From Anadara kagoshimensis (Eukaryota; Mollusca; Bivalvia; Arcoida; Arcidae), in contig CM037865.1 in assembly GCA_021292105.1 (NCBI GenBank), positions 66,027,630-66,091,629 on the forward strand: a stretch of DNA of 64,000 nucleotides, given 5' to 3'. Below are positions 1 to 64,000 of this stretch, piece by piece. The notes beneath the pieces were generated by a model that had not been told where the DNA came from, searched no databases, and saw only the letters and a list, made by a program, of their open reading frames with translations. Within the stretch, counting starts at the first letter, position 1. Each line of letters begins with the position of its first letter. Made by a program: the position numbers and the translations under genes.

Positions 1-100
1 ACAGGGGCCAGTTTCATAATAAAATTTTAAAAAATACCCATAAGTATATAAAAAATAACTAAGGGTAACAACAGTGAAACTGTTATGAAACTGGCCCTGT
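1..100. mobile_element. Short MITE with terminal inverted repeats
   Basis: The first 19 bases and bases 83-100 are inverted copies of each other: the right arm TTATGAAACTGGCCCTGT is the reverse complement of the left arm apart from one extra G. The interior is AT-rich. A 100-bp hairpin-forming unit with such ends fits a miniature inverted-repeat transposable element. It starts at the window edge, so the target-site duplication and family cannot be judged. Confidence 0.6.
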
Positions 101-530
101 GCCTTGTGTTGTTTTTGAGGTTAGTGGAAATTCAAACAATACTTGTAAAATATAATATATGACATTATGTGGGTTTATATGTATTCAGTGTTTATGTTTT
201 ATTCTTCTGATGGTGTATTGAATTTCAAAAAGATCTTTACTACTATTCTACTTTGTTATGTCTACGTTTCCATTCCTGGTAGCCAAAATCGCCATTGGCT
301 ACTAATTTCTGAGGAATTCTTTCAAAAAGTAACCTATTTTAGCAATTTTGTGGAAAAATACTTTAAAAAGGACTATATTTTCACAAATTTTGGAAATTTG
401 GCTACTAATTATTTTAAATTTGTGGAAACCTAGTTATGTATATTGATTCTATAATGGAAATGTACAGCTAGACCCTTGTAGCTCTTAGTAACATTAATTA
501 TTTCATTTAGATGAAAATAGAATGAATACT

Positions 531-1462
531 AGTCAACTCGTTCCAATTCCAACTCGTTCCAACTGATTTTTGCCAACTCGTTCCACTTTTGACTACCAAC
601 TCGTTCCAACTGAATTACCAACTCGTTCCAACTTTTTGCCAACTCGTTCCAACTACCAACTCGCACCAAATTCTCAATTAACTTGATTAGATCTACATGC
701 CTTTTCATTTTATTTCATTTCATTTTATTTTCAATAGATAAATATCCCCCATAGTTTCCTTTTTTCAAGTGATAAACACACATTAAACCTGACATACTAA
801 GAATAACATAATATAGATAGACAATTAAATTAACAAATAAATTATAATAAATAATATTATGTATTGTGATCACGTATTTGTTTATCAAGATTGTCGGAAC
901 TAGTAGGTAGATCGGCACCATAAACAGATAAACGGATAGTTCGTCCGGTTAACAAGCGATTATAAAATGATAAAAACAATAAGAAAAGAAATGAAGAAAG
1001 ATACAAAAGAAATAAAAAAGAAAAGAAAATATAAAGAAAAAATGTAACATTAAAAAAAGAAAAGAAATCTCTGCAATATATATCTTTTGGAACTTTGGAC
1101 AATTATGGCTCTTGAAGAGGATACCTCCACATGGTTAGAGCTGGGCAACGTTGTGATTAATTAAAAATTAGGAGATCCTTTATTTTTAAGTCATCTTATA
1201 TTAAATTAATTATTTAATTATATTAAAAGTTGGAATGAGTTGGTAACGGCTAAAATCATCTTAAATTTGGAATGAGTTGGTGAAAAAGTTGGAACGAGTT
1301 GGTAACAAAGTTGGAACGAGTTGGTAACTTAGTTGGAACGAGTTGGTAATTAAAACACAGGTGTAAAAAATCTGCATAAAAAAGTGGAACGAGTTGGTAA
1401 AAAAAGTTGGAATGAGTTGGCGAAAATCAGTTGGAACGAGTTGGAATTGGAACGAGTTGACC
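531..1462. mobile_element. Foldback-like element with tandem-repeat inverted arms
   Basis: Two arrays of a 15-bp core (CCAACTCGTTCCAAC with variable A/T-rich spacers) face each other: the plus orientation at 531-668 and the reverse complement at 1226-1462. The outermost 55 bases of each arm (531-585 and the complement of 1408-1462) match with about three differences. The 560-bp centre is unrelated AT-rich DNA with no coding frame I can support. Long inverted arms made of short tandem repeats are the hallmark of foldback transposons. I see no clear target-site duplication. It lies about 400 bp upstream of the first coding exon of the Bcl-2-family gene. Confidence 0.55.
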
Positions 1463-1857
1463 AGATACCAATAGAATGCATATAAACATAAAATTGGGTG
1501 ATTGGACCCAGGTTGATCTGCAATTTCGAACAAACCTCAAAGAAACAAATTTCTGCAAAAAAAACAAACCATAATGAACTGGCATTGGGATAAAAAGATA
1601 TTTGGAATTTTTTCTGTGAAACAACAGAAATTCATTAACAACATATTCTATGTACCATAGTTCCTTTCAAGTTTAACTTTTATATAACATTTCTGTTAGA
1701 GTATTTATGTTTAACTAAGTGCTTGTCATCTAGGTGTATGATCCCCCCTTTTTAGTATAAATTATGTGTCTTATTAAATCACCTATCAGTTCTATATGTT
1801 TCTAAAAATGATGTATTTACATTATTTAGTACAAGTATATATCATTTATAATTTCAG

Positions 1858-3030
1858 GTATGAAGCAAACTTTAGAGGCAATGCCACATTCTAACTCTTT
1901 GAAGCATAATCCCTCGTATAGGGAAACTGCAGATGTTTTAAGAGAACATCTCCGTAAACAACAACAATGTCGTAAACGATCACCATATCCCCCGACAACA
2001 TCCGATATAAGACAGGATGCAGCTCAAATATTAGAGGAGTTTCTAAAACAAGAATTGAGGAAAGGATCAACTTCTGGTCCAATCCTAGATACACACTACC
2101 AGAGAGTTGAAGAGGAAGACCTAGTTATAAGACAATCACCAACAAAAAAGAGAACATCAGCTAGCAGTTTAGGTTCCAAACCAACTACTGGTTCTAAAAG
2201 TGGTAAAATATCAATATATTCACTAACACAGGATGATATTGATCTTCCATTTGCTGATGAAGATGTAGAGACTGAACACGAAGTTCCAGAAAAATCTCGA
2301 AGTCTTCCTTCTAGTATAAACAATGCTGTTAATCAAAATAAGATTCCTGTTCGATCAACTAAATCGCTAAGTCCGTCCAGTTCAATTAAAATCCAAAAAC
2401 CAGATAATCATGTGACGCCTCAAATTGATATCATCAGTCCACCTAAATCTGGTAATGAAAGACAAAACAGGTCAAAGTCCACAACACCTGCAAGGTCAGA
2501 TATAGTAATACAAAGCGATTTTGAAGGGAGAAAGAAAAGACATAGATCAGGATCAATTTCTTCAGAAGATACTGATAGTCCTGAAGTTATCTCCCCTGAT
2601 AGAAAGAAGAAATCCATATTTAAGAGAGCAAAGGAAAGATTGAATAGTTTCATTCATAGAAAAAGTCAACAGAGAAAAGACAGTAGAAGAATTCATGACC
2701 TAGAAAATGAAAAACCTACAAAGACTAGAAAAAGGAATAAAAAAGATAAAAAGGAGAGTTTAGTAGTAGCAGAAAGACAAACACATAAATCTGGCCATGT
2801 AGAACAGCATAGATTTAAAAATGGTGATCAAACAGGGATATTTAGAAGTGAGGAGATGTGGGAATCTACAGATATCAATGATAAAGAAAAACACAATCAG
2901 AAACATGTAGATAGACACAGAAATGTTAAAGAAAGTACTGATTTATCAACCTCCAGTGGAGGTATCTTTGGAACGCTGAGAAGACTTTCCTTGAAGAAAA
3001 GTAAAAAAGATAGATCAAAAAGTCTCACAG
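1858..3030 (+). CDS. BCL2L14-like: Bcl-2-family gene, coding exon 1
   Basis: Acceptor TTTCAG ends at 1857 and the first ATG is at 1860, two bases into the exon. Donor CACAG|GTAAGA is at 3030/3031. It encodes residues 1-390 plus one base. The product is rich in Ser, Lys and Arg, with basic patches near residues 250-275 and at about 370-388 (GIFGTLRRLSLKKSKK), and no domain I recognise. Translation could in principle enter from an upstream exon, but the near-immediate ATG argues that this is the start. Confidence 0.8.
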
Positions 3031-6000
3031 GTAAGATTAATAAACTGCACACATGATGATTGAATATGTGTTTTTGTTAGTTGACCTACACAAAGATCAA
3101 AGAGCTTATGTCTAATATGTCATACCCCTGACATCAGTAAACAATGTTAAAGTCATTGGGCCAGTCTTTTTAATATTTGTAGACTTTGTGTTAAAAATGA
3201 ATTAAAATGGATCTTATTATTCTTATGGTGAGTTTGATTGATAAAAAGCATTATTCAATTTGATCATAATCAGTTTTCTAAATGAAGGAGCGAATTAATC
3301 GTGAAATTTTTTTCCTGCCAAATTATTCTAAATTTTTACAACAGCAAAAAAAATAAATTATGATAATTATATCATGGAAAACTATGGATACTACAATTAC
3401 TGGGTAATGCTTTATGATAACATTGCAAACCACTGTTACTTTACCAAGTAAGTACATCCCCCCTCTTAGACACTGCACACATAGAAACTGATTATGACAT
3501 CAGTTGTTTCTATAGTAACCACAGAAAACTTTTATTCCCCTGATGAACTAGAAAAAAGGGGTAGGGAATATTATGTAGTAAACAAATAATGAATACATAG
3601 TGTAATTTTGGTGAATCTTCAATGTTATTTTTTATTTTATATCATATGTGTAACTATGCATAACTTTTTTCCTTGTTTTCACAGATACAAGTCAGTCCAA
3701 ACATATACACAGAAAACAAGACAGTGGCAGTAGTTATGATCAAAGTGTGTCTCTTTATGATGGTGATAAAAGCTATAGTTTAAATTTACATACAGAGACA
3801 GAGAGAACAGACTCAAATACCCAGTCACATATCCACTCGACTAATGTTATAACTAGGGAGAGGGATTATGTAGAGGCAGGTGACGATAAGGGGTTTGATA
3901 CTCTGCCTGTAAAAACCGCCTCCAGGAACAAACCGTTTGAGAGAGAGGCTCAGAAAGCTGGTGGAATAGTTACAAATAAAAGGTTATCAGGAGAAATAGC
4001 TGGTTTAAATGATATATCAGATAGAACGACTACCGAGGACAGGATACTACGACGAGATTCTGGCTTAGACTTGCCAAAGTCGGACTCGTTTACACTTGAT
4101 TATGAGTTAGATGAAACAGTCAAAGCTGTCAAGCATAGAGATGGGAGCATTGATATAGACTCTGATAAACATATTCGTCAACACATATATGGTCCACCAT
4201 CAGATCTTGAAATTGATGGATTAGATGACATAGGTTTGTTATTATAATTTTTTGGTTACTAACTGTCTATTTCATAAGATTTTAACTTAACATTTACAAA
4301 ATTAATACATATTGCTAATGCTGTATTGTGTGTCTGTACTTAGAGTTAAATTATTCTAAAAAATGATCTAACCTTTCCCTATTAGGATATTTATTCTTTC
4401 GATGTAAAGATACATGTAGATTGTAATTTTGACAAGGGAACTCCCATTGTTTTAAAAGTCTGTCTGCATCCATTAGTTGATACACATTAGATATTTCCTT
4501 AATGCATGTATGTACTAACCATATTCTTATTTACAAAGGGGACTCTATATCACAAAGAGAATTGAAAATTGCTTTGGTTACCAAAAGTTTATTGTAAAGT
4601 CATTAAAAACTTTATATTTTGACAATTACAGTGTTAAAATCTGAATTTTTTTGCCTACTTGCTCTATTTATTTATTTATTTATTTATTATTGTTTTGGGA
4701 GAGTGGGGGCTATATAAAGCACACAACATACCGTAATAAACATTTTATATTAGAGTGGTATATATTTTCATTTCGCAGATGGACAACCAGGTGGTGGTGA
4801 CCAAAAAGATGAGAAAAATGATAAATTAATAGGAGAAATAGCAAACAGAATAGCTGAAATAGGTGATAGTTATGTACAACATGCAGGACAACAAGCAGAC
4901 TCTGAACCTGGCAGTCCAATAGCCTCTTCATCAGGACATGTATTAAGTGCTTCTAGTAGTAGTAGAGATGGTAAGAAGATAGATAAGGTTTATAATCAAT
5001 AATTAAGTGCTATCTTACTTACATTCAGTGCTGTTTTCATTTTGAAACTTTGTTTCAAATAGATGTATCATATAAGCTTATAAATGCAGCATTTAGAAAT
5101 GTTATACTGCATATTTGCCGACATCACAAAGGAGCCCTGCACAGAGATCAAATACTCTATCTGAAAAATTAATATATTTTAACTAGTGATGTGTAACCTG
5201 GTACAGTTTAGACATATAAAGGTGGCTGCCAATGTACATTGTCATCCCTCAAAAATGTTTCTTGCATATCAATTGATTAACTTGCAAGGGTTCATGGAAT
5301 TTTGTTGGTACATAAATGTACTTGATGTTTAGCAGTGAAAGGGAAGTAACTGCCACATCACAGCAATCAATGATTGGATAACAAACATGGTGACAGGGTA
5401 CATAAGTCACCCAGATTAGGAAATTAAGTGAAAAAAAGACAGAACAAGTAGTGCTTTGAAAGGAGACAAATACCTTTATACCATAACTTATACAGGTATT
5501 GTTCAAGTATCATTGAAAAACAATTTTTGTTCTGTTCTTCTAGGTGAAGGTTTGAACAGTTTAGAAAGAGAACTAAGAGATTATTTAAGATCATTTGGTG
5601 ATAATATTACAAAGAAGGTATGTACTTTTGAATTATTGAGTAAAACATGAACACCATTCATGGGAATCAGGATCAGATTATGTATCAGATTTAATCAGAA
5701 TTATAAGTTGTAGATTGAATGGAATAATAGTGTTTTATGTTCCAGTCAAGATTTTTTCACTTATATCGAGACTGTCAGTTCTTGGATGTTGGAGAAAAAC
5801 AAAGAGTCAGAAGACAAAACCACCTACCTTTGGCATCTGAACTGACAGGCTTTTACATACTAGGATTTGCCAGAGCAGGATTCCAACCAAGGCAGTGAGA
5901 AGTGTTGTGAATTATAACCACAAGCTTTAGACCACTATAGACTATTGATGTCTTGCTCATAATATTGCCGTAATTATACCACCCTGCAAACTTGTTGGGG

Positions 6001-6585
6001 AGGGGGGATATAGGAATCACCATGTCTGTCTGTCCAAGTAAAATCCTGTCCGGGCCATATCTCATAGCTGTTTTGAACGATGGTCATAAAACTTTACATG
6101 AATAATATTCATGGTCTAAAGGTGTGTCATGACCTTGAACCAAGGTCATACCATAAAGGTCATGGTCAAGGGAAAATATTAAATGTTGGAGGCGGGGGTA
6201 TTTGGCTCTCAAGAGACAGTTCTAGTTTTTATATAGAAACATAGTAATTTCTGGTTTGTTATGTTATAGGTAGATATTACAGACCAGGCCAAAGAAGCGG
6301 CCAAGGAGATGGCTCAACAGGCAACTTATAACATGTTTAAAGATACTGTTAAAAGAACAATTGGTGATGATGTAGGCTGGGATGAACTAGCTATGTTGTT
6401 TTATTTGACAAAGAAAGGAGTACAGTTAGCTGGAGCAGGCGGAGCTGTTGCTATGCAGATTAAAGAAAATTGTTTAAGATATGTTGAAGATAAGTTTGCT
6501 AAATGGATAGTGGGACAAGGAGGCTGGGTATGTTAAATTGTATGAATGCATATTGAAGTGAATATAGATAAAAGTTTCTAAAGCT

Positions 6586-6648
<63 letters not shown>

Positions 6649-8596
6649 AGAGAGCACACATTTTATATGTTTCTTTTTTGAGACATTATCAAAAGTGCCT
6701 ATTCATGAATCCGACAATTCTCTTATTCCTTCCAAAGTTCTAAATCAGCTGCATATCAGCACATCTAACATACTGGTTTTATTTAATACAACTAATATTT
6801 CAATAAGTGGCAATCAAGAGGTATGAGCAATTACACATACCAGTAGTCATTTTAACCTCTACTTATCAACATAAAAAAGTGAAAGTGAAAGTAGAAACTC
6901 CAGTCATGTATACAGTCACAGAATTAGTCAAAATAAGAAATAAAATCTAGTTTTATTCCAGTCAAAATCTTGTTTTTGTTTCATATTTCATTTCCCTCAT
7001 AGAATTTTTGACCTTTGCATATTATTTTTACCACCCAAGAAAAAACTTTAAAAAAAACTAATGCAGATGATGGTATATAAGTAATAGAATACAGAAAATG
7101 GTTCAGGTTTTCAGTGAATTAGTTGCTAAATACCATATTTATTCCACAGCAAGAGATGGTTTGTTTGTCTTTCCTTTGTTTTTCTTATGACTGCCTGGAT
7201 GAAAAAGAAAAACTCTTGACCAGTATTTTAAACTACAAGCACTTGCTAATTCAGCCATAATGCTTATATCAGTTTTCAGCCAGACAGACAATAAATGTAA
7301 AAAACCTACATATAGTCATATATTGTTGTTTGAAATTTGAATAGAAATTTTCAGTTACACTTACTTTGAATCAAAATATGACAAAAAAGTTGTTAACCCC
7401 TCAGTGTTAAAGCTGATTACTCATCATCAATTTTTATTAAGTCACTATTTCGAGCTCTTAGACATTCTGTTAATTTGTGTTTGATATAGCATCTTTAGCT
7501 TTGATTGTACTATTGTTAAAACATTTTAGTACAATTTAAAGTGAAAAAGAGGTATGGCAGGTTTGATAGGCGCTTTTCACATTGCCCCCTGTTTGAATGG
7601 ATGAATGACGTAACGGTGTATTTTTAAACACATGAGGATTTCGCGTTCTATAATTAGCTATAGACCAGGTCTATGAAAAACAAGCGCTTCGTTTGTGTAA
7701 ACTTGTTTTTCCTTGAAGAGCGGAAGATATTGAACAAACCTTAACATCCATAATCTTCATTTTTCATCTTTATACAATAAACAGAAAAACTTGAACAATA
7801 AAGTATTAACTTACATCACGCTTCACTAAGAATTCACGGGTGATTTGTGTAGATTCATTGTATAAAAATGTAACCTGGCTTGATCTGCTTGTAGTGTTTT
7901 GAAAGAAGATAATGCTCATTTTCAAAAACTAATATTTGTAAAGGAAAAATTAAACAATAGTATTTTATAAAGATAAAAATAATAAAAAATAATAAGAAGA
8001 ATAAATAAAAAGATATCAGGCGGATGGGGTTCGAACCCATGCCATACAGGTTGCAAAGCGCCCTCGCTACCCACTGAGCTAACCACAGCAGTTATTGCCA
8101 GCCGTGTTAAAATGCAACATCAGTTATATATATATGCAGTGGTCAGTTTTAATTTTCCCTAATTTTTAAAAAATGACCATTTTCTCCTAAGAGGACCAAT
8201 TTTTGGAAAACTCGTAATGATTGCATTTTGAAAATATTTTCAGAAACAATAACGTAAAAAATGGTCTTCCGAGGAGAACACTTTAATTATAATTATCAAA
8301 GACGGGAAAACCCGCTAATTTTTTATATTTTAGCATAATATAGCACAAAGATTAGCTTATTAAGAAAAATACAAGTAAAATAGACCTTTGTTCGAGCCAA
8401 AATCTGAAAGTCCACATCAAATACTGCTGCTTTATTATTTAAATGCAAGAATATTTAGACTTTTATTTTTCAAAAACCAAAAACGGTCCATTTAGGACAA
8501 AATCCCATCAAACCCGCCATACCTCTTTACTTTCTTTCTTTTTAGGATTCAGTTTTGACAGATACAGAAACATCCACCGATTCTGAATTGGATTAG
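1860..8596 (+). CDS. BCL2L14-like: Bcl-2-family protein, BCL2L14 (Bcl-G)-like, six coding exons
   Basis: Joining 1860-3030, 3685-4233, 4779-4970, 5544-5617, 6270-6527 and 8546-8596 gives one open frame of 764 residues; every junction has GT-AG ends and matching phase (1,1,1,0,0). Residues 1-570 are polar, Ser/Lys-rich and probably disordered. Then come a BH3-like helix at 594-608 (IANRIAEIGDSYVQH), a second at 644-662 (core LRSFGDNI), a BH1-like segment around 690-708 (GDDVGWDELAMLF) and BH2 at 741-748 (WIVGQGGW). The last intron splits BH2 directly after that Trp, the place where vertebrate BCL2 genes are split. There is no C-terminal membrane anchor; the acidic tail ends ELD. The order of motifs, the long N-terminus and the missing anchor recall mammalian Bcl-G, a poorly understood regulator of apoptosis. 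Family membership is well supported; orthology to BCL2L14 is inference. The exon opens with an acceptor at 1856-1857, so an upstream 5' UTR exon is expected but not identified. Confidence 0.85.
3031..3684 (+). other. Intron 1 of the Bcl-2-family gene
   Basis: GTAAGA donor, TTTTCACAG acceptor, phase 1. AT-rich, with no repeat or gene seen inside. Confidence 0.75.
3685..4233 (+). CDS. BCL2L14-like: Bcl-2-family gene, coding exon 2
   Basis: Begins after TTTTCACAG and ends before GTTTGT, both phase 1. It encodes about residues 391-573, a hydrophilic acidic segment with no predicted fold and no recognised domain. The open frame continues only to a TAA 14 bases past the donor, which supports splicing here. 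Confidence 0.75.
4779..4970 (+). CDS. BCL2L14-like: Bcl-2-family gene, coding exon 3 (first BH3-like motif)
   Basis: Acceptor TTTCGCAG, donor GATG|GTAAGA, both phase 1. It encodes residues 574-638. Residues 594-608 read IANRIAEIGDSYVQH: hydrophobic positions around an invariant Gly-Asp, the layout of a BH3 helix, much like that of BID or BAK. A Ser-rich linker follows. Confidence 0.8.
5544..5617 (+). CDS. BCL2L14-like: Bcl-2-family gene, coding exon 4 (second BH3-like motif)
   Basis: A 74-bp exon between TTCTAG and GTATGT, phase 1 in and phase 0 out. Residues 644-662 (LERELRDYLRSFGDNITKK) again place Gly-Asp inside an amphipathic helix and align with the region recorded as BH3 in mammalian Bcl-G. 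Confidence 0.8.
5772..5848. repeat. 10-bp inverted repeat in intron 4
   Basis: CTGTCAGTTC at 5772-5781 is matched by its reverse complement at 5839-5848. It may be the edge of a decayed insertion; no further evidence. Confidence 0.25.
5940..6225 (+). repeat. Dispersed bivalve-type repeat in intron 4
   Basis: A GC-richer patch in an AT-rich intron: a G-run, a run of CTGT and CCGG-type words, then repeated AGGTCAT motifs in both orientations near 6125-6175. The style matches dispersed repeats of molluscs as I know them, but the family is not named here. The last part is a probable decayed 3' end. Confidence 0.4.
6270..6527 (+). CDS. BCL2L14-like: Bcl-2-family gene, coding exon 5 (BH1 and BH2)
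   Basis: Acceptor GTTATAG and donor GGCTGG|GTATGT, phase 0 at both ends. It encodes residues 663-748: an Ala/Lys helix, the BH1-like GDDVGWDELAMLF, a Gly/Ala-rich helix corresponding to the buried central hairpin, and the BH2 motif WIVGQGGW as its last eight residues. Confidence 0.85.
6583..6654. repeat. Compound microsatellite (CT)n(CA)n(GA)n
   Basis: About 35 bases of CT, about 29 bases of CA, then GAGAGAGAG, at the 5' end of the last Bcl-2-gene intron. The CT and GA blocks are complementary and can pair as a hairpin. Confidence 0.9.
7546..8528. mobile_element. 983-bp inverted-repeat element in the last intron
   Basis: Bases 7546-7567 and 8507-8528 are inverted copies over 22 positions with one mismatch; the shared word is AAAGAGGTATGGC followed by GGTTTGAT. 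The interior contains a tRNA-like block (8019-8090) and a smaller inverted pair (8183-8204 and 8257-8278). No transposase frame is present, so it is probably a non-autonomous DNA element. Its right end is 17 bases before the acceptor of the last Bcl-2-gene exon. Confidence 0.55.
8019..8090 (-). pseudogene. tRNA-like sequence with A and B boxes
   Basis: On the minus strand TAGCTCAGTGGG (A box, 8070-8081) and GGGTTCGAACCCC (B box, around 8025-8037) are at tRNA spacing, and the T arm ATGGG/CCCAT pairs perfectly. The acceptor stem does not pair and the D arm is irregular, so this is a tRNA pseudogene or tRNA-derived module, not a functional tRNA. Confidence 0.6.
8546..8596 (+). CDS. BCL2L14-like: Bcl-2-family gene, last coding exon
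   Basis: After the polypyrimidine acceptor TTTCTTTTTAG this exon encodes DSVLTDTETSTDSELD and TAG. The first Asp completes the GGW-D sequence of BH2. No hydrophobic tail follows, so the protein should be soluble or reach membranes through partners. Confidence 0.8.
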   Translation, partial: DSVLTDTETSTDSELD

Positions 8597-10765
8597 GGGA
8601 AATAACCTACAATTGTTAGTGGAAACATATTCAAATTGCGACCTGTATTACCACACAGACAAGTGAAAACATATGGAAATCCAGCAAATGAATTTTTATC
8701 TAGATAATCAATCATTCTCTCCATTCTGAGATATCATAGCAAGATTATCAACCCAGATTGACCTGTGTTAGCGAGGGCACCTGCTGTGAATTGTAAGATA
8801 AATGATCTCAAATTATTATTCCAGTAAGTATAATGGTAATTCCACATAGGAGGAGTTTTGTTTTGTATTTGATCTCAGTATATATACAATGTATATAAAT
8901 ACGTCAAAACTTTGATAACAAATACTGCATGTGTAGGGCTTAGAATTTGACTTCCAGCTGCTGAGATGTTGTAGATTTTAGTAGTGATAAACAGCAATCC
9001 ATGCTAACAAACTAAATGATTTTAGCTTGTTGATAAATTTGTAGAAAAAGTCATTTAAGTTATCAGAGACTGCTTCTTATAAAATGTATTATTTAGAATG
9101 TGATTTAAAAAGCTTAAAGTGACTTTAAAATTGACATAAGTAATGATTGAGTGATATGAGAGGTTCCTTTCAACAAACATGGCAAATGGTGCGTTCTGTA
9201 GAAAATTTGATTATTCTCATGTAATGAGAACAAACATAGATTCCTATAGAGTATCACCTTAAATCAAGGAGTTGAAATTAGAAATGATTTAAAATCAATT
9301 CAACTTGCTTATTATTCATCTAATACAGTTAGAGTACAGTAAGGTTATTCACTGGTTCATACTGTAGTTTGGTGCATACAAGATACAAGACCCCATACTA
9401 ATTAATGAAACAAACATGTCTTTTATTCTGTCTCTTCAAGCATTTGCTAATTCTACTTTATAAGCAATAAAATTCTCAAAATGTATATTCTTTCAGCAAT
9501 GTAGGTAAACATTGCAAAACACTTCAAGATATATGACATTTTGACTCATTTTTACTGATACAGTTTGCTTCAGATGTGGGGTTTTGTTGACTAAAATCTT
9601 GTATGATTCACCCAAATTTCGAAAATGTTCATCTAAAAACCTGTATCTTAATTTTCAATTGAGATTTTGGTGCATTCTGATTAGATATTGAGTGCACGGA
9701 TTTCATGATCACTGTCAAAGTTTATCTAAAATACCCAATAAAATAGTGTCAGGATTTTTTAGGTATGGGATTTTAGAATTTGGCTGACAATATTTAGATT
9801 AATTTGTTAAATCATTTTAGTGTTAAAGTATATTTGTTGTAGATCATGTTTTTATGGACAGAATTTTTAAATGTTTTATTTTTCACAATGTGAATTCATT
9901 CTATGCGCTGTCTGTCATTTATGATTTTCTGTATGTATATACCTTATACTGGTCATACATGTATCTTACCACAGAGTCAAATGAAATTGGTTCAGATATA
10001 ATGCTTTTGAAGCTATATTATTATAATGATTTTAAATGAAATAAGGCACATTATTTCCTTTTTATCATGCCCCTCCCCATATGATCAAATATAGATACTA
10101 CATGTATGTTTCATTGCACATTAAAGACATCTCTATTGAGTTTTTAAAAGAGTATGGTAGGCCACTTGTGACATAAAGATACTAAGCAAAATCATCCATG
10201 ACTTTTTGTCTTTTTAGTGTTATTTTAACTCAATTTAATCATTATGTTTGTGAACATTCAGATCTTTGAACAACAAGCTCTTGATAAGTATACAAGTTAG
10301 GCTGATCAAGATAGCTTTTCAGAGAAATAGATTTGTAAAAAAAAATTCAAACATGTAAAAATTTGAATTGAAGGTAATGAATTAAATTTGTGAGACATGT
10401 TGTAATTATACTGTGCATGGCAGTATATAACGAAGTAAAATTTCAGACATTGATTTTTGGAAGGCAGCATGCTATTTATCTGTGCCTTACTAATACTTAC
10501 ATTCAAATATGTGTAACCGTTTGATTCTTATTAAGATAAGGTCGTACAATCCTTTTCAATGGAATAAAAACTAATGATTATTTCATTTCTTTCATCTTCT
10601 TCCTACCACCTTGAAATTACATTATGATTTATTCCCCTTACCTACATTATTTCAGCTTTGTGTGCCTTGATTTTTTCCCCATACGAAAATGTTTTCACAG
10701 TTAACTTCTAATTGACTTTTGACTTAATAAACTATATATTGACCAGTTAAATAAATGATAATTAC
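8597..10765 (+). other. Probable 3' UTR and downstream flank of the Bcl-2-family gene
   Basis: AT-rich, no supportable frame. AATAAA words occur near 9466 and 9737; which one ends the transcript cannot be told. Confidence 0.4.
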
Positions 10766-10774
10766 ACTCAAGAC

Positions 10775-11058
10775 AAATGTTATTTTGTTACATTTGAGAT
10801 ACCGTGTTGCACTTGAGGAAGCTGTAGCTTTGTTACACTCAAGATAAATTGGGCTTTGTTGCACTTCAGATAGATGTGGCTTTGTTCATTTGAGAAAGAT
10901 ATAGCCTTGTTACACTTAAGATAGATGTGGCTGTGTTGCACTTGAGATAAATGTGGCTTTGTTGTACTTAAGATAGACAAAGCTTCGTTACTTTTAGATA
11001 GACATTCTTTGTTGCACTCAAGATGGGCATGGCTTTGTTACACTTATGATAGATATAA
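10775..11058. repeat. About 30-bp minisatellite, left part
   Basis: Around nine degenerate copies of a unit with the theme TTTGTTRCACTYRAGATAGA (about 30 bp with spacer). The theme resumes at 12800-12905, beyond a large inserted repeat. Confidence 0.75.
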
Positions 11059-11080
11059 CCTTTTTAGCTCACCTGAGCCA

Positions 11081-11112
<32 letters not shown>

Positions 11113-11124
11113 GTCCGTTGTCTG

Positions 11125-11125
<1 letters not shown>

Positions 11126-11156
<31 letters not shown>

Positions 11157-11177
11157 GTCGTCGTCGTTGTCGTCGTG

Positions 11178-11178
<1 letters not shown>
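11126..11178. repeat. CGT trinucleotide microsatellite
   Basis: About 17 units of CGT with a few CGTTGT interruptions, inside the bivalve repeat. Confidence 0.9.
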
Positions 11179-11210
<32 letters not shown>

Positions 11211-11258
11211 ACGAACCACTGGGCAGATTTCAACCAAATTTGGCACAAAGCACCACTA

Positions 11259-11297
<39 letters not shown>

Positions 11298-11420
11298 CCC
11301 TCTTTAAAGGGGAGATAATTGAGAATTATTGAAACTTTGTTGGTATTTTTCAAAAATCTTCTCTCAAAAACTATTCGGCCTGTAAAGCTTAAACTTTTGT
11401 GGAGGCATCCTTAGGAAGTG

Positions 11421-12270
11421 TAGATTCAAGTTTGTTCAAATCATGGTCCCCGGGGGTAGGGAGGGGCCACAAGAGGGGGATCAAGTTTTACATAGGAGTA
11501 TATAGAGAAAATCTTTAAAAATCTTCTTCTCAAAAACTATTAGGCCTGAAAAGCTCAAATTAAAATGGAAGCATCCTGAGGTAGTGTAGATTCAAGTTTG
11601 TTCAAATCATGGTCCCCGGGGGTAGGGAGGGGTCACAAGAGGGGGATCAAGTTTTACATAGGAATATATAAAGAAAATTTTTAAAAATCTTTTTCTCAAA
11701 AACTATTAGGCCAGAAAAGCTCAAATTAAAATCGAAGCATCCTCAGGTAGTGTAGATTCAAGTTTGTTCACATCATGGTCCCCGGGGTAGGGAGGGGCCA
11801 CAAGAGGGGGATCAAGTTTTACATAGGAGTATATAGAGAAAATCTTTAAAAATCTTTTTCTCAAAAACTATTAGGCCAGAAAAGCTCAAATTAAAATGGA
11901 AGCATCCTCAGGTAGTGTAGATTCAAGTTTGTTCAAATCATGGTCCCCGGGGTAGGAGGGGTCACAAGAGGGGGATCATGTTTTACATAGGAATATATAA
12001 AGAAAATTTTTTAAAATCTTTTTCTCAAAAACTATTAGGCCAGAAAAGCTCAAATTAAAATCGAAGCATCCTCAGGTAGTGTAGATTCAAGTTTGTTCAA
12101 ATCATAGTCCCTGGGGGTAGGGTGGGGCCACAAGAGGGGGGTCAAGTTTTACACAGGAATATATAGAGAGAATCTTTAAAAATCTTCTCCCCAAAAACTA
12201 TTAGGCCAGGAAAGCTCAAATTAAAATGGAAGCATCCTCAGGTAGTGTAGATTCAAGTTTGTTCAAATCA
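11421..12270. repeat. Tandem array of about 165-bp units
   Basis: The word TAGATTCAAG recurs at 11421, 11587, 11753, 11918, 12082 and 12248, giving periods of 166, 166, 165, 164 and 166. Units are roughly 90% alike and contain GGTCCCCGGGGGTAGGGAG and AAAAACTATTAGGCC. The regular period and few indels suggest recent internal amplification. Confidence 0.9.
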
Positions 12271-12794
12271 TGGTTAAATAATAGTGTATTTTCCATGCTG
12301 TATTCTTTTATATAAGTATTTTGATATAAAGTTAAATATATTGTTCATGAGAAATATATTAATTGTACTTGTATTTAAAAGCTAATTTTTAACGTAAATC
12401 CTGCTGTATTCTATAATTTCTATTTGCCATTTCCCGATTACAGTATTCGGCCTATGCATTTTCTCTCTTTTGAGATTGGTAGATTGCATGATGAAAATTT
12501 TTTTAAAATTATTTCATTGGTTGAAATGCTGTAAGAAAAAGGTAACGGAATAAGCCGAGGCTTGTCGAAACATCAACCTTTTACGGTACATAGAAATACT
12601 TACAAATTGTTTAGTGAAAAGCATCGGTAGGAAGTATAGATTTCAGTTTGTACAAAACCTCCCTCCCCTGCACTCACTTCAATACTGAACTCATTTCGGC
12701 TTCTACCTAGCAAGTTGCTCAGGTGAGCGATGTGGCCCCTGGGCCTCTTGTTGTTTAATGTATTTTTTTTTAATTGTCCCAGATACTAAATAGG

Positions 12795-12905
12795 GATGGT
12801 CAAGTGTGATAGATGTAACTTTACTGCACTCATTATTGGCATGACTTTGTAATACTTGAGATGGATGTCACTTTTTGCACTGCAATAAATATAATTTTGT
12901 TGAAC
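12795..12905. repeat. About 30-bp minisatellite, right part
   Basis: Continuation of the array at 10775-11058, with more diverged units such as GATAGATGTAACTTTACTGC. Confidence 0.6.
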
Positions 12906-13610
12906 TTTTCATCATTGAATGTATACATTGGTAATTTCATTAATATCCTGTAGTGTTAATGATTACTACCTATCTACAGAAGTGTTATGATTTATTAAAC
13001 TATAGCAAAGTACAGTACAGATCTGGCAAAAGTTTAACACTAAGTTAACAATTAGGTACCGAATCAGAAGCTCATCTCAGCCCTTAGTAAGCTATATCTT
13101 TTCAGCAGCTTCTATCTACCTCTGGGCAGCTTTTCACCCACTAGTTATTCATATCTGAACCACTTACCAGCCAAGTTCGGCTCCATTTCTTTAGGACAGT
13201 GTTAAACTTTTGACAAGTCTGTACTGTATATAAGTGTCTTTTATACTTTTGATAAAAATCATGGTTATATGAATCCAATAAAGCAGGTTACTGATCAGTT
13301 AAACTGATTTTACCTGTATAAATCTATAGGACTAGACTACAAGTCAGTTAAAACTTATTATGTAGTTATGTACAATGTATTTTTATATGATGTAGATTGT
13401 AAATAAATAAAACATTAATAATTTTACACAAAATGGGCTTCACTCATAAATTATGTGATACTGGTAAATTTTTGTGTTGAATTATCATTTTCACTGGTCA
13501 AAGAAAACGTAAGAACAGTCTAAACTTTAAGCTTAACTGGGTATTTGATAGATTTAGTTCAGATTTTATTTTGTCTACATCAACTAGATCTGTATCATTT
13601 CAACATATAT

Positions 13611-13788
13611 TGGTCAAACCTTAAAAGCCACCACCTCTATGTAAGGGCCACCTGCTTTTAAGGAACAGTAAATTTTTATCTCGATTGTTGTTTATGTATG
13701 TTATTTGAACCTGTATATAAGGGACACCTGTCCACACAGACCACTTTTAACTGGTTCCATAAGGTGGCCTTTAAAACATGTTTGACTG
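13611..13788. mobile_element. Short inverted-repeat MITE, pogo/Tigger-like ends
   Basis: The start GGTCAAACC..AAAGCCACC is mirrored by GGTGGCC..TTTGACTGA at the end. It shares its interior theme (a Thr/Tyr-like TGTATATAAGG block) with elements at 38366-38527 and 42302-42455, so these three are relatives. Confidence 0.55.
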
Positions 13789-15035
13789 AAATAAGTTTTT
13801 TTTGCAAAAGAGTAAAATTTTAGTGGAATGTCGATAGAATGTGCTATATTAAGTACATTTTTTGAAACTATTCCCTGAAACTTGAGTTAAGTTTGTTATT
13901 GGAGTGGGTTAAAGTTTGTGCAAATTAACTTCCTGCTGCAGCATCTACTATACTATAACTAAAATAACAAAATCTTATCAGTGCCAAATAAAACTATCTT
14001 TGATTACAGATGCAATGTATAAACTAGGTATCTAGTCATTTGTCACATGTAACTGGCTCATTGTTTGATATACACATAGAGCACTATATTCAGATAAGTT
14101 TTTGAAAATTATCTACTATTAAACAAGGGTCAGTATAGCCCAATTTATACACTTAATTAGTTCATTGTAGCCATTTAAGGTTTTCATATTATAGTTATTA
14201 GTCTGTTGTAAGGAAGTTGAGTGGAGCATGTACTTTTTGTTGTAGAAATATGGATAAATTTTCCTCATAATATTTAGGAGAATCACATGGTGTATTAGTG
14301 ACTATAGTCACATCATCACACATAAATTAATTGATTGATTAATTAAGTGCAATAATTGTTTTTGAACTTGCTCATTTAACTTGTATATCAGATATACATG
14401 TAAATTGTTCTTGATAATTGTGATTAGGAAAATAAATTGTCATATCATCTACAGTATGTGCAATAAAATTGCTGAATTGCCTTAGCCCAGAATACTCTTT
14501 GCCTTAGAAGAATAAACTATATCCAAACCAGCCAGGATGATAAATATTCTATGCATATATTGTATGTCTATTTTAATTGAAACCAGCGTTCAAAATAACC
14601 TAAGCAAGACTTTAATATCAAGAAATTATGAAATGCTGTATGAATATTGATATCATAAACTCTTAAAATGTTCTATAGCTTTATGCATACAGCTTAAAGT
14701 AATTAAATTGAATTTAAGTTCCAAACAGGCTAAAATGTATTTATAGTGATGACCTTAATAAAGAACTTGTTTTAAATCTCTAAATGTCTTTAATTAAAGG
14801 TGATATTCATTTCTTAATCATGTATTTTCATATTAAATATACATGTACTTTTAATGTTTTACAGTACAATTGACATGGTGAACTCTGTTTTTATTTGTAA
14901 TATAATATATTTGTACTTTTCTATGCCTCAGATAAAACATGAAATCTATTCAATAGTTCCTGGTAGCTGTTTTTCTGGTTAGATTGTTTGTTATATTGCC
15001 GATTGAATTATAGCATCGTGAAATAGAATGTCTAT
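13789..15035. other. Intergenic AT-rich DNA
   Basis: No gene, array or clear insertion seen. Confidence 0.5.
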
Positions 15036-15039
15036 CTTT

Positions 15040-15275
15040 TTTATGTTCTCCATAAACGATTTTCCAAGCACACGTTCTGGTATTTTCCCATAAAAAATTT
15101 TCCAAGCACTCATTCTGGTATGTTCCCTTAAACAATATTCCAAGCACATGTTCTGGTATGTTCCCTTAAACAATATTCCAAGCACACATTCTGGTATGTT
15201 CCCTTAAACAATTTTCCAAGCACATTTTCTGGTATTTTCTGATAAACAATTTTTAAAGCACACATTCTTGTACAT
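15040..15275. repeat. 38-bp minisatellite
   Basis: CCAAGCA recurs at 15064, 15102, 15140, 15178 and 15216, with a last degenerate copy at 15254: an exact 38-bp period. The unit contains TTCTGGTATGTTCCCTTAAA. The overlapping minus-strand frames here only reflect this repeat. Confidence 0.9.
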
Positions 15276-15279
15276 TGTT

Positions 15280-16850
15280 TCATGTTGGTGTTATTGAGTG
15301 TAGTGAATTGTAGAATAACACACAGCAGTGTCAGAAGTTTGAGGATTTTTTTCAACAATGTTTTGCACAAAAGTATCACAGGGTAATTTTATCAACATTC
15401 GAAAAAGAGGATCTATTTATATACAATGTGGTTATTATAATAAATTACTGGACCTTTTGTCATGTGTATACATTTTAATAACTTCTATAAAAATAGTTTT
15501 TACTTTGATTTACGGAATGTTTTATATCTTTCAATAAGTGATTTTACATGCTTTTCATGTGCTTTATGCTATTTGTTATCAACATAAAACTGATGTTACC
15601 TTGTGTACTGGTCTCAGGGTCAGTTCTTAACATACCCATATAGCAATCTGTAATGGTATTATATAATGATATAATACTTGTTGTTGAGTTTGTTCCACGG
15701 TACCATACATATCATAATACCTAGTGGTAACCTCAAGAATGTAAAATTTATTTTCTACATATGCAAGTAAAATTAATGTCAAAACGGATGAAAATTTTAT
15801 TTGTCATTTAAATGAAAGATCTAAATTCTGATTTTGGATCCACATGCACACTTAACAATTTAGGTAAATACTATAGTAGTTTACCAGTAAACATTATCGG
15901 GAGTATCATGAACAAAATGTGTTTTTATATTCATCTGATGATAATTACAATAGTCTTCTTCGTGATCTCTGTCAGCCTGTTTTATCTTCTTTATATCTGT
16001 TTTATTGTTTGTTACCATGATCATTCCATTAAAGTTGCATATATTCATTGTTTTTCCTTCCTTTGTTTTAATTATCTAGTGTTATGAACAGATCTTATTC
16101 AAATGTGGCGCATCAATCTATTTTGAGCCTTGTCAGCAACGATTTGTTTTGTAAACACAATAATATTGTCTTTTTTAATGTTTGTTAAGATTTTATTTTT
16201 ACTTTTTTTAGTTCGTTTATTTAGTCATTACCGATGAAGTTGGTATTGTGTAGTTCATTAAATGAACATTGGTTTGATAAAATGCAACAGAATTGTTAAT
16301 AACAAGACGCCAGGCTATACACACATAATTATATATTCGTCATGATTAAGGGTATTTGAATTTATTAAAGATTTAATCAAAATGTTTATAATAGTAGGAA
16401 CTGAAATCCTTTCAGAAAGTTTAGATAAAACGATCGATTTTTCGGATTAAAGACAACTTTATTACAAGATGCGCTGTCATAAATTTTAAACTTTAAAAAT
16501 AGATGAGCTTGACCAAAATGATAATATATTTAATGATTGTTTTGAATTCTGCTGACAATTCTTCCAGTTCCTTGAATGATGTTATGAATTTGTAGTTGTT
16601 TTGTTGTGTATGGTATGTGTCAAATATTTTCTAATTATTATGTGGAGATTTGTTTGACCTCACTGTGATACTGTAGTTGATTCATAATTTTATTTGTTAT
16701 TGTGGTATAAAAATTGAATAAAATTAAAAATTATGTAAAATTAAAAGAATATTTGTTGTTTTTATTTTGCACATTAAAGATGTCAATTATCTTAGTCATA
16801 TAATATTTACAATTACAATATCTCTGTTTCAATAAAGTATTTGACAGCAA
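15280..16850. other. Intergenic AT-rich DNA
   Basis: No supportable gene; the 91-residue frame at 15812-16087 has poor coding character. Confidence 0.45.
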
Positions 16851-16897
16851 CTATGCTTTGCAACTTCATAGAGACATTGCTCTACGCGCTGACGTGC

Positions 16898-16905
16898 TGA
16901 CGTCA
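16898..16905. promoter_or_regulatory. Full CRE palindrome TGACGTCA
   Basis: A perfect cAMP-response-element palindrome, next to a second half site (GACGTG at 16891-16896). No neighbouring promoter is identified, so function is unproven. Confidence 0.25.
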
Positions 16906-17081
16906 CATGTCAAATGTTTTTTTTTACTGACAGGAGACGACCTACTTTTATAAAAAGGTGAACTAACAGCGTATTTCAATATTGTTTTCAAATTAACATG
17001 GAAAATTTGAGATGACAATGGAATTATTTTTAAATATTGTATTGTAAATATAAGAAATAAGGCAATTTTTTCATGTCTTAA

Positions 17082-17134
17082 TGAACTTGCAAAGTATAAT
17101 GGGCTGAGACAGTCGATTTTACTTTGCAAGTTCA
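17082..17134. repeat. Hairpin with 14-bp perfect arms
   Basis: TGAACTTGCAAAGT (17082-17095) and its exact reverse complement (17121-17134) enclose 25 bases. Confidence 0.7.
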
Positions 17135-17240
17135 CAAAGGCATTGGAAAATTACCGTATTTCTTAATTCATATAATCATTTCGTCTATTGTCCTTACCAA
17201 ACCTACTCCTTTGTACCCAATCCATCTTGTCATTCCCTAG

Positions 17241-17459
17241 CTACTCGTTGTATTCTGGTGTATAAGAATCTATAGTAATTTCATGTATGCATTTTTCTTG
17301 TAACTGTTGATGGGAAAGTGGTATTAGAGTAGAGTTTATTTCGGATATGGCATAATCGTAATCCGAGAGGTTTCTGCAGGAATGGTCAAAGATCAGAAAA
17401 ACTAACATCATGGACATTGTGTTTGTTATAACGTCGATGTCCATGTCTTCTATTGTCAT
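17241..17459 (-). CDS. Possible small secreted protein exon (weak)
   Basis: A 72-codon minus-strand frame begins with ATG and has a hydrophobic run near residues 15-24 (MSMMLVFLIF) followed by a polar region with two Cys. The stop is followed closely by a GTAAGG donor-like word. No homology is recognised; composition is slightly more coding-like than its surroundings. It may be chance. Confidence 0.15.
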   Translation of the reverse strand: MTIEDMDIDVITNTMSMMLVFLIFDHSCRNLSDYDYAISEINSTLIPLSHQQLQEKCIHEITIDSYTPEYNE

Positions 17460-17813
17460 GTATTGTTTTGTTTAACAAACGTAAAGCATTTACAGTGTTA
17501 CAACCCGGGCTTGAAAGGTTTCCTACGTTTACTTTTTTGTTATTGCATCCATATGGGACATAAGAATCTGTTCTCTTATCCAGTAATTATTCTCCCGTTG
17601 TATTCGGTATGGTGTGCTTAATGTTGGGCTATTTTTTCAAAAGCCTGACGTTATAGATAACACAGAATAATCTGGCTGATTAAAATATTGGTAAAGAAAA
17701 TGACTACCATATGACAGAATCATACAGACACGAACTAATTTTACCAACGATGAAATTCTACCCAACCATATTAGTTTTGAATATTTTGGGGATACAAAAT
17801 GAACTTCCTTACT

Positions 17814-18066
17814 TTGCTTACTTGGACTGTTGACGTAGCGATGTTGCAAGCGTTTATCAAGGCCCTAAAGTTTTATATCCGTTACCACAATATTGTTATA
17901 AGTATGATGTCTCTGTATCCAAAATAGCACTGAAAATATATATTTGACGTCCCGTAGTTTCACGTTCCTTGAATTCTGAATTTCAATTACACATGGTGGG
18001 TAAATAGTAGATGCTTGCCCCTCCAGATTACACGACCTAACTTCCCTGGTGAAAGCTCAACTCAAC
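17814..18066 (+). mobile_element. Retroelement 3' fragment (RT C-terminus and tail)
   Basis: Matches the family C-terminal coding block (GTTTATCAAGGCCCTA onward) and part of the tail; it ends within the tail where a non-family segment begins. Confidence 0.7.
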
Positions 18067-18200
18067 TGCAAATCGCAGATGCGTATTCTGATTTCTCTGA
18101 TTTCAACAAAAGCTGATTACGTTCATAATAGAGATATCGTAACTTTTATTTTTGATCATGTAGAATCTGAACATCATTTCAATCTTCTGTATAAGGGTTA
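18067..18200. repeat. Duplicated segment, copy 1
   Basis: Shares about 130 bp (words ACGTTCATAATA and TTTTGATCATGTAGAA) with 19095-19215. Both copies follow a retroelement fragment with the same 5' extension, so a block of about 0.7-1 kb was duplicated. Confidence 0.6.
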
Positions 18201-18480
18201 TAATCAAGAAAATCAGTTATCCATAAAATGGTAGTGACCGGGGAAAACGAAAGGCCGCATGTTTTTATTGAGTTTTAAATATAATTCCAATTAACTTACA
18301 ATTTCATATTCCCAGTTCTTGACGACCATCTCCATTTTTCAAATATTATGATTCTGTAACTTTTCCCCATCTACAGTCTTTTTAGCATCTACTGTAGGAC
18401 AACATTTCCTCGTGTAATTCATTTCTACAGTGAAGGATTATAGGGTTTAAATGGTTTAAATTGATTTGCGATTGCATATT

Positions 18481-18516
18481 ATTCCATGGAATACAATTCT
18501 TTATCAGTAGCGCTTG
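18481..18516 (-). ncRNA. Hammerhead ribozyme remnant, 5' half
   Basis: On the minus strand AAGCGCTACTGATAAAGAAT keeps the helix I 5' strand and CUGAU of the core; the 3' half is lost. Inactive relic. Confidence 0.5.
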
Positions 18517-18561
18517 AACCAATATGGTATCAATATAAAAGGGAAAGAAATTGACATGCCT

Positions 18562-18888
18562 TACTTGGATTGTTGACGTATCGATGTTGCATGCAAACGT
18601 TTATCAAGGCCCTAACACTTTTATGGCTCTTTCCACAGTATTGTTTATAAGTATGATGTCTCTGTATCCAAAATTCACTGGAAATATATATATTTGACGT
18701 CCCGTAATTTCACGTTCCTATCATTCTAAATTCTTTTACCCATGTGACGAGTATAGCTAGGAGATGCTTGCCCTTCCGGATTACTCGGCTTTACTTCCCT
18801 GGTAAAAGTTCAACTCAACTTGCTAGTTTTCAGTTTTACTTTGCTTGAGGATTGTGATTTGAACACCGATTTGTATGTTTGCTTTTTA
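18562..18888 (+). mobile_element. Retroelement 3' fragment, nearly full tail
   Basis: Begins with the same 5' extension as the copy at 17814 (CTTGGATTGTTGACGTA), then the RT C-terminal block and the tail, ending GATTTGTATGTTTGC. Confidence 0.75.
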
Positions 18889-19094
18889 ATATTCTACTTT
18901 TTCACAAAGTCTTACAAAAAGGTTGTGTGAGAAGTGTACACCTGAGGTTTTTTTTACATCACACATATAAAAGTGGGTTTTTAAGGTAGAAATTCTTTTT
19001 CATTACAACGGATGATTTAATGCTCAGAGATCTCCGAGATCAAGGCTGTACAGGAGGAATTGTCCCTACGTAGACGTACTGTCTCCGTGAGAAA

Positions 19095-19215
19095 AATTGC
19101 AGATACTTATTCTGGTTTCGCCGATTTTAACAGACAATGGTGACGTTCATAATAGGATATTGAAACGTTTACTTTTGATCATGTAGAAGCTGAACATCTT
19201 TTCAATTATGTTTAA
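19095..19215. repeat. Duplicated segment, copy 2
   Basis: Partner of 18067-18200; about 275 bp more separates it from its retroelement fragment than in copy 1. Confidence 0.6.
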
Positions 19216-19410
19216 GGATTTCAGAATTTAGCTAAGAAAATACTTTGCATGAGGGAGTATACCTAAGTTTTTGGGGAATTTAAGATTTTTACTAACAGAA
19301 AATTTAGACAATAGTATATTTATGACCAAAAGTATTGCCTACTGAGGTTTATATTATGACAGTTTTGATTTTACAACACTAGACGGTCGTTTGCGAGTAT
19401 AAAATAACTA
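19216..19410 (-). mobile_element. Hammerhead-unit fragment, minus strand
   Basis: Carries the body of the 330-bp unit (GCTAAGAAAATACTTTGCATG, TATTGCCTACTGAG) and at 19373-19397 the 3' half of the ribozyme. Confidence 0.65.
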
Positions 19411-19869
19411 GACAAATAATAAATCATGACAATTTGTAAAACAACCGTGTTTAATAAATTCACTTTTTAAAAACAACTTGAAATGATACCAAGCCAAAGT
19501 AAATTTACTTTTTTAAAGCATATTAAAATAATACTAGGCCAAAGTTTTCCCCTTTAAATCTACAGAGTCGTCAATATTTTTAAATGCACCTATTATCATG
19601 CCATGTCAGCAAATAACACTATCTCCAAGAATCAAATTTAATGTTAACATGCAACGTTGTTAATACCGTCTTGCTGCATGTTCCTTTTGATATAAAATGG
19701 AAAGATATTTTTTTTGTTTTTGTAAATGTTAATAATGTTAAAACAAATTTTGTTAACCACCTTTAATATATTGTTCTACATATACAAAAATATAACGATT
19801 ATAGATGAATGAACAAGAGTATAAAACACTCATGGCCGTATTACTTTTGAAAATATTTTAACATGTTAA

Positions 19870-20055
19870 TTTCACTCTCAATTTCCATTACTCACGTGGC
19901 GGGTGAATCGAGCTAAACAAGAAGTGCTTACACTTCCGGAACACCAGGACTCACTTCCTTCTTCGGGAAGTTCACTTGTTTAACCTCATTTATCGATTTT
20001 AAAATTTTTAATTTAAAATTATGATTTAAACAGGGATTGGTATGTTTGTTTGTTA
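19870..20055 (+). mobile_element. Retroelement tail fragment
   Basis: Tail only: CACGTGGCGGGTGAATCGAG, CTTCCGGAACACC, GGTATGTTTGTTTG end. Confidence 0.7.
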
Positions 20056-20707
20056 GTATATTAGTTTGTATGTTTTATTATATACTGTATTGTTAATATC
20101 AGTGTGTGTGACCAGAACCTTGCTATCTTACATTTTATTTTTTTGCAAATCCAGGAAATATTTTTAGATAAAATGCATTAAAGCACATTAAAGCACAATT
20201 TTAAAATGACGAGACATACGCCTACAGGAATCAAATTTTGAAAAATGCATGCTTCATATTAAAAGAGTATATCGAGAGAAAATGCCATTAAAGGACATAC
20301 AAATGTCATTAATATCAGTATTGAAGTGCATTGAATTATTAGACATGTATTTACAATGGTGTTTTTCGTTTTCTCAATTTTAATAGTATACCTGTCCACA
20401 AAATTCTGCATTTAAGGATGTATTCTGATATTACGGTTTCGTTGAAGTCTCGTTTTAAAATAAATTCCAAAATATGTAACACCAGAGGACATCGTTAAGG
20501 AATTTAACAATTATTATCATCCCATTAAACTGTTTTAAAAAATATATTTAAGTAGTTTTTGAGAATTAAAATTTTCAAGTTTTACAACTGAAAAAAGAAA
20601 ATAACATCACCCAACGCATCAAAAATATGCATCTTTAATATTTATTTTAGCTTTTCAAAATGCCGTGCTATTTACAGCTATTTATCTTCAATTTGAATAA
20701 ATATACC

Positions 20708-20884
20708 TTTGTTCTTTCTACACATGTGACGGAAGTAGGTTGCTAAACAGGAAATGTTTACCCTTTCGGAATACTTGGCCTCGCTTTCCTGGTTGAAGTT
20801 CACGCGTTTAACCTAATTATTCAGTTTCAAAGTTTTACTTTGCTTCAAGATTGTAATTTAGGCATGGATTAGTACGTTTGTTTG
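20708..20884 (+). mobile_element. Retroelement tail fragment
   Basis: Tail only, from TTTGTTCTTTC to TGGATTAGTACGTTTG. Confidence 0.7.
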
Positions 20885-21130
20885 TGAATTAAACGGGCTT
20901 CAATTTCATAGTCGCCCTTTTACTAATTTAAGAGATGGATTAGTACTTTGGTTATGATTATATAAACATAGAAAAGAAGGCACAATTTGAACAAAATTTC
21001 ATCATTGATTTGACCAAGAAAAACAGCAAAATTTCTTAAAACTTTCAACATAATTATTATGCTCTATATTTATTCAGACTCATACGATCTATTTCAGAAG
21101 AAACTGTTAAAAATGTGGTCAAAATCACAA

Positions 21131-21195
21131 TAATGTTAATAAGTATAATGTCTCTGTATCCAAAATTATCGTGGATATATTTGGCGTACCATAGT
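21131..21195 (+). mobile_element. Retroelement RT C-terminal scrap
   Basis: Only the block coding for the last residues of the RT; it abuts an oppositely oriented copy. Confidence 0.6.
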
Positions 21196-21196
21196 T

Positions 21197-21484
21197 ATCA
21201 TCAAATACAAACTTACTAATCCATGTCCGAATCACAATCCAGAAGTAAAATTTTTGGAACTGACAAGTTAGGTTAGACACGTGAACCTCCACCATGGAAG
21301 TGAGACCGGGTGCTCCGGAAGGGTAAGCACCTCCTTTAAGTTAGCTACACCCGCCACGTGTGTAATCAAAATTGTGCGAAAGGAACTTTGAATTATGAGA
21401 TATCAAATGTATCCAGGACAATCCTGGACACAGAGACATCAAACTTATCAACAATACTGTGATGACGGCCATAAAACTTTTATA
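21197..21484 (-). mobile_element. Well-preserved retroelement 3' fragment
   Basis: Read on the minus strand it gives the RT C-terminus (KFYGRHHSIVDKFDVSVSR), the stop and the whole tail. One of the least diverged copies. Confidence 0.8.
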
Positions 21485-21545
21485 TGTTCCATTTATTCTC
21501 AATTTTGATTTGATTACACGCGTGGCAGATGAGATTATGACACCA
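21485..21545 (+). mobile_element. Retroelement tail scrap
   Basis: Short tail piece (TTGATTACACGCGTGGCAG), directly after the inverted copy. Confidence 0.5.
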
Positions 21546-21635
21546 CTTCTCTTGTGATTAATAAATTTAATTTAATTTGCGAGTTTTTGAAACTTGATAA
21601 TCACATATCATTCTTTTACAAAAAACAGTAATCCA

Positions 21636-21968
21636 AGATACAAATATCTAATGCTGAACAGGGATTCTTGTATTGTTATCACCATACGGGTTTCAAACAA
21701 AAATACATGTATACTGACGATGCCATTAACAAAATGTTAGTGTTTAAAATGAAAGAGAACATATTTGTTGTTTTTGGTTTTATATACTTTTTACACACCT
21801 GGCGGGTGTAGAAAGCTAATTTGGAGGTATTTATCCATCCGGAGCACCTGACCTCACTTCCCTGGTTCTGGTTGAACGTCACGTGCTTCACTTAATTTGT
21901 CTATTTCAAAGTCTTTTGCTTTGCTTTGGGAATTGTGGTTTTGGCATTGGTTAGAATGTTTGGTTTTT
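21636..21968 (+). mobile_element. Internally deleted retroelement copy
   Basis: An upstream RT piece (matching 43138-43265) is joined directly to the tail (21775 on); the catalytic core is missing. Confidence 0.65.
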
Positions 21969-22371
21969 TGTTTAAATCAGGAACTATGAGACTTGTAAGA
22001 CAATGAACCATGAATAGGTACAAATGTACGAAAACTAAGATGATTGTTTAAATATATTATATTTACATGATATTAGCGAAAAATAGTCCACTATTTTTTC
22101 CACTAGAAAAAAGTTTAATGCAAAACTCCTGAGAAAAAAGCCTTTTTCTCTAATGTTCCACCAAAAACATTTTGCACAGAAAATTTGACAAAACATCCTA
22201 AAACTCGATCTTCGACGGAGGTCATTGCGCTGATACCAGAGCATTAATTTTTAGAAGCCTTTTAAAAAAATCTGTCTGTATCTAGAAACAAAATTAAATG
22301 TTATTTACACAAAATTTTAACAAACCGAATATATACTTACTGTTTAGTATGATACCGACATTCCAATATTA

Positions 22372-22391
22372 TTATATATATATATATATTA
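22372..22391. repeat. AT microsatellite
   Basis: About ten TA units. Confidence 0.85.
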
Positions 22392-23330
22392 TTCCAACAT
22401 TATAGGGTGTCTTTTTATATGAGTTGAGTATATTAACTATTATTGAGTACATGTTGCTCAATCAAAGATTTAAACATAAAACATCTTATCAAATCTATTT
22501 TATTTATTTTATTTTATTATTATCTTGTCGTAAAAAAGGCAGACAATTCATTGTATAAAAATCCAACACGCGTGGCAATATTATATTTCTAAGATATATC
22601 TCTGAATGATATTAGGAAATTTGAAGCATTTAGACTAGACAGTAATGAAGGATATATAAATGAACTTTTGCACTTAATGAACTTTTTGAATGCATTTTTT
22701 TGCAAAAAAATATTATCCTTATAAACTAGAAACTTATTTCAAGCTTAAACTTACAGATAAAAATAAGAAAAAATACATTTAAGGTGTGTGGGTGATGCGC
22801 TTAAGCTGATCTCAAAATGATTTGCTTCAAACGCTTGAATTGTTGAATTGTTCATTCCACGTTGCCGTATATAACTAGTTTTAGCATACAATTTTTCTCA
22901 AAATGTTTTTGTCTTGCCAACAATTCTATATACATATGTGTTCAAAAGCTTTAAGGCAGTAATTATCCTAATCAATATTATCGCTGCCATTACTGCTCTA
23001 CATACAGGGCAAGTGGGCGTTTAGTCGCTCGCTATAACATTTCAACTTATATTGAAGAGTATATATCTACCAACTTAAGGATTATCTCCAGTCGAAAAAT
23101 GGATTAAACCCTATTTTTAATTTAGATTATAAAATAATTTTGTACCACTAAAGTTAGATAAATTGGATCTAACCAGTATGTTTGTCATTCTGTCCTTATT
23201 ACCAATGTCCATACAAAGTCAAGCAATATTTAACTAAAGTATCCTTATGTGTGTCTATTCTATTTTGTGTCATATATCGGTAGTGTGTTGTTTTTTGTAT
23301 TTAATACTTTATTTATCGTCATTGAGAAGC
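22392..23330. other. AT-rich DNA, nothing recognised
   Basis: No gene or family copy seen between retroelement fragments. Confidence 0.4.
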
Positions 23331-23332
23331 AA

Positions 23333-23533
23333 ATGTATATACCAATCAAACATCAATAATTCCATGTCCAAATCACAAGCAAAAAGCAAAGTAAAAACTG
23401 AAAAATTAGGTAAAACATGTGAAGTTTCACCAGGGAAGTAAAGTCAAGTGGTCCGAAAGTGTTATCGCCTTCTGTTTCGCTAGCTATACCTGCCACATAT
23501 GAAATCATAATTTAGAATGAAAGAAACACGAGA
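23333..23533 (-). mobile_element. Retroelement tail fragment
   Basis: Tail with typical CCATGTCCAAATCACAA and CACCAGGGAAGTAAAG words on the plus strand. Confidence 0.7.
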
Positions 23534-23931
23534 AGTTGGTTGGTCAAACACATGTTACCTGTTTTTGATAACGTACTGTTTTATCTTATTACGAAATGTA
23601 AGAGATATAAAAGCCAAACATATCAATCCATCGCATATATTATGCAATCTTACCTGCTGTTCATTTTACGGAGGTGTTCATAAACTCTTCTAAACATTGA
23701 TAATTACAATACTATAGAACTTGAAAATAAGGATGATACAATTGAGTTATTTTCTGATAGCAAGTATAAAAATGAAATTAGATTTGTGTACATGGATCTG
23801 CTTAATATTGAAGTCTCTATTGCCAGCATGTTGTACAGTCTGTTTTAAAAACTCTGTGTAATGTAAAAGCAGACCGCCTTCCAAAAAACCTTTGCTTCAA
23901 TGCTTTCCATTGAAGCACATGTACTGTTTCA

Positions 23932-25359
23932 GGTACAGGCTGCCGAGGCTGTGCTTCGACATGAAAACAATTTTCTTGATGTTGATGGTACAAAGAAAAA
24001 AATTACTAATTTTTCTTGATATCAAATTTCCAACCCTGAAGGATCTTTTTCTCTGAGCCATCAAATCCTGACATCTGGTGATGTTTTTAGTTATTTCGAA
24101 GCCACAAATAAAACTTTCTCAGAACTTGTAGAGTCATTGGTTGAAACTGACACAGAAAAATTGAAAATTTCTGACAAACTTAAATGCAATGCCAATACCA
24201 TTATGACTGATAGGCGCATTGTAAACAAATCATTTCACAATGTTAGAAGGAGAAAGAAAACTATAGTTAGACAAGATAACAACATAACTGAGGAGGGGGC
24301 TGCTGTGGAATCAAAAGTAACAAATCTATTATGTTGGTTATATATTCCACCCAATATGACCACATCTTCAATAAATGGATTAAATAGCTTTCAAAGTACT
24401 CAAATTTTAGAACATATTTCCTCTCTTAATCTCATTGTCTAGCCAATGATTTTATTTATAAATGCACAAAAGCTTTCATTGAAGTGTCTGGATGTCAGAA
24501 ATCTGGAGATGCTGCAGATTTTAACATTTTTTTAAAATTTTATTTATGTAAAAACCATCATGTAACTTTTTTACATAACATATTAAATATTATTTTTCTT
24601 GATGGTGGAGCTGTGTTTTATCACAGACATCATATTGCAGATTATTCAACATCAGGTAGATTTAGTAAGAATAATAAACTCCTTGAGTCAATATCAGCTT
24701 AAATTGTTAATTTAGTTTTAATGTCAGAATGCAGGGCTTAGGGTATAGTAGACAAGTTGATCTGTTGTCCATTGTGGCGTCTCCCGGAAAATGATGACAA
24801 GTCTTATTTTGACATGAATAAATACTGGCAAATATTAGTGGACAAGGTAAGTGAGTTTGTGGAAAACCCTTCTCCTCTTTTGACTGGTCAGCAGTTGTTT
24901 GGTACCATTTCACAAGATTGCATCTATTAGAGCATGTTTCAAGGTTATGTGGAACTTGACATTTTAACCATTTCTGCTTTAAAATGTATATTTACTGCAA
25001 TTCTTCCCATGTTACAGAGACAACTTAAGAATCAACTTCCTTGGGTGAGTATTATATCCCTACTCCTTCATTTTGGTTTCTAGTTTTTTTTAATGTATTT
25101 ATTTGTGCGTTCTGTTTTTCTTTGTTTATTTTCCAATCTTTGTTGTTGCAATAGCAATTTTTATTTCTTACCTCTTTTTTTATACAATTTTTGCAACTCT
25201 GCTCGATATGCAGCTACCTTTCTAGCAATTTTAAAATATTTCTTTCTTTTTATTGTGCTAATAGACTGAATGAACTTACTTGTTTTATATTTAATGTAGG
25301 TGGTGGTCCCAGATTTACCTGATCTTGACTTTATAGACATGCCTGACTGGTTGTTTTGA
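23932..25359 (+). pseudogene. Decayed spliced gene of unknown family
   Basis: Two long open stretches look coding but are broken. In one frame 23932-24441 gives about 170 residues with one in-frame TGA (near 24018). After a frame change, 24484-25044 gives about 185 residues with three stops (24703, 24742, 24928). Donor TGG|GTGAGT at 25044/25045 and acceptor TTAATGTAG at 25299 join in phase to a short last exon, 25300-25359, ending MPDWLF and TGA; AATAAA lies at 25744. Recognisable stretches include TEEGAAVESKVTNLL, FYHRHHIADYSTSG and SPLLTGQQLFGT. I do not recognise the family; it could be a host gene copy or an element-borne gene. Four lesions make it a pseudogene unless unseen introns explain them. 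Confidence 0.55.
25045..25299 (+). other. Intron of the decayed gene
   Basis: GTGAGT donor, pyrimidine-rich interior, TTAATGTAG acceptor; phase 0 on both sides, which supports a true intron in the parent gene. Confidence 0.55.
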
Positions 25360-25749
25360 AGAGATTAAACTCTGACCTGTATTTTTGCTTTGAATTTTGC
25401 TGTAAAAAGTTGACTAATTTCCCATTCCCACGCTTGCTTATTGTAAGGAAAAAATAATTTTTCATGAAGTTTGGCTCTTAATCTTGTAAAATTGTCATTT
25501 AATTAAAGATTAATCATTTGTTTCTTTTGAAATTTCTCAACAGTATCATTACAATGAAATAAATTGGGTTACATATAAAACAGGCTTCTTTTTAATATTG
25601 TATTTTTTTTATTGGCGGCCATATTTAATAAGTGATCATGGGAAATGGTTTACTTAACAATTGATACAAAACCTTATTAACTAGTATTTGTTATAATGTT
25701 TAGTTCATGTTTGTATCATTGCAAATAATGTGTAATTTTGAGCAATAAA

Positions 25750-27360
25750 AATGTGACAAATTGCAGTTTTTAGTGTTTTTTGTCTACATGGTGCCAGGCA
25801 AAATGACTAATTATAACGGGTTTTTCCACATTTCCTTACATTTCTTGCTTAAATATTAGAACATAGGATGTGACAACCCATTATTGTATCTGATACTTTG
25901 AAGTATGTATATAGGAGATGTGAATACTTGATTTTCAAATAAATTTAAAACATCTAAGTATTATCATAATAGGTTCTACAAACAATATATTTACAAAATT
26001 CAAAGTTTTCTGGAGGTTTATTACCAAGACATCCAAAAAAGACCCCTTATTTATTGAACTTTAACCAACTATAACATTGGTATTTATATAACGATTCTTA
26101 CTTAGTTTTTTGTATTTAATTTGGTGTAATAAGATTTATAATAATAATAAACCAAGACAGTACTTAAATTCATGAATTTTTGGCTGGAGTTCCTAACAAT
26201 AGTTTATTTCCGTACAACACTGTATCATGCGAAGCAGGTAGCGTCGGTTACAAATAAATGTACTTAATAGATATATTGCTTAAAGATAAGGTAATTGGAA
26301 AGGCCAGATTCATTTTTGTTATTGTTTTTGTCGATTTAGCCAATTTCTAACCAACTCCTTCAAAATTTCCCAGTGTAAAAATAATAGTATTGAACCGATG
26401 TTTTACTGTACGTGTTAAGAGATAGGAATTCACAGACAATAGAATTACAAGAACTCGATACTACTTGCGTGTATCTATTTAAAACGAGATTTTAAACAAA
26501 AAACATTAAATTGTCCAAAAATACTAAAGAATATAAAACTAAAATAAAAGGTCTAAAGAATATAACATGTAGTATTGATTGTTAGAATAAAAAAGGCAAT
26601 AAATCCTTTTTAACAGTTTGAAACATAACACTTAGGAAGTCGCTATAGCAATTGTTATATACAAAAGTTATAAACTGACTTTGGAAAATGAAACTTGAGA
26701 ATTGTCACCTTTTATGGTTTAAATTTTAAAAGGTCAGAAGAAACGATTTTTAAATCAAGATGGATAATCATATTAACGGTAATATCTAACCATGGATATT
26801 TTATCATACTAAAATTTAAAACCAGTTAAAAATTAAAAAATAAAATAAAAAGAATACCAACGCATACATAAAGAGATTCGTTTGTTTATGCGTTTATGAT
26901 CGTATGTGTGCTTGTTCGGGTATGTTCGTTATGCAGTGTCAATAATTGGATAATGATCACGGGTATATGACATTAATCACCTTTTGGACTTGGACAGAAT
27001 TAAACTTTGACATATTTGCTCAGATAAGGGCTAGGGTTAGGAAAGTTCTGGGAAATTTTCAAGGGATCGTTTTCAGATCGTGCTTATCAAAATACCCGTC
27101 GGCGAGTAAGAATAGTATCGTTATTACATATTTGATTAATTGAAAATAAAATAAGCTTAAAAATCGATTGCGTACCAGGTTCCTGTCTGAATTGAGAAGG
27201 ATCGCCATTTTTGAAAACATTTATATTTCAAATATAAACCATTAAATGATATTAGGAATAGATGTTACGATGTAAAAAATTATGGACTATAGAAGAACGA
27301 CATATCCAAACTTTAAACTTCCAAGGATAGTTATAAGTGATTATCTGGTGTCATGCCTTT
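25750..27360. other. AT-rich intergenic DNA
   Basis: Nothing supportable seen. A single TAGGGTTAGG near 27032 is not a telomere array. Confidence 0.45.
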
Positions 27361-27365
27361 TGTTT

Positions 27366-27505
27366 CTTTGTTATCATCAAACACAAACTTACCTGTCGAT
27401 GCCCATACAACAATCCAAAACCTGAAGCAAAAACTTTGAAAACTGGCAAATTAAATTGAACACGTAAACATACACTAGACTCTCTGGAAGAGTAATTCCT
27501 GTGTT
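27366..27505 (-). mobile_element. Retroelement tail fragment
   Basis: Degenerate tail; only the distal half recognisable. Confidence 0.55.
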
Positions 27506-27567
27506 TGATTTTTATATTTTTTCATTTAAATTATTGCTATTGAAAAAGCGAGAATGTTCTTAGTCAC

Positions 27568-27886
27568 AATCGAAAACAAACATACCGGTCCATGTTCCAA
27601 TAAAACCTCAAAAGCAAAGATAAAACTCTTAAATTAAAAACAAACGTACCAATTAAGTTAAAAATTTTGCCATGGAAGTAAGGTGAGACTGGGTGCTTCG
27701 GAAGGATAATCACCTCCTGTCGTCTAGCTAGCTAGACTCAATATGTGTGCAATAAAGATGGGAATGTAAGGAACATGAAAGAAGGGCGTCACATATATTA
27801 AGGATACTTTTAGATACATATACATCATACTTATTAACAATACTGATGGCGGTTATAATTTTTATAAGGGCCTTGATGAATCAAAT
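27568..27886 (-). mobile_element. Retroelement 3' fragment
   Basis: Tail plus RT C-terminal block (ATACTTATTAACAATACTG..GGGCCTTGATGAA on the plus strand); diverged, with a duplicated tail end. Confidence 0.7.
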
Positions 27887-28084
27887 GTAATTATTACAAC
27901 GGTTGCTCGATATGTATTGTGTATTGTACGATATCTCAAAACCATTCCATTGAAATAGTAAAATGCACACCACGACCCTTCAAAGTATTCTCAACAGTTT
28001 GAAATACATAATATCAATCTCTGAACCAGTTTCTGAAATGCCTCAAGATACGCTGATTTATGTAATCCTCTGATACTGATGGCT

Positions 28085-28294
28085 GAGACTTGTTGACTTT
28101 CACCTGTCAGAAATTTTTCGTACTTTTAAAATACGCTTCAAAATAAAATGCATCCGCGATAGCGATATGCCAGCAGCTTTGGCAATATCACGAATCGTGT
28201 ATCTGCCATCACTTTCAATTATTGGCTTGTTACAATAAGGGGTGGACCAGATTCTTCAACGGACTCTGTGCCAGTCAGAAATTTCTTACTGCAC
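28085..28294 (-). pseudogene. mariner-like transposase fragment
   Basis: On the minus strand 28132-28235 reads IIESDGRYTIRDIAKAAGIS then LSRMHFILKRILKVRKISDR: a helix-turn-helix block laid out like the DNA-binding region of mariner transposases. Stops and frame breaks on both sides show that only a scrap remains; no catalytic DDD/DDE part is seen. Confidence 0.55.
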
Positions 28295-29024
28295 CTACAC
28301 AACACGGTGGGTATTATATTACTTGGCATTTATTACATAACACGGCGTAACATACCTTATGAGAAACAAATACAACTAAAGCAGGAAATGTAGCTACTTA
28401 GTATATTGTGCATTGAAAATGAAATTGGCAATATAAAGTCAACACGTTTGACATAAAGTTTCAAATGTAGCAGTTCTTGAAAAAGTGTATTTAATTTCAA
28501 ATATAAATTAATTCAAATGTATTTCATTTCAGAATGTGCAATCCTTCTTACATTAATGTGGTGTTCTTAGATTGATTTGCCAGACTTATAACGCACTTTC
28601 TTTGTATATCATCTCTCCATTCATTATTTAACATAAAACATAAAATACAATCCAGTTTATTAACCTTAATATGTAATTTAAGAGTGCTGCACTTGGTAGT
28701 ATGTCATTCAAGAGGATTTTAATTGGCTATATGTGACACCATCTATGTACAGAGTAATTGTTTGTTTAATAAATGTATACTGCTCGTTTGAATTTAACTA
28801 ATAAGATCAATATGTAATCATATATGCACATTGTAATTCAAAGTTTCATTGCGTGGTTAAAACACACAATTCCGTATTTTTATTCATTTACTCATTGCAT
28901 CACGCTACTGCAAAAGGAATGAAATGATAAACGCGATAATAATAACTGAGAAAACTTATTATAAAATGGCCTTGTGGCATACTGATTAGACAGTGTATTA
29001 TCTCTTTGTGATGATAAGATTAAA

Positions 29025-29322
29025 TAAAAAACAAACATACCAATCCATTCCGAATTACAATCCAGAAGCAAAGTAAAAACTTTGGAACTGACAAGTCAGG
29101 TTAGACAAGTGAACTTCCACCAGGGAATTGAGGCGGGTGCTCCTGAAGGGTAAGAACCTCCTGTTTAGCTAGCTACGTGCGAAATCAAAATTGTATGAAA
29201 GGAACATGGAACTATGGGGCCTCGAATATATCCAGGGCAATCCTGAACACAGAGACATCAAACTTATCGACAATACTGTGACACTGGCCATAAAACTTTT
29301 TGAGGGCCTTGATAAAGCCTTT
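29025..29322 (-). mobile_element. Retroelement 3' fragment, well preserved
   Basis: Complete tail and RT C-terminus with stop; small deletion in the tail near 29170. Confidence 0.8.
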
Positions 29323-29619
29323 GATAATTCTATTTGTTAAAACGTACGCACGTATCCTTAATTCCAGTTTTATAAGTCGAACACATTTCTTATATTTATT
29401 TGACTGAACACAAAAAAATATAGAGTTTCCTTTAGGAATGTTCCAGTTACTTATTTATCTTCACAAACCCTCATTTTTTGTTTTGTTTTTTTATTTGACT
29501 TTATTCATAATCATTCAGTCCCAAGACTAAAGCTGCAGCTAGCGTGTTTTCACGAAGACAAAGTGAATTCTACACAACGTGATCGTGTATACGTGGTTAA
29601 TGTAAATACATTTTTAATA

Positions 29620-29735
29620 TTATCAAAATCAATCATATCACTCTAAATCCAAATCATAATCACCATAAAGCAAAGTAAAAACTTTGAAAACTGGTAAAAT
29701 AAGATAAACAATTGAACTATCATCACCAGGAATGT
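29620..29735 (-). mobile_element. Retroelement tail end
   Basis: Distal tail only (CATAAAGCAAAGTAAAAACT). Confidence 0.55.
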
Positions 29736-30177
29736 TGATTATCTACATTTGAAATGTACTGTAATACATCAGAAGTACATTGATAAAAATAATAAAACAA
29801 AAACAATTTCATATTGGACGTTTTACTTGATCCAAATTGCAAAATATTAACATCAGATAATGGTTATTTATATATTTTGTAAATTGTGATAAAAGGAAGC
29901 GACAACCAAAACAAAGGAATTTACACAATTATGAATCATATAAACAAAACATAAAATACTGCTCTGATGTCATAAGAAACCAAGTCAATGATTTTATTAT
30001 TTTAAATTTAAGTCCCGTATTTTTTATTTCATAATTGTTTGGTTCAATAGAATTTATACCAGAGTGATTAATGAAAATAAATATACATTGTATCTGTTTA
30101 TACAGAAATATTCACGGATTTTTTTTGCATTTAAATTTTTATTTTTCATCTATATTTATACATTTTGTAATGTTTTA

Positions 30178-30205
30178 TAGCATATATATATATATATATA
30201 TATCA
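30178..30205. repeat. AT microsatellite
   Basis: About 13 AT units. Confidence 0.85.
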
Positions 30206-30913
30206 ATATATAACAGACTTTTATATTTTCATATCAATTCCAAATTACATAAACATTACTAGGCTAATCAAATAGAGATTTTACTTTTTAGCAATTTTCT
30301 ATAATTTTGCCATTTTTTCGGACTATAAATAAATAAAAAGAATAATTTGATATTTCTGTAAAATCTGATCATCTGTAATACACCTTCATAGTTTGGTATG
30401 TTCTTTCTGAACTTACATAGGTAAGTATAATGTTTAATCAGCAAGAACAAAGATTAATAATATTTTTTTAAATTGAATATAGTATTTGCTCATTAGTTTG
30501 TTCGGACAGCAATACCAGACTGTGCTTACAAATAACATTCATTGAAAAGGTGTACATTAGATTCTTTAGATTCAGAAGGTATATCTTGTAAGTTAAATTT
30601 GTACTTTGTTTTCATTTGTGAATATTATATTATGATTATTTTAAACTGAAAGGACTACAATTTTGTATCATTATTTATTCTAAATGGAGATGAATATATT
30701 TTGCCAAATCAGTTTTTTTTCAACATCTAAATTGCTGGTAAAACACCTCTGCATTTTTTTATATTTATTCACTAGTTCAAGACGTTTATAGACAGTTTTG
30801 TTACTTCGTCACTTTTTTCATAAGTTCGATATTTGCAACAGTTGTTACTTGTAATTCCTTTGGTAGATCTGCAAATATCGGTTTCCAGTCTTTGGGATAG
30901 CTTGTATTAAATA

Positions 30914-30960
30914 CAGTGAAACCTCCATAAACCGGACACTCTAAATATAGGTATTTTAGA
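30914..30960 (+). mobile_element. Solitary pogo/Tigger-like terminal repeat
   Basis: TA followed by CAGTGAAACCTCCATAAACC and GGACACT, the typical end of pogo/Tigger-group elements; no partner end found. Confidence 0.5.
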
Positions 30961-31586
30961 GGGTTAACATTTAGATCGTATATATTATTGCAATCCTTAC
31001 AGTTACAGAAAAAAATTAAATCTATTATATAATTTACAAAAATATACCATTTTTAACATTTCTCTATATAAAATCATCTTAATGGCAACTTTGATGAGTG
31101 GTTTGTGTTTATTTATTTCATTCATATACATATTTGTTCGTTTTTACTATATCAGGAACATGACTATACGATTGGAACTCAATAATACAATCTATTTTTG
31201 TTGAAATAGAAAGGTTCTTAATTTTTTGCAAACAAAGCCAACAATCCAAGTGCGTAATAAGGAGAGCAAAGATCACCAATTTCATTGGATACATCTTTCT
31301 ATTAACTGTCTTTAAATCTTACAAACTTATATAGTTCATAGCAATATTAGCCTTGCAAGTTAAACGAAAATAAAAATACGATGCAAAAACTAACATTTCA
31401 AAAATGTAAATATTACAAATGATGAATCATATTCGGATTTGCGTCAATCGTTTTAAATTTAAAACTGGTTTCATGATACATTTCAAATATATTTTCAAAC
31501 GGATATTTAAGATGTGATATTTTATTATATCACAGAATTCATACACATTGCCTATGCAATTATTTCGAGTTTTGGCGCTTCGATAT

Positions 31587-31610
31587 AATAATAATAATAA
31601 TAACAATAAT
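31587..31610. repeat. ATA microsatellite
   Basis: About seven ATA units and relics. Confidence 0.8.
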
Positions 31611-33691
31611 TAACCAGCACCTGTACATGTATCACAGAGTTTGACTTTAAATATCATGTCCCTTGGTTAATTCTAAATCTGATGAGATACTATTACAGAG
31701 GTTGGGTAACAGTTAGTAGTTCACCGTTGCAATAAAATCGTTATAGCTGTAGCAATACCCCAAACATCAAACTTATCGTTAGGAAAGCGACAAAGCATCA
31801 CACTTCACATCAATAGAATTTGAAGTTATGCCATTGTTATAATTTGAGTTCACCATGGCGTTAGGTTATGTGAAGTACAAGGTTAATCAGCTCTGCAAAC
31901 TTAAAGAGACTTGTTTGTACTTAGTCTTTGAATTAGAGTTTTAAAGCATAAACCTTTTATGGTGCCCTAGTTGGATTGTTTCTTGTTGGTATTCTAATCG
32001 CATTATCTATTCGTCCAAGTTCTGTAAATCGTACGTAAGACCTGTGTGCAGCAGCTGATGAAGGGCGTTGTATAATAACTCGTGATGACGAAGCTATGTG
32101 TCTTATTGGGTCTGTGTATTATTTTCATTTCGCCGGGAAATCATCTGCAAAATGAAATAAGGTAAAATTACAATAATCTTCAATATTAAAAGCAAAGTGA
32201 AGATATATGATCCAGCCAATATCAAAAGGATCTTTATAGCATTTATGTCATAATCAATTGAAATGATTTTTTTCGCTTTTACAGAAATTATTAAGTGCAT
32301 TGTTAATTTTTAATCAGATATGTACCACTTCCTGTCAAAATTATTGGAATGAAAGAGTTTTAGGCATTATCATAGTTTTCAATATTAAATACAAATCATT
32401 TTTTAACAATTTGAAAAATATGTTCTAGTTCACAGTTTTTGAGAAATATATGAAAACGATAAAATGATATGTTTCAGTTCAGCATGACAATAAAGACAGC
32501 AGACATTTGAGTAACCAGCGAATGCCAATATGTAAGAAATGTGTTTCTCAGAAATAATTCTAAAATTCTGGCTCAATTTGAAACTTATTTAGTGTCCGTA
32601 ACGAACATTTTCATAGGACTTGATGACAAAGCAAAAACGTCACAGCAATTTAAAATCAAGGTTTTTTGTCTTTTCTAGCATTAAGGTAAGATTTTCTCTT
32701 ATGTCTGATGAATTAGCTTTTAATAAGAAAATGAAGAATGGAACAATCTAGAGGATCGTGTCGAATTTATTCGGACACATTCTCTGGATGGGAAATAATG
32801 AAGGCGTATTATGGCATCTTTGGAAAGTTAAGAAAAAGGTTTTAGATTTTTTCTAAAACTTTCGGGATTTATAGAGTCTAATGCGATCTAGCTAACTTAC
32901 TTGTTTTGAGTTTTAGGATAAATAGAGATTATAATTAATTTTGGAGTCAAATATGCCAAAAATTGACTTTTTATATAAAATTTCTGTTTGACCACCTCAT
33001 GCTCAATAACCGTTCTTTGCTAGTAAAAGTCGTCATTGGGACGAAAATAGTTTAAGATCTTACGGAAAAACGACATTTCTGTACACAGAAATCACAGTAA
33101 GTGTTCAAAGTCTACCCTATCGCCCAAAATAAAATTTCCGCGACTTCGCGCGTGCACTCTGAATGGAACTTTTCCATATCAACTTTCTACATTAAACAGC
33201 ATATTTCAAACGCCATTTCATTTATCAACTTGAAATCGGTCAAAATATATTATAATGTAATAATTAAGAAAATAACGGTATTTATGTATTGTTTCTATTG
33301 TATGTACAAAAATTATATTAAATGTAATGTTTAAATTAAACGTTGTTTTACAATATACAAAAGTGCGTCGAGATGCACGTGCATAATTGTGTGGGTGAAC
33401 TTTCAATGCATCTGTTATCCATCTTTCTTTGTATATTGGAATTTTTTCCACTATTTGAAGCATAACATTAATAACCACCGTATAAGCATGAATATTGGAA
33501 TATTGTACGTATAGATACAAGTCATTTTGTTGTAACGATTAATTGATTCAAAGGTCAATGAATTATCTTGAAAATTTTTTTTACAGGCATGTACACGAGT
33601 AAATGAATAAAATAGATATCTTTTAGATTGTTCAATTTTTTCTCGCGAATCCCCAAATAGGTGTCGCCAAACTTGTGATTATATCCATTCT

Positions 33692-33712
33692 AGCTTTGAT
33701 CACATCAAAGCT
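33692..33712. repeat. Perfect 9-bp hairpin
   Basis: AGCTTTGAT-CAC-ATCAAAGCT, directly upstream of a hammerhead-unit fragment. Confidence 0.6.
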
Positions 33713-33724
33713 ATCCTCAGCCTA

Positions 33725-33905
33725 CATGTCGGCTTCTGCAAAATATATCTTTTTCTATAAATTTTAGAAAAAATATATATTTGATTTTTTGGATATTTTT
33801 TCAATAGTTGAAAAAATTTTAGTTTCACAATTTCGGCCCAAGCACTTGTGATAAGGAATTGTATTCCTTAACGATCGTATGGTATTGTAAAATTAAAACT
33901 TGTAA
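33725..33905 (+). mobile_element. Hammerhead-unit fragment
   Basis: Body of the unit then a degenerate ribozyme at 33841-33887, in which the core reads GUGAUAA and the GAAA box is lost. Confidence 0.6.
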
Positions 33906-34095
33906 AATACGTCATTTTTTCATATTTGTTTTCTTCTATTTTATATATGCATATTTATGCAGCACTGGATTTATACAGTTGGAAATAGTTGAAGACTCTC
34001 TAATAGTTCTTGAACCATAGAACTCGACATTTACTTCAATGTGCATCGACATTTAGGCATTTTATGATGTGGATCGAATATGAGTGTTTATCGTT

Positions 34096-34100
<5 letters not shown>

Positions 34101-34137
<37 letters not shown>
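34101..34137. repeat. CA microsatellite
   Basis: About 18 AC units, just 3' of the insulin-like gene's stop codon, so probably in its 3' UTR. Confidence 0.95.
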
Positions 34138-34139
<2 letters not shown>

Positions 34140-34146
34140 CTTTTCA

Positions 34147-34295
34147 TTATCTTCTTACCTCAGTTAAACGTCGTCGTGCTTCAGTTGGATATAAACAATA
34201 TCCTGCTAGTTGCTCATATCTACATGGATTCTCACAGCACTCTTCCGCCACATTTCTCTTTACTAACACTAAATTTTCTAACGAAGATTTTAACC
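34147..34295 (-). CDS. Insulin-like gene, exon 3 coding part (A chain)
   Basis: Acceptor TTGCTTTCAAG at 34296 on the minus strand; the first two bases complete a Gly codon. It encodes LKSSLENLVLV, the KR processing site, the A chain and the C-terminal extension, with TAA at 34149-34147. It is easily missed because the plus-strand frames over it come from the CA repeat. Confidence 0.87.
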
Positions 34296-37200
34296 CTTGA
34301 AAGCAAACAATTTGTATTTTAATAATTATGATGTCTTTATATACAATTCATTCTCAATTTTTATTTTACTCTTGTCGGGTGTAGCTAGCTATACAGAAGG
34401 TGTTTACGTTTCTGAACCACGCGAAATCATTTCTCTTCTGGAAAGTTGGCGTAATTTACTTTATTTGCTACTTTGGATTGTGATTTGAATATGTATTGGT
34501 ATGTTTGTTACAGCAAAAGGTACATGTAATTTGCATGTAATCATACTAACTGAATGAAAAACTTTTTTAGAGGTTAATCATATTGGGCTTATTCCTGAAA
34601 GTGCAAAATCCCACTTAAATAAAAAGGTTATGTGATGAATGTAAACGAAAAATATATGAAACAGTGGCACAACAATGGTTCTTTCATAACATTGATTTAT
34701 TCTAGTAAACTTTAACATGAAAAACAAAACAACTATTCACATCTGTTTAATATTTTTCATTTCACTAACAACACTATTTCATGATTCGATGATTCGATTA
34801 ACAATAACAAACGACGTAGTATTGCGATTTAATTATATTATTATTTACTTAAATTTTTGTTTGGTTTTCAAATATATACATTTATAACAGAGTAGACCAC
34901 GTCTTGACAAAACACCATATACACACGCATTTGATCAGAATTCTAATTTGTTACCATTATATAATCGTAAGAAATATTCAATCATTTGTAAATAGAACAA
35001 AAATTAAAGCCACGCTTTTTTTATTAGATTACACTAACAAGGTTACGCCATTTATGAAAAATATGATTTAGGTTTCCTCTTGTTTTATATATTATCTTTT
35101 CTAATAGATTATAGTATTGCGATTGAATATAAATTCACAAAATATTTATTTTAGTGAATGTTGTTTTTAGGAACTATATTTGCCAGTTTTGAAAGTATTG
35201 GATTGTGATTTGAACATTGACCGATGTGTTTGTTTTTTTATTTAAAGAAACAACCGATCGAACTGATTTCACCCTGTGTATATCGATGTTTTATCTTTTC
35301 GTCGCGAAAAAAGTTCGGATGTTATAGATATACAAATGTTATTTTATTTATGTTATAAATAAAATTTTCCTTATCTACAAGGCAATGTACAAACTTTGGA
35401 AACTGACAAATAAAGTTAAGCAGGTTAACTTCCATCGGACAAATACTAGTGAGCCTGGGTGGACTGTTACTGTAAGCACCTCCTGAATAGCTGGCTACAA
35501 CTGCCATGTGGGTGAACCAAAATTGAAAATTATCGAACATGGAACTATTGAACGTTAACTATATCCATGATAATAAAACAATCTATGCCCAAATTACAAT
35601 TCCAAAGGGATATAACAAAATTTGACATTGGTAATTTGAGTTAAACACATGACCTATTACCAGGGACGTGAGTGCGGGTGCTGCTGAAGAAATAACCACA
35701 ATCGCCACATGTGTAAGGAACATTGAACATTGAAATAAAAGGAACATGGGACCAGGGTAATATTGGATACAAAGACACGATACTGCCTCATGCAAAATAT
35801 TTCCTTAGGAATTTTGGCTAAACATATTTTGTTCTTTTGTGTGTTTTAACCTTTGTGAACAAAACTCTTGGTTTCACAAATTTCGTCTTAGGAATAAAGA
35901 ATTGTATTCTGAAACGGCCGTCTAGTGCTATAAAATTAATAGCATTTCATAATGAAAATTGTAGGATTTTGGCAGATGAGAATATTAAAAGAATGTTGAA
36001 AATATTACTTGGTCATAGCCTTATAGTCAAGAACACGACACAAAAAATAAAAATATAAGCAAGGCAAGAAAAGCTTCACATATTTCCCTCAAAAATTATA
36101 AAATTCGTGTATGCAATATGCTCTGCGGTGATAGGGAAAACTGTGTCCATTTATTACACGTTTATAATTTTCTGGTCAAAACAAACATACTAATTCATGT
36201 CCAAGGCGCAATGAGACCGGGTGCTCCGAAAGTGTAAGCGACATGTGCAATCAAACATGGAACTATGTCATCCCATCAGATATTTTTAAACAGATCATCA
36301 ATAGATATTAGACACTGTACATTATGAGCATAGCTTCATTATTTATCAGAAAACCGAAAGCGCACAAATTATCGCGTTTCATGTCACGTCACGGTAACAA
36401 TGTAACATCTGAACATAAAAAAGTATGCGTCAAATTTGTCTGCGTTACGTTAAAAGCCATTACATTATCCAATTAATATATACACGATATATATAGATTA
36501 AAATATATTTTATTAAGTTTTACTTGGTAAATGGTAATGAACATACGAGGGAAAATAAAAGCTCTAAAACAGCTAACCAATCTGATGCAAACATCAATTA
36601 GTGATGATAAAAAAGACTATCATAGGAATAGGAAATCAAGTTTGATGTTATTTCAAATGAAATTCGCCAATATACACATTGCCTGTATGTGGGTTGTGCT
36701 CATATAGACAATACTCTTTATGACACTAAACGCGTGGTACTTTGTATATAGTGCAATTTTTTCGTCTACATTTGATCTTTTTGATTTCTGACTCATGATT
36801 GGAATCAATTTACAAAATACTCAAGCCTTTATATCTTGGTAATTTTGCATTTATTGCTAGAAGAGTTGTATTTTATCACGCTTTCTTTATTGACTTTGTT
36901 ATAATGCTAAAGTCAGGTTATTAACAAGAGTGTAATATGACCAATGAACGTATACAAATCGAAAGCAATATTAACATCCTTAAACAATGCACAAATATGA
37001 TAAAAAAGGGAAATTCTGTATCACTAAACTGATACAAAATTTATTTTCCCTAACTATGGTATTGAAACCATTTTACAAAAATAACCACGGTAACAAACCT
37101 GTAAACTATCATAAACTTAAAATCAATATTGTGGATTTTCACATTTTTTGTTTTTATGGCAACGGATGCCATACTTAATGTACATTGAAGGCAACACTCC

Positions 37201-40200
37201 TGTTAAATATATAATTGTAATATGGGCCACAATTTGCGAGAAGAATTTTGTAGAAAACTTTCTTTCACAATCGTCAGGAATAACAAGTCAAAACTAACTC
37301 TAAATATGTTTGAAAAAACTAACAGACATGAAATAAAATAAGTTATGAAGTAAATGCGGGTAAGACAGCTATTTAAAATGCTGCCACGAGTTAGATAGTT
37401 CGCCAAGAAATACAGAGTCATTAAGTCAGTAACAAACTTTACATACAATAAGCTTCATATAAAATAAAATGTTTTGTTTAAATAAAAAAAACCAAACATA
37501 TTGGTCCATATTCATATGACAATTCAAGATGCAAAATAAAAATTTTGAAAACTGGCAAATACATTTAAGCACGTAAAGAAATGAGGTCGGGTGCTCCAGA
37601 AGGGTCACCGCCTCGAAGTGTATATAACAGTTATTCAAAGGACAGATTATTTGAAGTAATCCGAAATATTTGTTGAAATTAATTACAACACAGTGTATTT
37701 TGGTTTATTAATTATGAAAAAAGTGGCGTTTTATTATTCTCCCAATTTGAAAATATAAGAAAAACGTGACGAGCTTAACAAAAAGGAATAATATCTAGTG
37801 TTGTCAGAAATATGGCACTTCTCGGGTGGTGTAAGCATTACATTATTTTTATTTTCGTTTCGTGTGATGTATTATACCATTTCTTTTCTTTTGTGTTTGA
37901 ATGACTCTGTAGTATTGTCCTTGGCATGCTAATTCTAAAACATCTGCTAATTCAGTTCCACATTCCTGTAAAATGTTCGCTCCAATTGAGGCAACAGCTA
38001 AAGTACACATTATGACGATATAATTCCAAACAGTCTTCATCGATACCTGAATGTGAATAAATAAAATTAACAAACAATGAGATGTTTATACTCAAGATGT
38101 GACAGAAAACTAATCTGAGTTTTTATATGAATTAACTAAGAATAAAGCAGTTTTTTCATATATCTAATCAAATTCTTTGGTCATTATAAATTTCTTTATA
38201 AAATTTGGTAAAATATATTTTTGTCCTTGGGTAGTTTTTCAACATCTTGAAAAAATATTGGCCCAAGCACTACTAATGAGGAATTGTATTCTGAATAGGC
38301 CGTCTATTGCTGTAAAATTGGAACTTGTAAAATAAATATGCAATTAAAAGAATTAAAATGGCCTACAGTTCAGCCTGTCTTAAAGTTGACATCTAAATAA
38401 AGGTCACCTGATTATAAAGGTCTGTAGAATTGTATCCCCATTGTTCTTTATTCATATTTTTTGAACATGTATATAAAGACATTTTTTACTGGTTTCGTTG
38501 GGTGGCCTTTATAGACAGGTTTCACTGTAATCATTTTAACACCATCGTATAATAAACTACGGACAGGGCAAAAACACTTTAATAAGTTAATCGGTAACAA
38601 AAAAGTGTTATTATCTTCGCATAAAGTTTAACTATAGAAAGTTCATTTCCATTTGACAGCCATATCAGCTGGGACAACAATATATTTGTTGTGTATGCCT
38701 GTTAGAATTGCCGAAATATCAGGATCCCTGAGTACTGAAGACGGTTTAGTAATCATAGACCCTTTAAGTTAAATAATCCGCGTTTTGAAAGATCTCACAA
38801 CCTTTATCCAGTATGATAGAAGGTCATGCCATGTCTTCTGTTGCGATATTAATTAAATCCATAAAAGTTAAATTTTTCTATCAATTAATTGTCTACTCAC
38901 AGTTATATGTCTAGGTCTATGAAATAAATGTTCGACTGATCGTAGTTTAATCAATATAACAATATGTCTAAAATTATGTATAGTTTTCTAGCAATATTTT
39001 AAATTTAATATCTGTTAATGTGGTTTTTAAAATGAACATAAAATTTATCGTTGCAAGGTCTCCAACATTTTTTACCCTTTTATGAATTGTAGAAATTTTA
39101 TGTTAAATTTCAAAATTTCAAAGTAATGTTGAAGACTTTTAATTGAATAATCAACCTTTTTCGAATTTTGTGTTTTGTTTAGTTTCTTCCCAATGTCATA
39201 GAACACTTTTCACATCACATGGCGTTTAGACTGTTGGTAAAAGCTACTGCTATTATTAGAAAACAGTCCATATTTCGTGTTTTGTTTTATCCTACCATTT
39301 AATTTATACAAAAAGAGCCATAATTCGCCATTTTTATTCTAAATGATCTATTTTCAAATCTGGAGAAAATGGTTCATTTTTATAAATACAATAATAATTT
39401 ATTTATTTTAAAATTGTCTGTCAAAAAAATAAACGCATAATATAAACATAAATGCAATGAAATAATACACTGATATTAAAACCGTCGAAGGTAATACGTC
39501 ACTGAATTAAACATTATTTATAGTGTCACTGCAAGTCAAAATAGAAATGGTAGCTGTGTCTGCCATATATAGAAAAGCTAATAAATATATACATTGAAAT
39601 AATAACGATAGTAGTTTATCTATCATCAAGCACCAAAGCAACAAGCAATCAATAAACAGGTACTCAGACTATTTTGAAACTATCAATTATAGTGTATACG
39701 GCAATACAACATCAAATGCTGCAGTCAAAGTACTTATGCACTCCCTTGGATTTCCTTGATTTATTAGCCTTATTATAACCAAAAACAAATATACCATGTC
39801 CAAGTCACAATCCGAAACCAAAGTAAAAACTAAAAAACTGAAAAATTAGTTTAAACACGTGCATTTCCACCATAGAAGTGCGGTCGGTTCCTCGAAAGGG
39901 TAAGCATCTGCTATTAAGCTTTCTACAGTCGCCATGTGAGTAATCAAATAAAAAACAAACATACATTCCCAACTGAGAATAAAAGTAACATGTAACTACG
40001 GTGCATGAAATATATCCAGGGTTATTTTCGATACAGAGACATTTATTTTCAATATTTTGATGACGATCATAATCCTTTCAGGGTCTTAATAAGCTAAAGC
40101 TAGCAATATCTTTGTGTAAACGATTTATTTGTAAGCAGCTTGCTTCGTTGTATTAAATTCCAGTAATTGTTACAAGCTCGATTATTGCGTGTTAATTGTG

Positions 40201-40945
40201 ATACAATTATACTATGAAGAGCATAAGTAGGTATATTGCTGCATAAAAAGTTATAATAGAAAACGTTAAAGGCATTACGTTTGACATTCAGCTTCAAATG
40301 TACCCTTTCGGTACAAAGTGTGGTACAATTGAGGTATAAGTATAAATAAAACAAAACTAGAAAAAATATTCGTATAAATTAAAGCTAATGCCAAAATTGT
40401 TTTTATTTCAAAAGCATGGAGTCCACTTTTAAACTAAATTCGCATCAATTAGGTGTGTGTGTGTATTTCTATTATTGGTCTTTATAAGTACAGTTCCCGT
40501 ATTGCGTTTTGAATCATTTTATTTTCCATGTTCTTTGCTTGATATAGAAAATCAGACATAAAAAAAGTTTCAAAATACAAATATTCTTAATCATTTACCA
40601 ATAATGGATTATGGTCATACAGCCCGGTTTACAAAGTAAAAGGTAATTCAAATTTAAATTTCCTAAATATTGAAAGTACTACTGCAAGATAATTACTTGT
40701 AACAATTAAGATTTATTCAGCCGACTTAAAACGAGAATTAATTGAGACAAATACTTATCAAAGTAAAGCTGCAACAAAAGTAAATGTATGTAATTTATTG
40801 CTGTAATTAAAAGCGATGCCAATAAATTGAATGCCATCCAAAAAAATATAAAACTATAATTTACTTACCAAAACCAAACCTTTCTGAATACCATCGAGGA
40901 TTACTTATTTCATAACTAAATTGTGATTGTGAACCGGTTATATCA
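34147..40945 (-). CDS. Insulin/IGF-like peptide gene, three exons
   Basis: A secreted prohormone of 103 residues on the minus strand: coding 38040-37878 joined to 34295-34147, after a non-coding exon at about 40945-40869. Residues 1-21 form a signal peptide; the B chain follows with C27-x11-C39 (CGTELADVLELAC). KKR at 51-53 and KR at 67-68 flank a 13-residue C peptide. The A chain shows CC-x3-C-x8-C at 74, 75, 79 and 88 (CCENPCRYEQLAGYC). Both cysteine spacings are exactly those of insulin. The intron between B and A chains is phase 1 in the C peptide, the conserved position in animal insulin genes. After the last Cys a 15-residue extension contains RRR (95-97). Only six Cys are present, whereas classical molluscan insulin-related peptides have eight. 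Family assignment is secure; receptor and function are not deducible. GAG|GTAAGA at 34159/34158 could be a donor to a further exon, which would change the last three residues. Confidence 0.87.
34325..34512 (+). mobile_element. Retroelement tail fragment
   Basis: Tail from GATGTCTTTAT to GGTATGTTTGTTA; it begins about 30 bp from the acceptor of insulin exon 3. Confidence 0.7.
35167..35238 (+). mobile_element. Retroelement tail end
   Basis: Only TTTGCCAGTTTTGAAAGTA through GATGTGTTTGTTTTT. Confidence 0.55.
35385..35572 (-). mobile_element. Retroelement tail fragment
   Basis: Tail with CTTCCATCGGACAAATAC and CACCTCCTGAATAGCTGGCT. Confidence 0.65.
35580..35785 (-). mobile_element. Retroelement tail fragment
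   Basis: A second tail copy directly behind the previous one in the same orientation, giving a tandem pair. Confidence 0.65.
35783..35940 (+). mobile_element. Hammerhead-unit fragment
   Basis: Body from TGCCTCATGCAAAATATTTC to the ribozyme 3' half at 35897-35929, where GAAAC, GGCCGTC and TAGTGCT are intact but the 5' core is lost. Confidence 0.65.
36178..36270 (-). mobile_element. Retroelement tail fragment, internally deleted
   Basis: Tail lacking its middle (AATTCATGTCC joined to GAGACCGGGTGCTCC). Confidence 0.6.
37482..37614 (-). mobile_element. Retroelement tail fragment
   Basis: Distal tail with GAGGTCGGGTGCTCCAGAAG. Confidence 0.6.
37878..38046 (-). CDS. Insulin-like gene, exon 2 (signal peptide and B chain)
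   Basis: Acceptor TTCACATTCAG precedes GTATCG and the ATG at 38040. It encodes MKTVWNYIVIMCTLAVASIG, then the B chain and KKRN, ending on the first base of a Gly codon. The frame runs 30 bases into the intron before a stop. Confidence 0.87.
38150..38350 (+). mobile_element. Hammerhead-unit fragment
   Basis: Body followed by a complete but mutated ribozyme at 38266-38311. Confidence 0.65.
38266..38311 (+). ncRNA. Hammerhead ribozyme, mutated
   Basis: Helix I AGCACTA/TATTGCT and GGCCGTC remain, but the core reads CUAAUGA (G5 lost) and the GAAA box reads GAAU. Expected to be inactive. Confidence 0.6.
38366..38527. mobile_element. 162-bp MITE with CAGT ends and TA duplication
   Basis: TA|CAGTTCAG...TTTCACTG|TA, with inverted ends including CTGTCTTAAAG and CTTTATAGACAG. 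It fits a Tc1/mariner-pogo superfamily MITE. Confidence 0.65.
39776..40106 (-). mobile_element. Retroelement 3' fragment
   Basis: Tail plus diverged RT C-terminal block; lies in insulin intron 1. Confidence 0.7.
40869..40945 (-). promoter_or_regulatory. Insulin-like gene, predicted non-coding exon 1
   Basis: Lies 3' of a TATA box and ends in a strong donor TTTTG|GTAAGT at 40868. It holds two upstream ATGs: ATGAAATAA (40913) and one at 40894. If spliced to exon 2, the second small frame (about 11 codons) ends at a TGA overlapping the main ATG. The start site near 40945 is estimated from the TATA box. Confidence 0.5.
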
Positions 40946-40967
40946 ACGACAGCTCAAACAACATTGC

Positions 40968-40975
40968 CTTTTATA
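40968..40975 (-). promoter_or_regulatory. TATA box of the insulin-like gene
   Basis: TATAAAAG on the minus strand, about 100 bp upstream of the predicted exon 1 donor. Confidence 0.5.
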
Positions 40976-41282
40976 TGACAATTTTTGAAAGTAAAATCAA
41001 ATAAATGAAATTGGATTTCTCTGATACATTTTGATACAGTGTAGGCGATAAGCCATTACAAATTTTACATTACTAAGATATTACAGGTATCGTTTCAATT
41101 TTCTCTCACAAATATTCATGCATCCCACCTTACATTTTTTATATTTTATTAAGAGTTGTAATATTAGTTTTATATATAATGAATTAATGCAGTCATTATT
41201 TATTGCGACGCGAAAAAAAAGTAAAAAAAAAAGTAAAAAGTTGACAGAAAACATATAAGTACTATAAAAAACCGAGTAATGA

Positions 41283-41400
41283 ATTGAGACCAGTGTCGCT
41301 TTACTGAGCACCTGACCTTTGTGTTCACTTAATTAGCCAGTATTCAACGTTTTTGTTTGCTTTTGAGGTTGTGATTGCAACCTGAATTTGTGCGTTTGTG
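41283..41400 (+). mobile_element. Retroelement tail end
   Basis: GAGCACCTGACC to TTGTGCGTTTGTGG, diverged. Confidence 0.55.
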
Positions 41401-41544
41401 GACGATAATAGGGTATTCAATTTAAATTGGTATTCATATTAACTATCGCGCATTATTTAGTTTGTCGTGCAAAACTTTGGTATTCATATTGACTATGAAC
41501 GCCATTTCAAAACAGTTAAATTGTTAGATATATGCAACCATAAA

Positions 41545-41760
41545 AACAACCATACAAATCCATGTTCAAATAACAATCATAAAGCAAAGTAAAAACTTTG
41601 AAACTGACAAATTAAGTAACGTGTAACATAAAAAATGAAATAAACATAGAACTATGGGACGTGAAATATATCCAAGGCGACTCTAGACACAGACATAATA
41701 CTTATCAACAATACTATAATGGCGGCCACAAAACGTTTTGCGGGCCCTGATAAGCCTATG
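41545..41760 (-). mobile_element. Retroelement 3' fragment with deleted tail centre
   Basis: Tail ends and RT C-terminal block flank a missing middle. Confidence 0.65.
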
Positions 41761-41769
41761 CTTGCAATA

Positions 41770-41918
41770 TTCTACCAATCCAAGTCAACATCACAATCTC
41801 AAAGAAAAGTAAAAACTTTGAAAACTGATAAATTAAATGTACTTTCACGAGTGAAGTTAGGCTGGGTGCTCTCGCAGGGTAAATAAATCGCGTTTAGCTA
41901 GATACATCTAATACGTAA
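41770..41918 (-). mobile_element. Retroelement tail fragment
   Basis: Distal tail, same orientation as the previous copy. Confidence 0.6.
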
Positions 41919-41944
41919 AGATGGATATAGCAAGCCTAAGGTCA

Positions 41945-42180
41945 TAAGATGTTTTAAAGCCATAATCACAATATTGTAGAGAAGTATGATTACTTTGTAT
42001 CCATTATTGTTCAGGATATATTTTAGCCCCAAAGTTCCATGCTCATTTTATTATCAAGTTTGTTTACAAACGTGGCAGGTGTAATTAGTTAGACTGAGGG
42101 TTCATACCATTCCGAAGTACCAGATCTCATTACGCTGGTGAAAGATCAAGTGTTTAAACAAGTTAAGAGTTTAAAGTACT
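41945..42180 (+). mobile_element. Retroelement 3' fragment
   Basis: RT C-terminal block and diverged tail; tail-to-tail with the minus copies before it. Confidence 0.65.
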
Positions 42181-42301
42181 AAAGCAAGAAATATTTAAAG
42201 GGCATATTGATATAACGGTGAAGGCTAAATGGGAAATGGAAAAAGTAACAATATTTTGATAAACTAGAAAATAGAAATTATATGAACAAGAAAATGAAAT
42301 A

Positions 42302-42455
42302 CAGTCACAACTGTCTATAAAGGCTACCAAAGGGAACCAGAAAAAGTGACCTTAATTGCCTTTATATACATGTTCAAATAAAATGAATAAACAACAATTG
42401 GGATACAACTCTAATGACCTTTATTAGCAGGCAGTCCTTAAGGTGGGTTGGACTG
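42302..42455. mobile_element. 154-bp MITE with CAGT ends and TA duplication
   Basis: TA|CAGTCACAACTGTCTATAAAG at the left and a decayed mirror ending GGACTG|TA at the right. Relative of 38366-38527. Confidence 0.6.
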
Positions 42456-43112
42456 TACTTACAAATCAAAAATGAGATTTTTGTAATGGTCAATAAGTTA
42501 TTACGATTCTATGTATTCTTCTTATTAAAGTTAAGAAAACGAAGACAAGAAATTTTTAACAAGGAAAGTTTTTCTTCAATGTCACGAAAAAAATGAAAAT
42601 AAATTGTAAAGAATTTAAATTTTCACAATGTGCAAACTCTTTACTAAATGCTTCAGTGAGTGATATAAGTTTTTAAGGAAAAGAATAAATTCATTATGTT
42701 ACTCAACGTCAATTACTTGTCTTCAAAAAAAGAAAACCCTACACAGTGTCTGAAAAATGGTGACCTTATTCTTAATTCTAAAACCGACACCGTCAAAACG
42801 AATAAAATTGGGTTCAAATTATTAAATTTCAGACATGACATTGGATTTGATTGTCAAAAATTTAAAATATTATGTCATCAGTATGATGATGTAAAATGAG
42901 ATGTAGATTATAAGGAATTGTATTTTGTCTTTTTCGTAGGTAGGTAAAGTTAAACCCTCTACGTTTTTATGAATGTCAGGATGTAAGAAATATCTACGCT
43001 CGTAGTATCAACTTATAAACATCGTTAACGTCACTTTGAATGCCATTTTGGAAACTCTTGTGATAATTCTTTTTAGTAAAACTTAAGAGACCCATAATTC
43101 AAAAACGTAATA

Positions 43113-43133
43113 CAGTAAATCCTCTCTAACCCG
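43113..43133 (+). mobile_element. Pogo/Tigger-like terminal repeat scrap
   Basis: CAGTAAATCCTCTCTAACCC directly abuts the longest retroelement copy, so it was probably cut by that insertion. Confidence 0.4.
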
Positions 43134-43840
43134 GACAAGATACAAATACCTGGTGCTGAACAGGGATTCTAGTTATTCTGTCAAGCATCATAAGGTTTCC
43201 AAAAATAAACAAAAATAAACCGAAAAATGTTGGAGTTTTTGATAGATAACATATTTGTTGTGTTTAATAATATAATTTACCAGCAAACAATCGTTATACC
43301 AATGGGTACAAATTGTGCATCATTTCTTCGCTGATCTGTTATTTATTTTTATAAAGCAGAATTTAAGCAAAACCTTGTTAAATCTAGAGAAATGACTGTC
43401 GCCAAATCATTCAATTCAACATACAGATATATAGATGACATTTGTCGCTTAACAATCGTAATTTTGGTGATTATATAAATGTCATCTATCCTAGTGAGCT
43501 TTAAATAAATGATACGACTGATTCCTCAAATTCTACTTCATATTTAGACTTATAACTAAATTATGACGCCCTAGAAAGGCTACATTTAAAACTCTATGCC
43601 AAACGTGATGACTTCAAATTTCCTATTGTCAAGTTTCCTTTTGTATGCAGCAATATAACTGCTTCTCCTGCTTATGGTGTATTTGTTTCCCAATTAATAC
43701 GCTATGGTAAAGCTTGTTACCACTACGTGGCAGGCTGCTTGCAAAAAAATTGTTGACTCAGGGATATTGCAAGGCTAGGCTAATCAAAGCCCTCAAAAAG
43801 TTTTATTGCCGTCATCACATTATTGTTGATAAGTTTGACA
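43134..43840 (+). pseudogene. Longest reverse-transcriptase copy, decayed (Penelope-like?)
   Basis: Frames broken by indels and stops still show, in order: KMLEFLIDNIFVVF (43224 on), PMGTNCA (43299-43319), KSFNSTYRYIDDI with the catalytic YIDD at 43428-43439, LYAKRDDFKFPIVKFPFVCS, SPAYGVFVSQLIRYGKAC and finally LIKALKKFY plus HHIIVDKF. PMGTNC and YIDD are RT motifs. The order matches an RT family I recall as common in aquatic animals. No endonuclease is seen, and better copies end shortly after the last block (DIFDVP, stop). The Penelope-like assignment rests on the nearby hammerheads and is inference. The copy stops at 43840 in a head-to-head junction. Confidence 0.7.
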
Positions 43841-43898
43841 CAGAGACATCAAACTTATCAACAATACTGTGATGACGGCCATAAAACTTTTTGAGGTT
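43794..43898. repeat. Long near-perfect hairpin at a head-to-head junction
   Basis: The RT C-terminal block (43794-43840) is followed after ten bases by its own reverse complement (43851-43898), with about four mismatches in 47. Confidence 0.85.
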
Positions 43899-43905
43899 TA
43901 GATAA
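43841..43905 (-). mobile_element. Retroelement RT C-terminal scrap, inverted
   Basis: Reverse arm of the hairpin. Confidence 0.75.
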
Positions 43906-44687
43906 TAAGTTCTAAAACATCGCATAACCATTTATTTATGTACTGATGCTCGCCAAGACTTAACTATTAATCATATTAAAAATTGCAAAAAGTAATTTAA
44001 TAATAATATTACGAGAGTTAATTATTTTCCTAATATTGCGTTATGTTATTATAGATGCGGTTAAACAATTTTACAAGGAGTAGAATTTAGTTCATAGAAA
44101 TATAACATGCTCAAATAGAGAATAATGAAATGTTATTATAAGCGAAAATGGCGGACGCTGCTGCAGTGCTGGTGTACTGTTTATGGACACAAAACACAAA
44201 AGCTGTGCTGCTTAGTCATAGCATTTTAACGCACTAGTTAATAAAATATAACGCAATTATTTCTTGTGTTAGAATGTATCTTCTAGTTGTTTAATGTTTA
44301 TTCAATTTACACGTAATGGTCGTCTAAGAATGCCTTATGATGACACAGAAAGACGCAGAAGGGGCTGTCAAACAGGTGTTGACTTGTAACCAGATGGATC
44401 ACATCTGTAACTGTACGTCACATTTTTTTCTGCTGATATACTACTCTGTGAAGCAAGAGCGAGCGACGCAAAATAAGATATTAACCAATCAGAATCATCC
44501 TTATGGTAGGCTGCACTCAAAAGTTTGTATTCCGACATAATAAATAATCCATACTTGAAGTATTTAAAGCCATAAAAATGTATTAAAATTTATGCTATAA
44601 TTGCGTGAAACATAAATATTATGAGTATTAGACTTGAAATATACGCTAAGGAAGGATACATAGGACGATGTATGATAAAATTGATGA

Positions 44688-44869
44688 CGTCCAGTAGTTC
44701 CTTGTTCTTTTCACTCTCAATATTGATTGCACAAGTGGTGGGTGTAGCTTTCCAAACAGGGGGTGCTTACCCTTACAAAGCGCCCGACCTTCCTGGTGGA
44801 GGTTCATTTGTTTAACCTAATCTGTAAGTTTCGTGGGCATGGATCGGTATGTTTGTTTTTGATTAGTAT
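44688..44869 (+). mobile_element. Retroelement tail fragment
   Basis: GACGTCCAGTAGTTCC through GGATCGGTATGTTTGTTTTT. Confidence 0.75.
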
Positions 44870-46970
44870 GTTTGGTTTTGATATAAATTACCAAATGTGT
44901 TCTTACAATTACCACACTTGAGTGAAAGGTGTTCGTATAGAATGGTTTAATGACACCTGATAATATACTACCTTGGTCGTAGTAAAATGTTTATGTATTA
45001 CGGGAGTGAGCATAGACTGATAACTGACGACGGATTCATGACGAAATCATATATTTTGAAGAAAAAAAATTAAATTTTTCTATTGGTCATTTAACTTAAT
45101 TTTTTATAAAATAATGGTGCATGATGGTGCATTATAAGCTGATTCAGGGTGGTAGAAACTTGATAGGTGTTGATGTTTGATTGGTTAATAATGCAAACTT
45201 GTCTAAAGGGCAAAATTAAATTTGAATGCGGACAGCAAGACGGGTATTTTTTAAAGTGTCTATGAATTTATTTACAGCATTTATTTTTTATCAAATTTCT
45301 AGTTTTCATTTGTTTCTTTGTCACATATTCTATTTATGTTGCATTTATATTTTTTTCATGATCGAAAAATTGACGTTGAAATGTAGAAATTTGGCCTCTT
45401 TTTCGAACTGAAAATTGTCAAAATCACAATTATTTTTTATTTATTAGCATTAGATGCTGATCATTTGTCAAATAATTAACTTAAAAATTCAATTGCGTGA
45501 ATGACTACCTGTGTTGTATTTGAAGCCAGTGGCACTTTTCGATATTTAATTGGTTGAACTCAATTCTGGAAGATGTGCTGTCTATAGCCGTTTCAGTAAA
45601 ATTTAATATAAAATATATTTTAATAAGTGATTATTAATTTCCGTATATTTGATAAATGGTACTCGTCGCATATGTTTGGTTATGCCTCAGCTTTGTTCAT
45701 CAGAGAAGTTTTGCATCGCCCTTCCAGCAACTTCTGAAAACCGTGGGAGTACGTAGTATGTTGTTGACTTTGTTGAAGATTTCTTGAAACGTGTAGATTG
45801 TCACATCAAATACTAGTGGCCAAATATAATTTGAAATAAGACAAAAGATAAGATATAACAAACAATAATGCTTCGTATAAAGGACTTATTGGTAATTATA
45901 GCACAGTAAAATGAATCTTGTTACGACAATGAGTTTCTACATTTTTTTAATTTGCTGAGTACCTTGTTCCACACACCTTCCAAGTTTTTGTAAAATATTT
46001 GGCAAATTAAACGCATGAATAATATATTTACAAGATTAAAAAGACGGCAGATTAAATGTTTTGTCTTTAATAATTTTAAATTGAATGTTTTTTCAACAAT
46101 TAATGCTTTTCGGGATTTTCTTTCAAAAGTACCTGAATGAAATATTAGAAAACATTAGTTTTCAAAATCTACAGACATCTTCAACAAGAATCAAATTATA
46201 TACCTTTGTACGCATTCACAGGTATCGTCATTCATATTTTTTTGACCTTATAAAAATTCAAATTATAAACTTTACGTGGCCAAAAATGCTACTAGACTTA
46301 TGTTTTTGGAGTTCTTTTTCAAATAATTAGAATTTCGTGACTTCTATAGAATAAAGTATTTGGAATCATTTGCAAGTCTGATTGTCGTATTACAATATAC
46401 TAATGTTATTTTGAGATAGACAGATAATTTTATGTCCATTCCTAGGAGTAATAAATCTTGAGTTATATTACATTTATGCGCTCGATGAATCAATATAATT
46501 TTCAAAGTTTGCTCAGTTTCGCTGCCTGTTGAATGGATTTTATTATTTTTTATGCAATAGTCGTAAACAAATACCAATCAAGTAATAAATAAACATAAAG
46601 CGCATGCATTAATTAAAGGCAAAAGTAACTTACCAACCCCTAAAATGAACTTCTTAGGAAAAATGGGAACTACCACGATTAACTTAAAGAGAATACCTAA
46701 TAGAGAATGTTAATGAAAGTGGGCACGACTGAAACACTATACACCAACTGCTAAAGAATGGAGTGGGATGTAAAGAGTTTGTCTGTGTCGTATGCTCCAC
46801 AATAACCAAGGCTAAACTTAAAAGCAAAGCTGCATACTCGTCTTCTCGTACAATTCTGTATTTAAATCCAGGTGGGGAGTTTTACCATAGATGGTCATTG
46901 TGTATCTATACTCATGTTGTTTGACTTTTTCTTTTTAATCTTTTACATCTTTACCTATTCTTGAGTGTAA
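44870..46970. other. AT-rich DNA, nothing recognised
   Basis: A minus-strand donor-like CTTACC at 46632 is the only feature noticed. Confidence 0.4.
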
Positions 46971-46972
46971 TG

Positions 46973-47216
46973 TTTCTATGGCTGCCATCACAACATTGTT
47001 GATAAGTTTGATGTTAATGTGTCTAGGATTGCCCTGAATATATTTGCGTCCCATAGTTCCATGTTCCTTTCACACAGGTAAACAGGAGGTGCTTAGCCTT
47101 CCGAAGCACCCGCCTCACTTCCCTGGTGGAAATGCACGTGTCTAACCTAACTTGTCCGTTCCAAAGTTTTTACTTTGCATCTGGATTGCGGTTCGGACAT
47201 GGATAAGTATGTTTGT
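46973..47216 (+). mobile_element. Retroelement 3' fragment
   Basis: RT C-terminal block and full tail to GGATAAGTATGTTTGTT; stands 57 bp before a hammerhead array on the same strand. Confidence 0.8.
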
Positions 47217-47272
47217 TATTTATTGTTACCAAGAACACAATTTTTGTTTCATGGAACTGGCATTTGCATAAT

Positions 47273-47297
47273 ATTCCGAAACGGCCGTCTAGTGCTG
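47273..47297 (+). ncRNA. Hammerhead ribozyme, 3' half
   Basis: ATTCCGAAACGGCCGTC and TAGTGCT intact; 5' half absent at the array edge. Confidence 0.6.
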
Positions 47298-47587
47298 TAA
47301 AAATTAAAACTGGTATAATATGGAATCTACAGTTTCATCAAATTAATAGTAAACAAATGTGAATGTTCACAAAATCAGTAGGCACTAATTTCGTATTATT
47401 GTCAAAAATATACTACATGTATAATTGTCTAAATTTCCTGCAAGTTAAAATTTGAAATTTCTCAAAAACTAAGGTATACTCCCTCATGCAAAGTATTTCC
47501 TTAGCTTAATTTGGTAAAATATATTTTGGTCCTTTGGGTAGCTGTTCAACATTTCCAAAATAATTTTGGTTACATAATTTTGGTCCA

Positions 47588-47633
47588 AGCACTACTGATG
47601 AAGAATTGTATTCCGAAACGGCCGTCTAGTGCT
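47588..47633 (+). ncRNA. Type I hammerhead ribozyme
   Basis: Helix I AGCACTA (47588-47594) pairs perfectly with TAGTGCT (47627-47633). Core CUGAUGA at 47595-47601; helix II GAAT/ATTC with loop UGU; GAAA at 47615-47618; short helix III A-U, C-G closing palindromic GGCC; predicted cleavage after C47626. One A-C mismatch (47602/47614) at the base of helix II may weaken it. Confidence 0.75.
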
Positions 47634-47919
47634 GTAAAATTAAAACTGGTATAATATGTAATTTAAACCCCTGAGCCGATATCTCTGCTGGTGCCCTAAA
47701 GATATCACAAACTCAGTAGGCAATAATTTCGTATTATTGTCAGAAATATACTATAATTGTCTAAATTTCCTGCAAGTTAAAATTTGAAATTTCTCAAAAA
47801 CTAAGGTATACTCCCTCATGGAAAGTATTTCCTTAGCTTAATTTGGTAAAATATATTTTGGTCCTTTGGGTAGCTTTTCAACATCTTCAAAATAATTTTG
47901 GTTTCATAGTTTTGGTCCA

Positions 47920-47965
47920 AGCACTACTGATGAGGAATTGTATTCCAAAACGACCGTCTAGTGCT
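47920..47965 (+). ncRNA. Type I hammerhead ribozyme, core mutation
   Basis: Helix I, CUGAUGA, helix II and GUC are intact, but the GAAA box reads AAAA (G12 lost), which should abolish cleavage. Confidence 0.7.
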
Positions 47966-48163
47966 GTAAAATTAAAACTGGGATAATATGTAATTAATAT
48001 GTGTTTATTTTCATTTTATGTTCACAATGATGCAAACTATGTCCTACAACAAATTGTTATAATTAAGAATTATAATTAAAAAAATTTATAGGTGCTCACT
48101 CAATTTTAACTATGCGGCTTTAGTAAGCGTTGTTAAAACAGAAATAAAAAAAATGCAACCAAA

Positions 48164-48370
48164 TCATAAATAAACATATTAATTGATATCGAAATTACAA
48201 TCTCAAAGCAAAGTGAAAACAATGAAACTAACAAAACATATTAAACACGTGAATTTCCACTAGAAAAAAGAGACCGGGTACTCCGAAAAGGTAAGGACTT
48301 CATGTTAAGCTGTTAAGCTGGCTACACCCACTACGTATGTAAACAAAATTGAGAGTAAAAGGAACATGAA
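48164..48370 (-). mobile_element. Retroelement tail fragment
   Basis: Tail with GAGACCGGGTACTCCGAAAA. Confidence 0.65.
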
Positions 48371-49480
48371 ACATTCAAATAAGCATTTACAGAGGAATAG
48401 TCAATCGACAAATTAGAACAAGCTTAACATATGCATGTATTGGGATCACTGATTATGAAATTCTAGACTTTGGGTGGACACTGAAATAAATGACAAAATT
48501 ATGCCTAGATATGTGGCTTTAGTGATATATATGAAATCATGTTGGATAATGCTCAATACAAATGTACCAAGCTTTATACAAGCTGATTAAGGGATATAAT
48601 CTGTCATTGTAGACAGCATATTGTTAAATACATTACACTACACGAGCTTCTTTCTTTGAAACATGCTGAAATATATGTTACATATATTACCTAATCTCCT
48701 AAACACAAGTAGATGGTAATAAAGTATTTATCTGTTTTGTGGATCTTTCTCATCCATCTAGATAGGCATGAAACGGTTCATGAACTGTTTCATGGTATAA
48801 CGAACTGTTGATTAATGTGCAAACTGAATGTGTAAAAAGTCGCTTTAAAAAACGACCAGTAATCCAGATTGTACAAGACAACATATTAATTACATATTAT
48901 ACCAATATTCTAAAAAAATCTTTTTATTCCACATTTGGCTTCAAATACGATTAAAATAGACATCGATGCCCTGTTTGTAAAATCTAACTTTGTTATTTAA
49001 CGTTCTACTTAAAAATATTTATAACCCAACAAGGATTGTACCAGATTTTGGTTTATACAAAATGTATAAACTATAAAACCAAGTTATTCATTCTAAACTC
49101 AAAGAAATAACATTTGAAACGCACTGAAAATGTCTAAATGTTAAGAATTGTCTTTTAATTATGACGCCATTAAAGGACACGTGGTCATGTGGGATACGAC
49201 GCGTATCTCACATATACCAGAAACCTCTATCTTATATCAACAGATGTGGTCATCGATTTTTGTTGACGTTCTGTCGGAAAATGATTATGACATAATCGCT
49301 ATCGCCTCGGTCAATATCACACCATAACCAACCACTCAGTATCTACCAAGATACTAGGACTTCAAGTTTTTCACTGCTAATTTAAGACTGAAGTTAAGAA
49401 TATAATTAGACGTTTTGTAGATCACTTTGCTTTGTCTTTACAATTAGTATTAAATGTTATGATATCAGGTATACAATAAT
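48371..49480. other. AT-rich DNA, nothing recognised
   Basis: No frame, array or family copy seen. Confidence 0.4.
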
Positions 49481-49481
49481 C

Positions 49482-49750
49482 AAAAACAAGCATCCCAATC
49501 CATGTCATAACCCAAAAGCCACAAGGAAAGTAAAAACTTTAAAAGCTGGCAAATTAGGTCAAACACGTAAACTTCCACCGAAATGTGAGGCCAGGTGATC
49601 CGGTAGGGTACGTTCCTCCTGTTTAACTACCTACAACGACCATGTGTGTAATCAAAACTGGGAATGTTTGGCGTCAAATATATCCAGGGTGATTTTAGGT
49701 AACAGATAAATCATATAGATCAACAATATTGTGATGACGGCAATGATATT
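49482..49750 (-). mobile_element. Retroelement 3' fragment
   Basis: Full tail and part of the RT C-terminal block. Confidence 0.7.
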
Positions 49751-51595
49751 GTGGATAAATGGCTTATCATTTAATGAAGATACAAAGCAAATTTTCGAGA
49801 TATGTTCTTTTTTAATGTTTTTATATTTGATCATTGATTTTGTATAACATTTCCATTTCTGCGCAGCCTCCTATCAATCTTGAATTACACCGAATGCAGT
49901 TTTTATAATATCAGAATAAAATTAAAAAAAGTAAAATTAAAAAACATTTAAATATCTCTTGAAACAATGCGCAAAATGAAGATATAATCCAATATATTTT
50001 GTCTGTATTGCTATTTTCACTATAGTTTTTAAATATTTATTTATCCTTTAAAGATTTATAGACGCATATATTGTGTTCAAAAGTCATCATGACCCGACGT
50101 TATTAATAATATTCCCTACAGAAACGACTACTATTTTATTGATGTTCGAGTTAGATTTCAATATATTATTCTTTGTTCTAAAGCTTATTAAAGTGAAAAT
50201 AGTTTTAATAAATTTAAATGTCAGTGTACTCTGGTGTACCTGAATATTCAATTTTCTTTTTATTGGCATAATGTTTATGACAATTGACACAAAAAGCGCA
50301 AAAATATCAATATCCCCAAAGTCCTGTAAGATATGTGTTAACTAATTGCTTGTAATCATACTAAGAATTAATGGAAACTTACATACTCTGACCATGGGAC
50401 CGTACCACTCGCTATATGTCACTGTCTCTAAATATGTTCTGCGTTCTGTGTTAGCGGAAGGCAGAAAGGAAACAATAGCACAACGAATTATGCCTTAAAT
50501 CTGTACTAATCAATACTCCTGTTTCCTAAATCAACTCATTGGTATGTAACTACATGTAGTCTATCCGTTAGCAGCGCACTCATTATTATTTGGCCAATTT
50601 CGTGACCTTATTAAACGCCATAGAACTTTTGAAAAGAAGATTTTTAAAATAACATTATAAGTGTCTACGCGTTGTTATCTTCTTAATATTAAATATTTAA
50701 TTGCCTTTAATCTAAGGGAACTTTGCTAGATTTAGATATTTAGATCTGTTACATTGATGTCACAGTTTGTACATTGTGTCATCAAATTATAGACATACCT
50801 GTTTTTCAAGGTGTAAAATATCGAAAATAGAAAACTAAAAAATCCATGTACACTGTAAGCTAAACTGAAGATACGTACTTGTTCTACTTCTACTATTTAC
50901 CAAACATAATACTTAATACCAAAGTAAGATAAATGGATATTAAAAAACCCAACGTATGCTTTATTCAAGGTGCTGATCATGATGACAACGAACACTACAG
51001 GTTATTTTAAATACACCAAAGACATAAATGCACTAATAAGGGATCTACCTAACACAACCACTAGTCAAGTAGTTTTATAAATGAACTCTTAACTAATATT
51101 CTCTTCCATGATATCTCCTTTATTTTCATGTATTCATAGGGGGCAACGTTCGTTTATACAAAAGCATTGAATGCTGAATCCATTAAAACACTAAATGGTT
51201 AGAACAAAAGTGGAGGTTATAGTCTCCTTGGATATGAATAAGAATAGTAGTACTTGATTCGTTTGGTAACAATCTAATCTTAAATAGGCATTGACTACCT
51301 TACTTGATAAAGATTCCTAAACAAAAACCATGTTAGGAAAGATATATAAGTACTAAATTATTAAATAAATAAATACATACATAAATACATTCGTCAAAGA
51401 TAGTGTTCAGTCTTATAAAAGATAAAGTCTATTCAACATCTGGCATAAACCAAAGCGGATTTTGATTACATTTATGGAATTACTTTAACATCTTGTTTCT
51501 AATACTTCATGTCTATTAAAATTATTAAACCTTTTGATTTTTCTAAAATTTACACCGCTATCCCTCGTTCTAAATTGAAAAAAATTCCCTTATTA
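49751..51595. other. AT-rich DNA, nothing recognised
   Basis: The 50087-50290 and similar frames lack coding character. Confidence 0.4.
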
Positions 51596-51596
51596 T

Positions 51597-52210
51597 TCTT
51601 TTCTGAAAAGGAAAGCCAAGATACAGATATCTAATGCTCAACAGGGATTCTAGTTAATTTATCACCAAACGGACACCAAACAAAAATATACTAAAAATGT
51701 GAAATGTTAGAGTTTATGATAGACAACATACGTGTCTTTGTTATGTTTTGGTAATGTAATTTTCCAGCAAATAATCGGTTTACCAATGAGCAAAAACTGA
51801 GCACCATTGCTTGCTGATTTGTTTTGCTGTTCGTGTGATGCAGGATCTTGTTGGAGAAAAATATGTGGCTTAATAATTTCATTTCACATACAGATAACGT
51901 TGTATATATTAATAATCTAAAATCGGAATGGCCTCTATCTTAGTGAGCTTGCGATAAAAGACGCGACTAATTCCTCAAGTTTTACTTTATATTAGGACGT
52001 TTATCTCTATTATGACACCTATGATAAAAGTCTACTTTTGGAGCTCAATGGCAAACTTGATTACTTCAATTTTGCTGTAATTAAATTTCCTTTCCCATAC
52101 AGCCATGATTCTATTTCTTCTGCTTATGGTTTTGTAGTATGTTTGTCGCGTAAAGGTACCTGTTACACCTAGGCGGATGTTTACCAGTATAAAGCACAAG
52201 GCTTGCAATC
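51597..52210 (+). pseudogene. Reverse-transcriptase copy, heavily decayed
   Basis: Collinear with 43134-43790 (same start CAAGATACAGATATCTAATG; TTACCAATGAG; TTTCCTTTCCCATACAGCC; TCTGCTTATGG), with many stops. YIDD is destroyed. It ends near CTTGCAATC, so the tail is missing. Confidence 0.65.
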
Positions 52211-52660
52211 TTGATTACATAAGTCGAATCAACATTAATATGCGCACCTGTATATCATATGACATTGTTGAATTTAATGTTAATATAATAACAGTAACAA
52301 TAGTTTTACTTTTAGCTATGAGGCATGTTTCTGTCAGAAATAGATCGCTTAGTGATATCAAAGTGTAGAAATGTTGTGCTAGAGAAGCGAATGTAAAAAT
52401 GAAATTATCCTCAAATAGATAAAACAAGATCGTTCATATTATCTCTATTATATTTTTATACAAAGTACATTCAGTTAAGTTGATGTACAATAGTTGTGCT
52501 TTAACTCCAGTCTAAATTATTTGAGTTATAAGTCAAAAGCAAGTGATAAAGTTGTGTTATATGGAATTGGTAGATTAAGGGTTTTAGAACTATGATACAT
52601 ACATGGAATATAAATATATAAAGGAATATAATTTACATTTTATACCAGTTTTAACTTTAC

Positions 52661-52706
52661 AGCATTAGATGGCCGTTTAGAAATAAATCTCCTCATCAGT
52701 AGTGCT
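52661..52706 (-). ncRNA. Hammerhead ribozyme, mutated
   Basis: On the minus strand AAGCACTACTGATGAGGAG keeps helix I and CUGAUGAG; the GAAA box is UAAA and GUC is AUC. Inactive. Confidence 0.6.
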
Positions 52707-52936
52707 TAGAGCAAAATTGTGAAATTAAAATAATGTTTTTTGAGATGTTGAAAAGAACCAAAATATAGTTTGCCAAATTTAGCTAAGGAAATAGTTTTAG
52801 ACAATAGTATATTTCTGACAATAATACACAATTATTGCCTTGCCTTCTGAGTTTGTGATATCCTTGTGGAAACATCCACAAGCAGAGATACCGACTCAGT
52901 GCTTTCAATCACATATTATACCCGTTTTAATTTTAC

Positions 52937-52980
52937 AGCACTAGACGGTTGTTTCGGAATACAATGCCTCAGTAATGGTG
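52937..52980 (-). ncRNA. Hammerhead ribozyme, mutated
   Basis: 3' half intact (ATTCCGAAAC, CGTCTAGTGCT) but the core reads CUGAGGC. Confidence 0.55.
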
Positions 52981-53238
52981 TTAATACCAAATCTGTGAAA
53001 TCAAAATAATTATGTTTTTCAAGATGTTGAAAAGATACCAAAACGACCAAAATTATTTTTACCAAATTGAGCTAAGGAAATAGTTTGCTCAAGGAAGTTT
53101 ACGTTAGTTTTTGAGGAATTTTAAATTTTAACTAGCAGCAAATGCCTACTGAATTTGTGATATCCTCAAGGAAACATCCACCAGCAGATATACCGGCTCA
53201 ATGGTTTAAATTACATATTATACCGGTTTTAATTTTAC

Positions 53239-53281
53239 AGCATCAGATGGCCGTTTCGGAATACAATTTTTCATAAGTAGT
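53239..53281 (-). ncRNA. Hammerhead ribozyme, mutated
   Basis: ATTCCGAAACGGCC kept; 5' core lost. Confidence 0.5.
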
Positions 53282-53518
53282 AATAATTGTGAAACCAAAA
53301 TCATATTTTGCAAAATTTAGGTAAGGAAATACTTTGCACAAGGGAGTAAATCTTAGTTTTAACTAGCAGCAAATCTAGACTTTAGTATATTTTTTACTAT
53401 AATACACGATTTTGCCTACTCAGTTTGTGATGAACTAGGGGAAACATCTGTCAGCATATAAATATCAAATGTAATGAAATATTTAAACATAACTCGAATC
53501 GAATGTTAATGATTTGTT

Positions 53519-53560
53519 AAGTACATTTGGTCATGGATTGGTATGTTTCTGTTTGATGTT
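53519..53560 (+). mobile_element. Retroelement tail end
   Basis: TTGGTCATGGATTGGTATGT; faces the minus copy at 53608 tail-to-tail. Confidence 0.5.
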
Positions 53561-53607
53561 GTAGTATGGGAATGTTTGGTATTGCCAAATAACTATATTG
53601 TGTAATA

Positions 53608-53755
53608 AAAAACAAACATACCAAAACATGTTCAAAATCACTAACGCAAAGCAAACATCCAAGAAGGCCTGGTGCTCTAGAAGGGTAAGCACCTACTGTT
53701 TAGCTAGATAGAACCGCTGCGTATGTAATCAATTTTGTGAATGAAAGGAACACAA
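53608..53755 (-). mobile_element. Retroelement tail fragment
   Basis: Tail with GGTGCTCTAGAAGGGTAAGC; middle partly deleted. Confidence 0.65.
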
Positions 53756-55618
53756 TCTATATTAATTGTTTTTGCATGTAGTACATTATGTCATTCATCT
53801 CACTAAAAAGAACATAAAATTTAATCAAATGGATAACCACTCTCTACATGAATAGTTTCACTTTCTACCAAGATCATTCATTGGATAATTTATATTAAAC
53901 AAACTTTTCTAGAACAGATTTTTAAAAAAAACTGGTTTATGTAGGTTCGAACCAAAACGAATATAGCCCACACATACACCAGTGTATATTCCATGACTAG
54001 ACTTCCTTCAATATATCAAATGTATTAAACAAAATAATAAAAAAGAAAACGTTTTATTTTGACATTCAACATGCACTTGGGTGAGTAATGGTTCAAATGG
54101 CAAAAGCATATATCATGTAGATTTTATAACCATGGGTATTTTCGCTATGTTTATTGATTTTGTTATACTTCTAACAATCAAATCAGTCATAAATTCAATG
54201 TATAATATTCATGGAACCCATTAAATAAAACCAATATGTCAAAAAACTTATGTGCTGTTTATTTGTCCATAAAATAGTTTTATTTCAATGCGGTCCGTCC
54301 CGAGAAAAGCGTGTCCAGCTACAAGAATACTAGTAATCGGTGCGGTTAGAAACCCTGGGAAATGCTGACACGTAAAATGCTGTCCGTAATCAAGTTGTGA
54401 AAGACAGTTTTTATACAGATACAAAAAAATCAAAGGTTTAAAGGTCACCGGTCACCAAATTTATCAATTTTGTATTTTGCATTCCTATGGGTGGAATAGT
54501 CATTATTGATGAGTCTGACGGTTTCCCACGCCTTACATTTACCTGTAATACACTAAAACCTTACCTAAACGAACTGCTAATACTCGGTAGTTTCCGACAC
54601 CGCTCGTAACTTTCCGGCGACCTAATTGATGACGTACATGGTGTTAAGCTGCTGAGGAAAGACACATTACCTATATATGTATCCATATATTACATGTGGG
54701 TTTATGTGGTGTTTTGAAGGCTTTTAAAGTTTAATTTCAAGTCAAAATGATATATTTTGTAAAGTTTGGATATAATGAAATCACAATGACCGATGAACAT
54801 GCTTTTTCCACAAAATTCAGAACAAATTAAAGCCAGATTTACACAAGTCCTTCATGTAGCTTTTTAATTGTTTTGAATGTATTCAGATTAAACATTACGA
54901 GATAAGTCAGGGAAATAAGAGTGGTAAAATCATTGAAGACAATTCAAATTATTATGAATGAATTCAGTCAAATATATAGATTTTAAACAATTTTTATTTT
55001 CAAAATTAATTTAATTCCGTTATTCAATCAGTTCACCAATTCACACGTTCAAACAGAAACGCATGTCTTGTTCAAATTAACTAATCTAATTTAACTTTAA
55101 TTTATTCGATTTTCAGAATCCATAAAAAAATGACAAATAACATTTACCGGGTATATCATAAAGATATACGCACGTCTCAATTAATGTTGCATATTGTAAG
55201 GTAAACTCTGTTAATTACAGGTGGTAGATGTCTACATCTAAACAGGATGTTTCCCAATGTAGCATATTGATAATCTCTTAATTACTGGTATGTGAGGGAT
55301 GTAAATCACATTTTAAACGATATTAATTTATAGTGAATAAATGAAAGAAAGTTTCACTCGAGTTTTGAGTCCTTAGTTAGTCGGGTATCACATTTTGATG
55401 ACGTTCTTTTCGTCCCATTAAAATTATTATTATTATTAAACTTACTGCAAATAAGGAATAGGAAGCTATTGAATTGAAATTGTTTTCATATCCAAGTAAC
55501 ACTGGGGTGAAATATTTTATTTGAGAGACAATAAGAAATTATTTTTTAAACCTTTATTTTGATAGGTCTTGGACCCAGATTCTACCCGAAAACGTGTTTT
55601 TTATTCATTACATGGGTA

Positions 55619-55620
<2 letters not shown>

Positions 55621-55662
<42 letters not shown>
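55621..55662. repeat. AAT microsatellite
   Basis: About 14 AAT units inside the TTAA element. Confidence 0.95.
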
Positions 55663-55664
<2 letters not shown>

Positions 55665-55770
55665 CTTTGATTTTAATCTAAAAAGGAATTAAAAATGGAC
55701 AATTTCTAAAACAAATATGAATTAAAATCAATTTGAGGTCATAATATAGCTGTACTAGAGAGAAAAAAAA

Positions 55771-55946
55771 TTGGGTTCTTTTTATTATTCCTTATGATAA
55801 ATAAAAAATAAATAAATAAATAACTTAATTAAATTAATCAGAGATATGTAAAGATAATTAAAATGATATCAAATATTAATAAAAATTAATGTGAACAATT
55901 TTTAAATAAAAAACGGAAATTTGGGTTCTTTTATTATTTGTTGTGA

Positions 55947-55993
<47 letters not shown>

Positions 55994-56150
55994 CTCAAAG
56001 AGATATGTAAAGATAATTAAAATGGTATTAGATATGAATGAAAATTAATGTGAACAATATTTTAAATAAAAAACGGAAATTTGGGTTCTTTTATTATTTG
56101 TTGTGATAAAAAGATATAAATAAATAAAATAAATAAATAAACAAATAAAT
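55771..56150. repeat. About 150-160-bp tandem repeat with AAAT tracts
   Basis: TTGGGTTCTTTT starts at 55771, 55921 and 56081. Each unit has an AAAT run of different length (longest 55946-55992) and the word AGATATGTAAAGATAATTAA. Confidence 0.85.
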
Positions 56151-56689
56151 TTCAAAAGAAATGTAAAATTATGTTTTGTAAAAGTATTAGTAAATAGTAT
56201 ATCATACTTAGAGCAAACACAAATCATAGTTTTTTTCTTTATTTATTTCTTATTATTATGTTGATTTTTTATTTATTTTTTTCTGCTGAAGGAAACTGAA
56301 ATACCCGATACTAAAAAATAAATAAATATATAAAAACACTAGAAGTTATTTCCGATAAATCTGGGTAATAAACGCAGTTCACTATACAAGCTTCATTTAC
56401 TAAATAGCTGGGATAACACCTTCTGCGTCACTTCCGGTTTTGTACCCTTTTACTACCAAAGGGAGATAACACAGTTTTTCAACAGTTTCAGAACTTTAAT
56501 TTACGCTGTAGAAAAGGACAGAAATGATTAAAAAATGTTATTTGTGGCTAAATCGACTTTTTATGATGTAATCTTTCGGAAAATAGTACTAAAAAAAATT
56601 CGGTTTTTGGTGACCGGTGACCTTTAAGCAAGACTTGCAGACCCTGTATTACCCATAAGCCAAGTTACAGTGCTAATACTTTATATTTT

Positions 56690-56890
56690 AATAAATGACA
56701 TGGACAAAAATAAAATATCCAAACAAAATTATTTTACAAATACAGTTTGTTCCTCTGGGTATTTTTTCAACCTCTTGAAAATAATTTCACAATGTTAGTC
56801 CACGCACTACTGATGAGGAATGTTATTTCGAAACAGTCGTCTAGTGCTGTAAAATTAACACTGGTATAATATAAACCATATGCCTAAATT
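56690..56890 (+). mobile_element. Hammerhead-unit fragment
   Basis: Distal body and a complete ribozyme, just outside the TTAA element. Confidence 0.7.
56804..56848 (+). ncRNA. Type I hammerhead ribozyme, core complete
   Basis: Helix I GCACTA (56804-56809) pairs with TAGTGC (56842-56847); core CUGAUGA 56810-56816; helix II GGAAT/ATTTC with one G-U pair and loop GUU; GAAA 56830-56833; helix III A-U and C-G around AGUC; GUC with cleavage after C56841. All conserved core bases are present, making it the best candidate for self-cleavage in the window. Confidence 0.8.
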
Positions 56891-57546
56891 GTTTAAAGTT
56901 TAACGTGATCTAGGAATGGAAACGTTAGTAAAGGTAACCAATTAGGAAGGTATAAATCGCTTTTAAAAAGTTGTAACAGAAACAAAGACGAGTCTTTTTT
57001 GGAATAATGCATATATCGGTACCTATCTTTTATATTGATTTTTTAGTTAATTGGCGCGAATTCGCGAAACATCGATTCCTCTCTCATTCCGTATTTAAGA
57101 AAATTGATTCCATTAAGATCTTCTTGCAAATGATACTTCAAAGGGTTACGTACCGGAGAATCATTAAGTATAGTATTTATGTATAGAAAACACATCACGA
57201 TTTTATCTATAAAATATTAATTGTAAGGATTTATCTGACTAAAATAATGCCGGTGCATTCATCTGTCATTATTTATATTAATAAACTTGGAAATAACCTA
57301 GACACCATTTAGTATATCAAAAACCTACACAATCGTCTTAGTTTTCTACTAAAATGAACCTTACACAAAAGGACTGCTAAGGTCATGAATACCACATTCC
57401 AAAAGTCACTGGAAAATAAACTACAAAAAAGACCAATATACCAATATAATAACATAAAAACGATTGTATGTTTATTAGATATATCAGAGATAACGTGAGT
57501 GATTTTCACGTGTTAAACTTAAGAACAATGTCCATGTGTTTATCGT

Positions 57547-57612
57547 AATTTGCCAGTTTTTACCTTGCTTTTGAATTGTAATTAAACATGAACCGGTGTT
57601 TGTGTTTGATTA
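57547..57612 (+). mobile_element. Retroelement tail end
   Basis: TTTGCCAGTTTTTACCTTGC on; meets the following minus copy tail-to-tail. Confidence 0.6.
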
Positions 57613-57875
57613 TAGCAATCCAAAACAATAACACCAGTCTATGTCTAATTCAAAATCCCAAAAGCAAAGTAATACTTTCGAACCTGGAAAATTATGTTGA
57701 ACTTCCAGCTGCCAGTGGAGTGAAGTTGGATGCCCTGGAAAGGTAACCACCTCTTGTCCAGCTAGCTACATCCGCCACTTGTGAAATACAAATTAAAAGT
57801 GAGAGGAACATGAAACTATGGGACGTCAAATATACACCGGTTCATTTTGGATAAAAATGGAGCCTACTTATCAAC
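57613..57875 (-). mobile_element. Retroelement 3' fragment
   Basis: Full tail and partial RT C-terminal block. Confidence 0.7.
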
Positions 57876-58414
57876 AATATTTTCGTATTAATTGTGAAAT
57901 AAATACACATTAAATAGGAAAAGCAGGTTTGTTGCTGCAAAGAAAAGGAAAGTTGACGAGAGAAAAGCTGTAGTTATCGCGTTTACCGTATATCTTCAAT
58001 TGTTGCCATTTATGGTTGCAATAATTGGGTATACAAAAGCGCTCTGCAAAATAAACGTATCATGACACAACAAAAGGCTACAAAAACTGTTATTGTCCCA
58101 GCAGCTTCGACTTGAGGTATTAATCTAGTCATTAATTTTACATCATGACAAAGTGCCCTTAACCACAAGTGACTATATTTCCCCTAATACTCCAGCTTAA
58201 ACAGTATTATACAAGATATAATAAAATAAATTTTACAGCCTTCCTAGTTGTCTGACCATAATCACATAATAAGTAAGCAATCACAGGTTGAATATGGCAT
58301 TCAAAACATTTTTCGCCGGATGCTTCGTGAAAAGTATCAAGTACAATGCACCATCTAAATGGGGAGAATGAATATTAAAATAAAAGACAGTGAATTTTAA
58401 AAGTTCAAAAAGAT

Positions 58415-58456
58415 AGTGGTTTTGGACATGGATTGGTTGGTTTATTTTATGATAGT
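58415..58456 (+). mobile_element. Retroelement tail end
   Basis: TTGGACATGGATTGGTTGG only. Confidence 0.45.
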
Positions 58457-58669
58457 TTAGACATTTTAAAGCGTCTGCAGTTATTAAAAGACTGAAAATA
58501 ACATTTTGCACAGGGAATGGTTTTATTTACACAAAAGTATATAGCGTAACTGTGTTTGTTCCTTATAGATTATTGATATTTCACTGTAACAGTTGTAATG
58601 ACAATTTGTTTTTTATTAACAAAATTATATGCTTTTAATAAGCCAGTTAAACAATTTAAAAGAGTTAGC

Positions 58670-58856
58670 TGCCATCAATTTGGATTATGCATGTGTCGGG
58701 TGTAGCTATCTAAATATCAAATGCGTAATCTTTCGGTGCCCCCGGTCTCATTGTCCTGGTGGAAGGCCATGTGCTTAACCTTATTTGTTCGTTTTGAAGT
58801 TTTCATTTTGCTTTGAGATTGTGATTTGGACATGGATTAATATGTTCATTTTTGAT
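58670..58856 (+). mobile_element. Retroelement tail fragment
   Basis: TGTCGGGTGTAGCTATCTAA through GGATTAATATGTTCATTTTT. Confidence 0.7.
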
Positions 58857-59564
58857 ATATTAAACATTGAATTGTATTTTTCATTTTTGAACCCCTACAT
58901 AATTTGCTTTTAATTTTTAACATTTTCTTTCATTTTTTAAAATCCCAATATAAAAAATAAATATATTTTGACACATATGTACTTCAAAATCGTCATTTGA
59001 CACGTCCGTGGATGTGAAAAATAAGCGTTTGAGCGAAGTTTCATTTGATCAATAACCTTTTTACACCTAATATGGTCCGTCGGCGTTATTTTGGTAGAGT
59101 CTTAATAAAAACAGAAGATTATATATAACGTAGCTAGCCTAAGGCATGGATATATAAAGGTGGACAAATGAACGCATGAGGGCGTGAATATACGTTTACG
59201 ATAACACGGTATAGGCAAACAACACTGACCTGTCCGTTTGACCTTTTATTACGAATACTCAGTATTGTTATAGGAGGGTCCATCCATTACATATGTGATG
59301 TTAGGATTAGCAGGTAATTATAAAACCAGTATACTAGTATACACAAGGCACTTGATTAGTGTTCTCCTTATGTATACGAAATAGGCGAATGTGTTCCTTA
59401 TACATAAATGAACTGGTCCGTGATAAATATTTAAATTAAAGGTCAAGCGGACATGTCAACGTTGTTAACCTATAAACACAATATCCCTGACGGACTATAC
59501 GATCATCCCTAATTCTAAATTGCAAGCACGTCTAAAGAAATCTAACATAAACATTCCAAATTAA

Positions 59565-59885
59565 AAAAACCTCATACTAATCCATGTCTAAATGAAAATC
59601 TAGAACAAAGTAAAACTTTGAAACTGACATATTAAATTAATTACGCGAACTTCCACCAAGGAAGTGAGACCAAGTGCTCCGGAAGGGTAAGCACCTCCTG
59701 TTTAGCTACATGCACCTGACACGTGTGTAATCAACAGTGGGAGTGAAAGGAACATGGAACTATGTAACGTAATATACAATGTATACCCATAGCAATCATA
59801 GACACTGAGACATCATACTTATCAATAATACTGTAATGACGGTCATAATTTTTAGGGCCCCGATAAGCCTAGGCTTGCACATCAT
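59565..59885 (-). mobile_element. Retroelement 3' fragment, well preserved
   Basis: Complete tail, RT C-terminus and the upstream GATAAGCCTAGGCTTGCA block. Confidence 0.8.
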
Positions 59886-60062
59886 TACATCAAGAATTAA
59901 TTTAAGAGCCGTTTGTTTCGTTGTACCTCTACCATAGCGTATCAATCGTGAAACAACTACACCATAAATGGAAAAGATGTAAGACTATGTATATATTGGT
60001 TTACTTAGTGTGTCATGAATATTCGTCATTTCATGAAAATTCAACAGTAGAACGTGATATAA

Positions 60063-60257
60063 CTATTGTTATATATATAAATGACGCGGCGGGTGTAGCT
60101 AGCTAAAGAGGGGGTTCCTTGCACTCCCGGAGTACCCAGCCTCACTTCTCTGGTTGAAGTTCACGTGTTTAACTTTATTTGCAAGTTTCAACGTACATTA
60201 TAAAAATCTTTGGATTGTGGTTTGGACATGGATTAGTATGTTCATTTTTATGATATA
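60063..60257 (+). mobile_element. Retroelement tail fragment
   Basis: GACGCGGCGGGTGTAGCTAG through GGATTAGTATGTTCATTTTT; inverted relative to the copy at 59565. Confidence 0.75.
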
Positions 60258-60329
60258 TGGAACAAGAAAAAATATGTACTTCTTCATTCTTTTATATAAC
60301 CGGTAAGGCAAAATATAAATATCAAGTGC

Positions 60330-61025
60330 AAAAACAATCTGTATACCAATGGACAAAAAATTGAGCACCATCGTTTGCAGATTTGGTTCTCCATTCGTAT
60401 GAAATTATGCAGAACCTTGTTAAATCTGGCGGGAGAGAAGACTAGTACTCGCCAAAGCATTAGATTCCACATACAGGTATATAATTAATGTTCTATCCTT
60501 ATTTTGGAGACTAGGAATGCCATCTATCATATTGAGCTTGAAAGAAAAGATACGACTAATCCAATTCTTTAAGTTCTGCTTGATTTTGGACTTATAAATA
60601 CTTCAGTTATAACAACCATTTATGGTAAATTTGTTATACACTACGGTAGAGCCTGTTCCAAATACGAAGACATAATACAACAAAGCAAGCTGCTTACATA
60701 AATTGTTGTTTTTGGAAATATGACAAACCTAGTGTTATCAAGGCTTCATGGCCGCCATTGCAATATTATTGATAAGTGTGATGTCTCTGAACCCAATTCT
60801 ATCCTCGATTTATTTGACGTCCCATAGTATCATGTCCCTTCCATTTTCAATTATGATTTAACATTTGGCGGATGTAGCTAGCTAGACAGGAGATGTTTAC
60901 ACTCCCAGAGCACCCGACCTCAATTCTGCTACATGTAGTAGTTTACGTATTGAGCTTTCTTTGCAGTTTTCAAACTTTGCTTTTGGGATTGTGGTTTTGG
61001 ACATGAATTTTATGGGGTATATAAT
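60330..61025 (+). pseudogene. Reverse-transcriptase copy with tail, decayed
   Basis: RT block (ACCAATGGACAAAAAATTG, CAGAACCTTGTTAAATCTGG, GTAGAGCCTG), then a deletion, the C-terminal block (GTTATCAAGGCTTCATGGCC), stop and full tail. It shows that RT region and tail belong to one element. Confidence 0.75.
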
Positions 61026-61033
61026 TATTATTT

Positions 61034-61086
61034 TCACTTAGCTTTTGGGTTGTGATTTGGACATGGATTAGTTTTGTTTTTTAATT
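61034..61086 (+). mobile_element. Extra retroelement tail end
   Basis: The last 45 bases of the tail are repeated right after the copy above. Confidence 0.55.
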
Positions 61087-61689
61087 TGAAACAGCGCATT
61101 CAATTATCAAAAAATACAGTGGTTGTTATATCTGGGAAAGCAAATAACATGATACAATATATTTGATGTATATTTCTGTGCTGTATATTTGTCAGAGAAA
61201 TTTTAAGTTGGTTCAAGATCTAGCTATGTGCTTAACAACACATACTTGATATTACTTTCAGGTAGAGCAAACTTGATTTATTTTGGAAAACCTTAATGCA
61301 CTATGCGTTTTCCTTAACTAATTTTGAAGATCTTTTTTATTTAACTCATAAATCACCATGACATTATGGTAGTCATTCTACCTATCGACTTGAATTGAAC
61401 AACTCAGAGAAGGATTTGCTAAATAAGGTTTGACAGTGTCATGTGACAATATTCCTTTTACTACTTTCACTATATATTGAAAAACGTTTACATTGTGACT
61501 TCCCAGAATATCCTTGTTTTTATGGGCAATTTCATATCCAATGGAAATAGATAGTAATTATTGTTCCACATAAACTTTATCGGGTATATCACATGAAACG
61601 TCAGTGTACCTAGTGTTTGAAAATAGACATATTTCCAATACATCAGTTTATCAACAAAATAACATGAATAAGTAAAATAAATCAATGCA

Positions 61690-63375
61690 AATAAAATGAT
61701 CTAATACTGTGTCCTTTAATACAAAATAAATTATTGTGAACAAAAACTCACTTATAAATTACTTTGGTATAAATTACATACAAGATTTGTTTAAATGTCC
61801 TGCTGTGGTTACAATTAAGCATCATTCGATGTACATGTATACATGAGATTCAAGCAACAGAGGATAAGTAAAAAAATGTTGAGATACATACAGGATATTT
61901 AATATTTGGGGAAATCCACAAAATAATGTTATATTATCCAACATTTGTACAGTCTTAAATTTTCAAAAATCTTGTTTTCAATACAAATGTTTGATAAATT
62001 AAGCATGTAAATAATTTTACATAAGCTTACATACACAATATAGCACTATCTAAAAATTTGCTGACAAAGTAATCCTTTCAAAAACATATAGATATTACAC
62101 AAAATATTCAACAACCATCACCATCCTTTATGTGCCATTAAAAACACAAAATAAGAAAAAATTTAGTAGAAATGACAGTACAGAAAGTAGGAGAAACAGG
62201 GAATAATGGTATATATTATTGAGGTTTGGTCATGTGTTCATCTCATTATGTAATATTAGTACAAGAGTGAAAGAAACAGCATCAAGGAAGTTACAACATT
62301 TTACGTATATCTGGTCATGCCTATTATGTTCCAACACTGGCTGCCATCACGGTACCAAAGCAGCGTCACAGCAACTAATGACGTACTAGTGTCGGTGACA
62401 TCATTAAACTGCACAATTCAGGCCGAGTTTTCATTCTTTTTGCATGTACCTCAAGCATGCCAGGTTTTGTGGGAACATTGTGGGTGTGGCAGGCGATTAG
62501 TCAATTGATATATTTGACATATTAAGCACAAATAGATGACATGTGAGCAAAAGATCTAAATTTGTTGTTTCATAATATACAGATAGTCATTATATTCATT
62601 ATAAGATAAGACTGGTAAAGACAATTAAATGACATTTGAACAATTATTACCAATAGCAGTTTACATTTTATAAACTAAGCACCTTATTCTCATGACTCAC
62701 TAAATAGATTAGAATTCAATCAATTTAAAACAGTAATTTTCTCTATGTGTTATTGCATTGATTGAACAGATTTAAATTTTACTCTCCACACTGACACACT
62801 CTAGAATAATACTGAATTAAATAGATCTAGTAAAATTGATAAAACAATGAGTTTAACCTTAACACTTAATACTGGTGAATATATGTCAATTAAAATGCCC
62901 TTGATGCATAATAGCTCTTTGAGATACATTTTGTACTGGACTTATTCTGTTTTCATATTTTTTTCTAAATAACATAAAAAGTTCAGTAATCATCCAAAAC
63001 ATACACCAAAATTTAACTTCTTTTTTCACACAGCAAAATATAACATTTTCTTATAAATTTATGTGAATTTTAAATTCCTTTCAAATAACATTAAAAAACA
63101 ATTGAAAACTATCACAGTGATATTTCGTTAATATGTACAATACCATTATTTGTACCTGTACATTTATATAAACAATAAATAAATAAATACCTGATCATTA
63201 TTAGATAATGCTAAATTCTATTTTTTGTATATGAAATATATGTGTAAAAATAACTACCATAAAAGTGGCAATAAAGCTATCTCTAACAACTAACAAAAAC
63301 AAACAACTAAAATCACAGATAATAATAATAATAATAATAGTTTTTGATAAACTAACTGAACTATATTTATTTCCT
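61690..63375 (-). other. Probable 3' UTR of the right-edge gene
   Basis: No family repeats here, unlike the preceding 40 kb. A GC-richer patch at 62316-62500 stands out; its plus-strand frame of 63 residues is not convincing. The poly(A) site is not determined. Confidence 0.35.
63318..63340. repeat. AAT microsatellite
   Basis: About seven AAT units. Confidence 0.85.
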
Positions 63376-63544
63376 TTATAAGTCTCTGTATATATTGTCA
63401 TGTGATGTCCTAGCACCGCCGCTGTATGAAGAATTCATCAGTTCAGTTCTATATGACATTAAATCTTCCCAGTGTTTCTCCTGTTTTATCATTTCTGTAT
63501 TCTTGTGTGATTCATAATAAAAATCTGGTCCCTTACTTTCATAC
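63376..63544 (-). CDS. Last coding exon of an unrecognised minus-strand gene
   Basis: Acceptor TTTTTTGTAG on the minus strand, then a split codon and 55 residues to TAA: YESKGPDFYYESHKNTEMIK, a KHWEDL segment, MSYRTELMNSS, and a tail ending SHDNIYRDL. It is hydrophilic with balanced charge, no signal peptide or membrane segment. The upstream part of the longer open frame (to 63651) is intron. The rest of the gene lies beyond the right edge. I do not recognise the family. Confidence 0.55.
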
Positions 63545-64000
63545 CTACAAAAAAGAAAGAAAATTGTACCAATGAATTGTTGTACAATGTTGTACATGTA
63601 TCTGACTATTTGGTTAGTATGGTACATTGGTATATTAATCTGATTAAGCAAAAAGATTATATCTAAAATATAACTTTTATACCCAGATTAAATAAGAGAT
63701 ATGACAGATTTAATATTGATGTGAGAATTTAAAAAAATGCAATTGTATCGATTCTCGATAAAAAAAAGTTCTCTGAGAAAAGGGTCAGATTTTGAATGAA
63801 TAGCAAAATTAATTCTTATCTCAAGTCAGATTTAAAAATTAAAATTTAACAATACACAAGCAAATAATGATCCCTCACCAGCAAGTTCTTTTTTTTGTGA
63901 TTTGCAATTATGTTCAAAAGGCAATAACTCCCAGAAATGAGCAAACCAACTCAGTGTAATGAAAAACACATCTTCTATCAATTTGAATGCTTTGCATCAA

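Follow-up and report, generated by a model that had tools for sequence, protein, structure and literature searches.

The genome of the bivalve Anadara kagoshimensis carries thousands of dispersed copies of a short element with a type I hammerhead ribozyme. Most of the copies examined terminate at the same point on their 3' side, 37 nt beyond the ribozyme's cut site, while their 5' ends vary, and tandem arrays of the element occur at several places. The explanation that accounts best for these observations, and probably the right one, is a non-LTR retrozyme for which reverse transcription begins at a set position inside the RNA, 37 nt beyond the cut. The window, which is the whole 64-kb stretch of DNA analysed here, contains a locus near position 47,300 that is a decayed pair of metazoan non-LTR retrozyme insertions and not a single array of three ribozymes.

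Two decayed insertions in the window

A sequence-only reading of the window had described a tandem hammerhead array at 47273..48000 with a period of about 335 bp, in which three boxes would mark the boundaries of RNA monomers of 330-337 nt. TRF, run on the 64-kb window, places a repeat with a 332-bp period at 47367-47995 (1.9 copies, 93% matches), which bears out the repeat but leaves the first box outside it. The CGAAACGGCCGTCTAGTGC box is indeed present at 47277, 47614 and 47946, and boxes with up to three mismatches occur eight times in the window against none in 100 shuffles; the first one (given as 47278), however, starts no monomer. The segment 47328-47366 has matches, among the loci that we collected, only in the window itself and in L001, which is identical DNA. 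Nearly all matches to 47300-47390 (261 of 265) either end at or before 47338 or start at or after 47367, and the remaining four comprise two self-matches, a 46-base match in locus L106 and, in L020, an alignment of only 71% identity. The equivalent segment of the second unit is covered end to end by 97 matches. Because 47328-47366 lacks relatives while its counterpart in unit 2 is common, we read the locus as a 5'-truncated fragment ending at the family 3' end, a spacer of about 40 bases, and a separate insertion of 1.9 units.

All parts of this locus lie on the plus strand. The first insertion (47272..47327, end approximate) is a retrozyme fragment that keeps the 3' half of hammerhead 1 and lacks the CUGAUGA half; from its cut at 47289/47290 a tail of 37-38 nt reaches the family 3' end. 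The spacer at 47328..47366 is not retrozyme sequence. The second insertion (47367..47995, 629 bp) has the 3' end ...TATGTAATT, 37 nt beyond the last cut, and contains the single true monomer of the locus, 332 nt from cut site to cut site (47627..47958). The other predicted monomer, of 337 nt, would be a chimera with foreign DNA, since the locus consists of two insertions. A 10-nt match between the 5' junction (~47362) and the 3' flank (~48019) of the window insertion was noticed by eye and judged to be chance.

The array had been called ageing, and its ribozymes agree with this. Ribozyme 1 has lost its 5' half. Hammerhead 2 (47588..47633, plus strand, cut 47626/47627) has helix I AGCACTA/TAGTGCT, CTGATGA, GAAA and a C-GGCC-G helix III, so its core is intact, but its stem II, AGAATTGTATTCC, has an A.C mismatch at the base. 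In hammerhead 3 (47920..47965, plus strand, would-be cut 47958/47959), helix I, CTGATGA and stem II are intact; the damage lies in GAAA, which has become AAAA with loss of G12, and in the tetraloop, where GACC replaces GGCC. G12 is a catalytic residue of the hammerhead, and judging from these changes hammerhead 3 is expected to be inactive. The locus would then likely make at most one cut, and with at most one working cut a monomer should not be released from it. Rfam reported no hammerhead in the window at its gathering score, and likewise none in 46800-48600 at E<=10; on two hammerheads of another genomic locus, L109, its Hammerhead_1 model scored 28.1 bits (E 2.8e-4), below the gathering score of 34.

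With one unit as query, blastn found relatives at eight places in the 64 kb, the main locus included, on both strands. A second, more decayed tandem copy lies at 52629..53431 on the minus strand, with boxes at 52662, 52938 and 53240. A single 5'-truncated copy at 56738..56872 (plus) has a hammerhead at 56810-56846 that retains CTGATGA, GAAA and GTC. Single decayed copies lie at 38202..38334, 35780..35939 and 33770..33917 (all plus), a decayed fragment at 19225..19392 (minus), and a short decayed fragment around the hammerhead at 18488..18522 (minus).

The window also holds other repeats. One family of short interspersed repeats, about 280-320 bp long and marked by the hairpin-like motif ggtgcttaccctt..agcacc, is densely scattered over both strands, with many members in every 64 kb, among them 21200-21481, 29022-29320, 59559-59870 and the two copies on either side of the array (46969-47227 and 48159-48372). 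We considered a larger composite element bounded by these two copies and rejected it, since the repeat is simply frequent: counted by eye, it is present in about 15 of the 77 flanks of sample 1 (described below). An array of 166-bp units at 11352-12274 (5.6 copies, 92%) has no match to the retrozyme unit, and an array with a 38/76-bp period lies at 15042-15272 (3.0 copies of the longer unit).

A genome-wide retrozyme family

We searched the genome (1.115 Gb in 36 contigs) for exact matches to the element. The 44-base intact type I hammerhead has 2081 copies and the 38-mer that runs from the cut as far as the 3' end has 2121, while the reversed pattern has none in either case. Better copies than those of the window thus exist elsewhere, as the sequence-only reading had supposed. 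It had also named a complete absence of tandem units elsewhere, together with a lack of circular RNA of that size, as evidence against a retrozyme, and the tandem half of this is contradicted by arrays of 13 or more units, such as the 13 ribozyme sites in a row at C3:9334925-9339028. Thousands of dispersed copies together with long homogeneous arrays agree with its retrozyme-like label; overall, its tandem hammerhead observation is partly confirmed and its retrozyme interpretation partly supported.

Among 58 cut-to-cut stretches, 53 measure 310-344 nt, the others being 276 or 626-1351 nt. The 53 units have a mean GC of 0.336, and their longest stop-free run is 75 aa (median 49). The unit in the window contains no purine run of 10 or more. 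One retrozyme array, at C1:47277328-47278805, has an irregular spacing of 352-368 compared with the usual 336-340.

We collected 151 ribozyme sites including those of the window, 130 of them with 75 nt of element upstream. A canonical hammerhead is present at 83 of the 130, and in 64 of these 83 helix III is C-GGCC-G. Two intact copies are predicted to fold together as a double hammerhead with an 8-bp helix III (-34.5 versus 2 x -12.3 kcal/mol), and exactly this dimer fold is the predicted minimum at 53 of 126 collected sites outside the window. Helix III is therefore mostly of the weak palindromic kind, and the hammerhead is predicted to act as a dimer. The predicted stability of circles from six monomers is no higher than that of shuffled sequences (z -1.66 to 0.27), which speaks against highly self-paired circles of the published kind. 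Matches to a minimal hammerhead pattern of the type found in Penelope-like elements (PLEs) numbered 11 (two for the reversed pattern); by their stem letters they look like retrozyme variants, and we set this pattern aside.

The element fits the metazoan non-LTR retrozymes of Cervera & de la Pena (2020) and would be a new addition to the retrozymes of animals. Such retrozymes are characterised by a type I hammerhead, tandem repeats of about 150-450 bp from dimers to multimers, GC below 45%, the lack of an LTR and of a long reading frame, target duplications that exceed 4 bp where they occur, and self-cleavage with abundant linear and circular RNA. Like those of Mytilus galloprovincialis, Acropora and the axolotl (PMC7229834), the element here is built of GC-poor tandem units of ~330-340 bp that carry a type I hammerhead but no long reading frame, and it is present in thousands of copies in a genome that also contains a PLE. 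Unlike the helix III given there as typical of invertebrates, helix III here consists of one C-G pair (beyond A15.1-U16.1) and a palindromic tetraloop. In this it resembles the axolotl HHR_Amex1, which that paper describes as having a palindromic helix III and acting as a dimer, in contrast to the typical invertebrate form. The plant LTR retrozymes (PMC7761336, PMC4918200) are likewise non-autonomous and release a unit flanked by hammerheads. Their hammerheads, however, are described as type III, and they have LTRs of ~350 bp, a 4-bp target duplication, a primer site and a polypurine tract, whereas the hammerhead here has an open helix I, the type I topology.

A fixed 3' end and variable 5' ends

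To describe the ends of the copies we used a circular numbering in which c1 is the first base past the cut. Two samples were aligned. Sample 1 comprised 40 loci scored out of 2208 candidates, minus the window's own (39 loci, 36 after duplicates were removed); it favours copies of at least one unit and was unselected for the c37 end. Sample 2 was drawn from the 2121 exact matches to the 38-mer: the first 68 along the contigs, which reach 35.5 Mb on C1, gave 64 loci, 55 after duplicates were removed. The 12 duplicates dropped were L024, L030, L041, L052, L062, L067, L071, L080, L081, L082, L091 and L094.

Of the 36 independent loci in sample 1, 33 have their 3' end within c33-42, the exceptions being L012 (c330), L019 (c24) and L023 (c329). 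The corresponding figure for sample 2 is 49 of 55, with L049 (c67), L057 (c325) and four loci whose fetched stretch ends within an array as exceptions; since this sample was selected by c1-c37 plus the base before the cut, it is blind to earlier 3' ends and to the number of 37-nt run-off copies. Genome-wide, the sequence that begins at the cut has 3482 exact matches when it extends to c31, 2121 when it extends to c37 and 526 when it extends to c43, so that the loss in the six bases past c37 is far steeper than in the preceding six.

The 5' ends, in contrast to the 3' end, fall in all ten tenths of the circle, although unevenly. Both ends had at first seemed fixed when read from the rows of the search alignments, but our own alignment showed the 5' ends to be variable. 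The 51 copies of sample 2 with both ends range from 45 to 1200 bp (median 250); 40 are no longer than one unit and 11 exceed 339 bp. Copies shorter than ~110 bp are rare (2/51) and those of 194-222 bp frequent (14/51), a bias suggesting that the point at which synthesis stops may be non-random. At L106 (625-1009) we also observed a head-to-tail retrozyme pair in which the second element begins, at c188, exactly where the first stops, at c39.

We infer that the 3' end at c37 marks the start of reverse transcription. From such a start a linear, ribozyme-cut monomer would yield at most 37 nt, whereas the collected copies cross the cut site. In PMC7229834 no fixed 3' end is described in the parts drawn on here, and among the matches listed in our literature searches, judged by titles and abstract openings, none reports a fixed insertion end for animal retrozymes. 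As far as these searches go, the fixed internal start and its link to the initiation of PLEs are new.

Beyond c37 the flanking sequence is AT-rich and has no fixed motif, and the flanks that were printed show no shared tail. Empty sites of L046 and L041, found in related repeats, indicate a target duplication of at most about one base among the alignments listed. A possible duplication of 6-9 nt was seen at 15 of 86 loci compared with an average of 5.8 in 300 permutations (p 0.003), in a test run at one of three tolerances tried and on 86 of the 91 independent loci, five being too close to the locus end. Of these 15, 14 begin in the last 2-3 bases of the element, usually (A)TT, and the element itself ends in ATT; some of the matches reach into the 5' end of the element, and the same (A)TT end is present in the permuted controls. 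An earlier test on 39 loci gave no excess of target duplications. A copy on the opposite strand within about 100 bases was found only at L013 and L066 of the 91 loci, the next being 498 away.

A possible route back into DNA

In the mechanism that we propose, living copies elsewhere in the genome would be transcribed and their RNA cleaved at every type I hammerhead; the hammerheads probably work in pairs, predicted to join through the palindrome ACGGCCGU. RNA that stays uncut, circular or multimeric, would be reverse transcribed at an AT-rich target from the one internal start, c37. Synthesis would pass back over the cut site and halt at a variable distance, so that the most frequent product would be a 5'-truncated single copy and more than one round would give a tandem array. 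The analysis shows the family itself, its copy number, its tandem arrays elsewhere, the fixed 3' end and the variable 5' ends; we infer transcription, cleavage, circularity and the enzyme.

Several other explanations need to be weighed against this one. The element could be a plain satellite whose ribozyme is a fossil and which owes its spread to recombination or DNA circles, without reverse transcription. This would suit the homogeneous arrays of 13 or more units; we consider it very improbable, because either process would leave both ends variable, or whole units, and not dispersed copies with one exact 3' end and variable 5' ends. SINEs and LINEs, too, typically combine a fixed 3' end with 5' truncation, and a LINE-type reverse transcriptase that moves a linear RNA terminating at c37 would match these general traits. 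Against this speak the 11 of 51 copies longer than 339 bp, in which the sequence goes on beyond the start for a second and even a third unit, and the lack of a common tail after c37 in the flanks read, and we regard such a route as improbable.

The nature of the template is a closer matter. It could be a linear, multimeric, uncut transcript of genomic arrays, with circles as by-products, and we give this a lesser but real chance. In vitro, PLE insertion did not require hammerhead activity and unprocessed RNA is, in its authors' view, the main substrate (PMC11167929), unit lengths are mixed in arrays L033 and L020, and young arrays could be homogenised by unequal crossing over. On the other hand, units of L011 and L109 are closest to their own neighbours, with mutual identities of 0.985 and 0.988 compared with at most 0.982 and 0.979 to any other unit. 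Across 20 pairs in eight arrays the difference is slight (0.937 within arrays, 0.935 between), and the mean within the array exceeds the mean to others in six of the eight, the exceptions being L033 and the chimeric pair of the window. Furthermore, with 40 of the 51 copies in sample 2 no longer than one unit, multimeric transcripts could come only from a minority of arrays. This proportion, together with the abundance of circles reported for the three animals tested (PMC7229834), leads us to favour the circle over the multimer as template.

For a retrozyme reverse transcribed from an internal start, the likeliest class of enzyme would be the reverse transcriptase of a PLE. In vitro, a PLE protein starts reverse transcription inside the RNA, downstream of the hammerhead cut; its start sequence is not homologous to the target DNA, and cleavage at 5'-ATT-3' is preferred (PMC11167929). 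Hammerhead activity was not needed for insertion, and the authors of that study, whose text contains neither 'retrozyme' nor 'circular', regard unprocessed RNA as the dominant substrate. Judged from its sequence, the retrozyme here appears to have the same geometry. It also resembles the hammerhead PLEs described as Poseidon of Anolis (PMC11167929) and rotifer Penelope (PMC3846280) in having a hammerhead tens of bases upstream of a fixed start, a probably AT-rich target, 5' truncation, partial tandems, and target duplications that appear to be short or absent. Unlike them, it encodes no protein, has few inverted partners and units of ~335 nt, and shows one main 3' end instead of two.

This genome contains a PLE locus, L112, whose 728-aa protein combines an RT domain with a GIY-YIG domain at the C terminus. 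A hammerhead-like motif lies past the stop codon, and its dimer is predicted to fold as a double hammerhead (-17.2 versus -11.4). Rfam does not recognise this motif; a scan for hammerheads of the same type gave none in 12 Mb of random sequence on one strand, with rules written after the motif had been seen. Of two copies of the L112 family read in letters, one enters (AT)n 38-47 nt beyond the cut, at a boundary obscured by a run of T, and the other 83 nt beyond it. Among 40 scored copies, those alignments that stop early mostly do so 44-64 nt past the cut; among 40 scored in a second search, those that continue mostly enter the AT repeat. The two 3' ends of this family, at ~40-60 and 83 nt past the cut, resemble an optional PLE tail. 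Inverted pairs are common among the PLE copies of this genome, and the L112 family continues into (AT)n; the retrozyme insertions share neither trait, which speaks against mobilisation by a PLE. So does the lack of sequence similarity between the retrozyme and L112 (best E 0.04), which, with the different target, led us to reject L112 as the exact helper.

Two further observations concern the PLEs themselves. Inverted PLE pairs were noted at L112 (4690-5360 and 1229-1876) and elsewhere in the genome, and some such pairs mix short and long 3' ends and run into (AT)n. PLE fragments at C13:49725124, 49726849 and 49727544 start no more than one base from where the PLE hammerhead cuts, as though reverse transcription had ended by run-off at a 5' end made by the ribozyme; they lie less than 3 kb apart and may represent one event.

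That a PLE would mobilise the retrozyme leads to a broader proposal, which we advance tentatively: animal retrozymes may be parasites of PLEs that mimic the module of hammerhead and start site, such that the PLE enzyme starts 37 nt past the cut and rolls one-sidedly round the RNA circle to produce tandem DNA. A 2020 review from the laboratory that described these elements (PMC7761336) states, in the part drawn on here, that animal retrozyme repeats have no conserved motif pointing to a helper element. The start 37 nt past the cut, common to most copies examined, is a clue to how retrozymes re-enter DNA, and with it the proposal can be tested on a single RNA circle with a single purified enzyme. 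If true, parasitism on PLEs would account for the dimer-type hammerheads in both kinds of element, and the fixed start offers a reason for the presence of hammerheads in PLEs.
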